This document shows, one piece after another, positions 1-31,195 of a stretch of 31,195 nt of DNA; the first letter of the stretch is position 1; each line of letters begins with the position of its first letter. The DNA is taken from the NCBI GenBank assembly GCA_002278985.1, contig NCJP01000003.1:1-31195 (forward strand), written 5' to 3'. The notes under the pieces were generated by a model. That model made no database searches, was not told where the DNA came from, and worked only from the letters and a program-made list of their open reading frames with translations. The translations under genes and the position numbers were made by a program. Source of the DNA: Erythrobacter sp. 34-65-8 (GTDB lineage Bacteria > Pseudomonadota > Alphaproteobacteria > Sphingomonadales > Sphingomonadaceae).

Positions 1-101
1 CACATCATTTCCATGTGCGCCGCCATGCCGATACCTGAAATCCCCGCGCCGACGATCAGGACGTCGAAATCCGCCGGAATACCCGCCGATGTTGCCAACA
101 T
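1..101 (-). CDS. Flavin-containing monooxygenase, N-terminal fragment
   Basis: Only the first 33 codons lie in the window; the gene continues off the left edge. The start is the ATG at 101-99, preceded by an AGGAG ribosome binding site at about 8 bases. The translation carries an FAD-binding Rossmann fingerprint GAGISGIG following the hydrophobic strand DVLIV, typical of class B flavin monooxygenases (Baeyer-Villiger or N-hydroxylating type). Such enzymes use NADPH and FAD to insert oxygen into ketones or oxidise heteroatoms. The substrate cannot be told from this fragment. It is divergent from the TonB-dependent receptor gene, and the roughly 90 bases between them should hold both promoters. 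Confidence 0.6.
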   Translation of the reverse strand, partial: MLATSAGIPADFDVLIVGAGISGIGMAAHMEMM

Positions 102-194
102 ATGCCTCTCCTCTTGACGGAAAGGTAAACCATCGCAGCCCGCTTGGCGAGTCTTGATGGCAGTTTGCAACTGACTGGTGGAGCAGGTGCCGCT

Positions 195-2237
195 ATGGGC
201 CTTGGCATGCCTTCACGAATAACCCTTGTCGCCGCGCTGCCCGCGCTTGCCCTGCCGATTGTGTTCGCCGCGCCGCTGGCCGCGCAGGAGCAACCTGCCG
301 AGCCTGCCGAGGTAATCGTGGTGACCGGGCGGGGCCTGCCCGAGCCGCCAGCGTCACCCGCCTACGGTGCGGTCGACATCGCCCGTGAAACACTGGTTTC
401 GGCCCCGTCCGGCCGGATCGAGGAAGTGCTGGGCGGGGTGGCCGGTTTCCAGCAGTTCCGCCGCTCGGACAGTCGATCAGCCAACCCCAGCGCGCAAGGC
501 ATCACCTTGCGGGCACTGGGCGGCAATGCCTCCAGCCGTGCGCTGGTGTTGCTGGACGGGGTGCCGATGGCCGATCCGTTCTTCGGCTATATCCCCCTTT
601 CCGCGCTGGCGCCTGAGCGGCTCGGCAGCGTGCGGGTGACGCGCGGTGGCGGTTCCGGGCCATTCGGGGCTGGCGCGCTGGCGGGCACGATCGAGCTGAC
701 CAGTGCCGATGCGGCTGCGCTCGGCCCGGTCTCTGCCTCATTGCTCGCCAATGACCGGGGGGAAACCGAAGCCAGCGGCACTGTGGCGACGGCGCTCGGC
801 GCAGGCTTCGTGACGCTGGGCGGGCGATGGGACCGGGGCGAAGGGTTTTTCACCACGCCTGACGACCAGCGTGTCGCCGCCAGCGTCCCGGCCGCATTCG
901 ACGCATGGTCGGCGCGCCTTCGCGCAGTCGCCCCGCTCACGCCCGATATCGAACTTCAGGCCAGCGGGCTGCTGTTCCGTGACGACCGTACGCTCCGCTT
1001 CGCCGGGGCAGACAGCATGAGCGAAGGGCAGGACGCCAGCGTGCGGCTGGTCGGGCGGGGGGCGTGGCAGTTCGATGCCCTGGCTTATGTGCAGGCGCGC
1101 AATTTCGCCAACGTGGTCATCAGCTCGACCCGATTCACCCGCACGCTCGACCAGCGCAATACGCCCTCGACCGGGCTGGGCGGCAAGCTGGAGTTGCGCC
1201 CCCCGGTAGGGCCGGATCATGTTCTCCGGCTTGGCGTGGATTATCGCCGGTCGTCGGGCGAATTGCAGGAAGAGGCCTACAACGCCTTCAGCGGGGCGCA
1301 GACCGAACGGCGCCGCGCGGGCGGCGTTACCAGCGATCTGGGGCTGTTTGCGGAACATGACTGGCGGATCGGCGCACTGGTGCTGACCGGCGGTGTGCGG
1401 GCCGACCGCAGCGTGATCGCAGACGGTTTCTACCGCGCCGTCACCCCGGCGGGCGCGGTCGTTTCGGAAACGATTGCGCCGGACCGTTCGGACTGGACGG
1501 TGACCTGGCGCGGCGGTGCCGCCTGGCAGGCCAGCGATGCGCTGCGCCTGCGCGCGGCGGCCTATCGCGGGCTGCGGCTGCCGGCCCTGAACGAACTCTA
1601 TCGCCCCTTCGTGGTCTTCCCGGTCGTGACCCAGGCCAACGCCGATCTGCGCAACGAACGCTTGCTCGGCTTCGAGGCGGGCTTTGACCTGCGCCCGGCC
1701 CAAGGCGTCTCGCTGGGCCTGACCCTGTTCGACAACGAGGTGGAGGACGCGATCGCCAATGTGACCTTGGCACCCAACCTGCGCCAGCGGCAGAACCTGC
1801 CGGCGATCCGCGCGCGCGGGGTCGAGGCAACGCTTTCTGCCACGCGCGGGGCGATCGGGTTTGAAGGCGCGCTTGCCTGGACCGACGCAGAGGTGCTTGG
1901 CGAAGGCGCGTCCCTGCCGCTTGACGGGTTCCGCCCGGCGCAGACGCCTCGCTTTGCCGGGTCTGTGGCGGTGACATGGAAGCCCGCCCCGGGCTGGCTG
2001 CTGTCCGCCACGGTGCGCCATGTCGGCGCGCAGTTCGAGGACGACCTGGAAAGCGATGTCCTGCCTGCCGCAACCACTCTGGGTGCTTACGCGCAGGTGC
2101 CGCTGACCCAAAAGCTGGCGCTGGTGCTGCGCGGGGAGAATCTGACCGACGAGACGGTCGTCACCCGCAATTCAGGCGGCAGCGTTGACCTCGGCACGCC
2201 CCGCACCCTGTGGGCGGGGCTTCGCTGGGGCTACTGA
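195..2237 (+). CDS. TonB-dependent outer-membrane receptor
   Basis: About 680 residues from the ATG at 195 (an ATG at 207 is also possible; an upstream TTG at 144 would spoil the signal peptide). The N-terminus is a signal peptide with a hydrophobic Ala/Leu/Val core ending near AAPLAAQ. A TonB-box-like EVIVVTG follows. Next come a plug domain (SGRIEEVLGGVAG, LRALGG, LVLLDGVPMADPFFG, RVTRGGGSGPFGAGALAGTIEL) and a 22-strand-type barrel with an aromatic C-terminal residue (Tyr). The family imports scarce ligands such as siderophores, cobalamin or sugars using TonB-ExbBD energy. The ligand is not evident: no transport or metal gene adjoins it. Its stop overlaps by 7 bases the stop of the convergent acyltransferase gene. 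Confidence 0.9.
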   Translation: MGLGMPSRITLVAALPALALPIVFAAPLAAQEQPAEPAEVIVVTGRGLPEPPASPAYGAVDIARETLVSAPSGRIEEVLGGVAGFQQFRRSDSRSANPSAQGITLRALGGNASSRALVLLDGVPMADPFFGYIPLSALAPERLGSVRVTRGGGSGPFGAGALAGTIELTSADAAALGPVSASLLANDRGETEASGTVATALGAGFVTLGGRWDRGEGFFTTPDDQRVAASVPAAFDAWSARLRAVAPLTPDIELQASGLLFRDDRTLRFAGADSMSEGQDASVRLVGRGAWQFDALAYVQARNFANVVISSTRFTRTLDQRNTPSTGLGGKLELRPPVGPDHVLRLGVDYRRSSGELQEEAYNAFSGAQTERRRAGGVTSDLGLFAEHDWRIGALVLTGGVRADRSVIADGFYRAVTPAGAVVSETIAPDRSDWTVTWRGGAAWQASDALRLRAAAYRGLRLPALNELYRPFVVFPVVTQANADLRNERLLGFEAGFDLRPAQGVSLGLTLFDNEVEDAIANVTLAPNLRQRQNLPAIRARGVEATLSATRGAIGFEGALAWTDAEVLGEGASLPLDGFRPAQTPRFAGSVAVTWKPAPGWLLSATVRHVGAQFEDDLESDVLPAATTLGAYAQVPLTQKLALVLRGENLTDETVVTRNSGGSVDLGTPRTLWAGLRWGY

Positions 2238-3286
2238 CGGGCAACCAGTCCCCGCTGCTCCGCCATCCCCATCGAGACCAGCAGCGGCCCGGTACCGTCA
2301 GGACTGTCCTGCCGCGCCTTGAAATCCGCCTTGCTGCCCATCCCGCGCCAGTTTGCCAGGATCAGGGACTGCGCCACAGCCCCGCCCAGCGTGGTGCCAG
2401 GGCCGGTGACGATGAACAGGTCAGGCGCGAACTCGCGGGCGGCGACGGCGATGGTGCGGGTGAAATCATAGGTTTCGGTGACCTGCTGGCCCAGCGTGTA
2501 GCCCCGCAAGGCGGCCATATTGGTCGCGTGAGGCCACCAGATTGCGCCGCGACCGTCGACGAGCGGCACCCGCGGCTGCCCGAACAGCGATTCGGGCAAG
2601 GCTGCCCGCCCCCGCTCGGCGACGGGTCCCTGCAGTTGGGTGTGGAACGCGGCGTGGTTGCCCAGGCGCATCGGGAACCGGCCCTCGACCGGCTCCGCCT
2701 CGGTTTCGAATGCCTTGAGCCCGGTCTCGTTGCCTGCTAGCACCAGCATGCCCCCAAGGTTGATCGACAGGGCCAGTACGTGCCCCTCGCGTGCGTCGAT
2801 CTGCGCGACATGTTCGAGCAACGCCGCCTTGCGCGCGGGGTCCGGCACCCAGTCCGGCCCGAAAAAGGGATAGACCAGTTGCCCGCCGATCAGCGCCTGC
2901 TGCATCAGCGTGCCCATGGTGTTGGCAATGGTAAAGCCATCGGATGGCGTGATCGCCCCGGCGCAGGCGAGGGCGGAGTACCAGCCCATCGAATTGCCGG
3001 TCACCGCCACTACGTCGATCCGCTCGCGGTCGATTGAAAGGACATCGCCCAGCGTGGCGGCGAAGATCAGGCCGGAGGCGTTATCGCCGCGGGTGTGGCG
3101 GGCAAGGCTGAACCGTTCCGCCCCGTCGAGATCGCTGAGTGTATCCTGCCCCTGCGCAGCCCGCTCCGCATCGAATGCTGCCAGCAGGGCGGGGTCGGGG
3201 AAGTGTCGGCCGAGATAGCCCAGCTCGTCCTTGTTGTAGGTGCCGCGCCCGGGGCAGACCAGCACCGCTGTCTTGCGGCTGCTCAT
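2231..3286 (-). CDS. FabD-like acyltransferase (malonyltransferase fold)
   Basis: 351 residues with the acyl-CoA:ACP transacylase fold. The nucleophile elbow is GNSMG with Ser99 (the family has GHSxG), and the catalytic His is probably His215 in AAFHTQL. The N-terminal oxyanion segment reads PGRG instead of the usual PGQG. The helix that in FabD carries the malonate-binding Arg (RG..MQ) reads MGTLMQ here, so that Arg appears to be Met. This suggests an acyl donor other than malonyl-CoA; the step is inference from motif alignment by eye. The ATG overlaps the stop of the upstream E1 gene (ATGA), so the two are translationally coupled. A housekeeping fabD would normally sit beside fabG or acpP, which are absent here, so this is probably a specialised paralogue. 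Confidence 0.75.
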   Translation of the reverse strand: MSSRKTAVLVCPGRGTYNKDELGYLGRHFPDPALLAAFDAERAAQGQDTLSDLDGAERFSLARHTRGDNASGLIFAATLGDVLSIDRERIDVVAVTGNSMGWYSALACAGAITPSDGFTIANTMGTLMQQALIGGQLVYPFFGPDWVPDPARKAALLEHVAQIDAREGHVLALSINLGGMLVLAGNETGLKAFETEAEPVEGRFPMRLGNHAAFHTQLQGPVAERGRAALPESLFGQPRVPLVDGRGAIWWPHATNMAALRGYTLGQQVTETYDFTRTIAVAAREFAPDLFIVTGPGTTLGGAVAQSLILANWRGMGSKADFKARQDSPDGTGPLLVSMGMAEQRGLVARQ

Positions 3287-5472
3287 GACTTGCCCCCTGT
3301 TAGCGCCATGGCTGCGGCCACGATACTGTCGACCGAAGGCATGGTCGCGGCATAGGCCGGACCGGTCGGGATAAAGCTGTCCTCCGCCACATGGCGCGCG
3401 ACGGGCTTGTCGGTGCGTTCGGCCATCAGCGCCATCAGCGCTTCGGCCAGGCCGCCGGTGCGGCGGGTCTCGTCGACGATCAGCACTTTTTCTGCATCGC
3501 GCAGCGCCGTGACCAGCGCTTCCTCCGGCAAAGGGTTCAGCCAGTGCAGGTCGATCACCCGAGCCGCGATCCCCTGCGCTTCCAACCGCTTCTGAGCCTG
3601 CAATGACAGGTGCAGACCGTTGGCGTAGCTGACGATGGCCAGGTCACTGCCCGTGCCGTGGGTCGTCACCTGGCCGATGCCGATCCGTTCGGAAGGGTCC
3701 GGATAGTGCCGCAACCACGCGCCATCGCCTGGCTCATGCAGGTCGCGCATCGGATAGAGCGCGATCGGTTCAAGGAACACGACCAGCCGCTGCTCCTCGC
3801 GCGCCAGCCGCACGCATTCGCGCAGTAGCCTGGCAGCATCGGCACCGTTGGAAGGGCAGCACAGGATCACCCCGGGCACATCGCGCAGCGCGGCACAACT
3901 GTTGTCATTGTGGAAGTGCCCGCCGAACCCCTTCTGGTAGCCGAGGCCCGCAATCCGCAGCACCATCGGGTTGGTGAACTGGCCATTGGAGAAGAACGGC
4001 AGGGTCGCGCCTTCCCCCCGGATCTGGTCCTCGGCGTTGTGGTAATAGGCGAGGAACTGGATTTCCGGCACCGGAATCAGCCCGTTGTGCGCCATCCCCA
4101 GCGCCAGCCCGAGGATCGATTGCTCATCCAGCAGGGTATCGATCACCCGCGCCTTGCCGAACCGGGTGACCAGCTTCTGGGTCACGCCATAAACCCCGCC
4201 CTTGGCCCCGACATCCTCGCCCATCAGCGCGATCTCGCGGTGTTCGAGCATCAGGTCGGTCAGCGCCCAGTTGATGCACCGGCTCATGATCTGAGGTGAT
4301 TCCATCGCCTTGAGGTCCGGCCCGAACGCTTCGGCCCGCGCTTCGGCAGAGGGGCCGTTGCTCGGCGCATTGTTGCGGCGGGGCGGAACCAGACTCGCCA
4401 TCACCTCTTTCGCGGCCTTGAGGCGCGGGCGGGTGACGACCTCGGCGCGCGCCCGCTCGACCCGGGCCAGCGTCTCCTGGTAGATCGCCAGTGCTTGCTC
4501 GCGGTCCAGCGCGCCCGCCTCGCCAAGCAGGCGGACAGTGTGGAGCAGCGGATCGTTCGCCTCGTCCGCTTCGACCTCGGCCTTGGTCATGTAGGCGGTC
4601 TGGACGTCGGCGCCGGCGTGGCCATAGAGCCGCACCGTGCGGATGTGCAGGAAAGCGGGCTTGCGCCGCTTGCGAACATAGTCCGCCGCCTCGCGCGCGA
4701 CGCGATAGGTTTCATAGATGTCGAGGCCGTCGCAGGCGAAATATCCCAGGTCCGGGCGGCGGGAGAAGTTGGCCGCGATCCAGCCCGATGGGGTGCGGGT
4801 GGAAATGCCGATGCCGTTGTCCTCGCACACCCACAGCACTGGCATGGGCACCTTCTGGTATGCCGTCCAGCAGCTGGTATTGATCGCCCCCTGCGCGGTC
4901 GAATGGTTGGCGCTGGCATCGCCGAAGCTGCACACCACGATGGCATCGTCGGGCAAAATTGCGTGCTCGGGCCTTACCCGCTTGGCGAGGCCGATCGAGT
5001 AGGCCGCACCGACCGCCTTGGGCAGGTGGCTGGCGATGGTCGAGGTCTGCGGCGGAATGGTCAGCGCGCGAGAGCCCAGCACCTTGTGCCGCCCCCCGCT
5101 GATCGGATCATCGCTCGAACAGGCGAAGCTCAGCAGCATGTCCCACAGGATGGACTGGCCCGGTACCTGATTGGCGCGCTCGATCTGGAACGCGGCATCG
5201 CGGTAATGGAGGAAGGCCATGTCGGTCGGTCGCAGCGCAGCGGCGACTGCCGCCATCCCCTCGTGTCCGGAGGAGCCGATGGTGTAGAACCCCTCCCCCG
5301 CCGCCTGCATCTTGCGGCTCACGATATCGAGCGCCCGGGTCAGGCAACCGCTGCGGTAGAGCTGCACCGCCTGCTGTGCCTCCAGCGGCCCCAGCGGCGG
5401 CTGTCCTGAAGGCAAGCTCCCCCCTGCGACGTGGCGCAGGAAATTCTCGTGTACGATAACGCTCCGGTCCAT
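3283..5472 (-). CDS. 2-oxo acid dehydrogenase E1, alpha and beta fused
   Basis: About 729 residues from the ATG at 5472 (the open frame extends upstream to 5559, but that part looks non-coding). The N-terminal half is an E1 alpha domain with the thiamine diphosphate motif GDASANHS...AINTSCW...CEDNGIGIS. The C-terminal half is an E1 beta transketolase-type domain (ALMGEDVGAKGGVYGVT, LDEQSILGLALGMA, VPEIQFLAYYHNAEDQ) plus a C-terminal domain (VLIVDETRRTGGLAEAL). The family decarboxylates 2-oxo acids (branched-chain or pyruvate-like) and passes the acyl group to a lipoyl E2. No lipoyl domain, E2 or E3 is nearby; the partner gene is a FabD-like acyltransferase. The substrate is unknown; branched-chain 2-oxo acids are the most likely by resemblance. 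Confidence 0.85.
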   Translation of the reverse strand: MDRSVIVHENFLRHVAGGSLPSGQPPLGPLEAQQAVQLYRSGCLTRALDIVSRKMQAAGEGFYTIGSSGHEGMAAVAAALRPTDMAFLHYRDAAFQIERANQVPGQSILWDMLLSFACSSDDPISGGRHKVLGSRALTIPPQTSTIASHLPKAVGAAYSIGLAKRVRPEHAILPDDAIVVCSFGDASANHSTAQGAINTSCWTAYQKVPMPVLWVCEDNGIGISTRTPSGWIAANFSRRPDLGYFACDGLDIYETYRVAREAADYVRKRRKPAFLHIRTVRLYGHAGADVQTAYMTKAEVEADEANDPLLHTVRLLGEAGALDREQALAIYQETLARVERARAEVVTRPRLKAAKEVMASLVPPRRNNAPSNGPSAEARAEAFGPDLKAMESPQIMSRCINWALTDLMLEHREIALMGEDVGAKGGVYGVTQKLVTRFGKARVIDTLLDEQSILGLALGMAHNGLIPVPEIQFLAYYHNAEDQIRGEGATLPFFSNGQFTNPMVLRIAGLGYQKGFGGHFHNDNSCAALRDVPGVILCCPSNGADAARLLRECVRLAREEQRLVVFLEPIALYPMRDLHEPGDGAWLRHYPDPSERIGIGQVTTHGTGSDLAIVSYANGLHLSLQAQKRLEAQGIAARVIDLHWLNPLPEEALVTALRDAEKVLIVDETRRTGGLAEALMALMAERTDKPVARHVAEDSFIPTGPAYAATMPSVDSIVAAAMALTGGKS

Positions 5473-5602
5473 GCAGCCCGGCCATAAGGCCGAATGCGGG
5501 CTATGGAAACGGCGTCTTGCACCAGATGCTCCTGCACTGCGGCCAGGGTGTCGTGACATGCAAGTCCAATGTCAGGACAGACATAGGCACCATTCGCAAA
5601 AT

Positions 5603-5631
5603 CCCCCGGGTTCTGTCACAGAACCCGGGGG
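5603..5631 (-). terminator. Rho-independent-like terminator behind the autotransporter
   Basis: A perfect 13-bp GC-rich stem (CCCCCGGGTTCTG paired with its complement) closes on a 3-base loop. On the minus strand it is followed by ATTTTGC, a weak U tract. It lies 62 bases past the autotransporter stop and before the E1 gene, so it insulates the E1 operon from read-through. Confidence 0.75.
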
Positions 5632-5692
5632 AAGGTGCGTTGCCAGTCTGGCTGCTCCACCACTTCAGTGGTGCCGGCAGCCCGTTTCCCGA

Positions 5693-8600
5693 TCAGAACC
5701 GGACACGCAGGCCTGCGCGAGCACCATAGGCTTCGAATTCGCTGCCCTTGGCGCCGTTGGCTTCGATGAAGCCGCTCACGCCATCTGCCGAGCCAACGTT
5801 CACGCCAATCACGGCTTCGCCATAGTCGCCGATCGCGCGGTTATCGATCCGCACGGTCTGGCCGTTGTTGGTAAAGTCGATGCTGTCATCGCCCTTGAAT
5901 TCATGCACGTAGTTGCCACCCGCATAGAGCACCACGTTACCCACCGATTGGGTGGGGAAGCTGGCCCCGATGCGTGCGCCCAGCTTTCCGCGAAGGCCAT
6001 CATCATCAAGAAATGCGATGGTCGAGTTCTGGACGACCAGGTCATCGAGGTTGGACCGGACGTAAGCGATTGTGCCCACCGGTTCGGCATAAAAGCTGTC
6101 CGACCCCAGGCGGAACCCGATCTCCGCCTGTGCGCCGTAGGCATCGCCCTTCAGGTCAGCCGCATACTGGCCAGTCTGGCTCCTGGAGTCAGCCTTGTAG
6201 AAGTCGTACTTCGCGAGCGCGTTGGCAAACAGGCCGCCGGCGTTGAAACTGGCGTAGAGACCCGCATTGAACGCATCGAACGAAACACGGTCACTCACCG
6301 CGTTGAAGTTCATCCGGGAGTTCAGATAGCCGCCCGTTACGCCGAAGGCGAAATTGCCGGATTCACCGGCAGCGCCGCCAAAGTCAAAGCCCAGCTGCCC
6401 GCCGAAATAATCCTGCTCATAGCCCAGGTCATAAGTCCGGTTCAGGCCGAAGTTGTTGACTGTCGCAACGTTGTCGCGCTCCTCAAGCGAGCCGTACATC
6501 TGTGCCCAGAGCCGTCCGCCCGAATCACCCGCGCCATTTGCCCATACACCATCGCGCAGTTCGCGCATGTGGGCCGACCAGGCGTCCGCTGACGTGTGCC
6601 AGAGGTTGCGTGATCCTTCGACGAACGAGGCCGCGCGGTACACCGCAGCCCCTGGCGCACCCACCAGTGCGAAGCTGTTGTTGGCCGGATTGAACACCAG
6701 GCCTGTTTCGATCAGGCCGAAGTTCTGATTTCCGTCCGCCAGCACGAAGGCGCCGCTTTGGGTTCCGGCTCCGCCCTGGACCAGCACCACCCCTGAATTG
6801 AGGACGGCTGGGCCATTGTAGGAGACCAGCAAATCGGTCGAGCCGGTCGCTGCTCCGCCGATGATCAGACGATCGGCACGGCCTTCCCCCGCAAGGCTGA
6901 CATCAAGTCCAAGCTGACTTGCGCCGGTTCCTGTAAACGTACCGGGCAGGGTGAGCGTGTCCCCCGTCACGCCGTTGCGCAGATCGATAATCCCGCCGGC
7001 GTTGTTGAAGGCCTCAAGGCCTGCGAAGGTTGCCGTTGCCGCACTGGTTGTTCCCGAACGCAGGCGCACCGTCCCGGCATTGTTGAACACGTCGGTTCCG
7101 GCCCCGAAATCGGGATTCGGGCCAATCACGAAGGTGCCGCTGTTGTTAACCGCTTCGGCGCCAGCCGTGAACCGAAGGTCGCTGGTCAGCGTGCCGCTGT
7201 TGTTTACCGTCAGCGGCCCGCCGAATGCAGCAACAGCAAAGCCGTTGGGGTTTTCCTGGATCACCCCCGCGTTGTTCAGCGTGCTGCCGTTGGCGGACGT
7301 CAGGACGATGCCGTCTCCATCGGTGGCTGTGACATTACCGTTGGCGCCCACTGTGACCGTAGCGGTGTCTCCGCCAGTCACCACCACCGCGTCGGCGCCT
7401 GCACCTGTGGCCTGAACGCGGCCGCGAAGAGTAGCCGCCGCATCCCGGGTTGCGGTAACCAGCACTGCGTTAACACCTGCGCCGGATGCCGACACATTGT
7501 TGACGGTGGCCTGCGCATTGCCGCCTGTTGCTTCGGCCGTAACGGTGGCGGAGTCAGCGCCGTTGAAACCCGTTCCGCTGGTCGACGCCGTGCCGGTCAC
7601 TACTGCCGCAGCGTTGGCACCGCTGGCGAAAACACCGGCTCGCCCGGTTTCAGCGTTTGCCGAGAGTGCAGCGACAGTGCTGACGTTATTGGCGCTGACA
7701 GACGCGTCGCCGGTGTCCGAAGTCGCGAAGATCCCGCCGCCGCCGCTTCCGCTGGCGACAACCGAGCCGGTTGTGGTCACACGCACATCGCCGGTGTCGG
7801 AGCTTGCCGTGATCGCGGTTGAACCGGGCCCCGAGACGGAAACGTTTGTGCCCACGACGGTAACATCTCCGCCGGTGGAGATAGCAGACAGCCCGTCCGA
7901 CCCCTCGCCCGTCGTCGTCAGGTTGGCGAACCGCACGTCCGTGTTGGTACCTGCGGCCCGAATGGCGGTGGAGAAATCGCCGTCAGTGCGCACATTGCCG
8001 GCTCTCAGGACAACGTCGCCATCGCTCGATTGCGCATCAATCGCGTTTGACAAGGCACCCGCCGTTGAAACGTTGCCCGATCCTGTCAGAGTCACGTCAC
8101 CCAGAGCGCGGGCGAAGATCCCGGGTGCGTTGTCGCCGGTTACAGTGACGGTCCCTCCAGCATCAATCAGCACATTGCCCTGATCGGCACGGGCAAGGAC
8201 GCCAGCCGAGGCCGGAGCCGAGGCGGTGACGGCTACGTCATCGACCGAGACCTCAACATCGCCAGACTGGCTGACAGCCAGAACACCGACCGCCTCCGTC
8301 CCGGAAACGGAGACCGGAGCGCTGGCATCGATTCGCACATCGCCGCTTCCGAGCGCGAGGAGGCCGGTGGCGACGCCCGCGCTGTTCACGCTGACAGACC
8401 CGTTTGTTGAAATCGTCGAGATTGAACTGCCACCAAGGTCATCCTCGAGCAGCGCGATGCCAAACGATGCACTGGCCGGATTGGTGTTTTCAATCGTGAT
8501 CGCGCCACTGTTGCTAATGGTATTGCTGACGTTTGCGCCTGCGCTCTGCCCAAACAGGCCAAGGGCGGTGGTCTGCGAAGAAGCTACATCGATATCGCCG

Positions 8601-9235
8601 CTATTGATGATCGTCACGTCGCCGGCAGTCGAAACGGCAGCAATCCCGGCCGCGATGTCCTGGGGGCTGGGCCCGGAAAGGGTAATGTCGCCCCGGTTGG
8701 TAATCGACGCTTCGCCGTCCGAGGCAGCGAGAATGCCGATCCTTGAAGCGCTGATCGTGGCGCCGTTATCGACAGTGGCGGTACCGCCCGGCAGGGCTGA
8801 GATCACCGAGATGCCGTCCTGGAAACTGGCAAGAGAGGCGCCATCGGCCACATTGACAACCGCAGCTGCGCCCGGTGCGGCGGCAAGCAGCTGGACCGCA
8901 TCACCTACGCTGGCGTCGACCACCACATCGTCTTCGACCTCGATCGTCAGATCATCGGCAGTCGCGTAGCGAATGCCGGTGCTGTAGGGGTTGCTCTCGT
9001 CGGTGCAGGTGACCGTTCCGCCGGAGGGCAGGCCACACTCATTCTGCGCGTATGCCGCTGAGGGCAGAGCAAGAATAGATAAACTGACCGCTCCGATGGC
9101 CGAACCTGCCCGCAGCGATGTGAGGCTTAATGTAGAATTACGTAGACGCTGATTAAGCGTTTTCCCCAATGGTGTTTCACCTAACGCTGAATTCCGGCGG
9201 TCTGTGACTTTATAAGTCGGGTTAGCTGATCTCAT
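5693..9235 (-). CDS. Large autotransporter (type Va) with beta-helical repeat passenger
   Basis: About 1180 residues from the ATG at 9235, which has AGAGGA eight bases upstream. The signal peptide is unusually long (about 63 residues): a polar, charged first 40 residues, then a hydrophobic core ending ALPSAAYAQ. The passenger (about 64-890) is rich in Gly, Ser, Thr, Val and Asn, with many imperfect repeats of the kind GDV-x(2)-T/S-x-G and AVxVSGxG, as in right-handed beta-helices. Few Cys occur, only near the mature N-terminus. The last roughly 275 residues form an autotransporter beta domain (GRLWAQMYG, NFAFGVTGGYL, GEAVIGVNVG) ending in Arg-Phe. The protein is expected to be surface displayed or released; adhesion or biofilm roles are typical but unproven here. 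Confidence 0.88.
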   Translation of the reverse strand: MRSANPTYKVTDRRNSALGETPLGKTLNQRLRNSTLSLTSLRAGSAIGAVSLSILALPSAAYAQNECGLPSGGTVTCTDESNPYSTGIRYATADDLTIEVEDDVVVDASVGDAVQLLAAAPGAAAVVNVADGASLASFQDGISVISALPGGTATVDNGATISASRIGILAASDGEASITNRGDITLSGPSPQDIAAGIAAVSTAGDVTIINSGDIDVASSQTTALGLFGQSAGANVSNTISNSGAITIENTNPASASFGIALLEDDLGGSSISTISTNGSVSVNSAGVATGLLALGSGDVRIDASAPVSVSGTEAVGVLAVSQSGDVEVSVDDVAVTASAPASAGVLARADQGNVLIDAGGTVTVTGDNAPGIFARALGDVTLTGSGNVSTAGALSNAIDAQSSDGDVVLRAGNVRTDGDFSTAIRAAGTNTDVRFANLTTTGEGSDGLSAISTGGDVTVVGTNVSVSGPGSTAITASSDTGDVRVTTTGSVVASGSGGGGIFATSDTGDASVSANNVSTVAALSANAETGRAGVFASGANAAAVVTGTASTSGTGFNGADSATVTAEATGGNAQATVNNVSASGAGVNAVLVTATRDAAATLRGRVQATGAGADAVVVTGGDTATVTVGANGNVTATDGDGIVLTSANGSTLNNAGVIQENPNGFAVAAFGGPLTVNNSGTLTSDLRFTAGAEAVNNSGTFVIGPNPDFGAGTDVFNNAGTVRLRSGTTSAATATFAGLEAFNNAGGIIDLRNGVTGDTLTLPGTFTGTGASQLGLDVSLAGEGRADRLIIGGAATGSTDLLVSYNGPAVLNSGVVLVQGGAGTQSGAFVLADGNQNFGLIETGLVFNPANNSFALVGAPGAAVYRAASFVEGSRNLWHTSADAWSAHMRELRDGVWANGAGDSGGRLWAQMYGSLEERDNVATVNNFGLNRTYDLGYEQDYFGGQLGFDFGGAAGESGNFAFGVTGGYLNSRMNFNAVSDRVSFDAFNAGLYASFNAGGLFANALAKYDFYKADSRSQTGQYAADLKGDAYGAQAEIGFRLGSDSFYAEPVGTIAYVRSNLDDLVVQNSTIAFLDDDGLRGKLGARIGASFPTQSVGNVVLYAGGNYVHEFKGDDSIDFTNNGQTVRIDNRAIGDYGEAVIGVNVGSADGVSGFIEANGAKGSEFEAYGARAGLRVRF

Positions 9236-9565
9236 CGGACGATCCTCTTTAACTGGCAGGTGTTTGCAGGGCCCCCGGTTACTTTCGGGTGCCCGCCTAC
9301 AACAAGGAGGACCGTCCATCGTTCCCTTGCAGCAACAGAGCGCCGGGAATTAATTTAATCCAGAGGAGCGGAGCAGATCGCACTGCTCGGGATGATCGTG
9401 GCTTTCATCGACAGAATGCCGGTCGGGGCGCAGGATGCTGCGCCTCGCGGAGGCGTGGCATGCGGGTCTGGGGCGGACCGATGGCAATGGCCGGAAAAGC
9501 GACAGAGCCGCGCTCTTCAGCGATGCTGTTTCAGGCCTAACCGTCTGACTTATTCGGGAAAGAAG
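9236..9565. other. Gene-free 330-base leader between autotransporter and tRNA-Thr
   Basis: No convincing coding frame was found. The left part is the promoter and 5' leader of the autotransporter, including an AT-rich stretch around 9350-9362. The right part is downstream of tRNA-Thr and includes a small hairpin (AGAGC-CGC-GCTCT, 9504-9516) that on the minus strand is followed by a short T run, perhaps the tRNA terminator. Confidence 0.5.
9301..9325 (-). promoter_or_regulatory. Possible EcfG-like promoter of the autotransporter
   Basis: On the minus strand GGAAC (9325-9321), a 16-base spacer and TGTT (9304-9301) match the alphaproteobacterial GSR promoter GGAAC-N16-CGTT at all but one base. 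It lies 66 bases upstream of the autotransporter start. One mismatch in such a short motif makes this tentative. Confidence 0.3.
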
Positions 9566-9641
9566 TGGTGCCGCTTACGTGACTCGAACACGTGACCCCA
9601 TCATTACGAATGATGTGCTCTACCAACTGAGCTAAAGCGGC
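9566..9641 (-). tRNA. tRNA-Thr (anticodon CGT)
   Basis: 76 bases including an encoded CCA end. On the minus strand the acceptor stem GCCGCTT pairs with AAGCGGC. The D arm contains AGCTCAGTTGGTAGAGC, the anticodon loop is TTCGTAA between CATCA and TGATG, and the T arm has GTTCGAGTC. Anticodon CGT reads ACG (Thr). It is 27 bases downstream of tRNA-Cys on the same strand, so the pair is probably cotranscribed. Confidence 0.95.
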
Positions 9642-9668
9642 GCTCCGGGTGTTGTGCACCCTGAAATG

Positions 9669-9742
9669 TGGAGGCCCGAGCCGGAATCGAACCGGCGTGC
9701 AAGGATTTGCAGTCCTCTGCGTAACCACTCCGCCATCGGGCC
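9669..9742 (-). tRNA. tRNA-Cys (anticodon GCA)
   Basis: 74 bases including encoded CCA. The acceptor stem GGCCCGA pairs with TCGGGCC and the discriminator base is T. The anticodon loop CTGCAAA lies between GAGGA and TCCTT, giving GCA (Cys). The T arm carries GGTTCGATTCC. No integrase or repeated tRNA end was seen nearby, so there is no sign that it serves as an integration site. Confidence 0.95.
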
Positions 9743-9883
9743 TCGCCTGCCCCGGCGGGGAGGCAGGAAGCGGCCCCCTAGCGGCTCGCCCGCGCCAAGG
9801 CAATCCGCTTTGCTCCGCGATGCTATCCGGATGACGCAATTTGGGGATGGCGGGGGCGGGGCAATTGGCTATGGCCCGCGGCC

Positions 9884-10657
9884 ATGTCTGTCGCCGAACT
9901 CCTTGCCCCGCTCGATGGCCGTGCCGGCCCGATCCACCTGCCCGCAGCCCAGGAATGGATGCAGGGGCGCACTCTTTATGGCGGCGCCTCGGCATTGCTC
10001 GCCTACACCGCTGCCGTCCGCGCCTTTCCGGACCTGCCGCCGCTTCGCGCGGCACAAGTCGCGTTTGTGGGCCCGGTGGGGGACACGGTAACGGTGCGGA
10101 CCGAAATTGTCCGGGCCGGGCGCAACGTCGTGCAGGTCCGCAGCGAACTGCTGTGCGACGGCGCGGTGGCGCTCAGTGCGTTCTGGCTGTTCGGCACGGC
10201 GCGCGATCCCAATGCGCTCCATGCGCCTGTCGCACTCGCCCCCTGGCCCGACTTGCCGGACCAATCGCTTGGCAGCGACAAGGGGCCAGCTTTCATCGTC
10301 AACAACTTCGAACTGCGCCGGGCGCAAGCAGAACGCGGCTCCGGTGCCCCGACGGTGCGGCGCTGGTTGCGGCTGAAGCAGCCGACCGGGCTCGACCCCG
10401 TTTCCGACCTGGTCCTGCTCGGGGATACGCTGCCGCCCGGCGCGATGCGGGCTATGCAGCGGCTTGGCCCGATCAGTTCGATCAACTGGTCGTTCAATAT
10501 CCTTGATCCGGAGCCGCGCACGCAAGATAGCTGGTGGCTGGGCGAAACCGCCAGCGAATGGGCCGACCACGGCTATTCAAGCGAGCGCCTCCGGCTGTGG
10601 AGCGCGGACGGGCGGCAGGTGCTTGCGGGAATGCAGTCCGTGGCGGTGTTCGGGTAG
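9884..10657 (+). CDS. Acyl-CoA thioesterase-like protein (double hotdog)
   Basis: 257 residues starting at the ATG at 9884. The protein looks like a TesB/4HBT_3-type double hotdog thioesterase. An N-terminal hotdog contains QGRTLYGGASALLAY and PLRAAQVAFVGPVGDTVTVRTEIVRAGRNVVQVRSEL. A C-terminal hotdog contains SSINWSFNIL and WWLGETASEWADHGYSSERLRLWSADG. Such enzymes hydrolyse acyl-CoA to free acid and CoA in the cytoplasm. A crotonase-family gene lies convergent just downstream, and the chain preference is not visible. The assignment rests on overall pattern rather than a diagnostic catalytic motif. Confidence 0.7.
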   Translation: MSVAELLAPLDGRAGPIHLPAAQEWMQGRTLYGGASALLAYTAAVRAFPDLPPLRAAQVAFVGPVGDTVTVRTEIVRAGRNVVQVRSELLCDGAVALSAFWLFGTARDPNALHAPVALAPWPDLPDQSLGSDKGPAFIVNNFELRRAQAERGSGAPTVRRWLRLKQPTGLDPVSDLVLLGDTLPPGAMRAMQRLGPISSINWSFNILDPEPRTQDSWWLGETASEWADHGYSSERLRLWSADGRQVLAGMQSVAVFG

Positions 10658-10685
10658 AGCCACCTGCGCCACGCCGGGCGCTGCA

Positions 10686-11492
10686 TCACACCTCCTGAAA
10701 AGCCGGTTTGCGCCGCTCCATCTCGGCCATCACCGCTTCTACCTGGTTCTTGGAGCGGATGATGCCGTGCTGTTCGCGGCTTTCCTCCATCAGCAGGGTA
10801 TCCGTGTCCGCCTCGGGCATCTTGGCCGCGAGCCGCTTGGCCGCACGGATGGCGTGCGGGTTCTTGCCTGTAATCAGGCGCGCGATTGCCATGGCCCGGT
10901 CGAGCGGGTTGTCCTCGACATGGGTCGCCAGGCCCAGGGCCTGCGCCTCGGCGCCGGAAAATTCGCGGTTGGTGTAGACCAGTTCGCGCAGGACATCATC
11001 GCGCACCAGCCCGCGCCACAGGGAGTAGCCGCCCATATCGGGTACGAGGCCCCATTTCAGTTCCATGATCGCCATCCGCGTGTCGGGCGCGACCACCCGG
11101 ATGTCGGCCCCGCTGGCAATCTGCAGGCCGCCGCCAAAGCACACTCCGTGCACGGCAGCGATCACCGGCACGGGCAGCTTGCGCCATTGCATGGCTACCT
11201 GCTGCGCCCGGTTGGCGTTGCCGTGCGTGCGAACGGTCAGGTCAGGCTGGTCCGGGTCGGGGTTGCGGGCGAAATTGGACAGATCGAGCCCGGCGCAGAA
11301 CGCCTTGCCTTCCCCCGACAGGACCACTGCCCGCAGCCCCTTGCGGTCATGCAGCGCATGGCCAGCCTCGATGATCCGCTCGAACATCTGCGGGTCGAGG
11401 GCGTTCATCTTGTCGGCGCGGGTCAGGCGGACGTGGGCAAGCCCGTCTTCAAGGAAATCGATCGCCACGCGTTCATTGGGGGCAAGGTCCAT
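10686..11492 (-). CDS. Crotonase / enoyl-CoA hydratase family protein
   Basis: 268 residues with the crotonase fold. The oxyanion-hole strand FCAGLDLS and the second hole helix HGVCFGGGLQIASGADIR are clear. The segment MELKWGLVPDMGG occupies the catalytic region; Asp in PDMGG is typical of the isomerase branch, and a second glutamate expected in strict hydratases is less clear. Hydratase or isomerase activity on an acyl-CoA is therefore likely, but the exact reaction is open. It begins with ATG at 11492, 6 bases after the stop of the upstream winged-helix gene, so it may be the last gene of the 13800-to-10686 minus-strand run. Its metabolic role does not obviously match that run. Confidence 0.85.
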   Translation of the reverse strand: MDLAPNERVAIDFLEDGLAHVRLTRADKMNALDPQMFERIIEAGHALHDRKGLRAVVLSGEGKAFCAGLDLSNFARNPDPDQPDLTVRTHGNANRAQQVAMQWRKLPVPVIAAVHGVCFGGGLQIASGADIRVVAPDTRMAIMELKWGLVPDMGGYSLWRGLVRDDVLRELVYTNREFSGAEAQALGLATHVEDNPLDRAMAIARLITGKNPHAIRAAKRLAAKMPEADTDTLLMEESREQHGIIRSKNQVEAVMAEMERRKPAFQEV

Positions 11493-11497
11493 GCTGG

Positions 11498-11917
11498 TTA
11501 TCCGGGTTGTGATTCCTGTCGTTCACCGTTGCCGATCAGGAGATAACTGTCCAGCGCTTCGCTGGCTGCCGTGGCGGGCAGGACAGGTATCGCTTCGGCA
11601 TCGAGCCGGTATCCGCCGCCCGGATCTGTCACCACCAGGCCGGTTATTCCATGCGCGGCAAGCTTGCGCCGCAAGCGGAAGATGTGGACTTCGAGCGTAT
11701 TGGTCTCCGGCTCATGCCGCAGGCGCCAGACATCGCGCAGCAGGACGGTGCGGCTGAGGCTCGTGCGTGGTGATTCCGCCAGCCGCCAGAGCAGGCCGAA
11801 CTCGCGGGGATGGAGGCGCAGCCAGCGATCCTGCAGCCAGGCATCGCGGTGATAAAGGTCAAGCAGGAGCGGCCCTGCGCTGAGCTGGCGCGGGATCAGG
11901 CCGGCCGGAGTGTTCAC
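11498..11917 (-). CDS. Stand-alone winged-helix (OmpR/PhoB C-terminal type) DNA-binding protein
   Basis: About 139 residues from a GTG at 11917 whose bases overlap the stop of the RadC-like gene (GTGA); an ATG at 11947 would give 149 residues with a longer overlap. Residues about 30-105 form a Trans_reg_C winged helix: LHPREFGLLWRLAESP, LLRDVWRL, NTLEVHIFRLRRKL, and the wing VTDPGGGYRL. No receiver domain precedes it, unlike true response regulators. The roughly 35-residue tail is Ala/Ser/Glu-rich. Coupling to the JAMM and membrane genes suggests that it acts within that operon's pathway. What it regulates is unknown. Confidence 0.75.
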   Translation of the reverse strand: MNTPAGLIPRQLSAGPLLLDLYHRDAWLQDRWLRLHPREFGLLWRLAESPRTSLSRTVLLRDVWRLRHEPETNTLEVHIFRLRRKLAAHGITGLVVTDPGGGYRLDAEAIPVLPATAASEALDSYLLIGNGERQESQPG

Positions 11918-12372
11918 AGATAGCCGCCGCCAGCCATGCTGAAACACCGTCCACGGGCAAAGATGAGATGATCGATCAGCTCGACTTCCAGCGCGGCGCC
12001 GAGATCGCGCAGCAGCGCGGTTGATCGAATGTCAGCCGCGCTCGGGCGGCAATTGCCGGAGGGGTGGTTGTGTGCCAGCAGCAGCCCTCCTGCTCCAAGA
12101 GCGAGGGCGCGTTCGAACAGGGGCCGCACCCGGCCGACCAGCCCGCGAGTCGAGCCATCGGAGAAAACCTCGTCGAACAGGTAATGGCGCCACTGGTCGC
12201 AGTAGATCACCCGAAGCGATTCGCGTCGCGAAAAGGCAAGGCAGGAATGCAGGTAGGCCAGCAGCGCCGGATCGCAGCTGTCGATCCGATATCCGTGGCG
12301 GCCGGACGCAGTGCTGCGGCAAGGGTGGCTCCAGGCGGATCGGACTGGCTTGACGGATTCGACCACAGCCAT
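11914..12372 (-). CDS. RadC-like JAB/JAMM domain protein (short form)
   Basis: 152 residues. The zinc-binding JAMM motif is HNHPSGN-x(2)-PS-x(2)-D with His101, His103 and Asp114. It is followed by LLRDLGAALEVELIDHLIFARG, as in RadC/DUF2466 proteins. Typical RadC is about 220 residues and starts with a helix-hairpin-helix DNA-binding region; that part is missing here and replaced by about 30 unremarkable residues. JAMM proteins are metal-dependent isopeptidases or proteases in eukaryotes; the activity of RadC itself is unsettled. The gene lies inside an operon with membrane-bound and DNA-binding regulators, not with DNA-repair genes. Confidence 0.8.
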   Translation of the reverse strand: MAVVESVKPVRSAWSHPCRSTASGRHGYRIDSCDPALLAYLHSCLAFSRRESLRVIYCDQWRHYLFDEVFSDGSTRGLVGRVRPLFERALALGAGGLLLAHNHPSGNCRPSAADIRSTALLRDLGAALEVELIDHLIFARGRCFSMAGGGYL

Positions 12373-12379
12373 GGCACGA

Positions 12380-12859
12380 TCAGGCCGTTAGGGCCGCGTG
12401 CCGCCAGTCGCGATAGGGGCCGTGCCGACGTTGGCGCTGGACATGGGCCCCTATCCCGCAGGCCAGTATGACCAGCTGCAGGTACGACGGCGCGACTACC
12501 AGTATGCTGTAGGCAATCGGCGTGATCTGGGTGAACGAATCGCGCGCGATATGGGCGTTGACGGCAATCAGCTGGCAGGCGGCCAGACCCATCGGATAGA
12601 GCCGGTTGGCCCGCAACGCGATCGGCACGATTGCGGCAAGGACGGCGATATCCAGGGCAAAGTGCCAGCCGTCCACGGTTTCAAGCTCGATCGCGGGCGT
12701 TACGAGAAGGTGATAGAGCCGGTCAGCCACGAACATCCCCACGAAGGCCCAGGCGCAGGCCTTCTCGGGCCCGCCTCCTCTCCGCCACGCCCAGACGGCC
12801 AGTATTGCAAACAGGGCCATCTGGATCACGAAGCGATAGGGGAAGGCGAGGATGTCCAT
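12380..12859 (-). CDS. Multi-pass membrane protein of unknown function
   Basis: 159 residues with about five hydrophobic segments (roughly 5-25, 36-53, 65-83, 90-105 and 115-138), so an inner-membrane protein. The C-terminal tail is Arg/His-rich (VQRQRRHGPYRDWRH), which suggests a cytoplasmic end. Charged or polar residues lie within or beside membrane stretches (FVADRLYHLLV, DGWHFALDIAVLAA). I do not recognise a named family. It is separated from the RadC-like gene by 7 bases and from the preceding small gene by 5, so all are probably one transcript. Confidence 0.65.
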   Translation of the reverse strand: MDILAFPYRFVIQMALFAILAVWAWRRGGGPEKACAWAFVGMFVADRLYHLLVTPAIELETVDGWHFALDIAVLAAIVPIALRANRLYPMGLAACQLIAVNAHIARDSFTQITPIAYSILVVAPSYLQLVILACGIGAHVQRQRRHGPYRDWRHAALTA

Positions 12860-12864
12860 CGCGA

Positions 12865-13224
12865 TCAGGCGTGCTCTGGAACGCCGCTTGCGGGCGCGGC
12901 TTGCGGGCGGGCCTGATCGGGCAGGCTGCCCTCCAGCGGCGTGATGATCTGTTCGTCGGGGCCGCAGACGATCCGGGCGACGTCGTTCAGATCCCCGTGC
13001 ACCCGGAAGATGTTGCTGGACATGGACACGGCCTGGCTTTCGGCCTGGACCAGCCGCATGATCGCGCGCTGGCCGATATCGACCGGCACGTCGGGGTTCT
13101 GGCGGGCGAGCAGCATGGCCTGCTTGAGGCGGGCGAGGGCGATCATCGCCTCATCCGACACGGCCTCTGCCTCCCGGATCAGTTTGCGAAGGGTGAGGGC
13201 GTCTGCCCCGATCTTGTCCGACAT
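12865..13224 (-). CDS. Small conserved-looking cytoplasmic protein, unknown function
   Basis: About 119 residues from the ATG at 13224 (a GTG at 13230 is also possible), with AGCGGGA upstream. The N-terminal 60 residues are predicted helical (LTLRKLIREAEAVSDEAMIALARLKQAMLLARQ), followed by another helix (DIGQRAIMRLVQAESQAVSMSSNIFRVHGDL). The tail is Pro/Ala-rich. No membrane segment, signal peptide or catalytic motif is visible. Position between a membrane-anchored HTH gene and a membrane protein gene suggests a partner or adaptor role, which is inference. Confidence 0.6.
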   Translation of the reverse strand: MSDKIGADALTLRKLIREAEAVSDEAMIALARLKQAMLLARQNPDVPVDIGQRAIMRLVQAESQAVSMSSNIFRVHGDLNDVARIVCGPDEQIITPLEGSLPDQARPQAAPASGVPEHA

Positions 13225-13272
13225 GGTCACATCCCGCTTCTGCGCCAGCTGCGCCCGCTCGATGGCGCGCCG

Positions 13273-13800
13273 CTATGGAGCTTCGGGGACGACGACTTCA
13301 GTCCCTGCGAGCGCCTCGCTCACGGTGAGTGCTGCCGTCATCACCAGCAGGACTACGGCAACGATGCCGACGGTCAGGCCAGTGATGACGGCGAGGCGAA
13401 AGAGGACAGCGTTCTCGCCGTCGAGCACCCCGGGGACTACCCGGGGCTCGTGCTGGACAGACCATGGCGCCTCGATCGCAAGTGGCGCCACATCTGCCAG
13501 CACGAATTCCCCGGGTGCGACCCGGTCTTCTGGTTGCGGCAGATCTGCAGGCTCCGGCAGGTGAGAATTCCTGTATGCAGGTTTTCTGGAGGGCTGTGCG
13601 CCGGTGCTTCGCGCGCGCTCCACCAGTTCGCCCAGCGATTCCACGGCGTAAATATCCTTGAGCGCCCGGATGTGCTGGTTGACCCGGCTTTCCGATACCC
13701 CGAGTTCGGCAGCGATTACCTTGATCGGCACGCGCCGGTCGAGCCGTTCGAGGACGGCGCGCTGTTTTTCCGTCAGCCGGGGGCTCTGGCTGGCAGGCAT
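13273..13800 (-). CDS. Membrane-anchored LuxR-type HTH regulator
   Basis: 175 residues starting at the ATG at 13800, with AGGAG well placed upstream. Residues 8-60 form a LuxR/GerE-like helix-turn-helix (RLTEKQRAVLERLDRRVPIK, then VIAAELGVSESRVNQHIRAL). A Pro-rich linker of about 65 residues follows. Residues 132-160 are a single hydrophobic helix, so the DNA-binding domain is probably cytoplasmic and tethered to the inner membrane with a very short outside tail. There is no sensor domain. It is the first gene of the operon, and an inverted repeat sits just upstream, compatible with self-regulation. Release by proteolysis is a known theme for tethered regulators but is not shown here. Confidence 0.75.
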   Translation of the reverse strand: MPASQSPRLTEKQRAVLERLDRRVPIKVIAAELGVSESRVNQHIRALKDIYAVESLGELVERARSTGAQPSRKPAYRNSHLPEPADLPQPEDRVAPGEFVLADVAPLAIEAPWSVQHEPRVVPGVLDGENAVLFRLAVITGLTVGIVAVVLLVMTAALTVSEALAGTEVVVPEAP

Positions 13801-13826
13801 GGGCGGTCTCCTGTTGCCGCCGCAGG

Positions 13827-13848
13827 GTAAGTCACTCGGTAACTTTAC
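13827..13848. promoter_or_regulatory. Imperfect inverted repeat upstream of the HTH-TM operon
   Basis: Half-sites GTAAGT and ACTTTAC flank a central CACTCGGTA, 27 bases upstream of the HTH gene start. The position suits an operator for the dimeric LuxR-type HTH encoded just downstream. Functional assignment is inference. Confidence 0.3.
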
Positions 13849-13881
13849 GCAAACCTTGCGGCACCGGCGCCCCGGCGGGGC

Positions 13882-15081
13882 TCAGGCCGCGCCGGCATTG
13901 ATCCCCAGCGAGGCGAAATAGCGCCGGATGTTGCGCGCCGCCTGGCGCAGCCGCTGCTCGTTCTCGACCATGGCAATCCGGACATAGCCCTCGCCATCCT
14001 CGCCGTAGCCGACCCCCGGGGCCACCGCGACATCGGCATGGACCAGCAACTGCTTGGAGAACTCGAGGCTGCCCATTTCCCTGAGGGCAGGGGGCAAGGG
14101 GGCCCAGGCGAACATGCTGGCCGGCGGCGGCGGAATGTCCCATCCGGCCCGCCCGAACGCCTCGACCATCACGTCGCGCCGCTTGTGATAGAGCTGCCGG
14201 TTCTGCTCGACAATGTCTTGCGGGCCGTTGAGCGCGGCGCAGGCAGCCGCCTGAATCGGCGTGAAGGCCCCGTAATCGAGGTAGCTTTTCACCCGGGTCA
14301 TGGCCGCGATCAGCGCCTGATTGCCGACGGCAAAACCCATCCGCCAGCCTGCCATGGAATAGGTCTTCGACATCGACGTGAATTCGACCGCCACGTCTTT
14401 CGCGCCCTTGACCTGCATGATCGACGGCGTCGGGTTCCCGTCGAAATAGAGTTCGGAGTAGGCCAGGTCCGACAGGATCCAGACCTTGTTCTCGCGCGCC
14501 CAGGCCACCAGCCGTTCGTAGAAGGCAAGGTCCACTGTTTCCGCCGTGGGGTTGGACGGGTAGTTGACCACCAGCAGGCTGGGGCGCGGCACGGTGAAGG
14601 CCATGGCCCGCTCCAGGCTGCGGAAGTAGTTTTCGTCGGGCGTGGTCGGCACGCTGCGGATCGTGGCCCCGGCGATGATGAAGCCGAAGGTGTGGATCGG
14701 ATAGCTCGGGTTGGGCGCCAGCACGACGTCGCCCGGTGCGGTGATCGCAGTGGCAAGACTGGCCAGACCCTCCTTCGAGCCCATGGTGACCACCACCTCA
14801 CGCTCGGGGTCGAGCTCCACGCCAAAGCGGCGGGCGTAGTAGTTGGCCTGAGCGCGGCGCAGGCCGGGAATGCCCTTGGACTGCGAATAGCCGTGGGCAT
14901 CGGGCTTGGCCGCCACTTCGCATAGCTTGTCGATCACGTGCTGGGGCGGGGGCTGGTCAGGATTGCCCATGCCGAGGTCGATGATATCCCGCCCGGACTG
15001 GCGGGCCGCGTGGCGCATCGTGTTCACCTCGGCGATCACGTACGGCGGCAGGCGCTTCATGCGGTAGAATTCGGTATCCAT
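13882..15081 (-). CDS. AlaC-like PLP aminotransferase (class I/II)
   Basis: 399 residues. Fold-type I aminotransferase features include the substrate-binding DLGMGNPDQPPP, NPSYPIH, NYPSNPTAE (PLP-contacting Asn) and SDLAYSELYF (Asp/Tyr). The Schiff-base lysine is Lys239 in SMSKTYSMAGWRMGF, and the C-terminal Arg lies in GYVRIAMVEN. It most resembles glutamate-pyruvate aminotransferase AlaC and the related LL-diaminopimelate aminotransferases. In alphaproteobacteria with DapD/DapC it is more likely an alanine or valine transaminase. The start is supported by GAGAAA upstream. It is divergent from phaC. Confidence 0.85.
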   Translation of the reverse strand: MDTEFYRMKRLPPYVIAEVNTMRHAARQSGRDIIDLGMGNPDQPPPQHVIDKLCEVAAKPDAHGYSQSKGIPGLRRAQANYYARRFGVELDPEREVVVTMGSKEGLASLATAITAPGDVVLAPNPSYPIHTFGFIIAGATIRSVPTTPDENYFRSLERAMAFTVPRPSLLVVNYPSNPTAETVDLAFYERLVAWARENKVWILSDLAYSELYFDGNPTPSIMQVKGAKDVAVEFTSMSKTYSMAGWRMGFAVGNQALIAAMTRVKSYLDYGAFTPIQAAACAALNGPQDIVEQNRQLYHKRRDVMVEAFGRAGWDIPPPPASMFAWAPLPPALREMGSLEFSKQLLVHADVAVAPGVGYGEDGEGYVRIAMVENEQRLRQAARNIRRYFASLGINAGAA

Positions 15082-15121
15082 CGACTTTTCTCGGATTCAG
15101 GTCTTGGTTGCGGTATCTCGG

Positions 15122-15150
15122 GTGCAGCGACGCTTCAGGAGCCGCTGCAC
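15122..15150. promoter_or_regulatory. Inverted repeat in the aminotransferase-phaC divergent region
   Basis: A perfect 8-bp repeat, GTGCAGCG and CGCTGCAC, is separated by 13 bases and lies about midway between the two divergent starts. The TGCAG-type half-sites recall the TGC/GCA-rich elements bound by PhaR, but this could also be a chance hairpin. Confidence 0.3.
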
Positions 15151-15266
15151 GGCGCGCTACCGCACGATGCATACGAATCCTAGGAGAATAGCGGTCGCAG
15201 AGGAAAGCGATTTTCGCTATTGCCCCATGGCATTGCCGCTTGGTGCAGGACTTGGGAGCTTCGCAG

Positions 15267-17126
15267 ATGGCCGGACGTCAGGACCCCTTCGGTGCCCTGT
15301 TTGACATGCAGGGCGAAGCCATGCGGGAAATGTTTGCCGGTGTCGGACTGACAGGCCCGGACGCCGGCGCCGCAGCGTCCGGGCAAGACGGGCAGGGTGA
15401 TCAATCCGCGTGGCTGGGCGTGGCGGGGCAGCTCCAGTCGATGTGGCTGTCGTTCCTTGCGGAAAAGGGGATGGATGGCACCGGCGTGCCCAATCCGCTC
15501 GATCCGGCGCAGTTCCTGCTGATGACTCAGGGCTGGGCCAAGGCTGCACCTTTCCAGCCGGAAGCCATGCAGCAGCTCGTGCAGGACGGGATGGATCTGT
15601 GGCAGGGTGTGCTCGGCTCCATGCTGGGCAAGAGTGAACCGGCCGCCAGTCTGCCGCGCAAGGATCGCCGCTTCGCTGACCCGGCCTGGACCGGGCACCC
15701 CGCATACACCCTGCTGCATCAGACTTACCTGATGGTGGCTGATTATCTGGTCAAGGCGGCCAGAGATGTCGACGGCGTGCCGGACGAGGGCAAGGCGCAG
15801 CTGCGGTTTGCCACTCAGGCGCTGGTCGATGCCATGAGCCCGGACAATTTCCTTGCCACCAATCCCGTGGTGCTCAAGCGCACGATCGAGACCGGCGGGC
15901 AGAACCTGGTCAAGGGGCTGGGCCACCTGATCAACGATCTCAGGCGCGGGCAACTGACCCACACCGATGCCGAAGCGTTTACGCTGGGCGAAAACCTGGC
16001 TGCCACGCCGGGCAAGGTGGTGCACGAGACGCGGCTCTTCCAGCTTATCCAGTACACACCCACCACCGACAAGGTTCTGGCGACCCCGCTGGTGATCTTC
16101 CCGCCGTGGATCAACCGGTTCTACATTCTCGACCTGACGCCCAAGAAGAGCTTCATCAAGTGGGCGGTCGATCAGGGTGTGAGCGTGTTCGTGGTCAGCT
16201 GGAAATCGGCCGATGCGAGCCTGGCTGACGTGGAATGGGATGATTACATCCGGGCCCAGATCGAAACGATCGACTTTGTCCGCGCCCGGCTCGACGTGCC
16301 CGCAGTCCACGCAATCGGCTATTGCGTGGCAGGCACGACGCTGGCGGCAACCCTGGCTATTCTGGCGCGGCGGGGCGAGGCGGAGAAAGTCCGCTCGGCC
16401 ACGTTCTTCACCGCCCAGGTCGATTTCGAGCGGGCGGGCGAGCTGCTCAATTTCATCGACGACAAGCAGATGGAGCTGATCGGCTCGCTCTCGCCGGACG
16501 GCTATCTCGACGGGCGGTTCCTGGCAGCGACCTTCAATTCCTTGCGCGGCAAGGACCTGATCTGGAACTATGTCGTCAACAACTACCTGCTGGGGGAGGA
16601 TTATCCGGCGTTCGACCTGCTTCACTGGAACGGGGATGTCACCAACCTGCCCGCGCGCTGGCATCTGGCCTACCTGCGCGATCTCTACCGCGACAACAAG
16701 CTGGTCAAGCCTGATGCCATGAGCGCGGATGGCACGCCGATCGACCTCGGGCTGGTCGAGACGCCGAGCTATGTCCAGGCTGGCAAGGAAGACCATATTG
16801 CGCCCGCTGAAAGCGTGTGGCGGATTACCGAGCATTTCAGTGGCGACGTCACGTTCCTGCTGGCCGGGTCAGGCCACATCGCGGGTGTGGTCAACCCGCC
16901 CGCAGCGGGCAAGTACCAGTACTGGACCGGCGACAGCAAAGCCGGGTCGCTCAAGGAATTCGTGGCGGGCGCGACCGAGCATCCGGGCAGCTGGTGGCCC
17001 AATTGGCTTGCCTGGCTGTGCAACCTGGAGGGGACAACCGTGGCTGCCAAGGGCAAGCGGGTGCCGGGCGGCAAGGGTGACAGCGTGATCGAGGATGCGC
17101 CTGGGCGCTACGTCAAGACCCGGTAA
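15267..17126 (+). CDS. phaC: Class I poly(3-hydroxyalkanoate) synthase
   Basis: 619 residues from the ATG at 15267, with GGGAG nine bases upstream (a TTG at 15240 is less likely). The enzyme polymerises (R)-3-hydroxyacyl-CoA, usually 3-hydroxybutyryl-CoA, into storage polyester on granules. The lipase-like box GYCVAG holds Cys353. Asp509 (AGKEDHIAP) and His537 (GSGHIAGVVNPP) complete the triad, and the PhaC N-terminal domain and FPPWINRFYILDL are clear. The length fits class I, which acts alone without PhaE or PhaR subunits. The phasin gene follows on the same strand with its own promoter. No phaA or phaB is in the window. Confidence 0.95.
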   Translation: MAGRQDPFGALFDMQGEAMREMFAGVGLTGPDAGAAASGQDGQGDQSAWLGVAGQLQSMWLSFLAEKGMDGTGVPNPLDPAQFLLMTQGWAKAAPFQPEAMQQLVQDGMDLWQGVLGSMLGKSEPAASLPRKDRRFADPAWTGHPAYTLLHQTYLMVADYLVKAARDVDGVPDEGKAQLRFATQALVDAMSPDNFLATNPVVLKRTIETGGQNLVKGLGHLINDLRRGQLTHTDAEAFTLGENLAATPGKVVHETRLFQLIQYTPTTDKVLATPLVIFPPWINRFYILDLTPKKSFIKWAVDQGVSVFVVSWKSADASLADVEWDDYIRAQIETIDFVRARLDVPAVHAIGYCVAGTTLAATLAILARRGEAEKVRSATFFTAQVDFERAGELLNFIDDKQMELIGSLSPDGYLDGRFLAATFNSLRGKDLIWNYVVNNYLLGEDYPAFDLLHWNGDVTNLPARWHLAYLRDLYRDNKLVKPDAMSADGTPIDLGLVETPSYVQAGKEDHIAPAESVWRITEHFSGDVTFLLAGSGHIAGVVNPPAAGKYQYWTGDSKAGSLKEFVAGATEHPGSWWPNWLAWLCNLEGTTVAAKGKRVPGGKGDSVIEDAPGRYVKTR

Positions 17127-17146
17127 TTCTGAGGCAATCCGGATTA

Positions 17147-17206
17147 TTGTGCACTGCACAAAAAACCCTTGACTTGGGCTTGCGAACGACTATTTTGTGC
17201 ACTGCA
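17147..17206 (+). promoter_or_regulatory. phaP promoter with two PhaR-type operator repeats
   Basis: TTGTGCACTGCA occurs twice, at 17147-17158 and 17195-17206, in the same orientation 48 bases apart. Between and into them lies a sigma-70-like promoter: TTGACT (17169-17174), a 16-base spacer and TATTTT (17191-17196). The second repeat overlaps the -10 box. PhaR of PHA-producing alphaproteobacteria represses phasin genes by binding TGC-N-GCA elements, so these repeats are good candidate sites. PhaR itself is not in the window. Confidence 0.6.
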
Positions 17207-17248
17207 ACATAAAGGGCTTCGGCCCGCAGAGCACAGGATACCCGCACG

Positions 17249-18043
17249 ATGGCCACCAAGCCCGAAAGCAAGATCGATGCAGCTGCCGAAAAGGCCTATG
17301 CCGAAGCGGCTGCCAAGAAGGCTGACACCGCGCCTGCTGCTGCAGACGTGACTCCTGCTGCTTCCGCCGCGCCGGTCGTGGCAGAGAAGGCTGCGGCCGC
17401 TCCGAAGGCCGAGGCCAAGGTTGCCGTCGCCAAGAAGGCGGCACCGAAAAAGGTCGCGGCCCGTAAGGCCGCCGTCAAGCAGCCCGCGCCCAAGAAGGCC
17501 CCTGCCCGGGTCGCCGCCAAGATCGCAACTCCCAAGACCACTGCGCCCAAGCGCCCGGTCGCGGCCGTCAAGGCCACTGAACTGAAGGACACCATCATGA
17601 CCAAAGCCAAGACTACCGCCGCTGACTACACCGCCCAGGTCAAGGAAGGCCTCGCCACCGCCCAGGAACGCGCCAAGGCCGCCTACGAGAAGAGCACCGT
17701 GCTGGCCGCCGAAATGGGCGAGTTCAGCAAGGGCAACCTCGAAGCCGTCGTCGAATCGGGCAAAATCCTCGCTTCGGGCGTTCAGACCATGGCCAAGACT
17801 CAGTTCGAAGACGCCAAGGCAGCAGTCGAAGTGCTGACCGCCGACGTCAAGGAAATGACTGCCGTCAAGTCGCCGACCGACTTCGTCCAACTCCAGGGCA
17901 AGATCGCCAGCCGCAACTTCGACGCTGCCGTGGCGCAGCTGTCGAAGACCACGGAAGCCTGGGTCAAGCTCGCCAACGACACTTTCGCGCCGATTTCGAG
18001 CCGCGCTGCGGTGGCGATGGAAAAGGTCCGCAAGGCGGCCTGA
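17249..18043 (+). CDS. phaP: Phasin with histone-like Lys/Ala/Pro-rich N-terminal region
   Basis: 264 residues. Residues 1-110 are almost entirely Ala, Lys, Pro and Val, with repeated AKKAAPKK and APKKAPA units, like histone H1 or the tail of PhaF. Residues about 115-264 form a Phasin_2 helical domain (TAQVKEGLATAQERAKAAYEK, SPTDFVQLQGKIASRNFDAAVAQL). Phasins coat PHA granules and control their number and size. The basic region could bind DNA and tether granules to the nucleoid, as shown for PhaF and PhaM in other bacteria; here that is inference. Expression is probably controlled by the PhaR-type repeats upstream, and a strong terminator region follows. Confidence 0.9.
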   Translation: MATKPESKIDAAAEKAYAEAAAKKADTAPAAADVTPAASAAPVVAEKAAAAPKAEAKVAVAKKAAPKKVAARKAAVKQPAPKKAPARVAAKIATPKTTAPKRPVAAVKATELKDTIMTKAKTTAADYTAQVKEGLATAQERAKAAYEKSTVLAAEMGEFSKGNLEAVVESGKILASGVQTMAKTQFEDAKAAVEVLTADVKEMTAVKSPTDFVQLQGKIASRNFDAAVAQLSKTTEAWVKLANDTFAPISSRAAVAMEKVRKAA

Positions 18044-18061
18044 TCCTCGCAAGAGTTCAGC

Positions 18062-18097
18062 GAACCCGGGCGTCTCTCCTCTCCCTTGCCCGGGTTC
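18062..18097 (+). terminator. Hairpin downstream of phaP
   Basis: A perfect 10-bp stem, GAACCCGGGC with GCCCGGGTTC, closes a 16-base pyrimidine-rich loop, 19 bases past the phaP stop. No U tract follows directly, so it may act as an mRNA-stabilising 3' hairpin ahead of the terminator at 18107. Confidence 0.5.
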
Positions 18098-18106
18098 AGC
18101 CTAACG

Positions 18107-18140
18107 GGCCGGATTGCCTTTCGGGGCAGTCCGGCCTTTT
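18107..18140 (+). terminator. Intrinsic terminator of phaP
   Basis: A 12-bp stem (GGCCGGATTGCC with GGCAGTCCGGCC, one G-T pair) is followed immediately by TTTTCTTT. It separates the PHA genes from clpS. Confidence 0.85.
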
Positions 18141-18194
18141 CTTTCGCACCAGGCATCTTGCGGTCGCCTGCTTGCTTACGATATTGGCCCTGCC

Positions 18195-18572
18195 ATGATC
18201 CGAACCCCGAACCTCGCCGACACAGCCGCCGCGCCCGTCCGCGCCGCCGACGAACGTGACGGAGAGGTGCCTGGAGACGGGCAGACCGGCGTTGCCACCA
18301 AGGCCAAGGCCAAGTCGAAAAAGCCCAGCCAGTACAAAGTGCTGATGCTGAATGACGATTACACCCCGATGGAGTTCGTGGTGCTGGTGCTCAAGCGTTT
18401 CTTCCGGATGGATCTGGAACAGGCAACCCGGGTCATGCTGCACGTGCACCAGCGCGGCGTCGGCGTGTGCGGCATCTTCCCTTATGAAGTGGCCGAAACC
18501 AAGGTGAACCAGGTGATGGATTTCGCCCGCCAGAACCAGCATCCGCTCCAGTGCACGCTGGAAAAGGCCTGA
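18195..18572 (+). CDS. clpS: ATP-dependent Clp protease adaptor ClpS
   Basis: 125 residues from the ATG at 18195. The ClpS core (about 45-125) has [20 protein letters not shown], the metal or substrate-pocket region [16 protein letters not shown], and PLQCTLEKA at the end. ClpS brings N-end-rule substrates (N-terminal Leu, Phe, Trp, Tyr) to ClpAP. The conserved pocket residues Asn-Asp-Asp, Met and His are visible. The N-terminal 44 residues are polar with a Lys-rich patch, longer than the E. coli arm. clpA is not next door: the following gene is lptF. Confidence 0.93.
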
Positions 18573-18694
18573 TCGCCCTTCGCTGGTCAGGCGGATTCGC
18601 CGGGCCACACCGTTCGAAAACCATGACAGGGCATGACCGGGCCGATTTTTCGCGCTAGGGCAGGCGCTTCAGCAAAGGACTGGCCGGGCCCCGC

Positions 18695-19924
18695 GTGTTC
18701 GAATTCATTCCCAAGATAGACCGCTACATCTTCCGCCTCGTGCTTTTGCCGATGCTCGGCGTGTTCGCGCTGGCCGCCTCCTTGCTGACACTCGACAAGA
18801 TGCTGCGTCTGTTCGACTTCGTCGCCGTCGAAGGCGGCCCGATCGGCGTGGTGTTCAAAATGCTCGGCGCGCTGGTGCCCGAATATGCCAGCCTGGCGAT
18901 CCCGCTCGGCCTGCTGCTCGGCATCCTGCTCGCCTTCCGCAAGCTCGCCACCAGCAGCGAGCTGGACGTGTTGCGGGCGGTGGGGCTGGGATACGGCCGA
19001 CTGCTTCGGGTGCCCTATGCAATCACGGCCGTGCTGATGCTGGTCAATGTGGCGCTGGTGTTCTTCGTCCAGCCGGTCAGCCGCTACTATTACGAGCAGC
19101 TCGATTACGAGCTTCGGTCCGGCGCCTTGGGAGCGTCGATCAAGGTGGGTGAATTCACCACCCTGAAGGACCGGATGGCGCTGCGGATCGATGCGAGCGA
19201 GGATGATGGCCGCCGCCTGCAGGGCATCTTCGCCCGCGTTGCCAACAGCAAGGGGCAGGTGCTGTCCATCTCCGCGCGCGAGGGCAGCTTCCTGGCGACC
19301 TTGGACAGCCCGGACACGATCATCCTGCGCCTCACCGAAGGTACCATCGTGCAGGATACCGGGGGCGAGGGCACAACGCCCCGGGTGCTCAGCTTCAGCC
19401 GGCACGACCTGCCAATAGACTTGCCGCGGATCGAGGAATTCCGCGCCCGGGGCGATGTCGAACGCGAATATATCCTGCCCGAACTCCTGCGGGTGGGCTG
19501 GAGCGCGGAGGTCACGCCTGACAAGCGCGCGGCGAGCCAGGCCAGCTTCAATTTCCGGCTGGTGGAAGTGGTGATGATGGCGCTGATGCCACTGCTGGCA
19601 GTGGCGCTGGCGATCCCGCCCAAGCGGTCGAGCAGTGCGCTCGGAGTGTTCGTCTCGATCGTGATGGTCGTCTCCTATCACAAGGTGAACCAGTATGCGG
19701 AGGATGTCGCCGCGCTCGGGCGGGTCGATCCGGTGATCGCCTTGTGGGTGCCGATGCTGCTGTTCGCGGCCCTCATCGTGTGGATGTACTACCGCGTTGC
19801 TCATGTGCCCGGCGGGCAGGCCATCGGCGCGCTCGAGGTGTGGTTCGCCAAGCTGGGCAAGCGGCTCAAGACGCTGTTCCGGCGCAGGGCTCGCGCTGGC
19901 TCTCGCCTGGCTCCGGCGGAATAA
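18695..19924 (+). CDS. lptF: LPS export permease LptF
   Basis: 409 residues from a GTG at 18695. The LptF/LptG (YjgP/YjgQ) family shows an N-terminal amphipathic helix and transmembrane helices near 13-33, 55-80 and 98-118. A periplasmic beta-jellyroll follows (about 130-270; FTTLKDRMALRIDASEDDGRRLQGIF), with three C-terminal helices after it. LptF pairs with LptG and the LptB ATPase to extract lipopolysaccharide from the inner membrane toward LptC/LptA. The C-terminus carries a basic extension (KLGKRLKTLFRRRARAGSR). It is 14 bases from lptG, so both are one operon. Confidence 0.92.
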   Translation: MFEFIPKIDRYIFRLVLLPMLGVFALAASLLTLDKMLRLFDFVAVEGGPIGVVFKMLGALVPEYASLAIPLGLLLGILLAFRKLATSSELDVLRAVGLGYGRLLRVPYAITAVLMLVNVALVFFVQPVSRYYYEQLDYELRSGALGASIKVGEFTTLKDRMALRIDASEDDGRRLQGIFARVANSKGQVLSISAREGSFLATLDSPDTIILRLTEGTIVQDTGGEGTTPRVLSFSRHDLPIDLPRIEEFRARGDVEREYILPELLRVGWSAEVTPDKRAASQASFNFRLVEVVMMALMPLLAVALAIPPKRSSSALGVFVSIVMVVSYHKVNQYAEDVAALGRVDPVIALWVPMLLFAALIVWMYYRVAHVPGGQAIGALEVWFAKLGKRLKTLFRRRARAGSRLAPAE

Positions 19925-19938
19925 GGCGCACCACGGAC

Positions 19939-21026
19939 ATGCAGCTGGATTTCTTTCCCTCTCGCACGCTGACGCTCTACCTGGCGCGCCTGTTCGTGTT
20001 GCGGATCATGGCCATGCTGGCCCTGCTGGTGCTGGTGCTGATGATGCTCGACCTGCTCGGCACGAGCGGCAAGATCATGGCGGTCGAGGGCAATGGCCAG
20101 GCCGAGCTGTGGCGCTATGTCTCCTTGCGGGTGCCGCAGCTGATCGCGCGGTTCCTGCCTTACTCGGTTCTTCTGGCCACGGTCATCACCCTGCTCGCGC
20201 TCAACCAGAACAGCGAGATCGTGGCGATGAAGGCGGCCGGAATGTCGGCGCATCAGGTACTTGCTCCTTTGTTCCTTGCCGCCGCGGCTGTTTCCCTGGC
20301 CAGTTTCGCCTTCAACGAACGGGTGGTCACGCGCGCCACCGCCACCCTGAAGGCCTGGGAAGGCGCTCAGTTCGGCCCGGTTCCGCAAGAGGTGGGCGCC
20401 CGCAGCAATGTCTATTTCGCCGACGGCAATGACGTGCTCAGTGCGGCAACGATGACCGGCTCAGGCGAGACAATGGCCCTGCAGGACGTGACGTTCTATC
20501 GCCGCACCGCCGCCGGTACGCTGACCGAGCAGTTCCGCGCTCCGCGGGCGACGTATGCTGCTCCGGGCTGGGAGCTGGTCGGGGCGGAACGCTTCGACGT
20601 AGCGGCCGCCCGTACCGACCGGGTCGAGCGGATCGTGGTGGGAGAAGGCTTGACGATCGAACAGATCGAGCTCGACAGCGTCGATCCCGATGCACCGCAT
20701 TGCGGGAATCGATCGAGGCCTATGAGCGCGTGGGCCGCCGGACCAGCGAGCTCGAGGCAAAGTGGTGGCACAAGCTGGCTGGCCCGCTGTCTGCCATGCT
20801 GATGCCCCTGCTTGGGGCGGTGGCGGCTTTCGGGCTGGCGCGTTCGGGCCAGTTGTTCGTCCGCGCGCTCATCGCGATGGCGCTGGGCTTTGCCTACTTC
20901 GTGGTCGACAACGCCGCTCTGGCGATGGGCAGCTTCGGGGGTTATCCTCCGCTCCTCGCGGCGTGGGCGCCCTTCTTCCTGTTCCTGCTGATCGGGGAAA
21001 CCGTGCTGGTTCGGACCGAAGAGTGA
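19939..21026 (+). pseudogene. lptG: LPS export permease LptG, interrupted by a frameshift
   Basis: The frame from ATG 19939 encodes LptG: helices near 12-35 and 60-85, SEIVAMKAAGMSAHQVLAPL, then the periplasmic domain. At about 20690-20702 the reading leaves the family sequence after DSVDPDAP and would end at 20802 with unrelated residues. The C-terminal part (ESIEAYERVGRRTSELEAKW, then LAGPLSAMLMPLLGAVAAF and two more helices) continues in the -1 frame to 21026. The shift fits a single missing base. LptG is normally essential for LPS export, so either the sequence has an error, another copy exists, or the cell tolerates or bypasses the shift. The stop overlaps the GTG of the next gene. Confidence 0.88.
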
Positions 21027-21544
21027 GCGCCGACTGGCACTTGCGGCTCGCCCGGCCAGAAGATGCAGCCCTGATGCCTGCCATCGAAGCGCGCGCCGGC
21101 AGGCTGTTCCAGGCGGTTGAAGGTCTTGCGGACATAGCGGGCCAGCACACTGTGCCGGTGGAGCAGCTGCAACGCCTGATCCGCAAGGGGCACTGCCTCG
21201 TCGCCCATGTCGATGACAGGATGGCAGGCTGGCTGGCCAATGAGCCGTTCGGCCGGGAACTGCACATCCGGGAATTCAACGTCGATCCCGACTTCCAGCA
21301 GCAGGGGATTGGGTCCGGCTTGCTCCGCGCCTGCCTGATCGACGCTGTCAATTGCGGCTTCCGGGCAGTCACCCTTACCACGTTTCGCGACGTTCCCTGG
21401 AACGCGCCGTTCTATGCCCGCCTGGGGTTCGAGGAGGTCACTGCACTGGACGTCCATCCGCGACTGGCAGGTCAACTGGCGGCCGAATCCGGGCACGGCC
21501 TGCCTGCCGACCGGCGCTGCGCAATGATCCGCTTTCTCGGTTGA
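21023..21544 (+). CDS. GNAT family N-acetyltransferase
   Basis: 173 residues starting with GTG at 21023, overlapping the lptG stop by GTGA. The GNAT core is visible: LRLARPEDAALMPAIEARA, the strand-4 segment LHIREFNVDPDFQQQGIGSGLL with the acetyl-CoA pyrophosphate loop QQQGIGSG, and NAPFYARLGFEEV near the end. The enzyme transfers an acetyl group from acetyl-CoA to an amine; the acceptor is unknown. Coupling to lptG suggests cotranscription, not necessarily a role in LPS. Confidence 0.88.
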   Translation: MSADWHLRLARPEDAALMPAIEARAGRLFQAVEGLADIAGQHTVPVEQLQRLIRKGHCLVAHVDDRMAGWLANEPFGRELHIREFNVDPDFQQQGIGSGLLRACLIDAVNCGFRAVTLTTFRDVPWNAPFYARLGFEEVTALDVHPRLAGQLAAESGHGLPADRRCAMIRFLG

Positions 21545-21548
21545 ACGC

Positions 21549-22640
21549 CTAGCGCGCCCGCATCGTGCTGCGGGCAATCCGGCTGACCAGATGCACCATG
21601 CCGGGATGATTGGCCCCGTCATAGGTGGAGCCGGCGCCGAGTTCGCGCTTCAGCCTGCGATGTGCCTCAGGCAGCGCGTGGTACGGCATGCTCGGCATCA
21701 GGTGATGGAGCGCATGATAGCGCAGGCCCACCGGTGCCCAGATTTCCGCCGCTAGCCCGGGGGGCGGTACGTTGACCGAATCGAGGAACTGCGCCGTTAC
21801 CGTCATGGCTTCGCCTTCGTTCTCCCACAGGTGGGCCACCAGGGTACGGAGCTGGTTGAGCACGGCCGTCAGCGAGAGCACGGCCAGCGCCACCAGCAAC
21901 GGCTTCCAGCCAACCAGCGCGGGGCTTGCGAGCAGCGCTACTGCCCAGACCGCGCCAGCGGCCTCCTGCCACAGAACCTGGCGGCGAAAGGCGCCTTCGG
22001 GCGGCTTGCGGCGGAAATCGGGATTGATCGACAATGAGGATGCCCGCTCCCACACCATCGTGCGCAGCGGCGGAATCAATGCGCCCAGGGGTACCAGCAG
22101 GCCGAACCGGATCAGCAGACCGATCGGCGCCAGCAGCGCGATGAGGACGAACAGCGGCAGGCTCCACGGCTTCATCAATGCCAGCGGGAGGTATTCCGGA
22201 TCCTCGACCGTGCCATATTGGGTGCGCTTGTGGTGCAGGGTGTGCACTCCCTCGTACATGAAGGAGGGCATCAGCATCGGCACCCCGACCATCAGGTTCC
22301 AGCCCAGCCGGAACCCGGGCAGTGCATCGCGGTGGATATGGGTGAGTTCGTGAATGAACAGCAAGGCCCGGTAGAGCGCCAGCGCCGACACCAGACCAAG
22401 TGCGACGGCCAGCGGAACGCTCTCCACCAGTATGGCACCTGCCAGTGCGCCGTAGCCCAGCAGCGCGGAACCGACCATGTCGGGCCAGTAGATCCCGGGC
22501 CTGGCCTCGGCGATGTCCCGGGTAAGGTCGCGGGCGGCGCGCAGCATCGCCTTGTCGTCAGCAATGGCCGCCAACTTGCCCGCGCCGTGCGCAGGTTCCG
22601 GTGCCGCAAGGGCAGGATCAAGGGTCTGTTGCATGGTCAT
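21549..22640 (-). CDS. Membrane fatty acid desaturase family protein
   Basis: 363 residues, with GGGAAA upstream of the ATG at 22640. Three histidine boxes typical of di-iron membrane desaturases or hydroxylases are present: HELTH, HTLHH and HALHH. Hydrophobic segments lie around 58-95, 118-130, 160-190 and 235-265. The family introduces double bonds into acyl chains, using O2 and electrons from ferredoxin or cytochrome b5. The exact regioselectivity is not evident, and a ketolase or hydroxylase of the same superfamily remains possible. The sequences VHTLHHKRTQYGTVEDPEYL and LRYHALHHLMPSMPYHALP support an acyl-lipid desaturase. Confidence 0.85.
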   Translation of the reverse strand: MTMQQTLDPALAAPEPAHGAGKLAAIADDKAMLRAARDLTRDIAEARPGIYWPDMVGSALLGYGALAGAILVESVPLAVALGLVSALALYRALLFIHELTHIHRDALPGFRLGWNLMVGVPMLMPSFMYEGVHTLHHKRTQYGTVEDPEYLPLALMKPWSLPLFVLIALLAPIGLLIRFGLLVPLGALIPPLRTMVWERASSLSINPDFRRKPPEGAFRRQVLWQEAAGAVWAVALLASPALVGWKPLLVALAVLSLTAVLNQLRTLVAHLWENEGEAMTVTAQFLDSVNVPPPGLAAEIWAPVGLRYHALHHLMPSMPYHALPEAHRRLKRELGAGSTYDGANHPGMVHLVSRIARSTMRAR

Positions 22641-22781
22641 GGCATTTCCCGTCGTGCCGCCTTACCGCAAAATCACAGGCGAGGACAAACGAGTCCTCAC
22701 TGACACAGTAATCGCCTCGCTTGCTTGACTTGGCGCAAAACGGACGCACAGGTCCGGGGCAGAGCTGTACAGGACAAGTCC

Positions 22782-23960
22782 GTGACCGTGGAAATAGGTA
22801 TCCGCCCCCTATCCGGCAAGGCCGGGAGAGCCGCTTTCGTCGATCTCGGCCGCCGGTTTGCGGCGGAACTGCCCAACGCTGTGCCCCAGCTGCGATCGGA
22901 GCAGCTGGAGTTGCTGGACCCTGACCGCAACCCGTTTTTCGGCCACGCACGGGTGCAGCTGTTCCTGGCTGAGCGCGGGGGGCGGGCAGTCGGGCGGATC
23001 TCGGCCCACATTGACGAAATGGCCCTGGCCATGCCGGCCGAGCAGGGTTTCGGGCCCGGCACCGGCATGTTCGGCTACTTCGATGCCGAAGACGAGGCCG
23101 TGGCTCACGCCCTGCTCGCCCGGGCGAGCGAATGGCTGCGGGCGCAAGGCATGACCCGGGTGCTGGGGCCGATTTCGCTGTCGATCTGGGAGGAACCGGG
23201 TCTGCTGGTGCGCGGGCAGGACCATGCTCCGATGATCATGATGGGTCATCATCCGGCCAGTTACCACGGGTGGATCGAAAGCGCGGGGTTCAAGCCCGCC
23301 AAGCGCCTGCTGACCTATGATCTCGACGTGACAAAGGAATTCCCCCCGCTCATCGCACGGATCGTTGCCTCCGGGGAACGGAACCCGCGCATCCGGGTGC
23401 GGCACGTCGACAAGTCCCGCTGGCAAGAGGAGGTCGAAACGGTCCTCGGCATTCTCAACGATGCCTGGTCGAACAACTGGGGCTTCGTGCCCTTCACACC
23501 CGCAGAAATCGCCTATGCGGGCAAGAAGTTGCGGCCCCTGATCCGCGAGGATCTCAACATGATTGCCGAGCTCGACGGCAGGCCGGTCGCATTCATGCTC
23601 ACCTTTCCCGACGTGAATGGTGTGCTGCAGAAGATTGACGGGAAGCTGTTCCCCTTCGGCTGGGTCAGCATGCTGCGATGGCTGCGGTTCCCCAGGGGAT
23701 CGGGGATGCGGGTGCCGCTGATGGGCGTGATGCGCGATCTGCATAATTCGCGGCTCGCCAGCCAGCTTGCCTTCATGATGATCAACCGGATCCGCCACAC
23801 CGCACATGTCACCTACGGCACAACCCGGGGCGAGGTGGGCTGGGTCCTTGAAGACAATCAGGGCATGGTGGCGATTGCCGACGCCATCCAGAGCAAGGTC
23901 AACCGCGAATATGTGATTTTCGAGCGAAAGCTCGCGAGTAGGATCGCTGAGGCGCTGTGA
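22782..23960 (+). CDS. GNAT-fold protein of unknown substrate (YghO-like)
   Basis: About 392 residues from GTG at 22782, with AGGAC upstream (the open frame extends to 22725). It looks like the YghO-type family of large GNAT-like proteins. The features are RNPFFGHARVQLFLAERGGRAVGRISAHID, TRVLGPISLSIWEEPGLLVRG, and the second acetyltransferase-like half ILNDAWSNNWGFVPFTPAEI, VAFMLTFPDVNGVL, TYGTTRGEVGWVLEDNQGM. No function is established from the sequence. It is divergent from the desaturase and followed by a strong hairpin that separates it from the stress-response locus. Confidence 0.65.
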   Translation: MTVEIGIRPLSGKAGRAAFVDLGRRFAAELPNAVPQLRSEQLELLDPDRNPFFGHARVQLFLAERGGRAVGRISAHIDEMALAMPAEQGFGPGTGMFGYFDAEDEAVAHALLARASEWLRAQGMTRVLGPISLSIWEEPGLLVRGQDHAPMIMMGHHPASYHGWIESAGFKPAKRLLTYDLDVTKEFPPLIARIVASGERNPRIRVRHVDKSRWQEEVETVLGILNDAWSNNWGFVPFTPAEIAYAGKKLRPLIREDLNMIAELDGRPVAFMLTFPDVNGVLQKIDGKLFPFGWVSMLRWLRFPRGSGMRVPLMGVMRDLHNSRLASQLAFMMINRIRHTAHVTYGTTRGEVGWVLEDNQGMVAIADAIQSKVNREYVIFERKLASRIAEAL

Positions 23961-23964
23961 AAAA

Positions 23965-23997
23965 AAGGCCTCCACCCTTTTTGGGGGCGGAGGCCTT
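23965..23997. terminator. Strong hairpin behind the YghO-like gene
   Basis: The stem pairs AAGGCCTCC-A-CCC with GGG-GGC-GGAGGCCTT around a TTTTT loop, starting 5 bases after the stop. On the minus strand it is followed by a run of seven Ts, so it could stop transcription in both directions. Confidence 0.7.
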
Positions 23998-24136
23998 CTG
24001 GATATTGTCACCGCCGCTTGGACGGGAGGGGGGGTCTCGACGGTGACATGGAATAAAAGCCCGGCTGCGCGAAGCGTTCCCGCTGTGCCGCAAATTTTCG
24101 TGATTTTTCCCTCTCGTTCAGATTTCGAGCCTGCCG

Positions 24137-24161
24137 GGAACTTCCCCGCAGCCAGTGCGTT
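24137..24161 (+). promoter_or_regulatory. EcfG-type GSR promoter of phyR
   Basis: GGAAC (24137-24141), a 16-base spacer and CGTT (24158-24161) match the consensus of the alphaproteobacterial extracytoplasmic sigma factor EcfG. It lies 48 bases before the phyR start codon and indicates positive feedback by EcfG on phyR. Confidence 0.75.
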
Positions 24162-24209
24162 GCACGCGCAAACAGTCATTATGCATTTCCGATGGAGGGA
24201 AGGGACTAC

Positions 24210-24328
24210 ATGCCGCTCGGAGACCAGGTTGCCGCAAATCTTCCGTTTTTGCGCCGCTATGCGCGCGCTCTCACCGGCTCGCAGGAAACAGGCGATGCCT
24301 TCGTCCGGCAGGTACTCGAAGCCGCGTT
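24210..24328 (+). pseudogene. phyR: phyR 5' fragment, cut by the IS
   Basis: The first 39 codons plus two bases of phyR, encoding the first helices of the sigma-like domain (VAANLPFLRRYARALTGSQE, then GDAFVRQVLEAA). An AGGGA precedes the ATG at 24210. Reading on into the IS adds seven foreign codons and stops at 24353, giving a 47-residue peptide. PhyR uses this EcfG-like domain, once its receiver is phosphorylated, to bind NepR and free EcfG. The fragment lacks nearly all of the NepR-binding surface and should be inactive. Confidence 0.93.
24321..24328 (+). repeat. Left target site duplication of the IS256 insertion
   Basis: GCCGCGTT directly precedes the left inverted repeat and recurs at 25757-25764 directly after the right one. 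Eight bases is normal for IS256-family transposition. Two more bases (GG) also match on both sides, so the exact border is ambiguous by up to 2 bases. Confidence 0.9.
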
Positions 24329-24365
24329 GGTCGTGTCCCGGTACGTGGTGTAGGTTCTGCCGGTA

Positions 24366-24424
24366 GCGAAGCTGACCGGACACGCGCTAATCGATAAAGC
24401 GCTGTAGTGTCCGGTCAGTTTCGC
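24366..24424 (+). repeat. Long inverted repeat at the left end of the IS
   Basis: An 18-base arm (24366-24383, GCGAAGCTGACCGGACAC) pairs with 24407-24424 at 17 of 18 positions. Inside it GCGCT (24384-24388) pairs with AGCGC (24398-24402). In RNA entering from phyR this would fold into a long hairpin just ahead of the transposase gene. Several ISs use such hairpins to block expression from outside promoters. Confidence 0.7.
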
Positions 24425-24487
24425 GGGTGGTCATCGGCGAACTTCGGTAAGCTTGGGTTGCAAACACTCAACTTACGGAGAACACCG

Positions 24488-25687
24488 ATGACCAAGGATC
24501 AGATGGACTTGAATGCGCTGGTTGGGAAGAGCGCCGATGGCGATTTTCTGCGCGACATGATCAGCTTTGCCGCGCAGCGCCTGATGGAACTGGAAGTGGG
24601 CGGCCTGACGGGTGCGGCCTATGGCGAGAAGGATAGCGAGCGGCTCGCGCAGCGTAACGGCTACCGCGACCGCGACTGGGAGACCCGTGCGGGCACGGTC
24701 GAGCTGAAGATCCCCAAGCTGCGCAAAGGCAGTTACTTTCCCTGCTTTCTCGAGCCTCGCCGGGTGGCGGAGAAGGCGCTGACCGCGGTCATTCAGGAAG
24801 CATATATCCAAGGCATATCGACCCGTTCGGTCGACGATCTGGTCAAGGCCATGGGGATGAGCGGCATCTCCAAGAGCCAGGTCAGCCGGCTGTGCGAGGA
24901 GATCGACGAGCGGGTGACGGCCTTCCTCGAGCGTCCGATCGAAGGCGACTGGCCCTATATCTGGATGGACGCGACCTACATAAAAGTCCGCCGCGCGGGC
25001 CGCATTGTCTCGGTCGCCGTCATCATCGCCGTCGGCGTCAACAGTGACGGTCGGCGCGAAGTGCTCGGCATGACGATCGGTCATTCCGAAGCCGAGGTGT
25101 TCTGGACCGAGTTCCTGCGCAGCCTTGCGCGTCGCGGTTTGCGCGGCGTGAAGCTGGTGATCTCCGATTCCCACGAGGGGATCAAAGCGGCCGTCGCCAA
25201 GGTGTTCTGCGCCACCTGGCAGCGCTGCCGCGTCCACTTCATGCGCAACGCGCAGGCCCATGCGGGCAAGAGTGGCCGCCGGGTCGTGTCGGCGTTCATC
25301 GGCACCGCCTTCGCGCAGGACACCGCCGAGGCGGCCAAGGCGCAGTGGCGCAGCGTTGCCGATCAGCTCAGGCCGACAGTGCCCAAGCTGGCGATCCTTA
25401 TGGACAGCGCCGAAGAAGACGTCCTGGCCTACATGACCTTCCCCGCGCAGCACCGCACCAAGTTGCACTCAAATAATCCGATCGAGCGACTCAATGGCGA
25501 AATCAAGCGGCGCACCGACGTCGTCGGCATCTTCCCCAACGAAGAAGCGATTACGCGCCTCGTCGGCGCCATCCTGCTGGAACAGAACGATGAATGGGCG
25601 GTCCAGCGTTGCCGCTACATGACCCTTGAGAGCGTCTCGGGATTAAGCGATAATGCCATCATCACGTTGCCCCCTATGGCAGCATGA
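24488..25687 (+). CDS. IS256-family DDE transposase
   Basis: 399 residues from the ATG at 24488, with CGGAG seven bases upstream; an in-frame ATG at 24407 lies within the inverted-repeat hairpin and has no such support. The catalytic triad is Asp161 ([12 protein letters not shown]), Asp227 (LVISDSHEG) and Glu333 ([14 protein letters not shown]). The CxxH-like insertion segment [11 protein letters not shown] and the N-terminal zinc-free helical region fit the mutator/IS256 family, and the length is normal. No frameshift was seen, so the enzyme is probably active. Confidence 0.95.
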
Positions 25688-25756
25688 TCAACCCGGCTTG
25701 GCCGGAGATCGCTAAGGCTACGCCGGCGAACCTACACCACCATATGGGACACGACC

Positions 25757-25764
25757 GCCGCGTT
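25757..25764 (+). repeat. Right target site duplication of the IS256 insertion
   Basis: GCCGCGTT, the exact copy of 24321-24328, directly follows the right inverted repeat and carries phyR codons 38-40 (the last one in part). Confidence 0.9.
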
Positions 25765-26437
25765 GGCCGATCCTGACCTGAAAGCCTCCTTCGCAGATGG
25801 TCGGGTGGCGCTCTATCGGGCGTTCAACAAGATCTGGTCAGGTGCGCGGCTGGAAGCGGTCGGGAGCAGCGAGCCCGCCGGGATGCACGAGGGCGCCGTC
25901 CAGGAACGCCTTCTCGCGGTAACCCCGTTGGCCCGTCAGGCGCTGCTGCTGACGACGCTCGAAGATTTCTCCAATGCCGAAACCGCCGAGATTCTCGATC
26001 TGGACGAAGACGAGGTAGCGCGGCTGGTGCGGGAAGCCGTCTCCGACATCGATCGGGAAAGCGCGACGACCGTGCTGATCATCGAGGACGAGCCGCTGAT
26101 TGCAATGCAGCTGGAGGACCTGGTGGCAGCACTGGGCCATGAAGTGTGCGGCACGGCTGCCACCCGGACCCAGGCCCAGTCGGTCTTTGCACGGACCACC
26201 CCTGGCCTGGTGCTGGCGGACATCCAGCTGGCCGATGGGTCGAGCGGGCTTGATGCAGTGGACGACATTCTCGCCACCACCAGCGTGCCGGTCATCTTCA
26301 TCACTGCCTATCCCGAACGGCTGCTGACCGGGGATCGGCCTGAGCCGACCTATCTGGTCACCAAGCCGTTTCGCGAAGCAACCGTGCGTGCGGCCATCAG
26401 CCAGGCATTGTTCTTCAATTCCACTCGGCCGCTGTAG
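25757..26437 (+). pseudogene. phyR: phyR 3' fragment: rest of sigma-like domain plus receiver domain
   Basis: This part encodes residues 38-263 of the reconstructed PhyR. Residues about 40-135 are the remaining sigma-like domain (LYRAFNKIWSG; TPLARQALLLTTLEDFSNAE; AEILDLDEDEVARLVREAV). Residues about 142-258 are the receiver domain: acidic pair in IIEDEP, phosphoacceptor Asp192 in VLADIQLADGSSG, Thr in FITAYPERL and Lys in LVTKPF. A TTG at 25763 gives a 224-residue open frame, but no ribosome binding site is evident in the IS end, so translation is doubtful. Without the first helices the product should not sequester NepR properly. Confidence 0.93.
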
Positions 26438-26478
26438 GGGCTGAGCCTGCAGGTCTGGCAAGGGCTGGACTGGTTCTC

Positions 26479-26513
26479 GGGGAGGCCGGGAGCTTTGGTT
26501 CCCGGCCTCTCCC
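26479..26513. terminator. Hairpin between convergent phyR and the sensor kinase
   Basis: GGGGAGGCCGGGA pairs with TCCCGGCCTCTCCC (one mismatch) around an 8-base loop, 42 bases past the phyR stop and 22 bases past the kinase stop. No U tract is seen; the symmetry suits both genes. Confidence 0.55.
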
Positions 26514-26534
26514 GTTAGGTCGGCGACAAGAGCC

Positions 26535-28220
26535 TTACTGCGTCCGGTAACGGTACCGCAGTGCGAAGTCGCTCGGCTTGCGCACCGGAATCAGCATGAC
26601 GCAACGGACGCCGTCCGCTGCGAATTCGATTTCAACTGGCTGGCCCAGTTCATGGGCCACGATGCGCTCGATGAGATGAAGCCCGAAACCGCGCTGCCGC
26701 TCCGGCTTGACCGGCGGTCCGCCGTGTTCCTGCCAGGTTACCCGGACAAGCTTGTCGCTGACCAGGTCCCAGTGAACCGTGACATTTCCGCCGTGCACGC
26801 TGAGGGCCCCATAGCGCCCGGCATTTGTGCCAAGCTCGTGCACGGCCAGGCCGAACGACAGCGCGTCGTTCGGGGCCAGTTGGACCGGCGGACCACTGAG
26901 TTCGATGATCCGGTCATCCTGAGCGAGATAGGGCGCCAGTTCCGCCTCGACCACGTCGCGCAATGGCGTGGTTCCCCATTCGGACCGGGTGAGCAGGTCA
27001 TGGGTGGCCGACAATGCGCGGATCCGGCCATCCAGCCCGTCCGCAAACTCGTCGACCCGATCGGTCCGGTTCCGTGTCAGGGCAATGATCGACAGAACAT
27101 TGGCCAAGGTATTCTTGACGCGATGGTTGAGCTCGCGCGTCAGCGACTCCCGGATGGAATCCTGTTCCTGCAACCATTCGAGGGCGGCCCGGTCTTCATT
27201 GGCCTGGCGCGTGAGCAGCCGGAGCAGGGCCAGCATCAGGCTGGCTACCAGGAGCCCGAACGCCAGCGTCAGCACACCCATGTTCGACAGCCCGGCACCC
27301 CCGGACGATTCCAGCTGCAGGATCATCTGGTGGTTGGAGAAATTCACCGGCTGGGACACCGAAATGCCACCGGCCGCCGTGCTGCCCATCTGCGCGAGAA
27401 GGTTCTCCTCGTCGGGAGCACCGTCATAGAGGCTGATCCTCTGGCCGTAGTCAGGGGGCAGCTGGATTGTTGACGTAAGGAAGTCGCCGGCGTTGAAAGG
27501 ACTGAAGATAAAGCCCTTGAGCCGCCGTGTGGGGCCAAGACCCTCGAAAACCGGCATGTAGATCAGAAAGCCGGGTTGGTCGCTTCGCCCTTCCTGGACG
27601 AGCACGACCCGCCCGGTTGCAGTAGGGCGGACGCTCCGCTCCGCCTCATCCATGGCCGCGCGCCGCGCCGATTCGGAATACATGTCGAACCCCAGCGCCC
27701 GCTGGTTCCGCTCGGTATTGGGGTGAAGGTAGGTTATCGGAACGATCCGGTTGCCGCCGAGCAGAGGGCGCGGCGTGACCCGCAAGGGGGTGCCCAACTC
27801 CTCGCTCAAGGCAGTTTCGAATGCATCAATCTGCATCCGCGTGATGCCTCGCGCCCAGCCGATGCCCTCTGCGCCCAGATACTGGCTGTTGATCCGCAGT
27901 TCGTCGACGAAGGCGCCAAATTCCTCGCGGCTCAGGTCGCCATGGACGACAAACAGCGCCGCGCCCGCGCGCAGATAGGCCGCCGCGCCATCGCCCCGCC
28001 GCTCGATCGCCGAACCGATGGCCTGCGCTTCCTTGCGCAGCTCGGCCATGCTGCGTTCGCGCTCCCCGGCTTCGATGGCAAACACGCTCAGGAGCGTAAT
28101 TGCCAGAACCAGCAGGAAGACAGCAAGCGGGACGGCCCTGGGAAAATCGGTCAGCCAACGCTGAATTCCGCCCCGCCGCGATCCGCTTTCGCGATTGCTG
28201 TCTGGCGTTGCAGTCAACAT
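26535..28220 (-). CDS. CHASE-domain HWE-type sensor histidine kinase of the GSR
   Basis: 561 residues from the ATG at 28220. TM1 is about 30-50; a periplasmic CHASE domain (about 70-290, with FGAFVDELRINSQYLGAEGIGWARGI and GFDMYSESARRAAMDEA) follows; TM2 is about 312-336. The HisKA_2/HWE kinase core has phospho-accepting His366 in TRELNHRVKN, an N-box HELGTNAGRYGAL, the WxE signature (WQE, 496-498) and GFGLHLIERIV. CHASE domains sense small ligands outside the cell membrane. Kinases of this group (PhyK and Pak types) phosphorylate PhyR. The gene is divergent from nepR and shares a palindromic EcfG promoter. With phyR broken its cognate partner is missing. Confidence 0.9.
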   Translation of the reverse strand: MLTATPDSNRESGSRRGGIQRWLTDFPRAVPLAVFLLVLAITLLSVFAIEAGERERSMAELRKEAQAIGSAIERRGDGAAAYLRAGAALFVVHGDLSREEFGAFVDELRINSQYLGAEGIGWARGITRMQIDAFETALSEELGTPLRVTPRPLLGGNRIVPITYLHPNTERNQRALGFDMYSESARRAAMDEAERSVRPTATGRVVLVQEGRSDQPGFLIYMPVFEGLGPTRRLKGFIFSPFNAGDFLTSTIQLPPDYGQRISLYDGAPDEENLLAQMGSTAAGGISVSQPVNFSNHQMILQLESSGGAGLSNMGVLTLAFGLLVASLMLALLRLLTRQANEDRAALEWLQEQDSIRESLTRELNHRVKNTLANVLSIIALTRNRTDRVDEFADGLDGRIRALSATHDLLTRSEWGTTPLRDVVEAELAPYLAQDDRIIELSGPPVQLAPNDALSFGLAVHELGTNAGRYGALSVHGGNVTVHWDLVSDKLVRVTWQEHGGPPVKPERQRGFGLHLIERIVAHELGQPVEIEFAADGVRCVMLIPVRKPSDFALRYRYRTQ

Positions 28221-28256
28221 CTTCCCCGTAACAGTAACTCAGGCCCGTCGAGAGTG

Positions 28257-28283
28257 GGAACCATGTCCGGTCGACATCGTTCC
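28257..28283. promoter_or_regulatory. Palindromic divergent EcfG promoter (kinase / nepR-ecfG)
   Basis: Plus strand: GGAAC (28257-28261), 16 bases, CGTT (28278-28281), a perfect EcfG match 77 bases before nepR. Minus strand: GGAAC (28283-28279), 16 bases, GGTT (28262-28259), one mismatch from consensus, 38 bases before the kinase start. The 27-bp block is nearly its own reverse complement, so one site can serve both directions. Confidence 0.75.
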
Positions 28284-28358
28284 CCATGCAACCTAGTAAA
28301 TCAGCCGGTCGGCCAGTTCGGTCGCATCGTACGGCACAGACAGCATCTGGTAACAATA

Positions 28359-28565
28359 ATGGCAACGCAGAATTTCAGTAATGGCAAGCCTCATCCCGGC
28401 ATGATCGGAGCGGGCAACTCAGGGCGGGATTCACCGCCGCAGACGAAGGCAAAGGAAGGCCCTGAATGGGCGGATGGCCTGCGCAAGCTCTATGATTCGG
28501 TCGTCGAAGAGCCCCTCCCCGACAGTTTCCGGGACCTGCTCGACAAGCTTGATCGAAGCGCCTGA
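28359..28565 (+). CDS. nepR: Anti-sigma factor NepR
   Basis: 68 residues from the ATG at 28359 (an in-frame ATG at codon 15 is also possible; neither has a strong ribosome site). The C-terminal half matches NepR: EWADGLRKLYDSVVEEPLPDSFRDLLDKLD, with the EPLPDSF-x(2)-LL core that contacts EcfG and PhyR. The first 35 residues are polar and probably disordered. NepR binds EcfG in unstressed cells and is titrated by phosphorylated PhyR. Its TGA overlaps the ecfG ATG by one base, which keeps the sigma and anti-sigma factors in balance. Confidence 0.92.
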   Translation: MATQNFSNGKPHPGMIGAGNSGRDSPPQTKAKEGPEWADGLRKLYDSVVEEPLPDSFRDLLDKLDRSA

Positions 28566-29176
28566 TGGCCGTTCATGACCTGACCCAGGCCGACAGGGCG
28601 GCCTTCAAGCGCGAATTGGGGGAAGTGATTCCCCACCTGCGCGCTTTTGCGCGGGGCCTGTGCGGCAGGCCGGACATGGCTGACGATCTGGTGCAGGAAA
28701 CCATGCTGAAAGCCTGGGCGGCGCAGGACCGGTTCGAACCCGGCACCTCCATGCGCGCCTGGACTTTCGTCATTCTGCGCAATGCCTACCTGACCGAGAT
28801 GCGCCGCAACCGCTTTCGCGGCGAATACGATGAAGTGCAGGCAGAGCGCATCCTGGTGACGTCCGCCACGCAGGAAGAACCGCTCCATCTGTCAGACATG
28901 CGGCGCGCGCTGATGTCGCTGCCCGATGAACGGCGCGAAGCGCTCCTGCTGGTCGGGGCTGGCGGCTTCAGTTACGAAGAAGCGGCGCAGATCTGCGAAT
29001 GCCCGGTGGGCACGATCAAGAGCCGGGTGGGCCGTGCCCGCGCCGCGCTCACTGCCATGCTTGATGACGGCCAGATGCCCGATGGAGATGGCGAGCCGGC
29101 CGAGAATGCCCATGCTGCCATCCTCCACGAACTGGAACGGCTGACCCGGCCCAAACCGGCGGCAGCTCTTTCCTGA
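28565..29176 (+). CDS. ecfG: ECF sigma factor EcfG (general stress response)
   Basis: 203 residues. Region 2 (about 20-85) has MADDLVQETMLKAWAAQDRF and MRAWTFVILRNAYLTEMRRNRFRG. Region 4 (about 110-165) has LPDERREALLLVGAGGFSYEEAAQICECPVGTIKSRVGRARAAL with its HTH. The adjacent nepR and PhyR genes and the EcfG-type promoters identify it as the ECF15 (EcfG) group rather than a generic ECF factor. A C-terminal tail of about 35 residues after region 4 is present. It directs transcription of stress genes and of its own operon. Confidence 0.93.
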   Translation: MAVHDLTQADRAAFKRELGEVIPHLRAFARGLCGRPDMADDLVQETMLKAWAAQDRFEPGTSMRAWTFVILRNAYLTEMRRNRFRGEYDEVQAERILVTSATQEEPLHLSDMRRALMSLPDERREALLLVGAGGFSYEEAAQICECPVGTIKSRVGRARAALTAMLDDGQMPDGDGEPAENAHAAILHELERLTRPKPAAALS

Positions 29177-29185
29177 AGCGTCTCT

Positions 29186-29219
29186 AGCGGCCTGACCCCA
29201 GAAGTCGGGACAGGCCGCT
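29186..29219 (+). terminator. First hairpin behind ecfG
   Basis: AGCGGCCTG pairs perfectly with CAGGCCGCT around a 16-base loop, 10 bases past the ecfG stop. It has no U tract; a second, stronger hairpin follows. Confidence 0.5.
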
Positions 29220-29233
29220 CGTTCCGGCGGCTT

Positions 29234-29265
29234 GCCCTCGGGCCGCCTTGACGGCGGCCGAGGGC
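29234..29265. terminator. Strong hairpin between convergent ecfG and sodB
   Basis: GCCCTCGGGCCGCC pairs with GGCGGCC-GAGGGC around TTGAC, with one bulged base. It lies 10 bases from the sodB stop and probably stops transcripts from both sides. Confidence 0.65.
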
Positions 29266-29274
29266 GGTGCCGAC

Positions 29275-29886
29275 TCAGGCCGGATAGGTCCAGGCTGTCC
29301 CGCGCGCGAGGTTCTCCGACGCGAAGGCCCAGTTGAGCTTCCCGCCGATAACCGCGTCGAGATAGGCTGGGCGCTTGTTCTGGTGGTCGAGGTAGTAGGC
29401 GTGTTCCCACAGGTCGATCACCAGCAGCGGGTTGAACCCGATGTCTGCCAGCGTGTCACCATCATGGGTTTCCTCGATCGACAGTGCGCCGTCCTTTTCC
29501 GCCAGCCATACCCAGCCGCTGGCGAAGTGGCCGACGCCCCGGTCAGCCAGTTGCTTGGCGAGCGCATCGTGCGATCCGAACGCGCTGTCGATCATCGCGG
29601 CCAGCTCGTCCGACGGGGTGCCACTTTCGGGTGACAGCGAATGCCAGAAGAAGCCGTGGTTCCAGCTCTGTGCGGCATTGTTGAACAGTCCCTGGTTGCT
29701 GCCGCGGGCGGCCACGATCACCTCTTCGAGCGACTTGCCGGCAAGGTCGGTGCCTTCAATCGCGGCGTTGGTCTTGTCGATATAGGCCTGGTGATGCTTG
29801 CCGTGGTGATACGAGAACGTCTCTGCCGAAATGGCAGGTTCCAGGGCGTCAGCGGCATAGGGCAGGTCGATCAGGGAGAAAGGCAT
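29275..29886 (-). CDS. sodB: Iron superoxide dismutase
   Basis: 203 residues, cytoplasmic (no signal peptide). The enzyme dismutates superoxide to H2O2 and O2. Metal ligands are His27-region (FSYHHGKHHQAYI), His in AAQSWNHGFFW, and Asp and His in VIDLWEHAYYLD. The Gln in NNAAQSWNH and the AS-GWVWL segment favour the Fe type over Mn, but cambialistic behaviour cannot be excluded. Start at ATG 29886, with CAGGAG six bases upstream. The position next to ecfG is suggestive, but no EcfG-type promoter was seen before it. Confidence 0.93.
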   Translation of the reverse strand: MPFSLIDLPYAADALEPAISAETFSYHHGKHHQAYIDKTNAAIEGTDLAGKSLEEVIVAARGSNQGLFNNAAQSWNHGFFWHSLSPESGTPSDELAAMIDSAFGSHDALAKQLADRGVGHFASGWVWLAEKDGALSIEETHDGDTLADIGFNPLLVIDLWEHAYYLDHQNKRPAYLDAVIGGKLNWAFASENLARGTAWTYPA

Positions 29887-29944
29887 GTCAGCTCCTGTTT
29901 GAGGGGTTTGTTTGATAATACCCTGCGAGCGTTTCGGTTGCAGG

Positions 29945-31189
29945 TCAATCGCTGCGCGCGCGCTCGACGGACGAGGCGACGGCCACGTTCATGGTCACAT
30001 TGCCGAGGGTGCGCATGATGTCGGGCAGCATTTCCACCGCCACCAGCAGCGCCAGCGGCTCGACCGGCACCCCCATGGCAATCGCGATCGGGCCGATCGA
30101 GATGACGAAGCTGATCGATCCGGGCAAGCTGACCGAGCCGACGCTGATGACAAAGGCGACCGCGATCCCCGCCAGCAGCACGGTTGGAGTCAGCTCGACC
30201 CCCGCCAGCACCGCAATGTAAATCGCCACTGCCATGTTCATCGCCGGGCTGGTGGCGCGGAAGATGGCGACCGCCAGTGGCAGGGCGAAGTCGGCCGTGC
30301 TGTCGCGCAGGCCGAGCCGCTTGGCGCTGGCGAGCATGGCGGGCAGGCTGGCGAGCGAGCTCTGGGTCGAGAGGGCCACGGCCTGGGCCGGGATCATGGC
30401 CCGGCCGAAGGCCAGCGGGGAGATGCGCCCGCCGATCCAGGCCAGCAGATAGCCGCCGAGCAGCACCACCGTACCCATTGCCGTGACGGTCAGGATATAG
30501 TGCAGGAAAGTGGCAAAAGCGCCGCCCCCCGCCTTGGCTGCCACCCCGATGCCCAGGGCGAACACCCCGACCGGGGCCAGCCACAGCACCCAGCCGATCA
30601 GGGTCAGCATGGCATTGGCCAGCGCCCGGAACAGGGCGAGCAGGGTCTCGCGCTGGGCCTCGGGCAGGCGGGCCACGGCCACGGCGAACAGCGCGAAGAA
30701 GATGGTCAGCGGCAGCATTGCGGTCTCGGCCGCGGCTGCAATCACGTTGGGTGCGATCAGGGAGGTGACGAAGTCCGCCAGGCCCGGCACTTGCTGGGCG
30801 CCCACGCTGCCGGTATCGAGCAGGGCTTGCGCCGCCTGCGGGGCCGGGAAGGCGGCCAGCAGCAGCGGCATCAGCAGCGCGGTGGAAAGCCCGCTCAGCA
30901 CCAGGATGGAAAATACCAGCAGCAGCATCCGGCGCGCCACCGCGCCGGCACTGGCGGCCAGCACCAGCTTGGCAATGCCCATCACCAGCAGGGCGGCGAC
31001 CAGCGGAATGATGGTCATCTGCAGGGCGCGCAGCCACAGCTTGCCGACCACGTCGGTGACCGGGAGCACGCTGGCCAGCAGCGCGCTGTCGGACAGGATC
31101 CAGCCCAGTGCCAGGCCCGCCATCAACCCGCCGAAGGTCCACCAGACGGGCAGACGAATCGCGATCACATCCATCAGCGACCGCGCCAC
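29945..31189 (-). CDS. Dicarboxylate/amino acid:cation symporter (DAACS/SDF family)
   Basis: About 414 residues from a GTG at 31189; an ATG at 31174 is also possible, and the frame is open to the window edge, so the true start may lie outside. Eight transmembrane segments and the re-entrant hairpins are visible: the serine-rich ALSTQSSLASLPAML, TSPAMNMAVAIYIAVL (the NMxxx cation and substrate site) and SVGSVSLPGSISFV. The family takes up glutamate, aspartate or C4-dicarboxylates with Na+ or H+. The substrate is not evident. sodB follows 58 bases downstream on the same strand, possibly in a separate transcript. Confidence 0.88.
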   Translation of the reverse strand: MARSLMDVIAIRLPVWWTFGGLMAGLALGWILSDSALLASVLPVTDVVGKLWLRALQMTIIPLVAALLVMGIAKLVLAASAGAVARRMLLLVFSILVLSGLSTALLMPLLLAAFPAPQAAQALLDTGSVGAQQVPGLADFVTSLIAPNVIAAAAETAMLPLTIFFALFAVAVARLPEAQRETLLALFRALANAMLTLIGWVLWLAPVGVFALGIGVAAKAGGGAFATFLHYILTVTAMGTVVLLGGYLLAWIGGRISPLAFGRAMIPAQAVALSTQSSLASLPAMLASAKRLGLRDSTADFALPLAVAIFRATSPAMNMAVAIYIAVLAGVELTPTVLLAGIAVAFVISVGSVSLPGSISFVISIGPIAIAMGVPVEPLALLVAVEMLPDIMRTLGNVTMNVAVASSVERARSD

Positions 31190-31195
31190 GGCAAA

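Follow-up and report, generated by a model that had tools for sequence, protein, structure and literature searches.

An IS256-family insertion sequence (IS) splits phyR at codon 40 in the DNA analysed here. We consider it very probable that an acquired element of this family hit codon 40 of the only known phyR of its host, a relative of Erythrobacter, very recently, with the consequence that PhyR would be lost, EcfG would be held and the general stress response could not be induced, making the locus an early case of a recurring loss of the module. The window, i.e., the whole 31,195-nucleotide stretch of DNA that was analysed, comprises bases 1-31195 of contig C90 of host genome G000 (1,998,282 bp in 422 contigs; completeness 70.46, contamination 1.5).

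The phyR gene starts at position 24210 and, after the interruption, resumes in frame at 25757 and reaches its stop codon at 26437. The interrupting IS is complete-looking, 1428 bp long (24329-25756, plus strand, with ends assigned by homology), and flanked on both sides by an 8-bp target-site duplication: GCCGCGTT occupies 24321-24328 and is repeated exactly at 25757-25764 (both on the plus strand), while the corresponding site in G078, a genome of the same species, contains a single copy. With equal base frequencies, an exact repeat of 8 bp would arise by chance at fixed ends once in 65,536 cases, and the ends of the IS are fixed independently of the duplication by a plasmid relative that aligns with IS positions 1-1426. 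The arrangement given in the preliminary description (a phyR piece, the duplication, a 1428-bp IS, the second duplication, and phyR codons 38-263 in frame) is confirmed by the sequence and by domain matches, except for the end of the left piece, which had been placed at codon 39; codon 40 is completed by the first IS base, and the left piece therefore encodes 40 PhyR residues followed by 7 IS-coded residues and a stop.

A complete PhyR combines sigma2-like, sigma4-like and receiver domains in one protein, as does the PhyR of G078 (P0001), and in the window these domains are split over two pieces. The 5' piece (24210-24328, plus strand; codons 1-40 when the first IS base is included) matches PhyR_sigma2 (PF22029) with 63.3 bits (cut-off 27), over profile positions 1-34 of 55 only. 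The 3' piece (25757-26437, plus strand; codons 38-263 and the stop) matches PhyR_sigma-like (PF22233, 75.1 bits), Response_reg (45.4 bits) and the PhyR family NF006623 (291.4 bits, cut-off 240). Compared piecewise with P0001, residues 1-40 are identical, as are 225 of the 226 residues from codon 38 onward. Counted by hand, Asp192, which we take to be the receiver phosphoacceptor of the window PhyR, falls in the right piece, at the place previously assigned to it and within a stretch that aligns with solved PhyR chains. For Sphingomonas melonis PhyR, a passage of PMC5898713 gives Asp-194. The closest named PhyR proteins, from Pelagerythrobacter aerophilus and Pseudopontixanthobacter vadosimaris, are 78-79% identical, in a search that may omit records very near the window genome.

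The assignment of the element to the IS256 family is based on three features: a Mutator/IS256-type transposase, terminal inverted repeats, and a target duplication of 8 bp. Duplications in this family are 8 to 9 bp in size. The transposase gene (24488-25687, plus strand) is open and encodes 399 aa that match NF033543 (IS256) with 347.2 bits (cut-off 150) and PF00872 with 409.7 bits (cut-off 21). The matching ends reported earlier correspond to terminal inverted repeats that agree at 24 of the 30 terminal bases. One full copy of the IS was found in G000 by DNA comparison, and the candidates scored (40 of 88) yielded nothing further beyond a self-match of the leader palindrome; by protein, one IS256-type transposase was found. 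Neither G078 nor the sister species G001 contains an IS256-type transposase at E <= 1e-20. Elsewhere, the IS has relatives rather than near-identical copies. With two candidates scored per genome, 16 of 249 genomes of the host's family (G000 included) matched at E <= 1e-100, and the best matches apart from the host reached 78-79% over near full length or 81% over one third. The best match in a plasmid collection (86.1%, full-length) is on conjugative pSES220 of Sphingobium yanoikuyae, and a copy from Sphingomonas naphthae is 79.1% identical, also over the full length. The closest known elements are thus IS256-family elements of sphingomonad and rhizobial plasmids, and the identity bands above 90% contained no plasmid record. 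Together these comparisons suggest that the IS most likely came from outside, by horizontal acquisition.

G078 also allows the insertion to be placed in time. This closed genome (one contig, 3,238,348 bp) has an intact phyR of 263 aa that differs by one residue from the window pieces, and the sequences flanking the IS are 99.34% identical over 24,343 bp on the left and 99.815% identical over 5,411 bp on the right. Because G078 combines an intact phyR, a single target copy and near-identical flanks with the lack of an IS256 transposase, the IS most likely landed after the G000 and G078 strains split, which would be very recent when measured against the history of the species. The empty site in a closed conspecific genome thus bears out the suggestion in the preliminary description that the event was recent. 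That description had also raised relaxed selection in the strain and a laboratory origin, and neither idea gains support: the right flank differs from G078 at 10 positions, and polarising these with G001 assigns 3 derived states to the window, each within the kinase gene, and 5 to G078, with 2 left unpolarised, and the host genome is a fragmented, partial assembly. Decay of the neighbouring stress genes since the insertion was considered and rejected, as 3 derived changes in the window against 5 in G078 show no sign of it.

Three other differences from G078 were seen in the window. Positions 3000-3999 contain 89 mismatches in 1 kb, compared with 0-9 per kb elsewhere in the left flank, and are likely a recombined tract. 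An lptG-like gene (named by eye) at about 19800-21026, 3.5 kb upstream, has a 10-bp deletion (gap at 20695) that shifts its frame, which may be a real loss or an assembly error. The last 28 bases of the contig (31168-31195) are unmatched in G078, although the sequence preceding them matches, and are probably a contig-end artefact.

Whether faulty assembly or binning produced the insertion itself, or whether it is a minority allele in a mixed population, has to be weighed against this background. G000 is fragmented and 70% complete, and both the lptG-like deletion and the unmatched contig end would fit a faulty assembly. However, an exact 8-bp duplication and complete IS ends at both junctions are not expected from a misjoin, the two flanks represent one locus in the order found in G078 with over 99% identity, and the IS was found only once in the assembly, so that collapse of a repeat does not need to be invoked. 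We therefore regard an artefact as improbable.

The rest of the locus is that of a general stress response, with nepR adjoining ecfG, an HWE kinase close by, and the same order in G001. The CHASE-domain HWE histidine kinase gene (26535-28220, minus strand) is open, its product matches PF03924 (148.7 bits) and PF07536 (HWE_HK, 92.4 bits), and it differs from that of G078 by 2 amino-acid changes. Beyond it lie nepR (28359-28565, plus strand; 68 aa; PF18557 59.4 bits, cut-off 25.7) and ecfG (28565-29176, plus strand), whose 203-aa product is identical to that of G078 and matches Sigma70_r2 (59.4 bits) and Sigma70_r4_2 (55.5 bits). The best NCBIfam equivalog score of ecfG is 180.8 of the 321 bits set as cut-off, and its name therefore rests on domains, place and motif. 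As described earlier, the locus apart from phyR appears intact, with all three of these genes open. The EcfG-type promoter motif GGAAC-N16-CGTT, a consensus given for a sphingomonad in a passage of PMC7083833, occurs on the plus strand upstream of both phyR (24137-24161) and nepR-ecfG (28257-28281). With a spacer of N15-18, the pattern occurs 4 times in the window, where 0.69 occurrences are expected and none of 100 shuffles gives as many as 4; 2 of these matches are inside genes. One match with an N18 spacer, on the minus strand at 29816-29842, lies within the early part of a superoxide dismutase-like gene (named by eye) and is probably due to chance.

The likeliest reading of this arrangement is that PhyR function is lost and EcfG stays bound by NepR. 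A horizontally acquired IS256-family element would have jumped into the only known phyR, at codon 40; PhyR would be lost because the left piece is 40 residues long and most of the sigma2-like half is missing from the right piece, and NepR would then keep EcfG bound. According to a passage of PMC4598750, the PhyR-NepR complex superimposes on a complex whose anti-sigma factor wraps around sigma2 as well as sigma4. Since EcfG-type motifs precede both phyR and nepR-ecfG, these promoters would also lose their feedback and the positive loop should fall silent, leaving the insertion strain unable to induce the general stress response. The closest experimental counterparts are phyR deletion mutants of S. 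melonis Fr1 and Methylobacterium extorquens AM1, in which PhyR is likewise absent while NepR and EcfG are present, and which lose the EcfG regulon or stress resistance (passages of PMC6599016 and PMC4814048). In S. melonis, deletion of phyR changes 304 genes and deletion of ecfG 301, with 282 in common (passage of PMC6599016). The window differs from these laboratory deletions in that the loss would be due to a natural IS and is known here from sequence alone. What stands of the earlier interpretation is the loss of PhyR function, as the likeliest outcome, in a recent event that left open neighbours; the laboratory strain and the relaxed selection do not.

The insertion could also have been favoured by selection because it suppresses a response that had become lethally over-active, for instance through damage elsewhere to a negative regulator of the PhyT type. 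Among the genes on the contig that were examined, nepR and the neighbouring kinase gene are open, and we consider such a history quite improbable.

A reversible off switch, in which precise excision of the IS restores phyR and the stress response phase-varies, is very unlikely. IS256 itself is known for precise excision and phase variation, and a complete element with perfect duplications could, in principle, excise. No excised copy was seen in G000, however, one copy at one site shows no switching, and the empty conspecific site would be expected without any reversal.

A further alternative is that a promoter in the IS drives expression of the right piece, yielding a PhyR with a shortened N-terminus that is still active or always on. 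A predicted sigma70-like promoter (TTGAGA-17-GATAAT, 10 of 12 positions) at 25626-25654 does face phyR (1 found, 0.4 expected), and a 224-aa ORF begins with TTG at 25763. That TTG is the first usual in-frame start after the upstream stop (no ATG, GTG, TTG, CTG, ATT or ATC occurs in frame between them), and the ORF lacks the first 39 PhyR residues. The promoter motif is inside the transposase coding sequence and, at the same threshold, was not found in the S. yanoikuyae and S. naphthae copies of the IS, although a 9-of-12 site is present in the copy of Sphingobium YC-XJ3. Given the sole usual start at TTG 25763 and the missing motif in the S. yanoikuyae and S. naphthae copies, an active shortened PhyR is possible but unlikely. 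Over-activation is, moreover, lethal in S. melonis without PhyT (passage of PMC5898713), and overall we give the shortened protein only a very slim chance.

Least probable of all is that another phyR in the missing 30% of the genome keeps the response working: G000 is 70% complete, some relatives (G032, G042 and G254) have two PhyR matches in long frames, and Sphingopyxis granuli has two phyR genes (passage of PMC7083833), but the second intact phyR that would have overturned the preliminary description was not found in a search of the 70%-complete G000, the closed G078 has one PhyR (its other match being a receiver match in a 131-aa frame, 3.3e-16), and each of the 19 genomes whose match reaches 68% identity or more, G000 among them, shows just one match at E <= 1e-15.

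If PhyR has been lost, as we believe, the window would represent an early case in a repeated pattern of loss of the whole PhyR-NepR-EcfG module in the host's family. We surveyed 249 genomes of this family for PhyR (E <= 1e-10) and EcfG (E <= 1e-30), with 5 PhyR-negative and 8 EcfG-negative genomes identified by elimination. PhyR was found in 224 genomes and EcfG in 221; both were present in 220 (G000 included) and neither in 24, whereas four genomes (G114, G183, G190 and G246; 66, 67, 84 and 94% complete) had PhyR only and one (G019; 85% complete) EcfG only. The two proteins thus co-occur (Fisher p 3e-28, uncorrected for relatedness). Restricting the survey to genomes with a completeness of 90% or more and a contamination of 5% or less left 236, of which 214 had PhyR and 213 had EcfG. 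NepR, searched for in 37 chosen genomes that included all 24 double negatives, was found in 10; 23 of the double negatives had none and the other, G145, had a weak match. This search misses some NepR proteins, because none was found in G244 although PhyR and EcfG are present there. PhyR is both present and absent within eight genera (g4, g21, g35, g41, g91, g92, g112 and g119), counting absences only in genomes at least 92% complete; in some of these genera the pattern may reflect gain rather than loss.

All 224 PhyR-bearing genomes (150 + 74) were inspected by their best match row, and, besides G000, two have a broken sole phyR. In G222 (100% complete, 8 contigs), a TAA replaces codon 37, beside an open ecfG frame and a NepR match; no stop was flagged in the phyR of the genomes with the nearest EcfG (G290, G168 and G305; 92-94%). 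In G081 (99% complete), the sole genome of its genus in the set, phyR is frameshifted near codon 30 and the ecfG frame is open, and no NepR was found near the locus by tblastn. Both breaks may be sequencing errors. G019 follows the gene order of the window, except that phyR and the kinase gene are missing between the conserved upstream gene and nepR-ecfG, as though excised (L146; G019:C40, 4914-5194). We considered whether this is a lineage with phyR at another locus, like G009, G045 and G195, and rejected the idea since those genomes keep the kinase gene beside nepR-ecfG and G019 does not; a relocated phyR is still possible in this 85%-complete genome. Other candidates were set aside: the apparent internal stop of G183 lies in a match that aligns in one piece over residues 1-258, the phyR matches of G023 and G236 are cut by contig ends, and those of G133 and G194 are divergent but open.

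Genus g91 (45 genomes) shows a different order of events. PhyR was found in 20 of its genomes and EcfG in 16, and all 16 with EcfG, including G222, have a near-full-length PhyR match. The other four PhyR genomes have no EcfG at E <= 1e-25: what remains of PhyR in G281, G307 and G317 is its later part, encoded in short frames of 142, 183 and 184 aa, and in G316 the match spans residues 15-257 in a 260-aa frame. These loci (L163 in G281, L162 in G307, L161 in G317 and L164 in G316) may be PhyR remnants or reused receivers. PhyR is therefore not always the first to go, because in g91 it or a remnant of it outlives EcfG. The family survey fits repeated erosion of the PhyR-NepR-EcfG module, perhaps with the switch going first, a reading that draws on the IS in the window, the nonsense codon in G222, the frameshift in G081 and the deletion that includes the kinase gene in G019. 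Tentatively, then, the general stress response may turn over as a unit in this family, with decay often starting at phyR and soon followed by loss of the silenced EcfG-NepR pair; the window would show this process at one of its earliest stages, dated by a near-identical intact strain. We would not yet call this general scheme probable.

An IS that knocks out a regulator of the general stress response is a known kind of event, for which the nearest parallel is the loss of rpoS in natural and evolved Escherichia coli, where a master regulator of the general stress response is likewise lost. Non-functional rpoS alleles of E. coli are favoured in nutrient-poor environments (passage of PMC2744996). 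E. coli differs from the window in the regulator and in its class, and in the host's family many genomes lack the whole module as well; the case in the window, in addition, has been read from DNA only. Among the matches listed by searches of open-licence PubMed Central, no title or beginning of an abstract described an IS in a natural phyR, a weak negative because only that collection was covered, and the phyR passages of PMC5023240, PMC4827201 and PMC11218460 mention none. The insertion thus has the look of a stress response that was lost naturally and very recently. The fresh break in phyR and the intact partner of the same species form a matched pair for asking when a stress response costs more than it protects, and the 24 of 249 family genomes with neither PhyR nor EcfG, together with presence and absence inside eight genera, provide the context for this pair.

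The leader of the IS is predicted to fold into two hairpins on the plus strand, at 24366-24424 and 24428-24494, the second of which pairs over the transposase start codon. Several IS elements are known to keep their start codon hidden in transcripts that enter from flanking DNA. The predicted fold has a z-score of -6.57, with 0 of 200 shuffles as stable. Of the 58 pairs predicted for the whole leader, 13 have undergone a compensatory change in one or more of 5 related IS copies; the covariation term is small (-0.71 of -72.81 kcal/mol) and some pairs are broken in some copies. A hairpin over the start codon would allow the IS to reside behind a strong promoter without over-production of transposase.
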